Shown in pieces: positions 1 through 47,073 of a DNA stretch of 47,073 bases. Origin of the DNA: Affinundibacterium nitidum (GTDB taxonomy: Bacteria; Pseudomonadota; Gammaproteobacteria; Burkholderiales; Burkholderiaceae_D). The notes under the pieces were generated by a model. That model ran no database searches, had not been told where the DNA came from, and worked only from the letters and a program-made list of their open reading frames with translations. The position numbers were made by a program, and so were the translations under genes. Numbering within the stretch: position 1 is the first letter of the stretch; every line of letters starts with the position of its first letter. The stretch is from positions 1 to 47,073 of the forward strand of contig NZ_JACOFZ010000014.1 in the NCBI RefSeq assembly GCF_014284155.1, written 5' to 3'.

Positions 1-93
1 GAATACATTCACTACTATAATCACGAGCGAATCAAACTAAAACTGAAAGGGCTGAGTCCTGTTCAATACAGAAATCAGCCCTCCTATGTATAA
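1..93 (+). CDS. IS3-family transposase OrfB, C-terminal fragment
   Basis: Frame 1 reads in from the left edge for 30 codons and stops at TAA 91-93. The peptide contains YYNHERIK followed by GLSPVQYR, the conserved C-terminal end of IS3-family DDE integrase-type transposases (rve domain end), where the YN..R and SP..Y(R) residues are typical. Only the tail is visible, so it is unknown whether the full transposase is intact. The DDE catalytic residues would lie upstream of the window. Confidence 0.85.
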   Translation, partial: EYIHYYNHERIKLKLKGLSPVQYRNQPSYV

Positions 94-102
94 CTAACAA
101 AC

Positions 103-127
103 TGTCCAACTTTTTGGGGTCAGTTCA
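103..127 (+). repeat. Right terminal inverted repeat of IS3-family element
   Basis: 25 bp starting TGTCCAAC and ending GTCAGTTCA, 9 bases after the transposase stop codon. It ends with the CA dinucleotide typical of IS3-family termini. Confidence 0.75.
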
Positions 128-176
128 CAAGATTTTTCTTGCAGCCCTTTTTTCATCCTACAAAGTCAGCAGAGCC

Positions 177-992
177 TCAAGACTCGATCTTCAACGTCGA
201 CAAATACTCAAGGCCTAGAATCACACGGCTTCCGTACCAAGACAACATTTCCCCATCGACAAGAATCACAGGCTTACCTAAATCTTGCTGAAGATGATCT
301 GCATGCTGCTGATCGAAGCTATAGGGCTCGGTCGATAACAAGACCAAATCGACCTGCGCCAAACTAGGATCGCGCCAATCAAAACTAGGATATCGCTTTT
401 CGTTTGTTTCACTTTGCCAGTGTGTCCAGCCACGCAAAGCTAACATCTGAGCTATGTAGGTGTCACGACTGACGGTCATCCAAGGATCTTTCCAGATACA
501 GTACAACACAGTTTTTCCTGTCGCGATTGGGTGCTGCTCAAACAATGCCAACTTCTCATCCAGTTGCTCACACAGGACTTTAGCCGCTTGTTCTGCCCGA
601 AAAATTTTCCCAAGTAAGTCGAATAACACGAGATTATCGCGGGGATGATTGGGATGTGTGACGATCACGTTTGGAATAAATTTCGCTAATAGATCAACCG
701 TAGGTTTTTCGTTTTCATCGATATTCACTATCAAATGTGTAGGCGCCAAACCACGAATTTTCTCTACATTGACGTCCTTGGTTCCCCCGACCTTGGGTAC
801 TGCTTGAACAAGTTGTTTTGGGTGAATGCAAAAGCCTGTGCGACCAACGAGCCATTTCCCAAGTCCGAGCGCAAACAATAACTCAGTGATCGAAGGAACT
901 AAACATACGATACGTGGTGATGCATCTGGGCCAATGACTTGATGCTCGACGCCAATCGCATCGACGACGCCAGTTGCATGGGATAAGGACAT
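177..992 (-). CDS. Helical-backbone metal receptor / BtuF-like binding protein without signal peptide
   Basis: About 271 aa. The N-terminal lobe contains RIVCLVPSITELLFALGLG, the start typical of BtuF/FhuD-type helical-backbone receptors, and the protein continues with KVGGTKDVNVEKI and LAPTHLIV, as in cobalamin-binding periplasmic proteins. No secretion signal is visible: the first 25 residues are hydrophilic and lead straight into the domain. It may therefore act in the cytoplasm or be a repurposed receptor. The ATG at 992 has GGAG 8 nt upstream; a GTG at 998 would overlap the SDR stop codon by 4 bases. Either way it is translationally coupled to the upstream SDR gene. No permease or ATPase lies nearby, so ligand and transport role are unknown. 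Confidence 0.75.
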   Translation of the reverse strand: MSLSHATGVVDAIGVEHQVIGPDASPRIVCLVPSITELLFALGLGKWLVGRTGFCIHPKQLVQAVPKVGGTKDVNVEKIRGLAPTHLIVNIDENEKPTVDLLAKFIPNVIVTHPNHPRDNLVLFDLLGKIFRAEQAAKVLCEQLDEKLALFEQHPIATGKTVLYCIWKDPWMTVSRDTYIAQMLALRGWTHWQSETNEKRYPSFDWRDPSLAQVDLVLLSTEPYSFDQQHADHLQQDLGKPVILVDGEMLSWYGSRVILGLEYLSTLKIES

Positions 993-994
993 GA

Positions 995-1774
995 TCACAA
1001 CTCCAAATGGCGTGACTTTCGCGGCGCTTTCGAGAACGCATAGTCATAAACAAAATTGGGAAGCGCACGCAAAATTTTTGCGACCACGCCCATTTGCCAA
1101 GGAATTACTCGGTAGCTCGTCCCTGCGGCAATCGTGGTTATTGCCCGCTTCGCGAACTTTTCGGCAGGCATCAAGAAAGGCATCGCATAGTCATTAACTT
1201 GGGTCATGGGTGTATCGATATAACCCGGTGCGATGGTGACAACCCGAATACCACTCGCTTGCAATTCGACCCGCAAAGACTCGCAATAACTAATGACGGC
1301 AGCTTTAGAAGCACTGTATGCGCTCGCTCCCGGCAAACCGCGGATGCCAGCGACACTCGCAATACCAACTAATCGACATTGACTTGGCACAGCGTTTTTT
1401 CGCATATGTTCAATGAATGGAGTGAAGGTCGCAACGGTCGCCAGCACGTTGGTCTCCATTACCTTCCGGAAAACAGGAAGGTCTGCACTATCTTCGCTTA
1501 AGGTGCCAACCGAAATACCAGCACTTGCGATCACAATATGTACTTCGCCACACACGTGTTGAAATTCCATCGCAGCAGCATGTAGCGCCGCATGGTCATT
1601 CACATCGAGACAATAAATTTGATGTAGTTGTGACTGCGGCAATCGATCACGCAGGGCAAGTAAGGCATCCTGACGACGCCCAACTAAACCAAGGCGAGCG
1701 CCCCTCTTTGCATATTCGATCGCTAATGCGGTACCCAAACCTGATGATGCTCCAGTGATAAATACGTTTTCCAT
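995..1774 (-). CDS. SDR family NAD(P)-dependent oxidoreductase
   Basis: 259 aa classical short-chain dehydrogenase/reductase. The cofactor-binding TGASSGLG motif is at residues 7-14, a conserved NVLA segment forms part of the catalytic core, and the active-site Tyr and Lys lie in YSASK, after a substrate-loop Ser (GIASVAG). The C-terminus continues past the core (PGYIDTPM). It is probably cytoplasmic, with unknown substrate. It follows dsbA on the same strand, but a terminator (1811-1839) separates them, so it likely starts a two-gene unit with the receptor-like gene, which begins within 4 bases of its TGA. Confidence 0.85.
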   Translation of the reverse strand: MENVFITGASSGLGTALAIEYAKRGARLGLVGRRQDALLALRDRLPQSQLHQIYCLDVNDHAALHAAAMEFQHVCGEVHIVIASAGISVGTLSEDSADLPVFRKVMETNVLATVATFTPFIEHMRKNAVPSQCRLVGIASVAGIRGLPGASAYSASKAAVISYCESLRVELQASGIRVVTIAPGYIDTPMTQVNDYAMPFLMPAEKFAKRAITTIAAGTSYRVIPWQMGVVAKILRALPNFVYDYAFSKAPRKSRHLEL

Positions 1775-1810
1775 ATCCGACTTTCAACTCATCCAAAATT
1801 TATTTACATA

Positions 1811-1839
1811 AAAAAAATCCGCCACAACGACGGATCTTT
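1811..1839 (-). terminator. Rho-independent terminator downstream of dsbA
   Basis: Read on the minus strand, the stem AAGATCCG/CGGATTTTTTT closes a loop of about 9 nt and ends in a run of T. It lies 44 bases beyond the dsbA stop codon. Confidence 0.7.
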
Positions 1840-1882
1840 CTTTTGACTCTGTTTTGACGCGTGCAACACTACGGGTCCAAGT

Positions 1883-2584
1883 TTACTTCTTCTTCGGGGT
1901 TGCTGCTGTACTCGATGTACTCGCGACTGGGTTTTTTTCTTTGTAGACTTTATCCACCAGGTAGTCCATTACGACCAAACCTGGACGTGGGGTTTTATCA
2001 GCTGACCTGATCTTTGCTCCGACTTCAAGTGGAGACACAATGTACTTACCATCAATGATCACTGTTGGGATACCATCAATCTGGTATGCACTCTGAGCCT
2101 GTTTTACGCTACGCAACTTGCTGTCCATCGCAAACGCGTTCGAATAAATTTCGAAAAATCGTTTCTTGTCTAGACCATTTTTTTCAACAAACTTCATCAC
2201 TTCAGCGTCTGTCGAGAGACGGTTACGATCAATATGAAAGGCATTAAAAACTTTCAACTGTAACTCATCGACTTTGCCCATTGCTTCTAGCGTGAAATAC
2301 AATTTTTGTTGCGTGGTGAGCTCGTGCAAATCTGAATGCATACGCTTAACCACAATTCGGTCACCTTGACGTTTGATCCATTCTTCAAAGTACGGCTCGA
2401 AAGCATTGCAGCCAGGGCAAAAATAGCCAAAAAATTCAATCACCTCAACTTTTTTTCCTGCGTTGACAGCCTGCGGTTGTGCTGCGAGTCGATATTCAAC
2501 TCCAGCTTGTGGTACAACCTGAGCATGCACGTTTAAAACAAAAAAACCGATAGCAGCGACCAGCGAACGACGAATTAATTGCAT
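1883..2584 (-). CDS. dsbA: Thiol:disulfide interchange protein DsbA
   Basis: 233 aa from the ATG at 2584. A longer reading frame to 2656 would overlap the upstream SPOR gene and place extra residues before the signal peptide, so the shorter start is chosen. Residues 1-21 form a signal peptide ending in VHA. The thioredoxin-fold active site is CPGC (C55-C58) in FFGYFCPGCNAFEP, and the cis-proline lies in IDGIPTVII. As known for the family, it introduces disulfides into exported proteins in the periplasm and is reoxidised by DsbB. The C-terminus carries a short Ser/Thr/Lys tail. It follows the SPOR gene by 34 bases and argS further up, probably in one operon. Confidence 0.92.
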   Translation of the reverse strand: MQLIRRSLVAAIGFFVLNVHAQVVPQAGVEYRLAAQPQAVNAGKKVEVIEFFGYFCPGCNAFEPYFEEWIKRQGDRIVVKRMHSDLHELTTQQKLYFTLEAMGKVDELQLKVFNAFHIDRNRLSTDAEVMKFVEKNGLDKKRFFEIYSNAFAMDSKLRSVKQAQSAYQIDGIPTVIIDGKYIVSPLEVGAKIRSADKTPRPGLVVMDYLVDKVYKEKNPVASTSSTAATPKKK

Positions 2585-2618
2585 AGTATTCCTAACCAGA
2601 AATTCACAGAAAGTAAGT

Positions 2619-3200
2619 TTATTTTGCTGAGCGAACGATTGCCGCATCAACCCCATTCTCAGACAACTTACTGCGCATTTTGTTCATTGCGTCCGCATGT
2701 TCAAACGGGCCAACACGTACGCGATGCAACGTGCCAGTGTCACCGCTTTTCTCTGTGACATGAGCTTCGATACCAACCAGCGCTAACTTCGCACGGGTGC
2801 TATCAGCATCAGCAGCATCCTTGAAGGCGCCAATCTGTAAAAAGTAAATGTACTTATCGTCAGCATCTGCTTTCGCTGCAACCGATGCCGGAGTAGCGTC
2901 AGTCGCCTTAGAAGCGCTCGTCGCTTTCACTGGCTCTGCTGCCTTGCTCGCAGCAACTTCTTTAGATGCTTGTGCTACCGCGTCTTTATTGCCATACAGC
3001 GGCTTATTCGGGTCCTGCATTTGAGTAACGGGAGCGTCCGCTTTCTCCGACTTTCCATTTTTATTCGTGAATGGCGTGGAGGCCTTATTGATCACCAAGG
3101 CAACGATAACCGCAATGCTCAATCCAATAACTAATCCAATGATGAATCCTGTCAGGGTGCTACCTAATTGCTGACGCTGTTTATGTGAAATCATACTCAT
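2619..3200 (-). CDS. SPOR domain-containing membrane protein (FtsN-like)
   Basis: 193 aa bitopic inner-membrane protein. It has a short cytoplasmic N-terminus, a transmembrane helix at about residues 17-38, a low-complexity Ala/Lys/Ser linker (about 45-112) and a C-terminal SPOR domain (about 115-191: YFLQIGAF ... RVRVGPF). SPOR domains bind denuded glycan strands at the septum, so a role in division or cell-wall remodelling is inferred. The topology resembles FtsN, but the protein is shorter. It sits 65 bases after argS and 34 bases before dsbA, an arrangement I know from related Burkholderiales. Confidence 0.88.
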   Translation of the reverse strand: MSMISHKQRQQLGSTLTGFIIGLVIGLSIAVIVALVINKASTPFTNKNGKSEKADAPVTQMQDPNKPLYGNKDAVAQASKEVAASKAAEPVKATSASKATDATPASVAAKADADDKYIYFLQIGAFKDAADADSTRAKLALVGIEAHVTEKSGDTGTLHRVRVGPFEHADAMNKMRSKLSENGVDAAIVRSAK

Positions 3201-3265
3201 CCTGTGTTTAAAATTTTCAGAACTATTTTTGTGGCTTCAGCACACAACTTTTATTCAAAAACAAT

Positions 3266-4978
3266 TTACATCTGATTTGGCGCAGAGACACCAATCAAAC
3301 TTAAACCGTTACGCAGTACCTGACGTGTTGCTAATATCAACGCGAGACGTGCCATCTTGGTTGGCACATCATCGACCAATACACGCTCGGCATTGTAATA
3401 ACTATGCAGTTCACCTGCCAAGTCACGCAAATAAAACGCAACTTGGTGTGGCCCCAATTCATCTAAGGCCTTCTCCAACATTTCTGGGTACTCGGCGAGT
3501 TTTTGCAACAACGATGCCTCACGTGGCGCTGTCAACGGTGACAAGTCCACATCTTTCAATGCATCCAATTCTGTTTCTGACTCACTGTATTGAGCCAACA
3601 TACGGCAAATACGCGCATGTGCATAATGTACGTAATACACAGGATTCTCGTCTGAATTCGCCAACGCGACGTCGATATCGAATACGAATTCAGTATCCGC
3701 TTTACGCGAGATCAAGAAGAAGCGCACTGCATCACGGCCTTTGACGACATCACCACCGCCTGACCATTCGATCAGGTCACGTACCGTGACATATGAGCCT
3801 GCACGTTTAGAAATTTTGACTTCCTCGCCATTCTTCATGACGGTGACCATCTTATGCAACACATAGTCTGGATAGCCTTGAGGAATACCGACGTTTACAG
3901 CTTGCAAACCAGCCCGTACACGCGCGATCGTACCGTGATGGTCACTGCCTTGGACGTTGATTGCTTGGCTGTAACCACGCTGCCATTTGACGATGTGATA
4001 GGCAACATCCGGTACGAAATAAGTGTACGTACCATCCGATTTCTTCATCACGCGATCTTTGTCATCGCCATATTCCGTCGTACGCAACCACAAAGCGCCG
4101 TCTTGCTCGTAGGTTTTTCCCGCTTTGATCAAGGCCGCAACAGCGGCTTCTACTTTGCCATCTGAATACAACGATGATTCGAGATAATAGTTATCGAACT
4201 TCACGCCGAACGCTAATAAATCGATATCCTGTTCGTTACGTAAATAGGTCACAGCAAATTGGCGGATCGATTCAATATCGTCAGCATCGCCACTACCTGT
4301 CACAGGCACACCATTGCTCGCAGAAACAGTCTTTTTGTCCAAGAAATCTTGGGCAATTTCAGCAATATATTCACCGTTGTAAGCAGACTCTGGCCATTCT
4401 GCATCACCTGGTTTAAAGCCTTTTGCGCGCGCTTGAACTGACAACGCTAAGTTACCAATCTGCACACCGGCATCGTTATAGTAGAACTCGCGTGTGACTG
4501 CAAAACCCTGTGCTTCTAACAAAGCAGATAAAGCGTCGCCCAAAGCACCTTGACGACCGTGACCGACGTGTAGCGGGCCAGTTGGATTCGCTGATACAAA
4601 CTCAACGATCACTTTCTTACCGTCGCCTTTGGTGCCCTTCCCGAATTGCGCTTGTTGCTGCAAAATCGTTTTAACCACCGCTTGTTTCGCGGAGGCAGTG
4701 ACTCGCAAATTAATGAAGCCAGGTCCTGCCAACTCGGCGCTTGCAATCAACGAATTCTGCTGCACTAACAAAGCATCGACGATGGCTTGAGCTAATTCAC
4801 GTGGATTCTTCTTGAGTGGCTTCGCAATTTGCATCGCGATATTACAAGCGATATCACCGTGAGTTGGGTCACGTGGGCGCTCCAAGGCAATCACAGGATT
4901 AAGTTCAGTACCTGCAATGATTGGCGCAACAGCCAACTTCAGGGCTTCGAGAATGTCTTGTTTTTGCTGAGCTAACAT
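3266..4978 (-). CDS. argS: Arginyl-tRNA synthetase
   Basis: 570 aa class I aminoacyl-tRNA synthetase, close to the usual length. The N-terminal ArgRS additional domain (about 1-90) is followed by the catalytic HIGH signature as HVGH (137-140, in [14 protein letters not shown]). The KMSK equivalent is KISK in EVKISKRAG, and a DALR anticodon-binding domain sits at the C-terminus ([10 protein letters not shown] onward). It charges tRNA-Arg in the cytoplasm and is essential. It heads an apparent argS-SPOR-dsbA operon, with a perfect -10 box (5047-5052) upstream. Confidence 0.96.
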
Positions 4979-5297
4979 GGCTTTAAATCTGTTCTAAGTT
5001 GAGGCACGCTGCATTTGCGCGCCAGCTGTCAATAAAATGATCTGACATTATACCTCTTGCACACTATGAAATTGAGCCTGCCCAACGTCTGCCATCGGTT
5101 TTTCACTGCTTTCAGCACCGTCGTCGGGAATCCCTCGCTTTATTCATTCAAAATCGCTGAACTTAGACACATTTCGAGGACTTTAGATACGACAGTAACC
5201 CGTACCAGTTTGAAAGTAACAAAAACCCGCAAGAAGCCGCAAAAGCTTGATCACAAACGTGTAGAATGAGCCGCTTTTGCTTCTCATTGGATTGCAC
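4979..5297. other. Divergent intergenic region argS/rdgC
   Basis: About 320 bases between the divergent argS and rdgC genes. It holds the argS promoter candidate; no convincing -35/-10 pair for rdgC was found by eye. Small open frames here have no family features. Confidence 0.5.
5047..5052 (-). promoter_or_regulatory. Candidate -10 box of argS promoter
   Basis: On the minus strand this is a perfect TATAAT, about 70 bases before the argS ATG. The -35 region is weak (TCAATT at 17 nt spacing), so this is a candidate only. Confidence 0.4.
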
Positions 5298-6203
5298 ATG
5301 TGGTTTAAGAATTTACAAGTTTTCCGCCTTCCTGCCCCTTGGAAGGTCGATGTTGAACAATTGAATATGCAATTAGCTTCGCAATCATTTGCGAACGTCG
5401 GCTCCAGCGATATGCAGAGTGAAGGCTGGGCCTCGCCGCGCAATAATGATCGTTTAGTGCATAGCGTTAATCAGCAACTCCTACTCCTACTGCAGACTGA
5501 GAAGAAATTATTACCTTCTTCGGTCGTCAATCAAGTTGCCAAAGCAAAAGCCAAAGAGTTGGAGGAGCAACAAGGCTTCGCTCCAGGACGTAAAGCAATG
5601 AAAGAGCTCAAAGAACGCGTGACAGATGAACTCTTGCCACGCGCTTTCGCGATTACACGCCAAACTTGGGTATGGATAGATCCAGTTAATGGTTGGTTAG
5701 TGATTGACAGCTCAAGCCCAAGCAAAGCAGATGAAGTTATCAAGCTGCTTCTAAAATGCGACAAAATTCCACTTGAAAGCCTACGCACCAAGGTCTCACC
5801 TGCCACAGCCATGACCGACTGGTTAGCAGGTAACGAGGCACCGAAAGGTTTCACCATCGACCAAGACACTGAGTTGCGCGCCCACACAGAAGACAAAGCG
5901 ACCGTGCGCTATGTTCGCCATTCCATCGATCCTGATGACGTGCAACGTCATATCGCGTCTGGCAAGCAGTGCACCAAATTAGCAATGACTTGGGACGACA
6001 AGATTTCTTTTGTTTTAGCTGAAAACTTAGCAATCAAACGCATCAAGCCGCTCGAAATTTTAAGTGAAGACAAGGAAAGAACAGCAGATGAAGACGAACG
6101 CTTCGATGCTGATTTCGTCTTGATGACATCGGAATTGGCGACGATGCTGGACGATATCGTATTTTCGCTGGGCGGTGAATTAGCCGACCCACTGGCCGCA
6201 TAA
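5298..6203 (+). CDS. rdgC: Recombination-associated protein RdgC
   Basis: 301 aa from the ATG at 5298 (MWFKNLQVFRL, the characteristic RdgC start); an in-frame upstream start would add 7 atypical residues. Full length for the family, with conserved features such as LLPSSVVNQ, PGRKAMKELKE and the C-terminal DADFVLMTSEL segment. RdgC forms a DNA-encircling dimer on the nucleoid and modulates RecA filament activity (known for E. coli and Neisseria). It is a monocistronic gene, divergent from argS and closed by a strong terminator. Confidence 0.95.
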   Translation: MWFKNLQVFRLPAPWKVDVEQLNMQLASQSFANVGSSDMQSEGWASPRNNDRLVHSVNQQLLLLLQTEKKLLPSSVVNQVAKAKAKELEEQQGFAPGRKAMKELKERVTDELLPRAFAITRQTWVWIDPVNGWLVIDSSSPSKADEVIKLLLKCDKIPLESLRTKVSPATAMTDWLAGNEAPKGFTIDQDTELRAHTEDKATVRYVRHSIDPDDVQRHIASGKQCTKLAMTWDDKISFVLAENLAIKRIKPLEILSEDKERTADEDERFDADFVLMTSELATMLDDIVFSLGGELADPLAA

Positions 6204-6222
6204 ACGAAGCGAGTCGTCGATC

Positions 6223-6248
6223 AAAGCCGGGTTCGCCCGGCTTTTTTT
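6223..6248 (+). terminator. Rho-independent terminator of rdgC
   Basis: Perfect 9-bp stem AAAGCCGGG/CCCGGCTTT with a TTCG tetraloop and a T-run, 20 bases after the rdgC stop. Confidence 0.9.
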
Positions 6249-6304
6249 ATATCGAAACGCACTCAAACGAAGAAAAAGGCGCCAATTGATAATGAATAGA
6301 CGAA

Positions 6305-6330
6305 AAAAAACGCGCCTTAGCGCGTTTTTT
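6305..6330 (-). terminator. Terminator of the tRNA-Val/tRNA-Asp unit
   Basis: AAAAAACGCG / CGCGTTTTTT stem with a 6-nt loop, A- and T-flanked so it could act in both directions. It lies 10 bases past the 3' end of tRNA-Asp on the minus strand. Confidence 0.75.
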
Positions 6331-6339
6331 CTTACAACT

Positions 6340-6416
6340 TGGCGGAGCGGACGGGGCTCGAACCCGCGACCCCCGGCGTGACAGGCCGGTATTCTAACCA
6401 ACTGAACTACCACTCC
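6340..6416 (-). tRNA. tRNA-Asp (anticodon GTC)
   Basis: 77 nt on the minus strand with encoded CCA. Acceptor GGAGTGG pairs with CCGCTCC (one G-T), the D arm reads TAGTTCAGTTGGTTAGA, the anticodon loop is CTGTCAC with GTC, and the T arm contains GGTTCGAGC. Very close to E. coli tRNA-Asp. Confidence 0.95.
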
Positions 6417-6453
6417 GTTTTATAAACGTTTTTGTATTTTCACAGCTATTTGA

Positions 6454-6529
6454 TGGTGGGTGCTGAGAGGCTCGAACTCCCGACCTACGCCTTGTAAGGG
6501 CGCCGCTCTACCAACTGAGCTAAGCACCC
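6454..6529 (-). tRNA. tRNA-Val (anticodon TAC)
   Basis: 76 nt on the minus strand with encoded CCA. Acceptor GGGTGCT/AGCACCC, D arm TTAGCTCAGTTGGTAGAG, anticodon loop CTTACAA (TAC), T arm AGTTCGAGC. It lies 37 bases upstream of tRNA-Asp and is probably cotranscribed with it. Confidence 0.95.
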
Positions 6530-6696
6530 ATAATTCATTGCTTAGTTCAAATAACTGTTCGTTTTGTCACCAACGAATACAGAAACAAGATTATAGGAGA
6601 GACTTTGGGTTTTGTCTAGGGTCTTGCCCGTTTTTTCTTCAATTTCGATTGCCAAGATTGGAAAATTAGTAATCAATTACGAGTTTTACCCACTGA

Positions 6697-8757
6697 TTAT
6701 TTCAAGGTTTCCGCTTTCGGGCCATGCACAATTACCACTTCAACCATATCGTTCTTGATGGCAGCCGAGAAATCTTGATCCAAAACCGGCAGCACCACTT
6801 CGGCTGGCTGCAGCAAGGAAATCAGTCCATAAGCACGATTACGCCCATTAACTTTGCCGAGATACAAAGCCATATCAGCGAACTGCATCGCTTTTTCCCA
6901 ATTACATTGCTGCTCAGACACACCAGAGAATGGCAAGGAAATATAACCCGCACTTACCGTCACAGGAATAGTATGGCTTCCCACAACCACTGGCGTTGAA
7001 CCAATTGAACGCAATACCCGCTCAACCATGGGCGTCAGCTGCGTCGGTCGCGTGCGCGGCGAATAAATCAAGAATTCCTCGCCACCCCAACGCATCGTTT
7101 GATCTGAATCGCGCACAGCACTACGCAAGCGTTTGGCCACTTCTACTAAAACGGCGTCACCGGCAGCATGCCCCCACGTATCGTTAATGTGCTTAAAGTG
7201 ATCGATATCCAAAATCATTAAGCAATCAGGATTTGAACCATCACTCTCTCGCCTATCGTTCTCAATATTATCACCACGCGTTTTCATCAACTCTAAGAAC
7301 GAACGTCGATTATGCAGGCCAGTGAGGGGATCGCGAACAGAATGGAATTCCAGTTGTTGATTCACTTCCTCCAACTTTGCATTGGTTTGCTTCACCTTGC
7401 GATATAACATATAGATGAAGATACCAACGAAAATAGTAACTGTTGCGCCAAGCAAAGTAATGATCTGCTGAAGCCGACCATTTTTTAAATCTGCATCTTT
7501 GATCTGGTTTTCGCGTGCCAACAACTCAATTTGTTTTTGGCGCTGATCAGCGTCGAATTGTTCCTGCAAGGTCGCCACTGTTTTTGCTCGATCCGCACGG
7601 AAGACTTCATCGCTTAATTTTTGTTGTTCGCGTGTGTATTCGAGTGCCTCCCTATACAATTTTGCGCGTTCCAACATGCGTCCGATCTCGCCCACGGTAG
7701 CTTCAATGTCAGCCTTATCACCCATTTCTCGCGAATGCGCCAAAACCGGATTCAAGTACTCCATTGCTTGGTTGATCTTAAATTGACCGCCGAGAGCAAA
7801 CCCAATATTCGCTTTGGCGTTGTAAATCGCAGGCTCATCATTGATATCTGTTGCTTTCTTCAACGCCTGGCGTGCGACTTGCTCAGCCTTCACAAAATTA
7901 TGGGTCCGCAAATACAAATCTGCGATATTGCTCAAAGTGAGCGCCTCAAGCCGAGGCAAATTAGCGTCTCTTGATGATTGCAAGGACCGCTCATAAGCGA
8001 CTAAAGCTTCTGGATATCGTTTTAATTCGGCCAGTGCCATAGCCTGTGTTTGTCTCAAATTCGCACTAATTCGAGGAGAGTTGACTTGTGATGTCAGTGC
8101 TAGCGCTTCGCTAACAACCACCAAAGATTTCTCCGGATTCTGCATCGTAAAGTACATCGAGGCAAGCGAATCTAATCGTCGAATTTTTGATAAGGTTCGA
8201 TGCTGAGTCAGTTGATCAGTGAGTCTCAATGCAGCCAAGTTATGGGCTAGCGCCTGATCGAACTTACTCGCGGAAAGGTAGAGGCCTGTGTAGGCTATTT
8301 CCAAGCGGATTGCGTATTCAACCCTTTTGGTGGTTTTCAAGACACGCGCAATTTCATCTAACTTCGCGATTGCGGCTTGCATCTTACCGCTGTCCCGCAA
8401 CGTGTAGGCATCAGCAATACTCAACAGTGCCAAAGTTTCAAGGTCATTCCTGCGTTGCGCAAGATCCTTAATCTGAGCGACACTAGCATCACTTTGCGCT
8501 GTATCGCCCGCGTCTCCGTAGGCATGTGACAGTTCGAATAAAGTGTCAATTCTCAACTGATAATCGACGTCTGCGGGCAACGTCGAATAAAATTCTTTTA
8601 ACTGTTTAAGTGCGGCTTGATTGTCGCGCTCTAATAAAAGTTGAATTGCTTCTAATCGAGCTGCATCTCCACTTTGATCAGCCAGAGCGAATGGTGCGCA
8701 GCTAAGCGCACTCGACAACATGAAACTGAGGAATAAGTGTTTGCCTGTCTTTGACAT
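6697..8757 (-). CDS. TPR-repeat transmembrane diguanylate cyclase
   Basis: 686 aa. A signal peptide (about 1-26) leads into a periplasmic region of tetratricopeptide-like repeats (about 60-380), then a coiled coil, one transmembrane helix (about 430-452) and a cytoplasmic GGDEF domain (about 476-645). The active site is GGEEF (558-562) and the product-inhibition site RDSD (549-552) sits exactly five residues before it, so the enzyme should make c-di-GMP from GTP under feedback control. The TPR part probably senses a protein or peptide partner in the periplasm. It stands alone, with its stop about 170 bases from the tRNA-Val gene. A short extension beyond the GGDEF domain (about 645-686) has no recognised motif. 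Confidence 0.9.
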   Translation of the reverse strand: MSKTGKHLFLSFMLSSALSCAPFALADQSGDAARLEAIQLLLERDNQAALKQLKEFYSTLPADVDYQLRIDTLFELSHAYGDAGDTAQSDASVAQIKDLAQRRNDLETLALLSIADAYTLRDSGKMQAAIAKLDEIARVLKTTKRVEYAIRLEIAYTGLYLSASKFDQALAHNLAALRLTDQLTQHRTLSKIRRLDSLASMYFTMQNPEKSLVVVSEALALTSQVNSPRISANLRQTQAMALAELKRYPEALVAYERSLQSSRDANLPRLEALTLSNIADLYLRTHNFVKAEQVARQALKKATDINDEPAIYNAKANIGFALGGQFKINQAMEYLNPVLAHSREMGDKADIEATVGEIGRMLERAKLYREALEYTREQQKLSDEVFRADRAKTVATLQEQFDADQRQKQIELLARENQIKDADLKNGRLQQIITLLGATVTIFVGIFIYMLYRKVKQTNAKLEEVNQQLEFHSVRDPLTGLHNRRSFLELMKTRGDNIENDRRESDGSNPDCLMILDIDHFKHINDTWGHAAGDAVLVEVAKRLRSAVRDSDQTMRWGGEEFLIYSPRTRPTQLTPMVERVLRSIGSTPVVVGSHTIPVTVSAGYISLPFSGVSEQQCNWEKAMQFADMALYLGKVNGRNRAYGLISLLQPAEVVLPVLDQDFSAAIKNDMVEVVIVHGPKAETLK

Positions 8758-8922
8758 AGAGTGCCTTTAGTTCACCTGCAAAGGAAGATAACAAAGCCTT
8801 CTGATTTTAGAAATTAGCGCTGATTTTTGAGCTCATCTTAGCACTGAGTGGGTCTATTGCAAAAGCATAATTGCGACGCTTTTCACCTCTAAATCAGATT
8901 CAAAATGTAGTGTAAGGCTGGA

Positions 8923-9705
8923 TCAAACAGAACTCGCATCAGACAAATAGATTTTTGACATTGGAACGGCACTCTCCATCACGATTTGCAGCGCCAATTC
9001 CGGGTCGATTAGCCCCTTACTTGCAAATAAAATCTCTTGTACCGCAACGCCGAACAATACCGGCCAGTCCCCCGGCTTTTGACTGTAGCGCTGAGCGAGT
9101 GGAAATAATTGCGGCCATAAATATTGAACGTAACTAATAGGCAATTCTTTGGCTTTGTGGACGGCGGGTATCCTAGGCACCCCAAAACTAGATTGACCCA
9201 AGGTGTCAGTGACGTGTCTGAAAATATCATGTAAATCGATCAAGCGCTGCAGTCCAACCTTCTGAGATGCACCAGAACTCAAAGACCAAACCGAATACTT
9301 GCTCTCGGCCAAAGGCTTATTGAGCAAATCACCAAAGAAATAACTCACCCCATTTTGTTTACTATTGACGACGATAAATACGTCTTTTTCTAGGCGCCCT
9401 TGTTGATGCACAAATTCTTCTCGCACACTGATTTGACAGGCGTAACCGGCAATCGCTCCCAAGGCGCAGAGAAGTGACTCAAGATGAATACCCTTCTCGC
9501 TCGACATCGCAGAAAACAACTTTGCAGCGACTTCTTTACCGCCTTTTTTCACGCCAAATAGTGGGTCGGCGCTCTTTGTTTCGACTGCTGCGATGCTCAT
9601 ATCCACAGCTACCGGCGTCCTTGATGGCGCGGCGGCGGGCGTAGACTTCGCTTCATCCTTGCCGGAAGCGAGCTCAACTAAACGTTTTAACCATTGAATT
9701 GCCAC
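8923..9705 (-). CDS. Hypothetical protein, unknown family
   Basis: 260 aa, not recognised beyond a vague memory of similar unnamed proteins in Burkholderiales. It has no signal peptide or transmembrane helix. A Lys/Ala/Pro/Thr-rich linker (about 15-55) separates a short N-terminal amphipathic stretch (MAIQWLKRLVEL) from a folded domain (about 60-260). That domain contains KDVFIVVNSKQNGVSYFFGD, LIDLHDIFRHV, and a C-terminal LFGVAVQEILFASKGLIDP segment. Composition suggests a cytoplasmic globular protein. It is flanked by the GGDEF gene (minus strand, downstream) and GtrA; a GGATCC-containing leader precedes the ATG without an obvious strong ribosome binding site. No function is proposed. Confidence 0.7.
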   Translation of the reverse strand: MAIQWLKRLVELASGKDEAKSTPAAAPSRTPVAVDMSIAAVETKSADPLFGVKKGGKEVAAKLFSAMSSEKGIHLESLLCALGAIAGYACQISVREEFVHQQGRLEKDVFIVVNSKQNGVSYFFGDLLNKPLAESKYSVWSLSSGASQKVGLQRLIDLHDIFRHVTDTLGQSSFGVPRIPAVHKAKELPISYVQYLWPQLFPLAQRYSQKPGDWPVLFGVAVQEILFASKGLIDPELALQIVMESAVPMSKIYLSDASSV

Positions 9706-9787
9706 CTACGGATCCTCTGTTGAACAACGCATCTGCGTCTTTAAGCATTTGGGGAAGTGCTCTCAAAGACCGAATGTAACAGAGAGT

Positions 9788-9815
9788 ACCTACGTCGCAA
9801 TGGCGACGTGTAGGT
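9788..9815. repeat. Hairpin-forming inverted repeat
   Basis: ACCTACGTCGC, a 4-nt loop, then GCGAC-GT-GTAGGT: an 11-bp stem with a 2-nt bulge. No T-run follows on either strand, so it is not a standard terminator. It lies in the 235-base gap between GtrA and the unknown protein; nothing else is visible there. Confidence 0.5.
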
Positions 9816-9940
9816 CGAGATTGTGCGCACCTAAATTTTACCCGATTCCATTCAGGCTGCCAGCATACCAGCTGGGTCGCCGCTCAGATATAAGGAAAAT
9901 GCAACAAATTCCCAGCATTCCAGAATATTTCGCACAAAGA

Positions 9941-10351
9941 TCAAGATTGCTCGGTTCTTGCTTTAAAAGCCCATAATTTGCTGCCACCGAAGTTCCAGCA
10001 AAGTCCAATACCAGTTGTAATGACCTGCGCATACCAATGCCACCATAACCAATGTTCAACCATCAAGCTCATTAGGCCATAGTTGAGACACCAACCGATC
10101 CCTAATACAGTAAAGTATTTACTTGCAGCCTCTAAGTGCGACTTTCCGCTAGAAAAAGTTAAGAAATAATTCAGGATATAGTTGACGACCGAGCCAAGGA
10201 TATAGCCCACGGCAGAGCCAATGACTGCTGGCGACTTTTGAAAAATGCTGAGCTGCCACATTACAGCACCTTGTATCGTGAGATATTGGACCGCTGTCCC
10301 TGATAAACCCACCGCGGCAAATTGAATAAACTGTTTCAAGTGGGGATTCAT
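9941..10351 (-). CDS. GtrA family membrane protein
   Basis: 136 aa with four predicted transmembrane helices, the GtrA architecture (about 8-30, 40-62, 78-97 and 105-125). The family start FIQFAAVGLSGTAVQYL and the NYILNYFLTF segment are typical. GtrA-like proteins are thought to help move lipid-linked sugars across the inner membrane for surface-polysaccharide modification. No glycosyltransferase lies next to it here, so the substrate is unknown. It is divergent from slyX. Confidence 0.88.
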   Translation of the reverse strand: MNPHLKQFIQFAAVGLSGTAVQYLTIQGAVMWQLSIFQKSPAVIGSAVGYILGSVVNYILNYFLTFSSGKSHLEAASKYFTVLGIGWCLNYGLMSLMVEHWLWWHWYAQVITTGIGLCWNFGGSKLWAFKARTEQS

Positions 10352-10491
10352 GATTGGTTATGGCTCTCGCAGGACAAAGACCGAAATTATACTCCTGGCG
10401 CTAAACATGCCATTTCATCTTTAATTTATATTTCGTACAAGTGGTGGTGCTCAGTTAGAATCCCATTCACTCTAGCCAACTTGGAAAAGCT

Positions 10492-10704
10492 ATGTCCAAC
10501 GAAGAACGCATCATTGATCTTGAAATTCGTCTTGCACGTCAAGATGATTTACTCGATACCTTAAATACCCAAGTCTATCAGCAACAAAAGAAAATCGATG
10601 AGCTCGAAAAGTTATGCACCGCTCTAGCCGGTCGATTGCGAGAAGTTGCAGTCGCTGCGAATCAAAGACAAATGCCTATCGACGAACGCCCTCCGCATTA
10701 CTAA
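10492..10704 (+). CDS. slyX: SlyX family protein
   Basis: 70 aa, the usual SlyX size. It is almost entirely one coiled coil (ERIIDLEIRLARQDDLLDTLN, then QQQKKIDELEKL) and ends in the characteristic PPHY. The function is unknown in all species; it is cytoplasmic. The GRDP-like gene follows 23 bases downstream, so the two are likely cotranscribed. Confidence 0.9.
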   Translation: MSNEERIIDLEIRLARQDDLLDTLNTQVYQQQKKIDELEKLCTALAGRLREVAVAANQRQMPIDERPPHY

Positions 10705-10727
10705 TATTATGGGGTAGGGAGGTCATC

Positions 10728-11441
10728 ATGCCAGTGTTCTTAAGCCTGTTAGTCGTCGGTTCTAGCTTAGTGAGTTTCGTTTTCTGGTTACGTTATCAAC
10801 GTAGCCAGCGGGCTGATTTCATCCGGACTTACATGTTCCCACCTGGCCTGCTCGATAAGTTGGCACAACGGCGCCAAGATTTGCATCTGAAAGACCGTCA
10901 GCTTGTCGCACGTGCCTTGCGTCAGTATTTTTTGGTCTACCTCAAAAGCGGACTTAAACCCGTTGCGATGCCCTCCCAACTCGTCGATGATTTATGGCAC
11001 GAATTTATTCTTTACACTAGGCACTACCAACAGTTTTGCAAGCAAGCGTTTGGTCAATATATGCATCACACTCCCGCTGCAGTTTTGAGCGAAAATCGAC
11101 GCAGCAATGATGCTTTGCGTCGCACATGGTGGTATGCCTGCCTTGAAGAAAATATCAATCCACAGCGAGCCACGCGCCTTCCGCTGTTATTTGCGCTTGA
11201 TGCCAAATATAATTTGAGTGACGGGTTTTACTACCAAGCAGATTGCAGTGCTCTAAGAGCAAATGGCGATGGTACTGCCTATTGCGGAGGCGATTTTTAC
11301 AATGGCAGCAGCTCTGATAGTGACTTTAGTTTTCCATTTAGCAGCGACGGCAGTCATCACAATTCTGGCGACAGTAGTATCGATAGCGCTGACGGTTCAG
11401 GCTGCAATGGGGGTTGTAGTGGTGGCTGCGGGGGCGATTAA
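10728..11441 (+). CDS. GRDP-like (DUF1399-type) membrane-anchored protein with Cys/Gly-rich tail
   Basis: 237 aa. The ATG at 10728 has GGGAGG 7 nt upstream; an in-frame start further upstream overlaps slyX and is rejected. An N-terminal transmembrane helix (about 3-21) precedes a helical domain with DDLWHEFILYTRHYQQFC, which matches the D..WH..I..T..Y..FC pattern of plant-type glycine-rich-domain (GRDP/DUF1399) proteins. The C-terminus (about 175-237) is low-complexity Gly/Ser/Asp ending in CNGGCSGGCGGD, a possible metal-binding or lipidation-like tail. Function unknown. Its stop overlaps the convergent peptidase stop by 4 bases. Confidence 0.75.
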   Translation: MPVFLSLLVVGSSLVSFVFWLRYQRSQRADFIRTYMFPPGLLDKLAQRRQDLHLKDRQLVARALRQYFLVYLKSGLKPVAMPSQLVDDLWHEFILYTRHYQQFCKQAFGQYMHHTPAAVLSENRRSNDALRRTWWYACLEENINPQRATRLPLLFALDAKYNLSDGFYYQADCSALRANGDGTAYCGGDFYNGSSSDSDFSFPFSSDGSHHNSGDSSIDSADGSGCNGGCSGGCGGD

Positions 11442-12496
11442 GCAACCCACTTTCCATCTTTGAAAACTTGATGTTCACCCAAGATTACCGCTTCCGTTAC
11501 CGCGAAAACATCGACATGATATTTTCCATCGCCGCGCTTGAAATTCGGTTTGCCATAAATGCCATGCTTCGCACCTAATGAAAGGTGAATGCCACACATC
11601 CTCTCGTATGTGCCGATGTCACGAACCAATCGATCTCGATTGAAAGATCGATTTAATCCGAAACCCAATTCACGTAACCAAACCACCTGTTCATCGGCTT
11701 TGATCTTCGCAATTACTTCATCGAACGCAGGGGTCGAATCCAAAACGTCTACGACTTGGCCTTTTTCGATGACTAGAGTAATGGGATGTTCAGGCTTGTT
11801 AACGGAAAAGCTAGTATCACCAAACACGAAAATACGCACTTTCCCACTGACGGCCTCTAGATCTTTTGCTTCGGTAAAAACTTCACCGATGGGGAATTGG
11901 CCACCCCAATTTTTCATATCTTGATAGTCGCCAATGTTCAATTTAGCATCTTCAAAAGAAGAAGCGAACACCAAATGTGCACCTTCACCACTATCAACGA
12001 CGCCATGACTTGCAGTGTCGATCTTCTCTTTCAAACGACGCCCTACACCTCGATAATAGTCTTCGTCATAGGCTAACGAATCAATATATAGAAGAGCTTC
12101 ATCACCAGGCATACGTCCAAGGTGGGGATGCTCAATCACTTTCAGATCTCGCTTAAACAACTCGACACGGATACGGTAAGCATCCATTCGAAAGTTCGTC
12201 GTTTGCACCAACACCACTAAATCACCTGCTGAGAGAGGGGCAAGCGTCGCCAGCACCTGCTCTGGCGTATTCGCGTCAAAGTCAATGAATTGGGCATGAG
12301 GCAAGACATTTTGATATGCCAAACTCAGCGCATGAGAAAGATCACAACGCTGGTCATACACAACGACCGCTTTCGCGCTTGAATTATGTTGAAAACAAAT
12401 ACGAATGACGTCCTTTAAATGACGGGTGGCGGTTTGTATGGCGTCCGCCGGAAGCGCGGTGAAACCTAATTCGACAGAGTTTGGAATGTTAGACAT
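11438..12496 (-). CDS. M29-like aminopeptidase (leucyl aminopeptidase / aminopeptidase T family)
   Basis: About 352 aa from the ATG at 12496 (MSNIPNSVEL). A TTG 33 bases upstream would extend it but has its GGAGG too close. The C-terminal half resembles family M29 metallopeptidases: FPIGEVFTEAKD (first metal-ligand Glu region), ELGFGLNRSF, ERMCGIHLSLGAKHGIYG and a terminal KYHVDVF with the conserved His/Asp. M29 enzymes bind two metal ions and cleave N-terminal residues. The match is by pattern only, so a non-peptidase homologue remains possible. It is on the same strand as, and just downstream of, the Spy-like gene. Confidence 0.65.
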   Translation of the reverse strand: MSNIPNSVELGFTALPADAIQTATRHLKDVIRICFQHNSSAKAVVVYDQRCDLSHALSLAYQNVLPHAQFIDFDANTPEQVLATLAPLSAGDLVVLVQTTNFRMDAYRIRVELFKRDLKVIEHPHLGRMPGDEALLYIDSLAYDEDYYRGVGRRLKEKIDTASHGVVDSGEGAHLVFASSFEDAKLNIGDYQDMKNWGGQFPIGEVFTEAKDLEAVSGKVRIFVFGDTSFSVNKPEHPITLVIEKGQVVDVLDSTPAFDEVIAKIKADEQVVWLRELGFGLNRSFNRDRLVRDIGTYERMCGIHLSLGAKHGIYGKPNFKRGDGKYHVDVFAVTEAVILGEHQVFKDGKWVA

Positions 12497-12562
12497 ACGA
12501 AAAGCAGAAATGGAGGTGGCATAAACCAAACCTCCATTTTATAGGATACCGCTGATCGCGCC

Positions 12563-13096
12563 TTATTTCTTCGGCATATTATGATCCATATCATGGCCAC
12601 CATGACCATCACGCTCCATCATCCCACCATGGCGCATCATTTTTGCCCGGCGATGCATGCGCTTATGCATATCATCGAATGTCTTCTGCTGCTCCGGGCT
12701 CAATACCGTATAGAACGCTTTCATTGCGTCGAGATGCTTCTGCATGATGACCATCCGAGCCTTCGAGTGTTCCATTTGCTTTTCCATCATCGCAGGTGCT
12801 GACAAACTCGACATCGCTTGATGATCGAGACGCTCACTCATCATTCTTGGCATCCCTTGAGCACCTGCTTCAGTGAATGTTTTCCATGCGCCCTCTTGTT
12901 CTGGCGTGATCTTTAACTTATCGTGCATCATCGCATGATGCTTTTCCATACGCTCTTGCATACGTTTTTGCATTTTGTCCGCTCTTTGAGCCTGATCAGG
13001 CCCAGCCGCTTTTGCCGGAGCCTGCGCATAGACACTTGAAACTGCAACACCCATAGCCAATAAAGCCAACACCAAACTTGATTTAATCGTCTTCAT
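12563..13096 (-). CDS. Spy/CpxP-like periplasmic protein, Met/His-rich
   Basis: 177 aa with a signal peptide (1-24, ending VYA). It is helical and carries two LTxxQ-type motifs (ITPEQ and LSPEQ), the mark of the Spy/CpxP family of periplasmic chaperones and stress sensors. Met and His are very abundant, especially at the C-terminus (MMRHGGMM, GHGGHDMDHN), suggesting binding of copper or another metal. It is divergent from an OmpR/EnvZ-type two-component pair, the arrangement of cpxP with cpxRA, so regulation by that pair is likely. The aminopeptidase-like gene follows about 65 bases downstream. Confidence 0.85.
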   Translation of the reverse strand: MKTIKSSLVLALLAMGVAVSSVYAQAPAKAAGPDQAQRADKMQKRMQERMEKHHAMMHDKLKITPEQEGAWKTFTEAGAQGMPRMMSERLDHQAMSSLSAPAMMEKQMEHSKARMVIMQKHLDAMKAFYTVLSPEQQKTFDDMHKRMHRRAKMMRHGGMMERDGHGGHDMDHNMPKK

Positions 13097-13181
13097 GATT
13101 TCTCTTCCTTTTCTCAGTTTTGATCGTATCCTAGTGAATCATTGTAGAACTTGGACCACTAAGAATGTGCGAACACATGGG

Positions 13182-13202
13182 ACAAATAATGCGCTTATTT
13201 GT
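13182..13202. promoter_or_regulatory. Perfect inverted repeat, candidate operator
   Basis: ACAAATAA-TGCGC-TTATTTGT, an 8-bp perfect palindrome with a 5-nt spacer. It lies in the 265-base region between the divergent Spy-like and response-regulator genes. No other feature is clear in that region. Confidence 0.45.
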
Positions 13203-13361
13203 ATTACAGCAAGTGTCAATTGTTTACAGTGCTGTATCGAGGTGTAACTCTAGAGGCGATTCACGGGTCTGATGTTTCGTATTGTTTCAATCAAGGATTA
13301 TGATAACAAGTCGATACAAAATCGCTGCTCACACAACAGCTAGATCACAGATAATGAAAAC

Positions 13362-14084
13362 ATGGAACAGCAAGCTACTATCTTAATCGTTGACGATGAC
13401 CGTGAAATTCGCACTTTATTAGCGGATTATCTTGAAACCCACGGCTACGCGAGCCAAATTGCGGCCGATGGCACTGCTATGTGGGCGATACTCGACAAAC
13501 ATCCAGTTGACCTTCTGGTGCTCGATTTGAACCTTCCCGGTGAAGATGGCCTCAGCTTGTGCCGCAATTTACGCGCCAAATCGAATTTGCCCGTGATTAT
13601 GCTCACGGCACGAGGTGAACCTTTAGATCGCATCCTAGGACTAGAAATGGGGGCAGATGATTATCTGCCCAAACCTTTCGAGCCACGTGAACTGTTAGCC
13701 CGGATTCGTAGCGTCTTGCGCCGCGCCCAAGCCAATCCTAACCAACATGGTGACAGCGCACCGCAAAAATTACGCTTTGGCGATTGGACTTTGGATTTAG
13801 TAGCACGTCATTTGATCAGCCCCGACAATATGGTGATTGCGCTTTCTGGTTCTGAATACCGTCTTCTTAACATTTTCTTAGAACACCCAAATGATGTTCT
13901 CAATCGCGATCAATTACTCAATATGACTCAGGGGCGGGATGCAGATCCTTTCGATCGCTCAATCGACATTCAAATCAGTCGCCTACGTCAAAAATTACGG
14001 GAAGACGCACGCTCTCCACAAATCATCAAGACCGTTCGCAATGGCGGTTATGTTCTCACTGTCAATGTCAGCGCGGAAGTCTAA
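13362..14084 (+). CDS. OmpR-family DNA-binding response regulator
   Basis: 240 aa. The receiver domain (about 5-118) has the acidic pocket D11-D13, the phosphoacceptor D55 (in LLVLDLNLPG), T82 and K104 (LPKPFEP). A winged-helix effector domain follows (about 140-235: GSEYRLLNIFLEHPNDVLNRDQL ... VRNGGYVL). It should be phosphorylated by the kinase encoded 2 bases downstream and bind DNA as a dimer. It is divergent from the Spy-like gene, its most plausible target along with its own promoter. Confidence 0.93.
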   Translation: MEQQATILIVDDDREIRTLLADYLETHGYASQIAADGTAMWAILDKHPVDLLVLDLNLPGEDGLSLCRNLRAKSNLPVIMLTARGEPLDRILGLEMGADDYLPKPFEPRELLARIRSVLRRAQANPNQHGDSAPQKLRFGDWTLDLVARHLISPDNMVIALSGSEYRLLNIFLEHPNDVLNRDQLLNMTQGRDADPFDRSIDIQISRLRQKLREDARSPQIIKTVRNGGYVLTVNVSAEV

Positions 14085-14086
14085 GT

Positions 14087-15475
14087 ATGAAATGGCAAAA
14101 TGATCCCCGCGCATCGCGACTTAACTCTATTTCCACTCGAATTTTTGCAATTCTCATTCTTGGTGTGTTAGCCGCGGCAGCGTTAACCTGGTGGTTCGCT
14201 TTTGGCGAACGGCAAACGACACTGAGTCATGAACGCAATAGTTTCCGGATCGAGCGGGTCAAACACACTGAACAATTGATCCGTGCTTTGGAGGCGCTAC
14301 CGGCAGAAAACCGCAGTGATCTTCTCAAAAGCATGCCACGCTTGGGCCTGCAAATCAGTACAGCTAAACCTGAAAAAAACAACTACGTGCCTAGCGCACC
14401 TTATGCTCAAGCGCTCATTGAACGGCTCGAAGAACACTACCGTGTCAACGCACTGAGCCCAAGTGTAGAAAATTGTTTTATGCGCCCTGACAGTGATCGC
14501 ACAACCGCAGAGCCGTGCGAAGCGCTCTTGATCGAGCTCAAAGACGGCGTCACCTTAAAGCAAAGTATTTCTCCACCTCGTGCGCCGACGCCGCCGATTC
14601 AAACCGAAACCCTATACTATCTGGGAATTTTTCTAAGTTGCGTCGCAGGGTTGGCTTTTTTTGTATCACGAATGACGATCAAGCCATTACTAACCTTAGC
14701 AAAAGCAGCTACTGAGCTCGGACAAGACATCAATCGTCCTCCCTTAATCGAACGCGGCGCCAGTGAAATTTTGCAGGCGACCCGCGCCTTTAACTCAATG
14801 CAAACCCGGATTCGCAACCACATCCAACAAAGAACTCAGATGCTGGCAGCGATCACCCATGATTTGCAAACGCCGTTAACTCGCCTCCGTCTGCGCTTGG
14901 AGAAAGTGGGAGACCAAGAGCTACGCGACAAGCTCATCGGCGATCTATCAAGTATGCAGATGATGGTAAAAGAAGGTCTCGATTTAGCTCGAAGTATGGA
15001 CACTACTGAGGAACTACGTCCACTTGATATTGACTCATTACTTGACAGCATTTGTGCTGATGCCGCCGATGCTGGTCATAATATCGCGTTACTTGGCAAA
15101 TCAAATGCGACCATCTTAGCGAGACCACAAGCATTAAAACGCTGTCTCAACAATTTGATCGACAATGCGATGAAGTATGGCAATTGTGCTCAAGTTGAAG
15201 TCGAGAGATCTGACGACAAAAATCGTGCGACGAATACCAAGTTCATCAAAATATTCATTCGCGATGAAGGACCAGGGATTCCAGAAGACCAATTACTACG
15301 AGTCTTTGAACCGTTCTACCGCATTGAGACCTCACGCTCGCGCGAAACTGGAGGGACTGGCTTAGGATTGACGATTGCGCTCAATATCGCCCGTCAACAT
15401 AATGGCAATTTAGTAGTCAAGAACCGTGCAGGAGGTGGTCTTGAGGCTTGCTTAAGTTTGCCAGTTAAAGCTTAA
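14087..15475 (+). CDS. EnvZ-type sensor histidine kinase
   Basis: 462 aa. TM1 (about 18-38), a periplasmic sensor region (about 40-172) containing two Cys (C130, C144), TM2 (about 176-196) and HAMP (about 196-248). The HisKA domain has H258 in ITHDLQTPLTRLR, and the HATPase domain shows the N box (NNLIDNAMKYG), G1 (DEGPGIP) and G2 (GGTGLGL). The periplasmic region includes the Cys pair and a Pro-rich stretch (PPRAPTPP) just before TM2. It starts 2 bases after the regulator, so the pair is one operon. Confidence 0.93.
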   Translation: MKWQNDPRASRLNSISTRIFAILILGVLAAAALTWWFAFGERQTTLSHERNSFRIERVKHTEQLIRALEALPAENRSDLLKSMPRLGLQISTAKPEKNNYVPSAPYAQALIERLEEHYRVNALSPSVENCFMRPDSDRTTAEPCEALLIELKDGVTLKQSISPPRAPTPPIQTETLYYLGIFLSCVAGLAFFVSRMTIKPLLTLAKAATELGQDINRPPLIERGASEILQATRAFNSMQTRIRNHIQQRTQMLAAITHDLQTPLTRLRLRLEKVGDQELRDKLIGDLSSMQMMVKEGLDLARSMDTTEELRPLDIDSLLDSICADAADAGHNIALLGKSNATILARPQALKRCLNNLIDNAMKYGNCAQVEVERSDDKNRATNTKFIKIFIRDEGPGIPEDQLLRVFEPFYRIETSRSRETGGTGLGLTIALNIARQHNGNLVVKNRAGGGLEACLSLPVKA

Positions 15476-15498
15476 ACAAGCCTTGCTACGACGCGACA

Positions 15499-15984
15499 TC
15501 AAACACCGCGATGGTGTTGACGAATACGTTCTCGCCATTCACCGATAGCGGCTAATGCAGCTTGGAATTCACGTTCAATCAAATCGGCCTCATGTGTCGT
15601 AATTACACGGTCCATCATTGCTGCGGAGACGGCCTCGGCCGCATTGCCAACTTGGCTCATTACTCGACAGACCGTTTGTGATAAATCGTCATCGGTAAAT
15701 TCACGAGGTTCAGGTACCAAAAAACCCGCCATACCGTGTCGTGCTAACATCGCATGCAAAGGCAACAAAGCGTCTTTCACACCAGCTTCCTGGCACAAGG
15801 CAACAATCTCAGAAACCTCTTCAAAAGAAGGGTAATGCGTTTCGATTCCGGGCGCCAATTTATTTCTTAGTACATTGACTGACATTTTCAGGTCCGATGC
15901 TAAGGCTTCAAGTCCGCCGGGATACGCTCGTGCGACTTTGTATAAAGCATCATGCTGATTCATATCGGAGTATCTGCGTGTCAT
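15499..15984 (-). CDS. Phage regulatory CII-like (CP76) family protein
   Basis: 161 aa, chosen from the ATG at 15984 because AAGGA lies 7 nt upstream; the ATG 7 codons later has none. The N-terminal half (DALYKVARAYPGGLEALASDL, then VLRNKL) is the CII/CP76 regulator pattern (Pfam PF06892), with a helix-turn-helix-like segment, and is followed by PSFEEVSEIVALC. Such proteins occur in P2-like prophages and as stand-alone genes in Burkholderiales. No phage genes lie nearby, so it is probably a domesticated regulator. It is convergent with the kinase. Confidence 0.8.
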   Translation of the reverse strand: MTRRYSDMNQHDALYKVARAYPGGLEALASDLKMSVNVLRNKLAPGIETHYPSFEEVSEIVALCQEAGVKDALLPLHAMLARHGMAGFLVPEPREFTDDDLSQTVCRVMSQVGNAAEAVSAAMMDRVITTHEADLIEREFQAALAAIGEWRERIRQHHRGV

Positions 15985-16077
15985 GAAAAATCCTTACTAA
16001 GAAAAAGGCCGTCTACGGGCAGGCGCTGCAAATTGTACAGAATTGTTGCCGAATTAACCATCAAATTTATATTTCAA

Positions 16078-17001
16078 TTATGCCCGACTGAGCGCAAGCC
16101 TCTGCGTCATTAACTGCAACCAGCGGTCACTGCCATCAACATCGCTTACCACCAATGAAAAATCCGTCACTGTACGCGCAGCGCGCTCAAGAAGTTGAAT
16201 ATCGGCTTCGTGCTGACGTGCAACATGGGGATCTTCCAAAAACAAAATACGACGTATTTTTTTCTCTAGTACCAATTCTGCGATTTGCGCATCTCCACCC
16301 ATAGGCCCCGACAAAAAGGGTTGTACCCAATAGCGGCCAGCGTCAACACCTTTGATACGTTGCGCCAGCTGATTTAACAATGAACCAGTGGTGCCAGTCG
16401 CATAACGATGTTCAAATTGATCAAGAACATGAAAATGCTTCTCAGCGATTTTCAACATTTTCTGTTTCATCGCATCATGCGCAATCAAGGCAATGCTTTC
16501 TTTGGCGAGATCGAAACCACGACCTTCACTTAGGTGCGTGGTGGATCCGCTAGTGAGGGCTTCCAACTCCAACCATTCACAAGCACTCGCCAAGGTTGAT
16601 AAAAATGGCTTACCGTGAATCACACATTGGCGCTTCAATGCAAGAGCCTCAGGAAACACCGACGATGGATCAACTGGATCAATCAAATACACCACTGCGT
16701 CGACCGAGTTATGTGGGTCACTATTGACGACGTGCGCAACCAATTTCATTAATCCACCATCACGGCCATAAGGAAAACGAATATGTGGATCGCAAAGTTG
16801 ACTCAGTCCATGCGAATGAATTGCATCTAAAGTTCTACCCACAACAACCCACTCAGGATTCAGTGCAAGTATCGATTGTTCTCCGCGCTTAAACAATTGC
16901 ACGAGGGCTGAGCCAGCGGCATCTTGATGCGATCGATTAGCAATCAGGCCGATCCGCAGACGCGGTTTTAAAGGACTCACTAGAGCTTCTGGGTTTGCCA
17001 T
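16078..17001 (-). CDS. Tandem methylglyoxal-synthase-fold protein
   Basis: 307 aa from the ATG at 17001; a TTG 12 bases upstream is the alternative. Two methylglyoxal-synthase-like halves are visible. The C-terminal half (about 165-300) keeps the enzyme signatures: IALIAHD (H175, D176), ATGTTG (201-206), SGPMGGD (to D237), and D257 then H264..D267, matching E. coli His19/Asp20, ATGTTG, Asp71 and His98/Asp101. The N-terminal half (about 14-145) follows the same order with altered residues (LIANRS, VVGRTLD, YGRDGG, DPVDPSSVFPE). Family MgsA is about 150 aa and makes methylglyoxal from dihydroxyacetone phosphate. It is the last gene of the HD-GYP/EAL operon, 39 bases after the EAL gene. Confidence 0.8.
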   Translation of the reverse strand: MANPEALVSPLKPRLRIGLIANRSHQDAAGSALVQLFKRGEQSILALNPEWVVVGRTLDAIHSHGLSQLCDPHIRFPYGRDGGLMKLVAHVVNSDPHNSVDAVVYLIDPVDPSSVFPEALALKRQCVIHGKPFLSTLASACEWLELEALTSGSTTHLSEGRGFDLAKESIALIAHDAMKQKMLKIAEKHFHVLDQFEHRYATGTTGSLLNQLAQRIKGVDAGRYWVQPFLSGPMGGDAQIAELVLEKKIRRILFLEDPHVARQHEADIQLLERAARTVTDFSLVVSDVDGSDRWLQLMTQRLALSRA

Positions 17002-17040
17002 TGTTATGTTCAATCTCCAACGCTAAAAATTATTCTTCAT

Positions 17041-18345
17041 TCACAACTTATCGTGAAAATCACGATGAAACTTTTCACACCAAGACAATAGCTCAACTGC
17101 TGGCATAGGATGCGCAAAGTAGTATCCTTGAATTTCATCACACCCCATTAGACGTAATGCATTGAGATTTGCTTCTTGTTCGACACCCTCTGCAACCACC
17201 GCCAAACCAAAGTTGTGAGCCAAACTGATAATGCTTTGCACAATTTGTTTATCTTGAGTCGAGTCCATCATTCCTTGCACAAAAACCTTATCGACCTTGA
17301 GTTCGTCAATCGGAAAACGACGCAAGTACGCTAAGGAAGAATAGCCCGTTCCAAAGTCGTCGATGGATAGCTTAAAACCCAAACGCTTCAAATCAAACAA
17401 CAACGCAGTGGTGTGATCAATATCATGAATAAAGGCGCTCTCAGTCACCTCCAAACCTACGGTCGAAGCAGGCAAATTCCACACACTTAATGCTCTCGCC
17501 AAGACTTTGGGGAGTTGTTCCATTCCCAAGAGTCTGGCTGATAAATTGACCCAAACGATTACCTGCAAACCTTTACTGCGCCATTGCGCTGCTTCCTGAA
17601 AAACCTTATTGACGACCTGCATCGTCAGCTGTTCAATTAGACCAAACTGTTCCGCTGTATCGATCAAAATATTGGTTGGTACAGACTGATGGTGATCAGT
17701 TGGCCAGCGGACCAGGGCCTCCACCGATTTCACGCTCTTCGAGCGTAAATCAACCTTAGGTTGATAACGCATTTCCAATGCGTTATTGTCCAGCACTTCT
17801 TTCAGCGCTTGCGGTAAATCATCTGGCCCAGAACGCTCACGCTGCTCCACTCGAGCCAGCTCAAAACGCATATTATTTGACTGCGCATTACGTTGAGCCA
17901 AATCAGCGATACGGAGCAATTCGGTCGCGGCTTGCGCATGTAAAGGAGCGCAAGCGATGCCAATGCTCGGTTGAAAGAACACAGTTTGCGTTTCGATTCT
18001 CAAAGGTGTGTTCAAAGCATTCAGAATTCGATGGCAAGCGAGGACCGCAAGCGCTTCGGAAGACAAATTTGGAAGGAGAAACCAACATTCATTTTCGGTG
18101 GCAAAAACGAATCGATCTTTATCACGCAGGCTGGGTTGCAGGCGATCAGAAAAATGTTGCGCAACAATACTCGCATAGTGGGGATTCAGCAGCGTCTGAA
18201 CTCTATCAGAACGCTGGAGGCTTACGACCAATAGCGCTAGATTTTGTGCATCCGAAACCTCTTGCAATTCCAATTCAAGCAATTGCATAAACTCATTTAC
18301 CGAAGACACCATGCAACTATCACCGGGCATAAATTTTTCCATCAT
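17041..18345 (-). CDS. Degenerate GGDEF-EAL c-di-GMP phosphodiesterase
   Basis: 434 aa, cytoplasmic. The N-terminal GGDEF-like domain (about 15-165) has TENEC (83-87) where GGDEF should be, so it cannot be a cyclase. The RDKD (74-77) in the I-site position is kept. The C-terminal EAL domain (about 175-425) has all the usual catalytic residues: E209 of EAL, N267, E299 or E302, D329-D330 (DDFGTG), K350, E386 and Q406. It should hydrolyse c-di-GMP to pGpG. Its ATG overlaps the HD-GYP stop (ATGA), so translation is coupled; the methylglyoxal-synthase-like gene follows. Lack of membrane segments suggests a soluble regulator. Confidence 0.92.
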   Translation of the reverse strand: MMEKFMPGDSCMVSSVNEFMQLLELELQEVSDAQNLALLVVSLQRSDRVQTLLNPHYASIVAQHFSDRLQPSLRDKDRFVFATENECWFLLPNLSSEALAVLACHRILNALNTPLRIETQTVFFQPSIGIACAPLHAQAATELLRIADLAQRNAQSNNMRFELARVEQRERSGPDDLPQALKEVLDNNALEMRYQPKVDLRSKSVKSVEALVRWPTDHHQSVPTNILIDTAEQFGLIEQLTMQVVNKVFQEAAQWRSKGLQVIVWVNLSARLLGMEQLPKVLARALSVWNLPASTVGLEVTESAFIHDIDHTTALLFDLKRLGFKLSIDDFGTGYSSLAYLRRFPIDELKVDKVFVQGMMDSTQDKQIVQSIISLAHNFGLAVVAEGVEQEANLNALRLMGCDEIQGYYFAHPMPAVELLSWCEKFHRDFHDKL

Positions 18346-20051
18346 GTCGCCTTATAGAAATCGTGACACACTAAGCCATAAGCGCCATCCGGAAGGCCAC
18401 GCATAATACTGATACGCTCTGCATCATCAACTAAGTCCTGCTTGAGTAGATCAAACATGATTGGTTTCTCCAACAGAGTTTTATCACTGCGAGTCAAGAG
18501 TAAGACCTTGGGGTCTAGTCTTCGTACTTTATTGTGCTCCAGAACAATCGCAATTTCCCCGGTAGTTAGTTGGATCAAGCTACCGACTGGAAAGATGCCA
18601 ACAGCCTGCACAAACTCCTCCACCAGAGGCGCATGTAGCTGGCCTTCTGCCATCTTAAATAACTCTTTCATTGCATCAAAGCTCGATAGAGTCTCACTGT
18701 AAGTGCGCTCAGAAGTCATCGCGGCAAAACTATCGGCAATCGCGGCCATACGCCCGAAAATACTAATTTCCCCGCCACTCAAGCCACGTGGATAACCACT
18801 TCCATCCATTCTTTCATGATGTTCATTAATCCCTAATCGAACATTAAAGCTGAGTGGCTCCTTCGATTCCAACAACTGTATGCTTGCATCAACATGTGTT
18901 TGGATTAATTCAGCCTCTTGTTCGGACAATCTCTCCGGCTTACTCAACAAGGCTGGTGGCATTTCCAACTTTCCAACATCAAGTAGTAATCCGATAAAGC
19001 CGAGCTCGACCATCTGCTCCTTATTAAAACCAATATGCCGACCTAAGGTCAGCATATAGACAGAGACTTTTAATGCATGTGACACCACCACCGTATTTTC
19101 AGATCGCATCCTCAGCAACCACATCATTGCCGAAGGGTTAGCGATCACACTTTCCGACAACAACTGCACGGTAGGCAGAACCTCCTTCAACTCTATCGCT
19201 TGCATGTTACGGAGGTCATGCTCGAGTTTGGTAATCAAAGCTCCCGCCTTGGCTACTACCTCGCGAGCACGCACCAGCTCTTCACTCATTGTGGTTTCAA
19301 CGGGATAATGAAACAAGTGAATTTCTTCAGGAACGTATTCAGGACGATGCTTCTTTTTACGTGGCGAAGTCGATCTATTCCATAAAGATCCATGCCAATG
19401 ACTTCCACTTTCATTCCAACGCAACCACTTCTCCCACCAACTCATTTCAAGCAATTCGGGTGTACGCTGTTCATTGCCGTGCACGGCCGCGACGAATTTG
19501 CGCAAAGAAGCTGAGTTTGACTTTTTGATATGAGTGATCGTTGCTTCAGTAACCTGGTCCAATTCAACTTCTTCTGAACTGCTCACTTCACGCTTAACAT
19601 GAAGGTTCGCTTTTACCTTCTGCTGTTGTGCATATTTACGGGCCCGATGGTGGCGCAAGCGTCGCGTTGTTGCAAATTCGGAGCGTGTAAATTTACGATG
19701 AAGCCATGCCACAACCCGCTCTAGCTGATTTGGCTCGGCATCGTAATGTATTTGGATATGTTGCCCTACCGTCCGACGTTGAGCAGGATCACTAGACTCT
19801 GGCGCTTCATGTAAGCGATCAAAAGAAATATCGAGCAAAGCATTGTAATTGCTACGACTAGGGTCAATCACGACCTCTTTCACCAATCCTTGCAAGGTGT
19901 GCAGGTCGAGCTCTTCGCTCAGCAGAAAACCTTGCAACAAAAACGGCGATTGCACCCACGGACGGTCCAATTCCGCTACGAACATGCCAAGACGTAATTC
20001 ATCAATAGAGATACGCAAGGATTCACATAATTGTTGTGAACTATTCGGCAC
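18342..20051 (-). CDS. HD-GYP domain protein with DUF3391-like N-terminus, altered HD motif
   Basis: 569 aa, cytoplasmic. An N-terminal DUF3391-like region (about 10-120: ISIDELRLGMFVAELDRPW) is followed by a long basic and coiled linker (about 120-290) and an HD-GYP domain (about 310-500). The GYP motif is present (HHERMDGSGYP, H411-H412, GYP 419-421), but the HD doublet, normally HDxGK, reads LDVGK (357-361), so the His metal ligand is Leu. Catalysis on c-di-GMP may therefore be impaired or the protein may be a binding or regulatory homologue. First gene of the operon with EAL and the methylglyoxal-synthase-like gene; start codon not supported by a clear ribosome binding site. Confidence 0.9.
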   Translation of the reverse strand: MPNSSQQLCESLRISIDELRLGMFVAELDRPWVQSPFLLQGFLLSEELDLHTLQGLVKEVVIDPSRSNYNALLDISFDRLHEAPESSDPAQRRTVGQHIQIHYDAEPNQLERVVAWLHRKFTRSEFATTRRLRHHRARKYAQQQKVKANLHVKREVSSSEEVELDQVTEATITHIKKSNSASLRKFVAAVHGNEQRTPELLEMSWWEKWLRWNESGSHWHGSLWNRSTSPRKKKHRPEYVPEEIHLFHYPVETTMSEELVRAREVVAKAGALITKLEHDLRNMQAIELKEVLPTVQLLSESVIANPSAMMWLLRMRSENTVVVSHALKVSVYMLTLGRHIGFNKEQMVELGFIGLLLDVGKLEMPPALLSKPERLSEQEAELIQTHVDASIQLLESKEPLSFNVRLGINEHHERMDGSGYPRGLSGGEISIFGRMAAIADSFAAMTSERTYSETLSSFDAMKELFKMAEGQLHAPLVEEFVQAVGIFPVGSLIQLTTGEIAIVLEHNKVRRLDPKVLLLTRSDKTLLEKPIMFDLLKQDLVDDAERISIMRGLPDGAYGLVCHDFYKAT

Positions 20052-20175
20052 AATGTTCGCTTCTTAATAAAAACAATTGGAAAAGATGGCGGAACGAAGA
20101 AAATTCGGTCTGTCTCGAACCACTCAGTGTAAATTAAAGCTGACTAAACATCAGCATCGACAGCACCGTTTATAC

Positions 20176-20203
20176 AAAAAAACCCACATAACGTGGGTTT
20201 TTT
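20176..20203 (-). terminator. Terminator of the CocE-type hydrolase gene
   Basis: AAAAAACCCAC / GTGGGTTTTTT, an 11-bp stem with a 5-nt loop (ATAAC), T-tailed in either direction. It lies 37 bases beyond the hydrolase stop. Confidence 0.85.
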
Positions 20204-20239
20204 CTCGCCTTTTTAAACATGTGTATACAAATTCACCGA

Positions 20240-22189
20240 TTAAGGTTGAGCATCCAATGCTGGCAGTACCTGCACTTTAATGCTACTGACTTCATTACCC
20301 GCGCGGTACAAGCGATGGTTTGCCTTAATAAAATCTGATTCCTTGGCCTCAAAAATATTCTCCACAAAATTTTGCGGATTTCTATCAATGAAAGGGAACC
20401 AAGAAGATTGAATTTGGATCATGATTTTATGGCCACGTTGAAAGGTATGCATCACGTCATTGATGGCAAATTTAACCTTCGTCGGCTGGTTCGGTTCGAA
20501 AGCCTTTGGATGCTCGAAACTTTCACGGAAACGAGCTCTGAATGGTTCGCCGCGCACCAAGGTTTGCTGTGCACCACGGTTCGACTCACCAGGTAAAGTA
20601 TCCATCTTGTTTGGATTCACATCAATCAGTTTCACAACAAAGTCGGCATCGGTACCGGTGGTACTAACGATCAAGTTAGCTTCCAGTGGCCCGGCAAACG
20701 TAATATCGCGATCGAGCACTTCCGTTTGATAGGTCAACACATCAGGACGCGTACTCGCAAATCTCTGATCGGCCGCGACATATTGATTACTCCAGCGATT
20801 GGTAATTTCCGTCGTATAAGGAACCGGTTTTGCTGGGTCACTAACGTACTCATCAAAAGCGGGCGAGGCGGCAGAGGGCATCTCGAAGCTGAGTTTTCCA
20901 TTAGCATGGAAGTACAAGGCCTTGTTTTGGGTATTTGCAGGAGGCCATGTGTCGAAATTACGCCAACGATTTGCGCCTGTTTCAAATATCCATGCTTCTG
21001 AAAGCGCCGGTTTATCACCACCTTTCAAATGATGCTTGAAGAACGCAAATTCAATTGTTTGATAGTTAAGTGATGTTTTGAATCCAAAATTTGCATCACC
21101 AACTTTTTCACCTGTAGTGCTTTGCCAACCGCCATGAACCCATGGTCCAATTACTAAGGTATTGCTGATACCCGGATTATTTTTTTCGATCGCCTTATAG
21201 GTTTGCAAAGGTCCATACAAATCTTCAGTGTCATACCAACCACCAACGGTCATGACGGCCGCCTTAATATTTTTCAAATGTGGCAGCAAATTTTTCGCTT
21301 GCCAATATGCGTCGTAGTTTGGATGTTGAGTCAACTCATTCCAAAATGGAATAGCGCCTTTGAGGTACTTCGCATTCGCATTTCCAAGTGGGCCGAGTTC
21401 TAGAAAAAACTGATAGGCGTCTGGCGTTCCCCAGTCAAAAGCGGGCTCATTATTCACATCGGTAGGCTGTGGCCTCGGTTTGCCAAAACCGCTAAAAAAG
21501 CTGAATGCAAGTTGCACATTAAATGCGCCATTTCTATGCATATCATCGCCTCTAAACCAATCAGCAATCGGAGCTTGAGGAGACACCGCTTTCAAAGCGG
21601 GATGTGAATCAATCGCCCCTGCTGAAGTATAAAAGCCAGGATAAGAAATACCCCATTGCCCTACTTTGCCGTTGTTGCCTGTAACGTGATTAATCATCCA
21701 TTCGATGCTATCGAAAGTATCACTACTTTCATCGACGTCAGCCTTACTCGTTTTCTTCGCGATGTGAGGGCGCATATTAACGAACTCACCCTCGGACATA
21801 TTCTTACCACGCACATCTTGGAAAGCAAAAATAAATCCTTCTTTTTCAAACTCAGCACTCGGTCCAAGACGGGTTTTGTATTTCTCAGCGCCATAAGGTG
21901 CGACTGTATATGGGGTGCGCACTAACAAAATTGGATAACGCTTAGTCACACTCGCATCGTTAGGAACATAGATCGAAGTGAACAATAGTTTTCCGTCCCG
22001 TGCAGGAATACGATATTCAAATTTGCTATAGTTCTTACGAATGTATTCGGCGCGCTGGGTCGCAGCGTCTTTTTCATCTGCAACGGATATAGCATTCAGC
22101 ACATTCGTACTGGCGAAGGCGTTTATTGTAGGTAGCGATGTGCCACAAAATGCAATTACTACCGCAAAACTGATGGAGCTCAATTTCAT
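20240..22189 (-). CDS. CocE/NonD family hydrolase (X-Pro dipeptidyl-peptidase-like)
   Basis: 649 aa from the ATG at 22189, which has AAGGAT upstream; the longer frame to 22231 is rejected because the signal peptide (1-26, ending NAFA) would be internal. The S15/CocE alpha/beta-hydrolase domain has the nucleophile Ser182 in GQWGISYPGF, followed by a typical GPWVHGGW (catalytic-His region). A C-terminal beta-sandwich (about 420-640) is the family's X-Pro dipeptidyl-peptidase C-terminal domain. It is a secreted serine hydrolase for esters, amides or X-Pro peptides; substrate unknown. It stands alone, with its own terminator. Confidence 0.9.
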   Translation of the reverse strand: MKLSSISFAVVIAFCGTSLPTINAFASTNVLNAISVADEKDAATQRAEYIRKNYSKFEYRIPARDGKLLFTSIYVPNDASVTKRYPILLVRTPYTVAPYGAEKYKTRLGPSAEFEKEGFIFAFQDVRGKNMSEGEFVNMRPHIAKKTSKADVDESSDTFDSIEWMINHVTGNNGKVGQWGISYPGFYTSAGAIDSHPALKAVSPQAPIADWFRGDDMHRNGAFNVQLAFSFFSGFGKPRPQPTDVNNEPAFDWGTPDAYQFFLELGPLGNANAKYLKGAIPFWNELTQHPNYDAYWQAKNLLPHLKNIKAAVMTVGGWYDTEDLYGPLQTYKAIEKNNPGISNTLVIGPWVHGGWQSTTGEKVGDANFGFKTSLNYQTIEFAFFKHHLKGGDKPALSEAWIFETGANRWRNFDTWPPANTQNKALYFHANGKLSFEMPSAASPAFDEYVSDPAKPVPYTTEITNRWSNQYVAADQRFASTRPDVLTYQTEVLDRDITFAGPLEANLIVSTTGTDADFVVKLIDVNPNKMDTLPGESNRGAQQTLVRGEPFRARFRESFEHPKAFEPNQPTKVKFAINDVMHTFQRGHKIMIQIQSSWFPFIDRNPQNFVENIFEAKESDFIKANHRLYRAGNEVSSIKVQVLPALDAQP

Positions 22190-22307
22190 AGGAAGAAATC
22201 CTTTAAAGGAAAGTCGGTCGATGCTTACCATGTGAAAAATCTACGCTAATAATGAGTCAAAAAAAGCGCACTCCTTTTTTGACAAAGCGAACAATATAAA
22301 GTTCGAC

Positions 22308-23021
22308 TTAATCGTCTGCTGTCGGGTCAAAATCAGGCAATTCAGCATCGACCTGCACGATCGTATCGTAACCCTGAGCCCTTGCTTTTTGTAAGGCATC
22401 ACTGGCACGGCTCAACACCTTATCAACCGCATCGCCTGGGGCATTTGGAGTCAACCCGGTACTAAAACTAATCTGCAAACCAGGTGCAAGATCAGTCCAG
22501 GCATAGGCTTGCATGCGCGCTTTTAAGCGCTTAATCGCAACCAGACTTTGATCTAACCAAGTGGTTGGCATCACGATAGCAAATTCCGTTGCCCCGACGC
22601 GGCCAAATGAATCGAGGCTACGCAAAACCGCTCCGGCCTCATTGGTGAGTACTTGCAAAATGCGTTTAGTCACATCTTGACCATATTGCTCCATTATCTC
22701 AGGCAAGCGATCCACCCCAATTAATGCCACGGTAAAAGTGTGGCCAGTCCGCTTCGAGCGCTGCAATTCATTGTCGAGTCTCTCAATAAATGTGTTCCGG
22801 TTCAAAGCGCCTGTAAGGTGATCGTGAGTCGCCAAAGTTTGCAACTGATTCATCACGGCCTCAAGTTTCGGCAATACGTCATCGCGTATTCCCCCCTCCT
22901 TGATCTGAGCAATCGCCTCCAACAATTGCTGCTGCGCGAAGGGTATCGTCTGTTTAGTATTTCTTGCCATATGCATCGCTTTAACGGTAGTGGCGACAAA
23001 ATTAAGGGAACGCAAACTCAT
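22308..23021 (-). CDS. Degenerate GGDEF protein with retained RxxD motif
   Basis: 237 aa, no signal or membrane segment. After a short helical N-terminus (about 20-62) comes a GGDEF-type domain (about 63-225: THDHLTGALNRNTFIERL). The signature is GATEF (143-147) instead of GGDEF, and the metal-binding DxD..ND region reads IGVDRLPEIME, so cyclase activity is unlikely. The I-site motif RSLD (134-137) sits exactly five residues before the signature, as in true cyclases, making a c-di-GMP effector role plausible. Alternative starts at codon 16 or 18 exist, with no clear ribosome binding site at any. The hydrolase gene lies downstream on the same strand. Confidence 0.85.
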   Translation of the reverse strand: MSLRSLNFVATTVKAMHMARNTKQTIPFAQQQLLEAIAQIKEGGIRDDVLPKLEAVMNQLQTLATHDHLTGALNRNTFIERLDNELQRSKRTGHTFTVALIGVDRLPEIMEQYGQDVTKRILQVLTNEAGAVLRSLDSFGRVGATEFAIVMPTTWLDQSLVAIKRLKARMQAYAWTDLAPGLQISFSTGLTPNAPGDAVDKVLSRASDALQKARAQGYDTIVQVDAELPDFDPTADD

Positions 23022-23118
23022 TTACTCGAGCGCGAATTACACCTTTCTCAAAACACTAGGACTACAATAGCTACTTTACCACCTTGCCTACATTCGGCAA
23101 GTCTCTATGTCTGCTTAA

Positions 23119-24027
23119 ATGCAAGTCACACCACTCCAACAAATCGAAAGCGGCTTGTTTTCGGGATATAAGATCTGGATGAAACGAGATGATCTCCTTC
23201 ATCCTATCGTCTCTGGAAACAAGTACCGAAAGTTAAAATACGCATTACCCAAAGAACATAGCAAGGAGATAAGTACAGTAGTCTCTATGGGAGGCCCATG
23301 GTCTAATCATTTACATGCACTGGCATATGCGTGTCGAGAATCATCTTTATCCAGCATCGGGCTGGTGCGTGGACTGCGAAAAGACAGTGATCCACTCACT
23401 GCCTGCCTACAGGACTGCGTCGAAAATGGTATGCAGTTGCATTTTGTCTCACGCGAGGATTATCGTTTATTACGCGAAATCCCTGACTATTGGCGCAAGT
23501 TCATTTCAAATGACTCACCCCAAGTTAAGTGGCTCGCAGAAGGAGGAAAATCTATCGAAGCGATGCGAGGCGTGACCGAAGTTGTTGAAGAAATTCAATT
23601 ACAACTTGGTCAAGCAGCTGATGTCATCATCTGTCCATGTGGTAGTGGCACAACGATGGCGGGCATCGTTTTGGGGATGAAAGGAAAGGGGCGCGCTATC
23701 GGCGTTGCAGCAGTTCAAAATGCGGGCTTCCTGTCTTCGACAATCTTGGAAATGGTGTATCAAGGCGGAACCGGATCTCGTGACAATTTCGAAATCCTCA
23801 CTGAGTTTGACCACGGCGGTTTTGCCAAAACAAGCCCTGAACTTCTCGACTTTTGCGATCACTTTACCGCAGAGACTCAAATTCCAATTGAGCCCGTCTA
23901 TACTGGAAAAATGTTGTATGCGGTGGCTGAGCTTTGCAGTCGAAAGTACTTTAATAATATGCACAATATCGTCTTACTACATACTGGCGGACTACAAGGG
24001 ATACGTGGCTTTTCTTCTCAGCCCTAA
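23119..24027 (+). CDS. PLP-dependent D-cysteine desulfhydrase / ACC deaminase family enzyme
   Basis: 302 aa. The PLP-binding Lys35 lies in VSGNKYRKLKY, the family's GGNKxRKL motif. A CGSGTTMAG phosphate-binding loop follows in the middle (about 170-180), and HTGGLQG near the end is typical of the fold type II family that includes ACC deaminase and D-cysteine desulfhydrase. Substrate cannot be decided from sequence: it deaminates or desulfhydrates a small amino acid. Cytoplasmic. It is divergent from the degenerate GGDEF gene (97 bases apart) and convergent with the next gene. Confidence 0.85.
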   Translation: MQVTPLQQIESGLFSGYKIWMKRDDLLHPIVSGNKYRKLKYALPKEHSKEISTVVSMGGPWSNHLHALAYACRESSLSSIGLVRGLRKDSDPLTACLQDCVENGMQLHFVSREDYRLLREIPDYWRKFISNDSPQVKWLAEGGKSIEAMRGVTEVVEEIQLQLGQAADVIICPCGSGTTMAGIVLGMKGKGRAIGVAAVQNAGFLSSTILEMVYQGGTGSRDNFEILTEFDHGGFAKTSPELLDFCDHFTAETQIPIEPVYTGKMLYAVAELCSRKYFNNMHNIVLLHTGGLQGIRGFSSQP

Positions 24028-24033
24028 CACTTG

Positions 24034-24399
24034 CTAGTAGCGGTGCTCATCGATCAGGTGCTTATTAAAACTATACTTAGTGCCCCCCTCAAGAATATCC
24101 ACCAATTTCTTAGGGTTCGCCGCCGATATAAACACGTCAGCCACACCGTCTTTAACTCGAAACTTCGTTGCTGGACTCAAAATGCAATTCGGCTTGAGCA
24201 TAATGTGTCGAATGATGCGAGCTTTTTCGCTGCAAATAAGGAAATGGTTCTCACGTCGAAAATTGGCCAAAGGAATATTGAGCCACCAACCTTCATCGTT
24301 CACATAACGCACTAATTGCGAGAACTGTGTATTACGCTCATTCAGCGCATTGCTCTGTAAGGATTCGTTGGCAATCGCGATTGCTTCTGCTTTGTTCAT
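24034..24399 (-). CDS. Hypothetical protein, unknown family
   Basis: 121 aa. AGGATC lies 5 nt before the ATG, which supports the start. No signal peptide, transmembrane segment or recognised motif. The protein has mixed alpha/beta character with an aromatic-rich segment (DEGWWLNIPL) and a C-terminal segment (VADVFISAANPKKLVDIL). Its stop is 6 bases from the convergent PLP-enzyme stop. It may be strain- or lineage-specific. Function not proposed. Confidence 0.6.
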   Translation of the reverse strand: MNKAEAIAIANESLQSNALNERNTQFSQLVRYVNDEGWWLNIPLANFRRENHFLICSEKARIIRHIMLKPNCILSPATKFRVKDGVADVFISAANPKKLVDILEGGTKYSFNKHLIDEHRY

Positions 24400-24476
24400 G
24401 TTTGATCCTAATACTAGTCCGAATACTACTCACACCACCCATATAGGAAAGCGGATCTATGTCGGACCAAGAAATA

Positions 24477-24503
24477 AAAAAGGGCGAATTATTCGCCCTT
24501 TTT
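24477..24503 (-). terminator. Terminator of the periplasmic binding protein gene
   Basis: AAAAAGGGCGAA / TTCGCCCTTTTT, a 12-bp perfect stem with a 3-nt loop (TTA), T-tailed, 17 bases after the stop. Confidence 0.85.
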
Positions 24504-24520
24504 GAAGTTCATGCAATCAA

Positions 24521-25627
24521 TTACTTAGCCCAGTAAGTCAGATACTTATTGCGGAAATCATTCGAAGGATCAAAAGTATCTTTCGGTCCACCGTCATAAT
24601 TAATATTTTGCAGTGTCACCAGATGCAAAGGCGCATGGTAACCGCTCGGTGCCGCATCAGACATCGCGCGGTTCAACTCATCGATTAACTGCCAGCCGTG
24701 CAATGCCAAAGGTTCTGGTACCGTACCCACTTGTAAATCACTCTTGCGAATACGTTTGAACGCCGTTGGAGATCCATCACCGGCGGAAATTCCACGCAAT
24801 TTATTGGCTTCGACCATGGCTTCGATTTCAGGCTTGTCCATCATATCGAAATACACGTCATTGATCGCAATAATGTGAGTCCATTTATTACCATGACGCT
24901 TTACCAAAGATTCGATCAAGCTCGGGAATTTCTTGCGAGATTCAACCAACGGTAAGTCTTCGACACTCAAAATACGGCAAGTTTCACATTGCTTCAGTGT
25001 TTCAACAATCGCGCCAGATTTAGTTGCTAAATAAGGATTTGAAGTATCCGTAAACACAACGATCCCCGCTTTGCTATTGGACTCGACGGCACCAAACAAA
25101 CTTGCCAATTGAGCAGCATCTTTTGGGTCAGAAGTAATATTAGTGAACAAACCTGGCACTGGACCTGCTTTAAAACTAGCATGCCAACCGACGACCGGAA
25201 CCTTGGCTACAGCGGCGGCGGTTAAGCCCTTAGTTTGGCTGGCCGCATCAACGCCAGCGAGCACAATACCGGCAGGCTTCATTTCAAGTGCTTGGTTCAC
25301 AACATTAGCACTCTGATTGCAGCGCCCGCGGCAATCAATAGACAACACCTGCCAACCTGCGCCTGCAACAGCTTCTTTCATGCCATTGAACACGCCATAT
25401 GTTCCTGCATCACTCATATCACCGGCGATAAAAACGATTTTCTTATCACGCTGCAGTTTTGGGCCGGTTGTAGGACCTTCCCATTTCGATTTTAGTGCAG
25501 CTGCCTTTGCCACTTTCGCGTTCGCAGCTCCCATGAATTGCACCGAGTTTTGCTGTGCTATAGCGCTACTCATCAAGCTTGATACAAAGACAAAAAATAG
25601 TGCGCTTTTACGGTGAAAAATAGTCAT
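24521..25627 (-). CDS. Periplasmic substrate-binding protein (type 1, sugar ABC-like), orphan
   Basis: 368 aa. A signal peptide (about 1-24, ending SAIA) is followed by a two-lobe periplasmic binding protein type 1 fold (Peripla_BP_4/LacI-like): KKIVFIAGDMSDAGTYGVFNG, CRGRCNQSANVVNQALEMKPAGIVLAGVDA, and a hinge-region IIAINDVYFDMM. Two Cys pairs (CRGRC and CETC) could form disulfides. Such proteins deliver sugars or related ligands to an ABC permease or to a chemoreceptor. No permease or ATPase gene lies beside it, so the partner is elsewhere. Confidence 0.85.
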   Translation of the reverse strand: MTIFHRKSALFFVFVSSLMSSAIAQQNSVQFMGAANAKVAKAAALKSKWEGPTTGPKLQRDKKIVFIAGDMSDAGTYGVFNGMKEAVAGAGWQVLSIDCRGRCNQSANVVNQALEMKPAGIVLAGVDAASQTKGLTAAAVAKVPVVGWHASFKAGPVPGLFTNITSDPKDAAQLASLFGAVESNSKAGIVVFTDTSNPYLATKSGAIVETLKQCETCRILSVEDLPLVESRKKFPSLIESLVKRHGNKWTHIIAINDVYFDMMDKPEIEAMVEANKLRGISAGDGSPTAFKRIRKSDLQVGTVPEPLALHGWQLIDELNRAMSDAAPSGYHAPLHLVTLQNINYDGGPKDTFDPSNDFRNKYLTYWAK

Positions 25628-25818
25628 AAATCCAAATCAATCAAAGTGAAAGAATAAGCGCTTCTGGAAAACCATACTGCACTGCCCAAAGCGGAAAATC
25701 ACAAACGCTCAAAGATTATCTTAGAAAGTCGGATAGCGCAAATAAAGCATTGGATAATTGACGGCAATTGTGTATTTTTGTCTGCAACCAAGTGGTGAAA
25801 GATACACAGGACAAAAAA

Positions 25819-25840
25819 GGGCGGACTTTCGAGTCCGCCC
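25819..25840 (-). terminator. Terminator after the small membrane protein gene
   Basis: GGGCGGACT-TTCG-AGTCCGCCC perfect 9-bp stem, with a T-run on the minus strand, 22 bases after the stop. Confidence 0.85.
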
Positions 25841-25861
25841 AAAGGTGAAACAAAGTGACTG

Positions 25862-26086
25862 TTATGGCTTGCTAGCCGCCTGATTTTGCACTGCAGCAGA
25901 TGCAGCTGCTGGTGTCGGGCTTCCCACTGCTGGAGCATTCGCTTGAGCCACACTCGGTGCATTGACTACTGTCGGCTGTGACACTGGGGGACGAGGTGCA
26001 CTAGTACGAATCACTATCGCACCCAATACCGCTATAACAAAACCAAAGGCCAGCAATCCAAGACCAATTCGCGCGATCGTTTTCAT
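25862..26086 (-). CDS. Small single-pass membrane protein, Ala/Pro-rich tail
   Basis: 74 aa. One N-terminal transmembrane helix (about 5-26, GLGLLAFGFVIAVLGAIVI) and a low-complexity Ala/Pro/Val/Gln tail (about 28-74). AAGGAG-like sequence 5-9 nt before the ATG supports translation. It starts 35 bases after the DUF1700 gene and is followed by a strong terminator, so the two form an operon. Function unknown; possibly a membrane partner of the DUF1700 protein. Confidence 0.75.
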   Translation of the reverse strand: MKTIARIGLGLLAFGFVIAVLGAIVIRTSAPRPPVSQPTVVNAPSVAQANAPAVGSPTPAAASAAVQNQAASKP

Positions 26087-26121
26087 GAGTTTTTCTCCTT
26101 AACATAAATTAATGACAACGA

Positions 26122-26892
26122 TCAAGCTGCAAGAGGTGCTCGCAAAATCGACAAATTCCACAGCAAATACTTCTTGAAGCCGATGAACGTTAAGCGAGTC
26201 ATCATCAAACACAACAACAGCAGGCCTGTACCCAAGGCGAGCAAGGCAGCGCCGAGGAAGAAATGCCAACCATGCATTTGATTCTTAATGGTAATCGTCG
26301 ATGCTTGATGGTCGAAATGCATCGCACTGTCCTGATCGATTCGCGCCATTTCTACCGCTTCGCGCACACCCTCTTTATCGACAATAATTCCGCGCTCACT
26401 CACATCGACCCGAATATTTCTGGCACCAAAATGCTTCACATCGTATCCACGATGATTTTCGGCATGCGAATGGTATGGTCCTTTAAACTGCACTTCAGGG
26501 ACACCAGACATACTCGCTGCGAGAACTCCCACGCCAGCGAGCCACACCGCCAAAGATCCGATATAGGATGCGAAGAGAAAAACACTATAGGCGAGTGCCG
26601 GGACGACCATAATCAAATTGAAAAACATCAATCCAATTAAGGCGATGCAAAGTCCAAACAAGTTACCGATATTAAAGTCTCTTTTGAGTGATTGAAAACG
26701 CATACTCGCTCTTGCCTGCGCAGCCACCACTCTCGGATGAGGAAGCTTGTCACAAATATCAGCCTCGGACTTGCCAGTTGCAAGCTCAACCTCGAATTGC
26801 TTCAAGGTTTTCTCCAACACCTGTGCTTGCGTCGCGTTGGGTAAGTCTTGCATTTCGTGCTGCAATAGATTGATGTATTCGGTCTTATTCAT
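26122..26892 (-). CDS. DUF1700 (HAAS-type) membrane protein
   Basis: 256 aa from the ATG at 26892, which has GGAGG 5 nt upstream. An N-terminal helical domain (about 1-80: MNKTEYINLLQHEM ... LPHPRVVAAQARA) is the DUF1700/HAAS domain. Transmembrane helices follow at about 88-130 (two) and near 215-240, with a 70-residue extracytoplasmic segment rich in His (YHSHAENHRGYDVKHFG). HAAS proteins are often encoded beside a PadR regulator; none is adjacent here. Operon with the small membrane protein. Confidence 0.82.
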   Translation of the reverse strand: MNKTEYINLLQHEMQDLPNATQAQVLEKTLKQFEVELATGKSEADICDKLPHPRVVAAQARASMRFQSLKRDFNIGNLFGLCIALIGLMFFNLIMVVPALAYSVFLFASYIGSLAVWLAGVGVLAASMSGVPEVQFKGPYHSHAENHRGYDVKHFGARNIRVDVSERGIIVDKEGVREAVEMARIDQDSAMHFDHQASTITIKNQMHGWHFFLGAALLALGTGLLLLCLMMTRLTFIGFKKYLLWNLSILRAPLAA

Positions 26893-27049
26893 TTTTTCCT
26901 CCATTGAGTTCATTCTGGCTTCAAGCCTAAATCGATGGTGTAACTCTAAATGGAAAGTTAATCTGACAAAATCAAATAGCGACCAATTGCACAAAGTGAG
27001 GTACAAAGCGCGAATAATCGCGATAAAGAGGAATGAGTCGAAACGATGA

Positions 27050-28585
27050 TTATGGAATGTGAGCCAACCAAGCTTCCAGCACTGAATTGGCATTCGCTGG
27101 TAGGTGCAAGCCCAATTTCGTACGGCGCCACAGTATGTCTTGAGCCTGCGTGGCAAACTCAACTTTACAAAGATACTGAACCTCTACCTCGAATAAACCA
27201 GGCAGAATCTCTTCACCTAAGGCGGCGAGACTGTCACATCCTTTAAGCATGACATGAATACGGGCTCCATATAATCGAGCATATCTCGCGATCAAAGTTG
27301 GAGGAAGAAAAGCGTAGTATTGGCAAGCTTGAGCTAAAAAACGATCCCAATTTATTACATTTTCATTGTCGGGAGTACCACGAAAAAGATCCCCACCGGG
27401 CAGCACTGCACTATCAGTCCAATCGCCGCTTGTATTGTTTAGTAAAGGTGCGATCTGGTTCAAGGCATCTTGCGCCAAACGCCGATAAGTAGTGATCTTG
27501 CCACCAAAAACATGCAAGATTGGAGGCCCTTGATTGTCTAAATCAAAACGATAATCGCGAGTAATCGCCTTAGCATCGGTTTGTCCATCATCAACCAATG
27601 GCCGCACTCCAGAATAGGACCACAGCACATCACTTGGATCTATTTGGGTCTCAAAATATTGATTACTCAACTCGCATAAATAGCGAACTTCTTCTGCGGA
27701 AATTTGCAACTGGTTTGGGTCTGCATGAAATTCAATATCCGTGGTACCGATCAAGGTGTATTCGTGTTCGTAGGGAATCGCAAACACGATACGCCCATCT
27801 GGGTGCTGAAAAATATATGCATGAGCATGCTCAAACAGCCGCTTGACGACGATATGACTACCCTTCACCAACTTCAAATGTTTAGGTGCTAAAGATGGGG
27901 AGTATTGATGTTGAAGTTCAGCAGCCCACGCGCCACTCGCGTTTACCACTGCTTTTGCTTGCACCCTTAGGTTGACGCTCTTCTGCGCGCCTTGCTGTAC
28001 CAAAGACGCGGTCCAGACTCCATCAACTCGCTGCAAATCCATACATTTTGTGCGAGTCAAAATTCTGGCTCCATGCTCACGTGCATCGATCGCGTTCAAT
28101 ATGACTAAGCGCGCATCGTCAACCCAAGCATCGGAGTATGCAAAGCCATGCTTGAAAATTTTCTTCAAAGGTCGACCGACTTCGTGTGAATCGAAGTCAA
28201 TGCTGTGTGAACTTGGGAGCAATGCTCGCGCTGCCAGATGATCATACAAAAATAGGCCGGCTCGCAATAACCATCTCGGGCGCAAGCCTTCGCGATGCGG
28301 CATGATGAAGCGTAAAGGAGAGATCAAATGCGGCGCCAAACGCATCAAGACTTCTCGCTCCTTGAGCGCTTTTCGTACTAATTGAAATTCATAGTATTCA
28401 AGATAACGCAGTCCGCCATGAATCAGTTTCGATGAGGCGGATGAAGTGTGTGATGCTAAGTCATCTTTCTCACACAAAATCACTCGCAGTCCTCGGCCGG
28501 CAGCGTCACGTGCGACACCCACACCATTAATGCCACCGCCGATCACCAACAGGTCACAGTGATCTGATTCGTCTTGAGAATGCAT
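27050..28585 (-). CDS. glpD: Glycerol-3-phosphate dehydrogenase
   Basis: 511 aa, typical length. The N-terminal FAD-binding GGGINGVGVARDAAGRG motif (about 16-32) and the SSASSKLIHGGLRYLEY segment (about 50-65) are diagnostic of GlpD, with a C-terminal helical cap. It oxidises sn-glycerol 3-phosphate to dihydroxyacetone phosphate at the membrane and passes electrons to quinone. No glpF/glpK is adjacent. It is divergent from the MFS transporter gene. DHAP, its product, is also the substrate of methylglyoxal synthase, encoded about 10 kb away; a link is speculative. Confidence 0.93.
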   Translation of the reverse strand: MHSQDESDHCDLLVIGGGINGVGVARDAAGRGLRVILCEKDDLASHTSSASSKLIHGGLRYLEYYEFQLVRKALKEREVLMRLAPHLISPLRFIMPHREGLRPRWLLRAGLFLYDHLAARALLPSSHSIDFDSHEVGRPLKKIFKHGFAYSDAWVDDARLVILNAIDAREHGARILTRTKCMDLQRVDGVWTASLVQQGAQKSVNLRVQAKAVVNASGAWAAELQHQYSPSLAPKHLKLVKGSHIVVKRLFEHAHAYIFQHPDGRIVFAIPYEHEYTLIGTTDIEFHADPNQLQISAEEVRYLCELSNQYFETQIDPSDVLWSYSGVRPLVDDGQTDAKAITRDYRFDLDNQGPPILHVFGGKITTYRRLAQDALNQIAPLLNNTSGDWTDSAVLPGGDLFRGTPDNENVINWDRFLAQACQYYAFLPPTLIARYARLYGARIHVMLKGCDSLAALGEEILPGLFEVEVQYLCKVEFATQAQDILWRRTKLGLHLPANANSVLEAWLAHIP

Positions 28586-28888
28586 ATCAGTCCCGATTCA
28601 CTTGATGTAACTCAAACACCTTGGCAAATAGACCAAATTCTTAAAAATTAAGTGTATGGTTTTACATAACTTACCTACCCCGAACATCATAATCGACCTA
28701 TCAGGGTTTTCACTTATTTTTCGCTTTTCACAACGTTTACGAACGATATAAACTAATTTTTCAATTCCTGACAAATTTCGATTGTCATTTACGGGCAAAG
28801 TTGATAGTTTATTAGGCGAGAGCGTAAATATATGAGGAATTAGCAGCACACATTAGTAACATAACGACAATCACAAAAAGGAGACTTT
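28586..28888. other. Divergent intergenic region glpD / MFS transporter
   Basis: 303 bases, AT-rich, holding a candidate promoter for the transporter (28801-28830). No other gene or motif was seen. Confidence 0.5.
28801..28830 (+). promoter_or_regulatory. Candidate sigma70 promoter of the MFS transporter
   Basis: TTGATA (28801-28806) and TAAATA (28825-28830), spaced 18 nt, about 60 bases before the ATG. The transporter's ribosome binding site is AGGAG, 6 nt before the start codon. Confidence 0.4.
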
Positions 28889-30544
28889 ATGAGCACCGCA
28901 ACAGTTGCATCTGAAGGAATGACCAAAGAGGAACGGAAAGTCATTTTCGCCTCGTCACTCGGTACCGTTTTTGAATGGTACGATTTTTATCTCTACGGCA
29001 CGCTCGCTGCCATCATCGGTAAGAAATTTTTTACCGCACTCGATCCAAACTCACAGATGATTTTCTCACTGCTCGCTTTCGCAGCAGGCTTTATCGTTCG
29101 TCCGTTTGGCGCGTTAGTGTTCGGACGTCTAGGTGACATGATTGGTCGTAAGTACACCTTCTTGGTCACGATTGTGATCATGGGCGGCTCGACAGCGATT
29201 GTTGGTTGTTTGCCTGGCTATGAAGTCATCGGTATTGCGGCCCCTGTGCTGTTAATCATTTTGCGTATGTTGCAAGGTTTGGCACTTGGTGGTGAATATG
29301 GCGGTGCTGCAACCTACGTAGCGGAACACTCTCCACGCGGAAAACGTGGCTTGTTCACATCTTGGATTCAAACAACCGCGACCTTGGGTTTGTTCTTGTC
29401 CTTGCTGGTGATTTTGGGTGCACGTACAGCGGTTGGCGAAGAAGCATTTGCTGACTGGGGCTGGCGTATCCCATTCCTGGTTTCTATTATCTTGTTAGCG
29501 ATCTCAGTCTGGATTCGTATGTCCATGAATGAATCTCCAGCATTCGCGAAAATGAAATCAGAAGGTAAAGTCTCTAAAGCGCCATTGACCGAATCTTTCG
29601 GTAAATGGAGCAATTTGAAGATCGTTATCTTGGCATTGGTTGGTTTGACAGCAGGTCAAGCGGTCGTGTGGTACACAGGTCAGTTCTATGCGCTGTTCTT
29701 CCTGACTAACACACTGAAAGTTGATAACGCTACCGCGAATTTGATGATCGCGGCGTCTTTGATTATCGGCACACCGTTCTTCGTGGTATTCGGTGCGTTG
29801 TCAGATAAGATCGGTCGCAAACCTATTATTATGGCTGGCTGTTTGATCGCGGCTTTGACTTACTTCCCACTGTTCAAAGCATTGACTGAAGCAGCAAACC
29901 CAGCTTTGGCCGCAGCACAAACTGCGAACAAGATTGTGGTGACTGCAGACCCATCTGAATGTTCATTCCAGTTCAACCCAACTGGCACCAAAAAATTCAC
30001 TAGCTCCTGTGATATTGCAAAACAGGTGTTGGCGGCTAACTCAGCTAGCTATGAGACAGTCGATGGTAAAGGTCCTGCAACAATCGCAATTGGTAGCACT
30101 ACGATCGAGTCTTATGCTGCAACAGGCTTGGCCAAAGCAGATGCCACAGCAAAAGATGCAGCCTTCAAGAAAACCGTTGTTGACGCTTTACGTGCAGCGG
30201 GTTACCCAGCGAAAGCTGATCCTGCTAAGCTCAATAAGCCAATGGTCATCTTGATTCTGTCGATCTTGGTCGTCTACGTCACGATGGTGTATGGTCCAAT
30301 TGCAGCGATGCTGGTTGAAATGTTCCCAACTCGTATTCGCTACACATCCATGTCCTTGCCATATCACATCGGTAACGGCTGGTTCGGTGGTTTATTACCT
30401 GCGACCGGTGTCGCGATCGTTGCGCAAACCGGTAACATGTATAACGGTTTGTGGTATCCAATTATCGTTGCTAGCATTACTTTTGTTATCGGCATGCTGT
30501 TCGTCAAAGAGACAAAAGATATCGATATCTACGAAAACGATTGA
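28889..30544 (+). CDS. MHS-family MFS transporter with large periplasmic loop
   Basis: 551 aa, 12-helix MFS of the metabolite:proton symporter (MHS) family, recognised by SSLGTVFEWYDFYLYGTLA in TM1, the loop 2-3 motif GRLGDMIGRKY and LGGEYGGAATYVAEHSP. An insertion of about 115 residues (about 334-449) sits between TM9 and TM10, carrying two Cys (in SECSF and SSCD) and Ala-rich repeats; it would face the periplasm. Substrate is likely an organic acid or osmolyte, but is unknown. The codon usage looks biased toward preferred codons, suggesting high expression. A strong terminator follows. Confidence 0.9.
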   Translation: MSTATVASEGMTKEERKVIFASSLGTVFEWYDFYLYGTLAAIIGKKFFTALDPNSQMIFSLLAFAAGFIVRPFGALVFGRLGDMIGRKYTFLVTIVIMGGSTAIVGCLPGYEVIGIAAPVLLIILRMLQGLALGGEYGGAATYVAEHSPRGKRGLFTSWIQTTATLGLFLSLLVILGARTAVGEEAFADWGWRIPFLVSIILLAISVWIRMSMNESPAFAKMKSEGKVSKAPLTESFGKWSNLKIVILALVGLTAGQAVVWYTGQFYALFFLTNTLKVDNATANLMIAASLIIGTPFFVVFGALSDKIGRKPIIMAGCLIAALTYFPLFKALTEAANPALAAAQTANKIVVTADPSECSFQFNPTGTKKFTSSCDIAKQVLAANSASYETVDGKGPATIAIGSTTIESYAATGLAKADATAKDAAFKKTVVDALRAAGYPAKADPAKLNKPMVILILSILVVYVTMVYGPIAAMLVEMFPTRIRYTSMSLPYHIGNGWFGGLLPATGVAIVAQTGNMYNGLWYPIIVASITFVIGMLFVKETKDIDIYEND

Positions 30545-30565
30545 TTTCCAAGCACAATCAGTTCG

Positions 30566-30592
30566 AAAAGCCCACTTCGGTGGGCTTTTTTT
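30566..30592 (+). terminator. Terminator of the MFS transporter gene
   Basis: AAAAGCCCAC-TTCG-GTGGGCTTTT stem (10 bp) plus a T-run, 22 bases after the stop. Confidence 0.9.
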
Positions 30593-30757
30593 ATGGGACA
30601 GCTTAAAGCTAAGTAAAAATCCATATTTCCATTTTCTGTTTTTGTAGTAAAAATGCTTATGAAAAATTAAATGCTGTTGGCAAAAAAAGGACTAATATCT
30701 AGTGTATGGATCACAGCTTTTGCAATATCGGCCAACCCTACTTTGCAGGAAAACAAA

Positions 30758-31312
30758 ATGGCAACGATCTACTACGACAAAACAGAAAAAGGCCGCGAGG
30801 AAATTAGCAGTCGAAAATATCAACTGCCTTCTAAGCTTAGGCCACTCTTAGTCATGATTGATGGAAAACACGGCAGCGAAGAGCTACTCAAACGATTAGC
30901 TGCGCTTGGCCTCAACCAAGAGAATTTGAACGAACTGCTACGCTTAGAGTTCATCGCACCAGTTGCAGTACCCAGCCAAGCCGCTGCAACCGAGGCACAC
31001 AAAGACCATCTCTCAGCCACGCCACAGTCCGTTACAGTGGCTAAAACGGCCCCTATCGAGCTAACTGACGACAAGCCGTCTACCCCTGCTGAGAAAATCG
31101 CTACTATCCGTCAATTTTTTACAGAAACGATTAAGGGAAACTTGGGTCTTCGAGGATTTACTCTGCAACTCAAGGTTGAGCGAGCAGATACATTAGAAGA
31201 TTTTATTAGTTTGAGCGAAGACTACGTTGAAGCACTATACAAAGCAAAGGGACAACAAATTGCGCGCAATCTTGAAGCTCGTCTTAAAGAACTTATCGAG
31301 AATGCGCGCTAA
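30758..31312 (+). CDS. Hypothetical protein, Burkholderiales-type
   Basis: 184 aa from the ATG at 30758 (MATIYYDKTEKG), preceded by AGGA about 9 nt upstream; an upstream in-frame start is rejected. The N-terminal domain (about 1-75) has an EI-SRKYQLPSKLRPLLVMIDGK segment and a helical, winged-helix-like character. A Thr/Ala/Pro-rich linker (about 80-125) leads to a helical C-terminal domain (about 125-184, FFTETIKGNLGLRGFTLQLKVE). No signal peptide. Similar unnamed proteins are familiar in betaproteobacteria; function unknown. Convergent with the aminotransferase. Confidence 0.7.
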   Translation: MATIYYDKTEKGREEISSRKYQLPSKLRPLLVMIDGKHGSEELLKRLAALGLNQENLNELLRLEFIAPVAVPSQAAATEAHKDHLSATPQSVTVAKTAPIELTDDKPSTPAEKIATIRQFFTETIKGNLGLRGFTLQLKVERADTLEDFISLSEDYVEALYKAKGQQIARNLEARLKELIENAR

Positions 31313-31325
31313 TGCCTGTGAGGCC

Positions 31326-32156
31326 TTAATTGGCTTGCATAAACTCCCAGTATAACTTTCGAGCAAGCGTCGCCATTTCGCCGATTGGCATTTCGTGATT
31401 TTCATACTTCGTACATGGAATCACTTTGCCATAATTCCCCGTATTAAAAATCTCTACAGCTGACTGCAGCTCTTGGGGGCGCACTGTGCGCTCCACTACG
31501 TCCACACCAGCAGTGCCCAAAAGCTGTATGACTCGCGCCCGCGTAATTCCCGATAAGAAGCAGCCATTTGCAATTGGTGTTACCACTCGACCATCAGCAT
31601 CAACGAAAAACAAATTTGCAGTGGCGAATTCAGCGACATTTCCAAGTGGATCGCAAACAACCGCGTTATCGAAACCACGTTGCTTCGCTGCGACTAATGC
31701 ACGCGTCGTGTTCGGGTACAAACACGAGGCTTTAGCATTGGTTGGAGCCATACTTGGAGAGGGGCGATGTAGTGTGGAGAGACAGGCTGAGAACCCCTCA
31801 AACTTTGGAACCGGTGCATCAAACAGCGTTAAAGCGAAACCTGAACGCGTAGGCACCAAGAGCCCTTCCAGTCCAAAAATCAATGGGCGAATATAAAGCT
31901 CAGCGTCGACTGGAAAGCGAGCTACACCCTCGCGGCACAGGGCATCGAGTTCATCAATCCCATATTCACAAGTCAAGCCCAATTCATTGGCACTACGTAA
32001 GGCGCGTTCCAGATGCAAGCGTAAGTCTGGCAAGTGACCTCGTATCGCCCTCGCTCCATCGAAAATGGACGAGCCAAGCCAGACACTATGATCCATCGCT
32101 CCCATGATGGGAGCATTACCTTCACGCCATTGTCCATCGATATATGTCAAATACAT
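31326..32156 (-). CDS. Class IV aminotransferase (branched-chain aminotransferase-like)
   Basis: 276 aa fold type IV PLP enzyme. Lys142 (in NAKASCLYPNTTRAL) is the likely PLP-binding residue, followed by a typical EFATANLFFV and NGCFLSGITRARVI phosphate-binding region. Length and motifs fit a BCAT/D-amino-acid aminotransferase/ADC lyase superfamily member; the exact substrate is not decidable, and branched-chain is the likeliest. It is cytoplasmic. An ilvE assignment would be a guess. The TonB-like genes lie upstream on the same strand behind a terminator. Confidence 0.85.
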   Translation of the reverse strand: MYLTYIDGQWREGNAPIMGAMDHSVWLGSSIFDGARAIRGHLPDLRLHLERALRSANELGLTCEYGIDELDALCREGVARFPVDAELYIRPLIFGLEGLLVPTRSGFALTLFDAPVPKFEGFSACLSTLHRPSPSMAPTNAKASCLYPNTTRALVAAKQRGFDNAVVCDPLGNVAEFATANLFFVDADGRVVTPIANGCFLSGITRARVIQLLGTAGVDVVERTVRPQELQSAVEIFNTGNYGKVIPCTKYENHEMPIGEMATLARKLYWEFMQAN

Positions 32157-32186
32157 ACTTCTTCCTTAGAAATACCCTAAAAAAAA

Positions 32187-32212
32187 ACCCGCCACTTACC
32201 GTGACGGGTTTC
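32187..32212 (-). terminator. Terminator after the tandem TonB-C genes
   Basis: On the minus strand AAACCCG-T-CAC-GGTAA-GTG-G-CGGGTTT, one mismatch pair in the stem, with a long T-run, 19 bases after the stop. Confidence 0.75.
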
Positions 32213-32230
32213 ACACATTGCTAAGTGAAA

Positions 32231-32575
32231 CTATTCCAACTTCCAAACAAAGTCGACTTTTGCCCATACTTGGTCAGGCTTGCCGTCTTTTGTCCCAGGT
32301 TTGAATTTGCACAAACTTAATGCAGTCAATGCGGCTTTATCAAGACTCTTAGAGCCGCTCGATTTTTCAACTTTGGAGTCAACCACTTTTCCATCTGGAC
32401 TTACCAAAAAACCCATCGATACGGTTCCAGTTTCTTCATTCATCAAAGCTGCTTTTGGATACTTTGGAGGATCGCAAGATTTGCTGTCAATTACTGGAGA
32501 GACCTCGGCAGCGAGACTCGTACTCGATACTACCAACAAGGCGCAAGACACGATCGCAGAAATTTTAGAATTCAT
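32231..32575 (-). CDS. Secreted TonB C-terminal-domain protein (paralogue 1)
   Basis: 114 aa from the ATG at 32575. It has a signal peptide (about 1-23) and a single TonB C-terminal domain: PPKYPKAALMNEETGTVSMGFLV ... DKAALTALSLCKFKPG. There is no transmembrane anchor or Pro-rich spacer, unlike classical TonB. Two Cys (SKSCDPP and LSLCKFK) likely form a disulfide. It lies 46 bases after its close paralogue on the same strand. Because it lacks the ExbB/ExbD-contacting helix, energy transduction by itself is doubtful; a periplasmic partner role is inferred. Confidence 0.85.
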   Translation of the reverse strand: MNSKISAIVSCALLVVSSTSLAAEVSPVIDSKSCDPPKYPKAALMNEETGTVSMGFLVSPDGKVVDSKVEKSSGSKSLDKAALTALSLCKFKPGTKDGKPDQVWAKVDFVWKLE

Positions 32576-32621
32576 AAACAAACTCGCTGTTATTGGTTAA
32601 GGAAAAAGCAGACACAGACCT

Positions 32622-32963
32622 TCAAAACTTCCAGACAAAATCAACTTTCGTCCACATTTGCTCAACTTTACCATCTTTCGAACCAGGTTTAAACTTACAT
32701 AGACTTAAGGCTGCTAGCGCTGCTTTGTCCAAACTTTTCGAGCCACTTGTGCTTTCAATTTTAGAGTCAACCACTTTTCCATCAACGCTGACCAAAAACC
32801 CCAAAGTTACAGTTCCAGTTTCTTCATTCATCAATGACGCTTTAGGATATTTAGGTGCTTCACACGACTTATTGTCCATCACTGGTTGATTTACTGCAGC
32901 TACCGCGTTACCTAAGCTAGAAAATGCTAACACTACACTTGCTACAAGAATTCGAATCTGCAT
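32622..32963 (-). CDS. Secreted TonB C-terminal-domain protein (paralogue 2)
   Basis: 113 aa from the ATG at 32963, with AAGGTGAGA upstream; the longer frame to 33014 overlaps the chemoreceptor gene end and is rejected. Signal peptide about 1-23 (LGNAVA), then the same TonB C-terminal domain and paired Cys (SCEAPKYP and LSLCKFKPG) as its neighbour. The two domains are near-identical over about 90 residues, a recent tandem duplication. It lies 36 bases downstream of the chemoreceptor stop. Confidence 0.85.
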   Translation of the reverse strand: MQIRILVASVVLAFSSLGNAVAAVNQPVMDNKSCEAPKYPKASLMNEETGTVTLGFLVSVDGKVVDSKIESTSGSKSLDKAALAALSLCKFKPGSKDGKVEQMWTKVDFVWKF

Positions 32964-32998
32964 AAGTCTCACCTTCTCAGTCAAATACGTCGTCGGTA

Positions 32999-34735
32999 TT
33001 AAAATTCTTCCCAATCGTCATCACTTGCTTTCGCTGGACTCGCTTTCTTCGGTGCAGGTTTAGCGGAAGGTAATGATTTCACAGAGGATTTCACTTGCGG
33101 TTTTGCCGCTTGGGGCGCAGGTTTTGCAGCGGCACTTTGTCTCGGTGCGAACATACTTTGTTCACCCACATTCAATTTAAAGATACTGACGACTTTCGCC
33201 AACTCACCCGCTTGATCTTGTAGACTCTGCGCGGCGGCTGCAGCTTCCTCCACCAATGCTGCATTTTGCTGAGTCATGCCATCCATTTCGATAATCGCTA
33301 AATTGACGGCTTCGATACCAGTACTTTGTTCTTGGCTAGCAGCGCTAATTTCAGCAATGATGTCAGTGACGTGACGCACACTCGACACAACCTCATCAAT
33401 CGTTGCGCCAGCTTGGCCAACCAACTTACTGCCGATCTCCACTTTCTCGACTGAGTCACCGATCAAGGTCTTAATTTCCTTAGCCGCAGCAGCACTACGT
33501 TGTGCCAAGCTACGGACTTCAGATGCAACCACCGCAAAACCACGACCTTGCTCACCTGCACGCGCAGCTTCAACTGCAGCATTCAACGCGAGAATATTTG
33601 TTTGGAATGCGATGCCGTCAATCACACTAATAATGTCGACAATTTTCTTCGCAGATTCATTGATCGAACTCATCGTATCAACAACTTCAGCAACGACCAC
33701 ACCACCTTGACGTGCGACGTCAGAAGCGGATGCTGCTAACTTATTCGCTTCACGTGCATTGTCTGCATTTTGCTTCACGGTAGTCGTCAATTCTTTCATC
33801 GACGCAGTCGTCTTCTCGAGAGAACTTGCCTGTTGCTCCGTACGAGAAGACAAGTCCAAGTTTCCAGATGCAATTTCACGCGAAGCTGTTGCGATTGTGT
33901 CTGTGCCGACGCGAACTTGTCCAACGATATTGACCAAGCTATCACGCATCGTTTTCATTTCATGAATCAAACTATCGTTGTCACCATTTTCGCTATCAAT
34001 CACGCCAGACAAATCACCAGACGCAATCTTGCTTGCGATTTCAGCGGCATAATCCGGCTCACCACCCAATTGCTTCAACAGACTACGCGTAATAAAGATT
34101 GCTGCCACTATTCCCAAAACGAGTGCAGCGCAACCCAAGATCAACAGTAAATTTCTTGCGTAACTGAACGCAGACTTAGCTTCATCTGCGACCGCTACCG
34201 ACTGCTTGTCACCATGCGTCACCATCTCATCCAACACGTTCAACCAAGCATCCTGCACAGGGCGAATTTTCTTGATCAAAGAAATTGTTGCCATTTCCTG
34301 ATTATTGGCTAAGCCCAAGTCTTTGGCTAAATTAGGCAAGGGCTCCGCTGCTTTTTCCTTCTCTTTCAGTTTGACTAAAAGATCTTTTTCTTCCTTGCTG
34401 AAATTTGGATCCTTCTTCAAGGAGTCCAATAACTTCCCCTCAAGTTCAGAGTAATCTTTCGATTGTTTCTCAATCTTCTTGAGGTCCTTGGCCATGTCAT
34501 CCAAGTCGGTCAAAAGAGTCAAATTACGTAATGAAACTTGGCGGTCATAAACGATAGCGCGCATGTCCAAAATCATGCGACCCTGCTTGTTGCTGACGTT
34601 GACGATGTTTTCCAGTCTGTCCTGAATGAGCGACATGCCTGAAATGCCTAGTGCTGTCACCGCGATCAGCAAAACGAAGACCAGTGCGAAACCGAGCCCG
34701 AGGCGCTTACCCACTTTCATTGTAGTTAAGTTCAT
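32999..34735 (-). CDS. Methyl-accepting chemotaxis protein with CheR-tether tail
   Basis: 578 aa. TM1 (about 11-33), a periplasmic four-helix-bundle ligand domain (about 34-188, 4HB_MCP-like), TM2 (about 191-213), HAMP (about 214-268) and an MCP signalling domain (about 290-510), with the hairpin tip containing [26 protein letters not shown] Pro/Ala/Lys-rich linker (about 530-570) ends in DDDWEEF, a pentapeptide-like tail (xWxxF) matching the CheR/CheB-docking motif (NWETF in E. coli). A standard transmembrane chemoreceptor; ligand unknown. No other chemotaxis genes are in the window. Confidence 0.92.
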
Positions 34736-34849
34736 GTTATTTCAGCCAAGTTAGGAGTTAAATTACTCGATTTGAATCGGCGAATTTCCGTCAAAGCGAG
34801 CGTACAAGTCATGAGAACTTATAGGTTTAAAAGTGTATTCTCAGTATAA

Positions 34850-34870
34850 AAGGAGGCAACTTGCCACCTT
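34850..34870. repeat. Imperfect inverted repeat
   Basis: AAGG-A-GGCAA-C-TTGCC-A-CCTT: a palindrome of 9 paired bases with one A/A mismatch. On the minus strand it is followed by a T-run (TTTTATA), so it could terminate or attenuate leftward transcription. Confidence 0.4.
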
Positions 34871-34904
34871 AAACAAGTCGACTACTTGATTAGAATATAC
34901 TCCA

Positions 34905-34939
34905 TTTTTGCCTGTTGGCAAGTCACCAAGTGGCAAAAA
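34905..34939. terminator. Bidirectional terminator-like hairpin downstream of ptsI
   Basis: TTTTTGCC-TG-TTGG, a 7-nt loop, then CCAA-GT-GGCAAAAA: a stem with a 2x2 internal mismatch and A/T-runs on both sides. It lies about 145 bases beyond the ptsI stop. Confidence 0.5.
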
Positions 34940-35082
34940 ACCACTGCAATTAAAGCTTTGGCATCAAAAATTGAACAAAACCAACATTTCCGAGTGGCAA
35001 TTATGCAACGTGTAAAATTACCTTGCTTTTTTGCTTTTGACGTGTAAATCGGTATCTTCGGAATTGTCTTAAATTGCAACGA

Positions 35083-36849
35083 CTAATTTGTAGCAAATTC
35101 TTGGCTACGCATCGCGACTAGTAATTCTTGAATTAATTTCGGATCATAAGTGCGCAAAATCTTTTTCGTAGCTACTTGCAGAAGGCCGATATTGGTCTTG
35201 AGGATTTCTTGTTTAATCTCAGGCAAGATGGCAGCTGGCATCGACAACTCCCGAAATCCCATTGCCACCAAAAGACGCGTCAACTTAATGTCGCCCGCCA
35301 TACCGCCGCAAATAGCGACGGGTATTCCCGCACGATCAGCTGCGGTGACTGTCATATCGAGTAACTGCAAAATCGCAGGATGTGTATCGTTATAGAGGTG
35401 AGCGACCTCATGATCGGCACGATCAATCGCCAAGGTATATTGAATGAGATCGTTGGTCCCGATCGATAAAAAATCGAGCTTTTTCACAAACATTGGAAGA
35501 CTCAAGGCCGCTGCAGGAACTTCAATCATCGCACCAACCTTAACGCCATCATCGAAGGCGATACCATCGGTTAGAAGTTCTTGCTTTGCCTGCGCAATCA
35601 TCGCAAGGGATTGTTCAATTTCGAACGCGTGCGCTAACATTGGAATCAAAATATGCACGTTGCCGAAAGCAGATGCACGCAAAATCGCTCTTAATTGCGT
35701 CAAGAATATCTGGGGTTCCTTTAAGCAGTATCGAATCGCACGCAGACCTAAGGCTGGGTTCAGAATATTGTGTTCGCTGCTATCGAGGGGCTTGTCCGCA
35801 CCAACATCCAAGGTGCGAATAGTCACAGGTCGACCTTTCATTGCCTGCACTGCTTTTTTATAGGCCTCGAATTGCTCTTCCTCGGTAGGTAATTGCAATT
35901 CGCTTCCAGTGCGCCCCATAAACAAAAATTCCGATCGGAACAATCCTACACCGCTGGCGCCCACCTCCATAGCTGCGACCGCATCTTCAGGTAACTCAAT
36001 GTTGGCCAACAGTTGAATTTCGATTCCATCCAAAGTGATCGCTGGCGTTTTCTTTAGCTTCGATAGTTTCTTGCGCTCTTTGATCAGCAACGCTTGTCGA
36101 TCACGATATTGGGCGATCAACAGCGGCGACGGTGCCACAATAACGACGCCAGCGTCACTATCAATAATCAACCAATCATCTTGCTCAATGAGCTGAGAAG
36201 CATTGCCGAGGCCGACCACAGCCGGAATACCTAAGCTGCGAGAAACAATAGCGGTGTGCGAATTTGGCCCGCCTTCGTCGGTCACAAATCCCGTAAAGGC
36301 GACATCACGAAACTGCATCATGTCAGCTGGTGAAATATCTCTCGCGACGACGATCATGTTGGCGTTCTGCTCATCGACACCGAGCGCACGCGGCAATTGA
36401 TGTGCGGTACCCGTGAGCACCTTTAACACACGCTCAGCGACTTGTTGGATATCGGCCTTGCGTTCACGCAGGTATTCGTCCTCAATTTCATCAAATTGGG
36501 CAGATAGAGCATCAACCTGTGTGACAAGCGCCCATTCGGCGTTGTAGTGGCGAGTGCGTATGATGTCCAAGGGTGCCTCGGACAACATTGGGTCAGACAA
36601 AATTAAGACGTGAACATCAAGGAAGGCACCAAGCTCGGTCGGTGCATCGGTCGGCAAGTCAGACCAGAGCGATTGTAGATCGAGTTGGACTTGAGCGATG
36701 GCACTCTGTAGGCGAGAGACTTCCGCTTCGACTTGTTCTTGTGCGATCAAATAATGCTGCACATCCATCGCCGCGGGACGCAGAAGGTGCGCGCGTCCGA
36801 TAGTAATGCCGCGAGAAACTGGAATGCCTTGTAAAGTAAATGACGCCAC
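35083..36849 (-). CDS. ptsI: Phosphoenolpyruvate-protein phosphotransferase (PTS enzyme I)
   Basis: 588 aa. N-terminal domain with the phosphorylated His198 in GGPNSHTAIVSR, a central phosphohistidine-swivel domain, and a C-terminal PEP-binding TIM-barrel with the RTLDVGADKPL segment, SEFLFMGR and the Mg/PEP-binding FLSIGTNDLIQYTLA and GGMAGD motifs. It transfers phosphate from PEP to HPr in the cytoplasm. It is the last gene of the cluster gshA-gshB-EIIA-HPr-EI, 82 bases after HPr. No PTS permease is nearby, so the phosphate is likely used for regulation. Confidence 0.95.
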   Translation of the reverse strand: MASFTLQGIPVSRGITIGRAHLLRPAAMDVQHYLIAQEQVEAEVSRLQSAIAQVQLDLQSLWSDLPTDAPTELGAFLDVHVLILSDPMLSEAPLDIIRTRHYNAEWALVTQVDALSAQFDEIEDEYLRERKADIQQVAERVLKVLTGTAHQLPRALGVDEQNANMIVVARDISPADMMQFRDVAFTGFVTDEGGPNSHTAIVSRSLGIPAVVGLGNASQLIEQDDWLIIDSDAGVVIVAPSPLLIAQYRDRQALLIKERKKLSKLKKTPAITLDGIEIQLLANIELPEDAVAAMEVGASGVGLFRSEFLFMGRTGSELQLPTEEEQFEAYKKAVQAMKGRPVTIRTLDVGADKPLDSSEHNILNPALGLRAIRYCLKEPQIFLTQLRAILRASAFGNVHILIPMLAHAFEIEQSLAMIAQAKQELLTDGIAFDDGVKVGAMIEVPAAALSLPMFVKKLDFLSIGTNDLIQYTLAIDRADHEVAHLYNDTHPAILQLLDMTVTAADRAGIPVAICGGMAGDIKLTRLLVAMGFRELSMPAAILPEIKQEILKTNIGLLQVATKKILRTYDPKLIQELLVAMRSQEFATN

Positions 36850-36931
36850 TTAATCTCCCACAGATGCTTATACGCTGACTAGCGTTTGATTAAATCTTAG
36901 CTGCAAACTTGCATACAAAAGCACAGCAGTA

Positions 36932-37201
36932 CTATTCACCCTCGCCAAATTTGTCGTTGATCAAGGCGGAAATGGCATCAAAGCAGGCTTGCTCATCTTC
37001 ACCATTCGTTTCCAGCAAAATCTTACTTCCTTTGCCCGCAGCCAGCATCATGACGCCCATAATCGACTTTCCATTGACGCGACGATTGTTGCGGGTAAGC
37101 CAAACTTCACTCTTAAATTTACCACCAAGCTGAGTCAATTTAGCCGAAGCACGTGCATGCAAACCTAACTTATTGATGATCTCGATTTCTTGTTGAATCA
37201 T
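36932..37201 (-). CDS. ptsH: Phosphocarrier protein HPr
   Basis: 89 aa from the ATG at 37201; an in-frame upstream start overlaps the EIIA gene and is rejected. The active-site His15 lies in NKLGLHARASAKL and the regulatory Ser in NGKSIMGVMML (Ser46-equivalent). HPr is phosphorylated by enzyme I and passes phosphate to EIIA. The spacing is 34 bases after EIIA and 82 before EI, consistent with a single transcript. Confidence 0.95.
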   Translation of the reverse strand: MIQQEIEIINKLGLHARASAKLTQLGGKFKSEVWLTRNNRRVNGKSIMGVMMLAAGKGSKILLETNGEDEQACFDAISALINDKFGEGE

Positions 37202-37235
37202 GTTAGCTATCCTGGAAAAATATATTCTTAGATTA

Positions 37236-37643
37236 TTAGGTTTGGCCAATGCGAATTCGGTTATCGACACGCATCGCACCGTTCTGACCACCTGCCAATG
37301 CCATTTCGACTACCACGTCGAGAGTGTCTTGACGGTAGGTGATCGCGCGTAACAACATCGGCAAACTAATACCCGCAATAACAGCAACTTCCGATGGGTC
37401 GGCAAGTTGACGGCAGCAATTGGCAGGAGTGCCGCCGGTAATATCTGTCAAAATCAAAACACCAGAACCATCGTTCAATCGCGCAATCGCCTCTCGCGCC
37501 AGTTGGTTCACTTCATCTAGATTTTGATCAGCGATAACATCGATCGCCTCCAAGCGCTCGGGTTGTCCGCGAAATACATGACTCGCCGCTTGAATAAACG
37601 CGCTACCAAGCGGTGCATGTGTCATTAAGAGTAAACCTACCAT
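37236..37643 (-). CDS. PTS EIIA component, mannose/fructose type
   Basis: 135 aa from the ATG at 37643, with AGGA 10 nt upstream. The start MVGLLLMTHAPLGSAF carries the phosphorylatable His9, and ILTDITGGTPANCC matches the ManX-type EIIA fold. It accepts phosphate from HPr. Single-domain EIIA(Man) proteins in betaproteobacteria act in regulatory PTS chains rather than sugar uptake. No EIIB, EIIC or EIID is found in the window. Confidence 0.92.
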   Translation of the reverse strand: MVGLLLMTHAPLGSAFIQAASHVFRGQPERLEAIDVIADQNLDEVNQLAREAIARLNDGSGVLILTDITGGTPANCCRQLADPSEVAVIAGISLPMLLRAITYRQDTLDVVVEMALAGGQNGAMRVDNRIRIGQT

Positions 37644-37715
37644 TTTGCTATCCTGAATCGCGGCCACACTCATTCTGGCTCGTCGATCACTGCGATCAAT
37701 AATGTAAATATTTGT

Positions 37716-38660
37716 TTAGGCAGCAATAGCGAGTTCCAGAGCATCGATGAACATGGCTGCCACATCAAATCCTTTTTGCTGCGTAATCTCTTGGAAGCAG
37801 GTCGGACTCGTGACGTTCACTTCGGTCAGACAACTGCCAATCACGTCTAATCCTACCAGCAACAAGCCGCGTTGGTATAGTATTGGCGCTAAAGATTCAG
37901 CAATTTCTCTATCACGCGCACTCAATTCCTGCGCAACACCAACACCACCTGCAGCCAAATTCCCACGTACCTCGCCATTTTGTGGAATTCGCGCCAACGC
38001 AAATGGCACGACTTTGCCGCCAATCAGGAGAATTCGTTTGTCGCCATGAACGATCTCAGGAATATATTTTTGCACCATGATCGTGCTCACACCGTTCACG
38101 GTGAGCGTTTCAATCACCGATCCGAGATTCATACCATCTTCACGAATTCGGAAAATACCAGCACCACCCATTCCATCGAGCGGTTTCAAAATAATGTCGC
38201 GGTGCTCAGCAAAAAATTCACGAATTCTTTGCTCATCACGTGTCACCAAAGTGGGGGTGGTGAATTGTGAGAACTGCGCGATACTGAGTTTTTCATTATG
38301 GTCACGAATGGCAGATGGTTTATTGAAAACTCTAGCACCATGCTTTTCAGCCAAATCTAGCAAATAAGTGGCGTAGATGTATTCCATATCAAATGGTGGA
38401 TCTTTACGCTGAATTACTGCATCAAACTCAGACAAAACGACATCGGCCGCTGGCGATAACCGATACCAACGGTCTGCTTCGCCTGTCAACGTAAGCTCAC
38501 AAACTTTCGCTCGCACTTGGCCTGAGATCAGAGCCATATCTTGCGGCCCAAAAGCAAAAAATTGATGTCCGCGACGACTTGCCTCGCGCATCATCGCAAA
38601 AGTTGAGTCTTTATAGATTTTGAATCCATCAAGAGGATCAGTGATAAAAGCAATTTTCAT
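37716..38660 (-). CDS. gshB: Glutathione synthetase
   Basis: 314 aa from the ATG at 38660 (MKIAFITDPLDGF), with GAGA just upstream; the longer frame to 38672 is not needed. The ATP-grasp domain shows the IILKPLDGMGGAGIFRI ATP-binding loop and the terminal VTSPTCFQEI motif typical of GshB. It joins gamma-glutamylcysteine and glycine using ATP. It follows gshA by 54 bases, so glutathione synthesis is one unit. Confidence 0.96.
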   Translation of the reverse strand: MKIAFITDPLDGFKIYKDSTFAMMREASRRGHQFFAFGPQDMALISGQVRAKVCELTLTGEADRWYRLSPAADVVLSEFDAVIQRKDPPFDMEYIYATYLLDLAEKHGARVFNKPSAIRDHNEKLSIAQFSQFTTPTLVTRDEQRIREFFAEHRDIILKPLDGMGGAGIFRIREDGMNLGSVIETLTVNGVSTIMVQKYIPEIVHGDKRILLIGGKVVPFALARIPQNGEVRGNLAAGGVGVAQELSARDREIAESLAPILYQRGLLLVGLDVIGSCLTEVNVTSPTCFQEITQQKGFDVAAMFIDALELAIAA

Positions 38661-38714
38661 ATTTTCTCGCATTCGTGAGAGTGATTAACAATTGACTCTC
38701 ATACGCACTACGCC

Positions 38715-40013
38715 TTAATAAATTTCAGGATGTGGATCAGTCTTTTCTAACTCCAACGATGCTGCCAATAAGGCTAAACGCGCGACGACACCATACATGT
38801 AGAATCGATTCGGCGCGGCAGTACCAGGTTTCGCACGCATATCCGGCACGGCATGTTGCTGAGCGAAAGCGAGTGGAACGAATTCCATTCCTGGAGCATT
38901 CAAATTTTCATCGACACCGCGATCTTGATGCACACGGTAGAACCCGCCAACCACGTAGCGGTCTATCATATACACCACAGGTTCCGCTACCGACTCACCA
39001 ATTTGTTCGAAGGTATACACACCCTCTTGCACAATAAAATCTCGCACCGCACGACCATCTTTGACGACGGTCATTTTATTCTTTTGTTTGGCGTTGAGAT
39101 CACGCACTTCGCGCGAGTCACGGACTGTCATAATACCCATACCGCATGTGCCGGCATCGGCTTTCACGATCACGAAAGGCTTTTCCTTGATGCCGTACTC
39201 TTTGTATTTCTTGCGAATCTTCGCGAGTATGGTATCAACAGTCGCCATCAGTGCGTCGAGCCCTGTCCCCTCATCAAAGTTAACGTCAGTACACTTTGCA
39301 TGGAAAGGATTCAACATCCAAGGATCAATCTCAACCATCTTCGAAAACTTCTTCACTACCTCATCATAGCAATCGAAGTGGTTTGTTTTACGACGCATCG
39401 CCCATCCGGCATGAAGAGGCGGCAACAAAGTTTGTTCGTGAATTTCTTCCAAAATAGAAGGAATGCTTTGAGACAAGTCGTTATTCAAGAGAATAGTACA
39501 GGGATCGAAGTTTTTGAGACCGAGTCGGCGTCCATTGGCGGAGCGTTGCAATGGTTCGAGCACCAAGTCGCTACCATCAGGCAATACGATGGTGGTTGCC
39601 GTCTTTAGGTTCTCATCGAGGCTACCAAGGCGAACATTCAAACCAGTCTGACGATAAATTTGCATTTGACGCGCAATATTCTGCCAATACGTCATATTGC
39701 ATGGATTACCCTCGGGAATTAACAACAAATTACGCGCATCGGGACAATATTTTTCAATTGCAGCCATTGAGGCTTGCACGGCCAATGGCAATACTTCAGA
39801 CGAAAGATGATTGAAGCCGCCCGGAAAAAGATTGGTATCAACTGGTGCCAATTTGAAACCTGAATTACGCATGTCGACAGAACAATAAAACGGTGGCGTA
39901 TGCTCCTGCCACTCAAGTCGGAACCATCGCTCAATCGAAGGTGTCGCCTCCAATATTTTCTTTTCAAACTCAAGCAGAGGACCGTTAAACGCGGTCGCAA
40001 GATGCGGAACCAT
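38715..40013 (-). CDS. gshA: Glutamate-cysteine ligase, proteobacterial (TIGR02049-like) type
   Basis: 432 aa. It does not resemble E. coli GshA but matches the shorter proteobacterial GshA family (PFYCSVDMRNSGFKLAPVDTN ... LLIPEGNPCNMTYWQNI ... VKADAGTCGMGIMTV), with the end ALEKTDPHPEIY-like SLELEKTDPHPEIY. It makes gamma-glutamylcysteine, the first step of glutathione synthesis. First gene of the gshA-gshB-EIIA-HPr-EI cluster. Confidence 0.93.
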   Translation of the reverse strand: MVPHLATAFNGPLLEFEKKILEATPSIERWFRLEWQEHTPPFYCSVDMRNSGFKLAPVDTNLFPGGFNHLSSEVLPLAVQASMAAIEKYCPDARNLLLIPEGNPCNMTYWQNIARQMQIYRQTGLNVRLGSLDENLKTATTIVLPDGSDLVLEPLQRSANGRRLGLKNFDPCTILLNNDLSQSIPSILEEIHEQTLLPPLHAGWAMRRKTNHFDCYDEVVKKFSKMVEIDPWMLNPFHAKCTDVNFDEGTGLDALMATVDTILAKIRKKYKEYGIKEKPFVIVKADAGTCGMGIMTVRDSREVRDLNAKQKNKMTVVKDGRAVRDFIVQEGVYTFEQIGESVAEPVVYMIDRYVVGGFYRVHQDRGVDENLNAPGMEFVPLAFAQQHAVPDMRAKPGTAAPNRFYMYGVVARLALLAASLELEKTDPHPEIY

Positions 40014-40162
40014 AATTACCTTTTATCTACCAAAATGTGTATGTGACTTAGCTTCAATTACAAGCATCGTAATCTTATCAACTTGGGGCATAAAGGAGTT
40101 TCTCAAGTGCGATTATCCTTACTGCATGCAAGTGTATAGATTCATAAGAAAACTTTAGAAAT

Positions 40163-40465
40163 TTACGCTGATTTACCTAGCAAATCGAAATGTTCAACCA
40201 CTGGCGCACTCGCGAAGAACGGTCCAACTATTGTCCGCCATGCGACGAAGGCATCGGACTGGCGAAAATCGACCGTGTGATTTTCCAATGTATCCCAAAA
40301 GATCATCAATACATAACGTTCAGGCGACTCAATTCCTTTATTCACTTTGTAGCCACGGAATCCTTTAGCATGCGCAATCACTTCAGTCAGCCCCTTAATG
40401 ATGGCTGCATCGAAGGCATCTTGTTGTCCAGCGTGGATACGAATATCGGCTAATTCGAGAATCAT
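40163..40465 (-). CDS. ABM-domain (antibiotic biosynthesis monooxygenase-like) protein
   Basis: 100 aa. The single ABM-type ferredoxin-like domain is recognisable (AAIIKGLTEVIAHAKGFRGYKV and SPERYVLMIFWDTLENHTVDFRQS, with the terminal PVVEHFD). Members are monooxygenases or stress-related dimers; function here is unknown. Cytoplasmic. It lies upstream of gshA on the same strand, 149 bases from it, in a gap that contains no clear terminator. Confidence 0.85.
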   Translation of the reverse strand: MILELADIRIHAGQQDAFDAAIIKGLTEVIAHAKGFRGYKVNKGIESPERYVLMIFWDTLENHTVDFRQSDAFVAWRTIVGPFFASAPVVEHFDLLGKSA

Positions 40466-40508
40466 GGTGTTCCAACCTTTTTATTTTGTTAACGATAAAC
40501 GAAAGTGA

Positions 40509-41522
40509 TTATATTAAGTCACGATCGCATAGCTCTTTCTTAATGTATGAATAAAAAACCGGTGCAGCAACAACGCCTGGCAATCCGAACAAGGTTTCCA
40601 TGACTAAGATTGCTGTCAACAATTCCCATGCTTTTGCATTCACTTGAGAACCAATAATACGAGCATTCAGGAAGTACTCTAATTTATGAATGATCACCAT
40701 AAAACTCAAAGACACGGCCGCCATTTGTAGGGAGTGCGACAAACTCACAATCACGATCACCGTATTGGAGATGATATTACCGACTACGGGGATCAAGCCT
40801 GCAACAAATGTAATTGCAATCATACTTTTCACCAGCGGCAGGTGCACGCCCGCCGTTGGCAAGATCACCGCTAAAAAAATACCCGTGAAAATGGTATTGA
40901 TCAAAGAGATCCGAACCTGCGCAAACACCACGCGATGAAACATTTCCGCCAAATTGACCACACGTTGATGTAATGCAGCGGCGAAAGGCCGATAGCGATG
41001 TGTGCTTGTAGCGTCCTGCAAAGCCACCATGCTACCAATGATCATACCGAGCAGCAGATGCACAATGATATGCCCAGCTTCTTGTCCCACCACCTTCGCC
41101 TCTCCTGCGTGATCGCGCAGAGCATCGATCATAATGCGTTTAAGTCCATCTACGTCCTCAGGAATATTACTACTTATCCAAAGTGGCAATTGCTGACGCG
41201 ACGCCTCTATCATATCAGCGAGCTTTTGTAGAAGGCTTTGCAAATTTCCAGCATCGCTACGCAGAAAGGCGAACACCCCCCATATAGCGAAACTCAAAGC
41301 GACGATCACCATGGTTGAAAGGAAGCCGACAGCAATTAACCGCGATTGCTGATTACTAAAGCGCCGCTGTATGGTGGGCACCAATAAACGAACTAAGGAA
41401 TACAAAATCAAGCCAGAAAACAGAGTCACCAAAAGTCCGGACTTTAAAATGACAAACAATGCAATTGCTGCAATCAGGTAAGAGGCCAAATCAACCCGAG
41501 ATATTGTTTTTACTTGTGCCAT
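40509..41522 (-). CDS. AI-2E family transporter
   Basis: 337 aa from the ATG at 41522, which has AAGGAG 6 nt upstream; a longer frame is rejected. About eight transmembrane helices in the pattern of the AI-2E/PerM family: two at the N-terminus, a long amphipathic region (about 95-165), then IPVVGNIISNTVIVIV and the C-terminal EYFLNARIIGSQVNAKAWELLTA segment that is very conserved in the family. Members export or take up diverse small molecules; substrate unknown. Confidence 0.9.
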   Translation of the reverse strand: MAQVKTISRVDLASYLIAAIALFVILKSGLLVTLFSGLILYSLVRLLVPTIQRRFSNQQSRLIAVGFLSTMVIVALSFAIWGVFAFLRSDAGNLQSLLQKLADMIEASRQQLPLWISSNIPEDVDGLKRIMIDALRDHAGEAKVVGQEAGHIIVHLLLGMIIGSMVALQDATSTHRYRPFAAALHQRVVNLAEMFHRVVFAQVRISLINTIFTGIFLAVILPTAGVHLPLVKSMIAITFVAGLIPVVGNIISNTVIVIVSLSHSLQMAAVSLSFMVIIHKLEYFLNARIIGSQVNAKAWELLTAILVMETLFGLPGVVAAPVFYSYIKKELCDRDLI

Positions 41523-41873
41523 ATCGCTCCTTAAACGGCAAAAATGGTTTTCTAATCGATGTGCGGTCGCAAGCGCGATAGGTCGACCAGAACAAAGGTG
41601 GCGCCAAAACATCAGTTTTCAAACATCGAAAACATTGTTTTGATCAATTTAACTGCCCGTATGCTAGCTGCAAATGATCAAGAATACATCGTTCTACCTG
41701 AAATAGGCGGGCTCAAGTTAATCAAACACCCGCCTAAGGTCGTCGAAAAAAGACAAAGTCCGTCGAGATTGATTCGAAATAGTGTTGGTTTATAGTATGA
41801 TCTTGGCTCTTAGCCAATAAATTTTGGCGACCCTCACCTAAGTTCAGAACTACATTCACGCACCATTGGACCT
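41523..41873. other. Divergent intergenic region AI-2E transporter / Cache-GGDEF gene
   Basis: 351 bases. It contains an inverted repeat with a 17-nt loop, AGGCGGG (41705-41711) and CCCGCCT (41729-41735), and the promoter candidate at 41769-41796. A 78-codon frame on the plus strand (41559-41795) has no family features and is not called. Confidence 0.5.
41769..41796 (+). promoter_or_regulatory. Candidate sigma70 promoter of the Cache-GGDEF gene
   Basis: TTGATT (41769-41774) and TATAGT (41791-41796), 16-nt spacer, about 75 bases before the ATG. Confidence 0.45.
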
Positions 41874-43343
41874 ATGAGAAAATCATTTAAGCAATATCAT
41901 TTGTTGATTTGGATTTCTTTGATCTTGGTCCTCGGCTTTGTAGCAGTATTGACGACTAGCTATTATGTATCTCGCGAAACCTTACAACGAGGTTTATCTG
42001 AAAATACACTGCCCATCACCGGCGATAATGTGTACTCAGAAATTCAAAAAGATATTTTGCGCCCAGTTTTTGTTTCCGCACAAATGGCAAATGATACCTT
42101 TGTGCGTGATTGGGTTATCGATGGCGAACAAGATGTCGCTCAAATTTCTAAGTATCTAAAAGAAATTAAATCAAAAAATAACGCAATCTCCAGTTTCTTT
42201 GTTAGCGACATCACGAAGAACTATTACTACCCAGATGGTCTACTCAAAACCATCAAAGACAGTGAGCCTCGCGATCAATGGTTTTTTCGCGTCAAGAATT
42301 TGAAGGCGCAATACGAAACCAATGTCGACGCCGACATGGCGAACCGCGACAACATGACCATTTTTACCAACTATCGTGTGGTCAATTACGAAGGTAAGTT
42401 TATCGGGGCGGTTGGCATAGGTTTGACGCTCGACACGATGAAACATCTGATCGACAGCTATCAGACACGCTTTCAACGTAATATCTACTTCGTGGATAAA
42501 AAAGGGAATGTCGTATTAAGCGGCAGTAGCTTCGCCCACAAGAAAACCAATTTAGAAAATATCCCTGGCATCAAAGTTCTCGCGAAACAAATTTTAGCAA
42601 ATGCAAAAAACGACTCCCTTCATCTTGAGTATGCTGATGGCGCCGAGAGCGTCTATGTGAATTCGCGCTTTATCCCAGAACTCGGTTGGCATCTCTTAGT
42701 TGAACAAAATTTTGATGGCGAGTTGAAGCCTCTGCACCGCCTATTAATGGTCAACGCAGCAATTGGCTTAGGGATTACCTTTACTGTATTGATCATCGTC
42801 TTATTATCAATTCGTCGCTACCAAAAGCGAATTGAGAAATCAGCAGCAACTGATCCTTTAACCAAACTGCTGAATCGCCAAGCATTTGATTTCGTATTTC
42901 AACAAGCAATACTCGATAGTGAACGTTCACGACAACCGCTGTGTGTCGCGCTAATGGACATCGATCACTTCAAAAAAATCAACGATAAACACGGACATCT
43001 TTTAGGTGACCATGTCTTACGTGAAATCGCTGCCATTTCAAAACGGTCTTTACGTGAAAGCGATGTGATCTGCCGTTGGGGTGGAGAAGAATTCTTGCTA
43101 CTACTGAAAAACTGCTCCCTCGAAAAAGCGACCTCTATCGCAGAAAATCTGCGTGCGACCATTGCTGGCAATGATTTTTCACGCACCACGGATCTCGCAA
43201 AAGGTAAACTCTCATTGACGGTCAGTATGGGTGTCGCTGAATACAAATCCAATGAATCTGAAGATAGCATGTTCGAACGCGCTGACGTTGCGCTGTATCA
43301 GGCAAAAGAGAATGGGCGTAACAGCGTCTACTTCTCCGAATAA
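41874..43343 (+). CDS. Cache-domain transmembrane diguanylate cyclase
   Basis: 489 aa. TM1 (about 12-32), a periplasmic dCache-type sensor domain (about 33-297), TM2 (about 299-320) and a cytoplasmic GGDEF domain (about 330-489). The active site is GGEEF (403-407), with the I-site RESD (394-397) five residues before it. It should make c-di-GMP in response to a small extracellular ligand, possibly an organic acid as in similar dCache domains (inference). The ATG at 41874 follows a good promoter candidate. Convergent with the DUF2520 gene, 4 bases apart. Confidence 0.93.
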   Translation: MRKSFKQYHLLIWISLILVLGFVAVLTTSYYVSRETLQRGLSENTLPITGDNVYSEIQKDILRPVFVSAQMANDTFVRDWVIDGEQDVAQISKYLKEIKSKNNAISSFFVSDITKNYYYPDGLLKTIKDSEPRDQWFFRVKNLKAQYETNVDADMANRDNMTIFTNYRVVNYEGKFIGAVGIGLTLDTMKHLIDSYQTRFQRNIYFVDKKGNVVLSGSSFAHKKTNLENIPGIKVLAKQILANAKNDSLHLEYADGAESVYVNSRFIPELGWHLLVEQNFDGELKPLHRLLMVNAAIGLGITFTVLIIVLLSIRRYQKRIEKSAATDPLTKLLNRQAFDFVFQQAILDSERSRQPLCVALMDIDHFKKINDKHGHLLGDHVLREIAAISKRSLRESDVICRWGGEEFLLLLKNCSLEKATSIAENLRATIAGNDFSRTTDLAKGKLSLTVSMGVAEYKSNESEDSMFERADVALYQAKENGRNSVYFSE

Positions 43344-43347
43344 ATCC

Positions 43348-44175
43348 TTAGTGTCGTTTAACTCGATTCGCCACAGCTTTTGTCGGGTCAATAAACGCTT
43401 GATACAAACTTGCGGCCTGTTGATCCCATAAAGCCAAATCGGCCAACTGTTTTTCCACAGTCTCAAGATCACCGCGCTTGATTGGCCCGGTTAAGGCATC
43501 TTCGGTGCTGCTGCTAAAGACATTCTCCAACGTTTTCTTCGCTAATGGCTGTGCTAAAGCGACTGCCATTTCTGGTGAAAGACCAGCTGCTTGATATGTT
43601 TTTAGTGCGATGTCCATCAATGTCACCAAATAATTACTGGCAAACACCGACGCGGCGTGATAACGCAATTTATGTTCAGTTTCAAGCATGAAGGTGCGTG
43701 CACCGATTGCCTCAAAGGCGGGAACCAAAATCGCTAAAGCTTCAGCATCGCCTTCTACTCCGCAATAGGTGTCCACAAAATCGGCCACAACCACTTCAGG
43801 TGAAGCAAAGCTTCGTACAGGATGGAAGGAAGCTACATAGTGCCCAGCGTCTCGCAGCGGCTGGAGGATCGAAGAAGACTTCGATCCACTGCAATGAAAG
43901 ACGATGCTACGTGGCTTAAGCATGTCCTTTACTAATAACAAGTTCGATATAGTCGCGATATCGTCATCGGCCACGGTAAGCATGCAAACGTCGGCGCTCG
44001 CAAGTTCAAGCAGATTGTGAACTGCCTTACCAGAACCAATAAAATGAGATGCGTGCTGTGCTGTGGCTGCGGTGCGCGTGAAAACAGAAGCAATTTGAAA
44101 TTGATCAGCGCTGTGAAACAGCCGTGCCAAAGTTTGGCCAACGCGCCCGGCACCAATGACGTTGAGAGTCAACAT
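43348..44175 (-). CDS. Rossmann-like/DUF2520 domain protein
   Basis: 275 aa. N-terminal Rossmann fold (LNVIGAGRVGQTLARLFH, about 4-21), then a segment with VFHCSGSKSSSILQPL and HPVRSFASP typical of the DUF2520-containing NADP-dependent family, and a helical C-terminal domain (about 155-270). Possible oxidoreductase or 6-phosphogluconate-dehydrogenase-like fold; substrate unknown. Cytoplasmic; single gene. Confidence 0.85.
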   Translation of the reverse strand: MLTLNVIGAGRVGQTLARLFHSADQFQIASVFTRTAATAQHASHFIGSGKAVHNLLELASADVCMLTVADDDIATISNLLLVKDMLKPRSIVFHCSGSKSSSILQPLRDAGHYVASFHPVRSFASPEVVVADFVDTYCGVEGDAEALAILVPAFEAIGARTFMLETEHKLRYHAASVFASNYLVTLMDIALKTYQAAGLSPEMAVALAQPLAKKTLENVFSSSTEDALTGPIKRGDLETVEKQLADLALWDQQAASLYQAFIDPTKAVANRVKRH

Positions 44176-44251
44176 AGCGAACTAAGTCAATGAAAAGAGC
44201 ATTTTACGACGCTTCTGAAGTAATTCGTTGTATTCGCTATGTTTTTATAAT

Positions 44252-45346
44252 TTAACGAGATTCCTTGATGATACGACCCGAGCTGCGTTGGATTGGGCGC
44301 GCATTCATCGGATACAAGCGACCAAAAATCGCTAACTGGTCTGCTGATATTTCCATAGGCTGTTTAAGTACCAACCACAATACACCCTCACTACAAGGTG
44401 GAGTCGTGAGTGAGCCCATATAAGTGTAGTAGTCCCGTTTGGCTGGCAGTAGCTTGGAAAGATCGATATTGCTCAAGGCTTTTACTGGATCATTTTTCTC
44501 TAACGGAAGATTATTCCAAACTAATTGGATAATCTCTTGCGATTGCCCCGCCTCTAAAAGCACCGCCACAACGGCTAGCTTACCTTCACGATCTTTGTGT
44601 ACAAGATGAGCGACCATATCGAAGCCCTTACCATTGATTCGCTCCTCAGATGGTCTATGGAAATGGAATTGCAGTAACTCGTAGCTCTTGCCAGAAACAT
44701 TAATGTAATTACCCGAGCTTAAGTTTACTTGAATCGTGTGACCATTATCGACCACTGTGAATTGCACAGGTTTGTAATCAAAGTTGATACCATCGAGCTC
44801 AACTTTTATACCGTCACGTATATCGATAGGTGACTGCCGCTCACCAAGATCACACTTGGTGTTTGCCGGATTCATTTTTCCCCAATTTAAAGGGCCTGAT
44901 TCCCCTTCGTAACTCCAATGCGGAGCTTCGTGTGCGGATTCAGATTTCTTGGCTTTGGAGTTAGCTTCAGCGCTGCGTGGTGCCAAACTGTAGGGGCGAA
45001 CAATCGGTGGGGCCCCAACGACTCTTCCGCGAGTTTCCTTATCTTTGCGTATCACCGCTAATTTCTCAGCGATCTTCGCGGCAAGCTCATCGGCAGCAGC
45101 GGCCTCTTTCAAGCGCGCCGCTTCGGCCGCTTTGCTATCTTTAGAGTCTTTACTGTCTTTGCCTTCTTTAGATGACTTACTGTCTTTCGAGTCTTTTGTA
45201 TCCTTAGACGATTTTGACTCTTCTTTGGCAGAAGCCTCTTCTTTAGCCGATGCAGATTTAATAGGCTTTGTTGGAGGATCATTCGCAAGAGCTGCTGATC
45301 CTGTGAATAAAAGTGCAAGTAAAAAGAATGGCGCGCGCATAGTCAT
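44252..45346 (-). CDS. Alpha-type carbonic anhydrase with Lys/Ser/Asp-repeat N-terminus
   Basis: 364 aa. A signal peptide (about 1-21) is followed by a low-complexity stretch (about 22-110) with tandem KDSK-type repeats and a Lys/Glu/Ala helix. The alpha-carbonic anhydrase domain (about 143-363) carries three zinc His ligands (H228, H230, H247), the QSPIDI and SLTTPPCSEGV signatures, and C165 and C318 as the conserved disulfide pair. It is a secreted or periplasmic CO2 hydratase; the unusual linker is much longer than in bacterial homologues I know. The ATG two codons later (45340) is an alternative start. Confidence 0.92.
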   Translation of the reverse strand: MTMRAPFFLLALLFTGSAALANDPPTKPIKSASAKEEASAKEESKSSKDTKDSKDSKSSKEGKDSKDSKDSKAAEAARLKEAAAADELAAKIAEKLAVIRKDKETRGRVVGAPPIVRPYSLAPRSAEANSKAKKSESAHEAPHWSYEGESGPLNWGKMNPANTKCDLGERQSPIDIRDGIKVELDGINFDYKPVQFTVVDNGHTIQVNLSSGNYINVSGKSYELLQFHFHRPSEERINGKGFDMVAHLVHKDREGKLAVVAVLLEAGQSQEIIQLVWNNLPLEKNDPVKALSNIDLSKLLPAKRDYYTYMGSLTTPPCSEGVLWLVLKQPMEISADQLAIFGRLYPMNARPIQRSSGRIIKESR

Positions 45347-45400
45347 AGCCTCAAAGGATGATATGTGCTTTACGGCAATTTTGAAGAAAAACTTGAACGT

Positions 45401-45598
45401 TTATGTCAGTTCTTTTCTCGCTTCGAGTTTGGCCCATATTGCTAATTTCTGTGGCTCCGTCGCTCGACTCCACATCGCGATCTCATCCAAACTACGCCAA
45501 CATCCCTGACAAAGCTTGGTCAAGTGATCGATCTTGCAGACCTTGGTGCAGGGAGAAAGAACTAGTCCGGTGTCTGGACAAATTTTCTGTTGTGTCAT
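45401..45598 (-). CDS. DUF1289 domain protein (Cys-rich)
   Basis: 65 aa. It matches DUF1289: SPCTKVCKIDHLTKLCQGCWRS with four Cys (SPC...VC...LC..C), followed by DEIAMWSRATEPQK. The Cys set suggests a small metal- or Fe-S-binding protein. The start overlaps the preceding flavoprotein stop by 4 bases (translational coupling). Function unknown. Confidence 0.9.
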   Translation of the reverse strand: MTQQKICPDTGLVLSPCTKVCKIDHLTKLCQGCWRSLDEIAMWSRATEPQKLAIWAKLEARKELT

Positions 45599-46857
45599 CG
45601 AATGGCCTGCTCTCTGATTATAGATGCATATCTTGCTGCCGCCTCACCTGCGACATAGCCGGTGGCCAAACAAGCGCTGAGTAGGTATCCACCGGTCGGA
45701 GCCTCCCAATCCAACATTTCGCCAGCACAAAACATACCTGGTAGCTTTTTTAACATCAAATCTTCATTCAGTGAATCAAAACAGACACCGCCAGCACTAC
45801 TAATTGCTTCGTCAATGGGACGCGGAGAGATGATTTTCAATGGTAGCCTTTTGATTGCCGCAGCCAAACTTGGGATGTCCTGCATGACTTCTTTCGGGAG
45901 ACACTCTTGTATTAATCCGTTGTGTACCGGATGAAGGCCAAGCTTACTCCGTAGATGGCTAGATAAGGAACGCGCGCCTCTAGGGGTCGCCAATTCGCGC
46001 AGTACACGCTCATCATCTTTGTCCGGTAACAAATCCAAGAATACAGTCGCGCTTCCATCGCGTTCGATCAGGTCTCGAATATACGAGGACATGGCGTATA
46101 CCAAACTGCCTTCAATACCCGTCTCACTCATCACAAACTGACCGATCCGGCTTCGGCTTTCTCCTGTGATATCTTCCAAGCTCATTCCAACTTTCATCAA
46201 AGGCGAACCCGCAAATTTTTGCTGGAAATACAAACTCCAATCAAGATTGAATCCGCAGTTACTTGGTACAAAGCTTCTCAGGTTGACTCCGTGTTCCTGA
46301 AATTGAGAAAGCCACCTGCCGTCAGAACCAAGGCGAGCCCAACTTGCACCACCCATTGCAAAGATCACGATATCCGCGTTCTTCTCAATTTCGCCCACTA
46401 GAGTTTGGAAATGATGCCCCTTGCTTCCGAAGCTTAACCACTTATGACGCATATGAAATCGGACGCCGGCTTCGCGCAAACGATGCAACCATGCGCGCAG
46501 CAATGGCGCAGCCTTCATATCCACTGGAAAGACGCGACCGGAGCTACCAACAAATGTTTCAATTCCTAGATTAGATGCCCACTCGCGAATATGTTGAGGA
46601 GTAAATGCATTTAACGCTCTTGCTAGGTCTTGTTGGCGATTGAAATAGCGCAGCTGAAATAGAGGAAATTCCTCCGCGTGAGTGATATTCATGCCGCCTT
46701 TACCGGCGAGCAGAAATTTTCTACCAGCAGATGGCATAGCATCATAGACATCAACCTCAAGATCAGCGAGCGCAAGACGTTCGGCCGCCATTAGGCCGGC
46801 GGGCCCAGCACCGATAACTATCGCTCGCAGTTTAGAAGACCGAGGTTTGTCCATCAT
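45595..46857 (-). CDS. HI0933-like NAD(P)/FAD-dependent oxidoreductase
   Basis: 420 aa flavoprotein. The N-terminal dinucleotide-binding IGAGPAGLMAAERLA motif (about 15-29) and the GKGGMNITH segment (52-60) are diagnostic of the HI0933/YhiN-type family. The C-terminal FCAGEMLDWEAPTGGYLLSA segment completes the FAD site. The reaction is unknown for this family. It starts the two-gene unit with DUF1289. Confidence 0.9.
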   Translation of the reverse strand: MMDKPRSSKLRAIVIGAGPAGLMAAERLALADLEVDVYDAMPSAGRKFLLAGKGGMNITHAEEFPLFQLRYFNRQQDLARALNAFTPQHIREWASNLGIETFVGSSGRVFPVDMKAAPLLRAWLHRLREAGVRFHMRHKWLSFGSKGHHFQTLVGEIEKNADIVIFAMGGASWARLGSDGRWLSQFQEHGVNLRSFVPSNCGFNLDWSLYFQQKFAGSPLMKVGMSLEDITGESRSRIGQFVMSETGIEGSLVYAMSSYIRDLIERDGSATVFLDLLPDKDDERVLRELATPRGARSLSSHLRSKLGLHPVHNGLIQECLPKEVMQDIPSLAAAIKRLPLKIISPRPIDEAISSAGGVCFDSLNEDLMLKKLPGMFCAGEMLDWEAPTGGYLLSACLATGYVAGEAAARYASIIREQAIR

Positions 46858-46966
46858 TTTCCGTGGGAAATCTTGAGATGAATCGGGTTGCGCATTATAA
46901 CTTAATGCCTTAACACAGCTAGTTCACGCCAATTGGGTTGACGATATTTTCGGTAAGCGCAAAGCA

Positions 46967-46998
46967 AAAGCCCCTGATTCGCTGGAATCAGGGGCTTT
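46967..46998 (-). terminator. Terminator of the rRNA operon (after 5S)
   Basis: AAAGCCCCTGATTC-4-nt loop-GAATCAGGGGCTTT perfect 14-bp stem, about 10 bases beyond the 5S 3' end; T-rich tail on the minus strand. Confidence 0.88.
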
Positions 46999-47008
46999 CT
47001 GGGATAAG

Positions 47009-47073
47009 AGCCTGACGATGACCTACTTTCACACTGGTTGCAGCACTATCATCGGCGCAAAGTCGTTTCACTG
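47009..47073 (-). rRNA. rrf: 5S ribosomal RNA, 3' part (partial)
   Basis: On the minus strand this reads into CAGTGAAACGAC, then GCGCCGATGATAGTG, and ends GTAGGTCATCGTCAGGCT, the 3' half of a betaproteobacterial 5S rRNA. The 5' half and the 23S gene lie outside the window to the right. Confidence 0.9.

Follow-up and report, generated by a model that had tools for sequence, protein, structure and literature searches.

Introduction

Methylglyoxal synthase (MGS; MgsA, EC 4.2.3.3, family models PRK05234 and TIGR00160, PDB entries 1b93, 1wo8 and 6f2c) is a hexamer and opens the methylglyoxal bypass, a route that bacteria have to control owing to the toxicity of its product. The available excerpt of the work on the E. 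coli enzyme (PMC1877815) lists H19, G66, D71, D91, H98 and D101 as the important residues, with H19, D71 and H98 acting in catalysis and D91, D101 and G66 serving the substrate. An MGS-fold domain without MGS activity is likewise joined to a catalytic unit in CarB/CPS1, where it is the allosteric domain; according to the available part of PMC4655335, this domain of human CPS1 binds N-acetylglutamate and works as an on/off switch. The IMP cyclohydrolase domain of PurH is more distant from the protein described here, and the tandem universal stress proteins (UspE) resemble it in shape only, at 10% identity and within a different family. No description of a two-domain MGS was found in the open-access literature, as judged mostly by titles.

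The window analysed here, a stretch of 47,073 nucleotides from Affinundibacterium nitidum, contains a gene for such a tandem protein (Table 1). Both halves of its 307-residue product have the fold of MgsA, and the C-terminal half shares the complete catalytic set with that enzyme; the differences lie in the length, twice that of the roughly 150-residue single-domain MgsA, and in an N-terminal half that lacks the catalytic residues. The likeness to CarB/CPS1 is one of architecture only: the N-terminal half precedes an MGS catalytic domain, and no CPS domain is reported in the protein. The preferred reading, to which a probability of about 0.6 is given, is that of a two-domain MGS in which a catalytic C-domain is combined with a regulatory pseudo-enzyme N-domain derived from MGS, and which is the sole MGS found in this genome.

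Table 1. Positions of the tandem MGS gene, its two domains and the adjacent genes in the window
Feature	Coordinates	Strand	Remarks
Tandem methylglyoxal-synthase-fold protein P0001	16078..17001	minus	open frame, 307 aa
N-terminal MGS-fold domain, residues 14-150	16552..16962	minus	other residues at the D71 and H98 positions; no conservation at the H19 position
C-terminal MGS domain, about residues 166-303	16093..16506	minus	catalytic set complete
GGDEF-EAL protein	17041..18345	minus	directly upstream, 39-bp gap to the tandem gene; upstream EAL only in Undibacterium-type loci
DUF3391/HD-GYP protein	18342..20051	minus	4-bp overlap with the EAL gene; neighbour in the same sense as the EAL gene
CP76/YmfL-type regulatory protein	15499..15984	minus	93 bp downstream of the tandem gene

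Results and Discussion

Family Assignment and the C-Terminal Domain

Structure prediction and profile searches agree with the original prediction that both halves adopt the MGS fold. The full-length model (pTM 0.88) consists of two MGS domains, and MGS chains are the first matches of the N-half model. The motifs that had been named are all present, namely ANRS (residues 21-24), VGRTLD (54-59), YGRDGG (78-83) and SSVFPE (113-118) in the first half, and H175/D176, ATGTTG (201-206), SGPMGGD (231-237) and H264/D267 in the second. The protein scores 106 bits with the NCBIfam MGS equivalog PRK05234.1 (cut-off 84) and 94 bits with the stricter MGS model TIGR00160; this latter score, under the cut-off of 146.9, counts against the preferred reading, as does the weak profile match between the halves described below. 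In Pfam, the sole MGS match falls on the second half and is sub-threshold (17.6 bits, cut-off 24.1). No domain besides MGS was found with Pfam and NCBIfam, and no further MGS turned up in a search of the genome (99.69% complete).

The C-terminal half matches the MGS chains of the PDB at E 1e-15, and together with the PRK05234.1 score over the cut-off this indicates that the resemblance is not due to chance. Its catalytic set comprises H175, D176, K179, T202/T204/T205, S231, G232, D237, D257, H264, D267 and R273. The counterparts of E. coli H19, G66, D71, D91, H98 and D101 (H175, G232, D237, D257, H264 and D267, respectively) are kept in all 111 distinct sequences, as are the equivalents of T45, T47, T48, S65 and R107; these 111 sequences are the distinct cores of 113 rows, in which some genomes occur twice and close relatives are abundant. 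The C-domain is predicted to convert dihydroxyacetone phosphate (DHAP) into methylglyoxal and phosphate with the standard MgsA active site, and its reaction is probably the same as that of MgsA. Two features set it apart from canonical MgsA: the loop before SGPMGGD is longer, and the canonical segment after R107 is missing. P115, which lies in this segment, occurs in none of 24 C-halves, in 24 of 24 N-halves and in 19 of 23 canonical MGS. The segment is taken here to carry allosteric signals between MGS subunits; because it has been lost, the activity of the C-half may differ from that of canonical MGS. The two halves have dropped different ancestral pieces, as would be expected if both now work together.

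The N-Terminal Domain

Among 18,950 NCBIfam models, the N-terminal half alone matches only the MGS model PRK05234.1, and weakly (16.8 bits, E 0.0043); the one Pfam domain that it matches is at chance level, below the cut-off (E 0.17). A profile of this half, run against 177,635 PDB sequences, places MGS first (best E 2e-4); among the eight matches with E values up to 10 there are five further MGS (E 0.02-0.87), six in total. Direct comparison of the N-half and C-half profiles gives a weak match (4%, E 0.01). Near-invariant motifs of its own, GRTxD, RFPYGRxGGLM, DPVDxSSxFPEAxALKRQ and HxKPFLST, characterize this half.

The alignment of 24 N-halves to E. coli MgsA reveals a consistent pattern of replacement and retention. 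Of the MgsA catalytic positions, D71 is leucine in 24 of 24 (111 of 111 in the larger set) and H98 is variable (I, T, V, L, N or S). The H19 position is occupied by histidine in 12, glutamine in 8 and arginine in 2 of the 24, in a part where the alignment at H19/D20 is uncertain and the loop following the first strand is extended; R23 (109/111) and H25 (110/111) sit in this longer loop. Further replacements are T45 by V, I or L, T47 by R (21/24), S65 by Y (21/24) and P67 by R (22/24). G66, G69, G70, D91, P92, R107 and P115 are each retained in all 24, G46 and T48 in 23 each, and D101 is present as glutamate in 23. Taken together, the changed and kept residues indicate that the N-half has kept recognition positions, lacks the catalytic ones and has become more positively charged.

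According to the preferred reading, the N-domain would descend from MGS, with the catalytic D71 and H98 and probably H19 lost, with the pocket scaffold and recognition positions (G66, T48, D91, D101 as Glu, R107) maintained, and with arginines R56, R80 and probably R23 gained. Such a pocket is expected to bind an anionic ligand, most likely a phosphate-bearing metabolite on which it would not react. Through this ligand sensing the domain would set the activity or assembly of the C-domain, as a built-in regulatory pseudo-enzyme domain; sensing of carbon or phosphate status by the N-half is plausible.

It is unlikely that the N-half is instead an enzyme in its own right that uses the shared scaffold for a different reaction, with DHAP, methylglyoxal as it is made or a related phosphate compound as possible substrate. 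A bifunctional protein of this kind would account for near-invariant, potentially catalytic residues beyond the needs of a scaffold (H25, D59, R75, Y78, D111, S113/S114, K123 and H129), for purifying selection like that on the C-half, and for the different ancestral pieces lost by the two halves; however, neither the MGS base (D71) nor H98 is present, the family matches are limited to MGS and the chance-level Pfam domain, none of them over the cut-off, and the retention of D91, G66 and the D101 position fits the binding of a similar ligand.

Constraint and Descent of the Two Halves

The protein had originally been described as a pair of one active-looking and one degenerate half. It does consist of two MGS-fold halves; the MGS active site is complete in the second, and the MGS catalytic residues are absent from the first. 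The term degenerate has to be abandoned, given purifying selection on the N-half as strong as that on the C-half and its own near-invariant motifs. Over 22 close pairs, those of the 28 computed that had usable synonymous distances, the N-half has a median dN/dS of 0.052 and the C-half one of 0.0615; the pair of the window gene itself, with saturated synonymous sites, lies outside these 22. Positions at least 99% identical number 30 of 136 in the N-half and 43 of 137 in the C-half. Since both measures match those of the C-half, a degenerating duplicate was rejected.

Of the 30 invariant N-half positions, 18 lie within the 33 positions of the active-site-equivalent loops (7.3 expected; none of 10,000 random draws as high), the loop boundaries having been set after viewing the alignment, a choice that favours this test. 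This peak of conservation argues against the N-half being a structural pseudo-subunit, one that takes the place of every second protomer in the MGS hexamer without binding a ligand itself. The hexameric state of MGS, the full-length model as two MGS domains, and the P115 segment, kept by the N-half and lost by the C-half, would all suit such a role, which is nevertheless considered quite unlikely.

In a tree of the halves and single-domain proteins, the N-halves form one group and the C-halves another (100/100 each), and the C-halves fall among 11 of the 13 single-domain MGS of the same order (98/99 fork); the tree was built on 132 columns with long branches, and the placement of the N-halves in it is not trustworthy. 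A recent internal duplication is not supported by these separate groups and by the position of the C-halves among single-domain MGS.

The protein is thus composed of two homologous MGS domains, one with a complete catalytic set and the other with a differently equipped, comparably constrained site. Chances are about even that the N-half represents a new functional kind of MGS-fold domain, in which a polyanion site (GRTxD, PYGRxGGLM, DPVDxSSxFPEA) would sense a phosphorylated metabolite to gate the toxic product, or would perform an unknown second reaction on the pathway; the resulting self-regulated or bifunctional enzyme would have replaced classical MgsA across much of the Oxalobacteraceae and would also occur in further families. 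If this is true, an MGS copy turned into a conserved noncatalytic (or otherwise catalytic) partner would show an allosteric domain evolving from the enzyme's own relative, and the tandem MGS offers a ready system for testing such evolution.

Distribution

In the family sample of 295 genomes, 204 give a match, 94 in the tandem form (including one broken gene, G111) and 110 at single-domain strength only; the single-strength matches, among those listed, cover the C-half region. A further match is carried by six of the 94 tandem genomes (including G127), at least five of these matches being of the C-half type and one containing two stops. The order sample (399 genomes) contains 17 tandem and 31 single forms and no genome with both; the class sample (369 genomes) contains six tandem forms, that of the own genome included, and nine single ones, and adds two families outside the order with the tandem form (f63 and f216). 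The three samples overlap, and related genomes in them are not independent. In most genomes that have it, the tandem protein stands in for single-domain MgsA. The mutual exclusion of the two forms is supportive of this and not proof: tandem and single forms are sorted largely by genus, and the exclusion is therefore not independent evidence per genome.

Across 398 genomes of the phylum, the N-half profile is matched in 13, strongly in 11. Eight of the strong matches lie in known tandem genes and three in open reading frames of 299-342 residues; among the weak ones, one falls inside a single-domain MGS frame and one in a frame with four stops. No stand-alone N-half was seen in these 398 genomes, strong matches being confined to frames of tandem length. 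Among 59 matching records of the plasmid collection, a single one, from Acidovorax (49%), spans 80% or more of the query, and in the phage collection none of 19 does. The Acidovorax relative carries the plain annotation 'methylglyoxal synthase', an example of how such annotations can hide a domain that has no Pfam or NCBIfam model of its own. The most divergent tandem protein belongs to f216 (L159/L183) and has a longer C-terminus; it gives no Pfam match at E 0.01, its MGS halves included. Its gene lies beside edd at 7962-9593 of L183 (plus strand), and the same gene is found in L159. Separately, genome G153 (contig 40, 9644-10000) contains a remnant of a second tandem gene, which has three stops and covers N-half residues 22-134 with 50% identity.

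Genomic Neighborhood and the Proposed c-di-GMP Link

The gene order HD-GYP, EAL, tandem MGS was confirmed in the window, at the spacings given in Table 1. The tandem gene, originally regarded as the last of this operon, may not be so, as the CP76-family gene follows on the same strand. Promoter-like sites are not commoner than in shuffled sequence (8 vs 11.4) and terminator-like sites hardly so (11 vs 8.6); with counts near the shuffle level, no conclusion is built on them.

Linkage was scored in 80 named loci as an EAL gene upstream, on the same strand and within 6.5 kb. It is present in 29 of them: in all 22 loci of Undibacterium, Affinundibacterium and Cognatundibacterium, in 7 of 17 loci without a genus name, and in none of the 41 loci of other named genera, four of which have less than 3.2 kb of upstream sequence (144 bases in one). 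Fourteen of the 29 linked loci have a gap of 901-2427 bp between EAL and MGS, and this gap invariably contains an opposite-strand gene, which by eye encodes SEL1-type repeats. The gap is below 300 bp in the other 15, as in the window; for L053 this value is a 214-bp BLAST gap, the EAL frame there not being followable.

The tight gene order in the window, the upstream EAL in every Undibacterium-type locus and in some genus-less ones, and an EAL-HDOD gene beside the tandem gene of Herbaspirillum (L074; just downstream, opposite strand) are what the originally suggested coupling of c-di-GMP turnover to carbon or phosphate status would lead one to expect. The linkage fails outside the Undibacterium-type loci, the opposite-strand gene intervenes in half of the linked ones, no domain but MGS was found in the protein, and the open-access papers naming both MGS and c-di-GMP do not, in their titles and the beginnings of their abstracts, treat the tandem protein; such coupling is consequently regarded as highly improbable. 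Conserved co-transcription with EAL/HD-GYP genes was not found, and a c-di-GMP module as the general explanation was rejected on the two counts of 0/41 and 14/29. The c-di-GMP genes beside the tandem gene are probably a lineage-specific neighbourhood. Scattered matches occur elsewhere: an HD-GYP-profile match upstream, beside response-regulator matches (L076), an EAL match downstream of the tandem gene (L103, L079), and HD-GYP and GGDEF matches several kilobases away (L115).

Some further features of these loci were noted. The CP76/YmfL gene is phage-regulator-like, and a match to it occurs in 50 of 123 loci; in many Undibacterium-type loci it lies close to the tandem gene. Upstream of the HD-GYP gene and on the same strand, positions 20240-23021 of the window (minus strand) encode a CocE/NonD-type hydrolase and a GGDEF protein whose best whole-family match is SiaD, below the cut-off; the order hydrolase, GGDEF, HD-GYP recurs in several Undibacterium-type loci. 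The DUF3391 match of the HD-GYP protein spans residues 13-290 for a 136-position profile, seemingly with a long insertion, and the form in L057 has 428 residues and shows no stretching of this kind. At 10614-11441 (plus strand), the product of an open reading frame ends in a Cys/Gly/Ser-rich tail.

Outside the EAL-linked loci, methylglyoxal-type neighbours (glpD/glpK, PfpI, VOC) are found in a minority, and this, together with the lack of a PfpI over the cut-off in the own genome, where glyoxalase I is over its cut-off, speaks against the preferred reading. In Janthinobacterium, glpD, glpK and a DJ-1/PfpI protein lie beside the tandem gene in three of three loci (families assigned for L093). 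In all, the tandem gene is preceded by a same-strand PfpI gene in 8 of 80 loci. Seven of these have a distance of 43-110 bp to the aligned tandem start; in Massilia it is 339 bp, with only 52 residues matched. In a tree with context labels, the PfpI label needs five changes, of which well-supported branches force only one, and no repeated gain is therefore claimed. L184 carries a 3-oxo-tetronate kinase over the cut-off, together with a 3-oxo-tetronate-4-phosphate decarboxylase-like protein that narrowly misses its own (233 vs 250 bits); the 3-oxo-tetronate pathway yields DHAP. The PfpI of P. aeruginosa turns methylglyoxal into lactate, according to the available excerpt of PMC11987610. A VOC/glyoxalase-superfamily protein is encoded within 25 bp downstream in L176, and a phosphogluconate dehydratase is a neighbour in L183. 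No methylglyoxal-related neighbour was recognised by eye in Collimonas (L101), Herminiimonas (L117) and others. Four loci of family f4 (L171-L174) have the tandem gene behind hscA and fdx, which belong to the iron-sulphur cluster operon.
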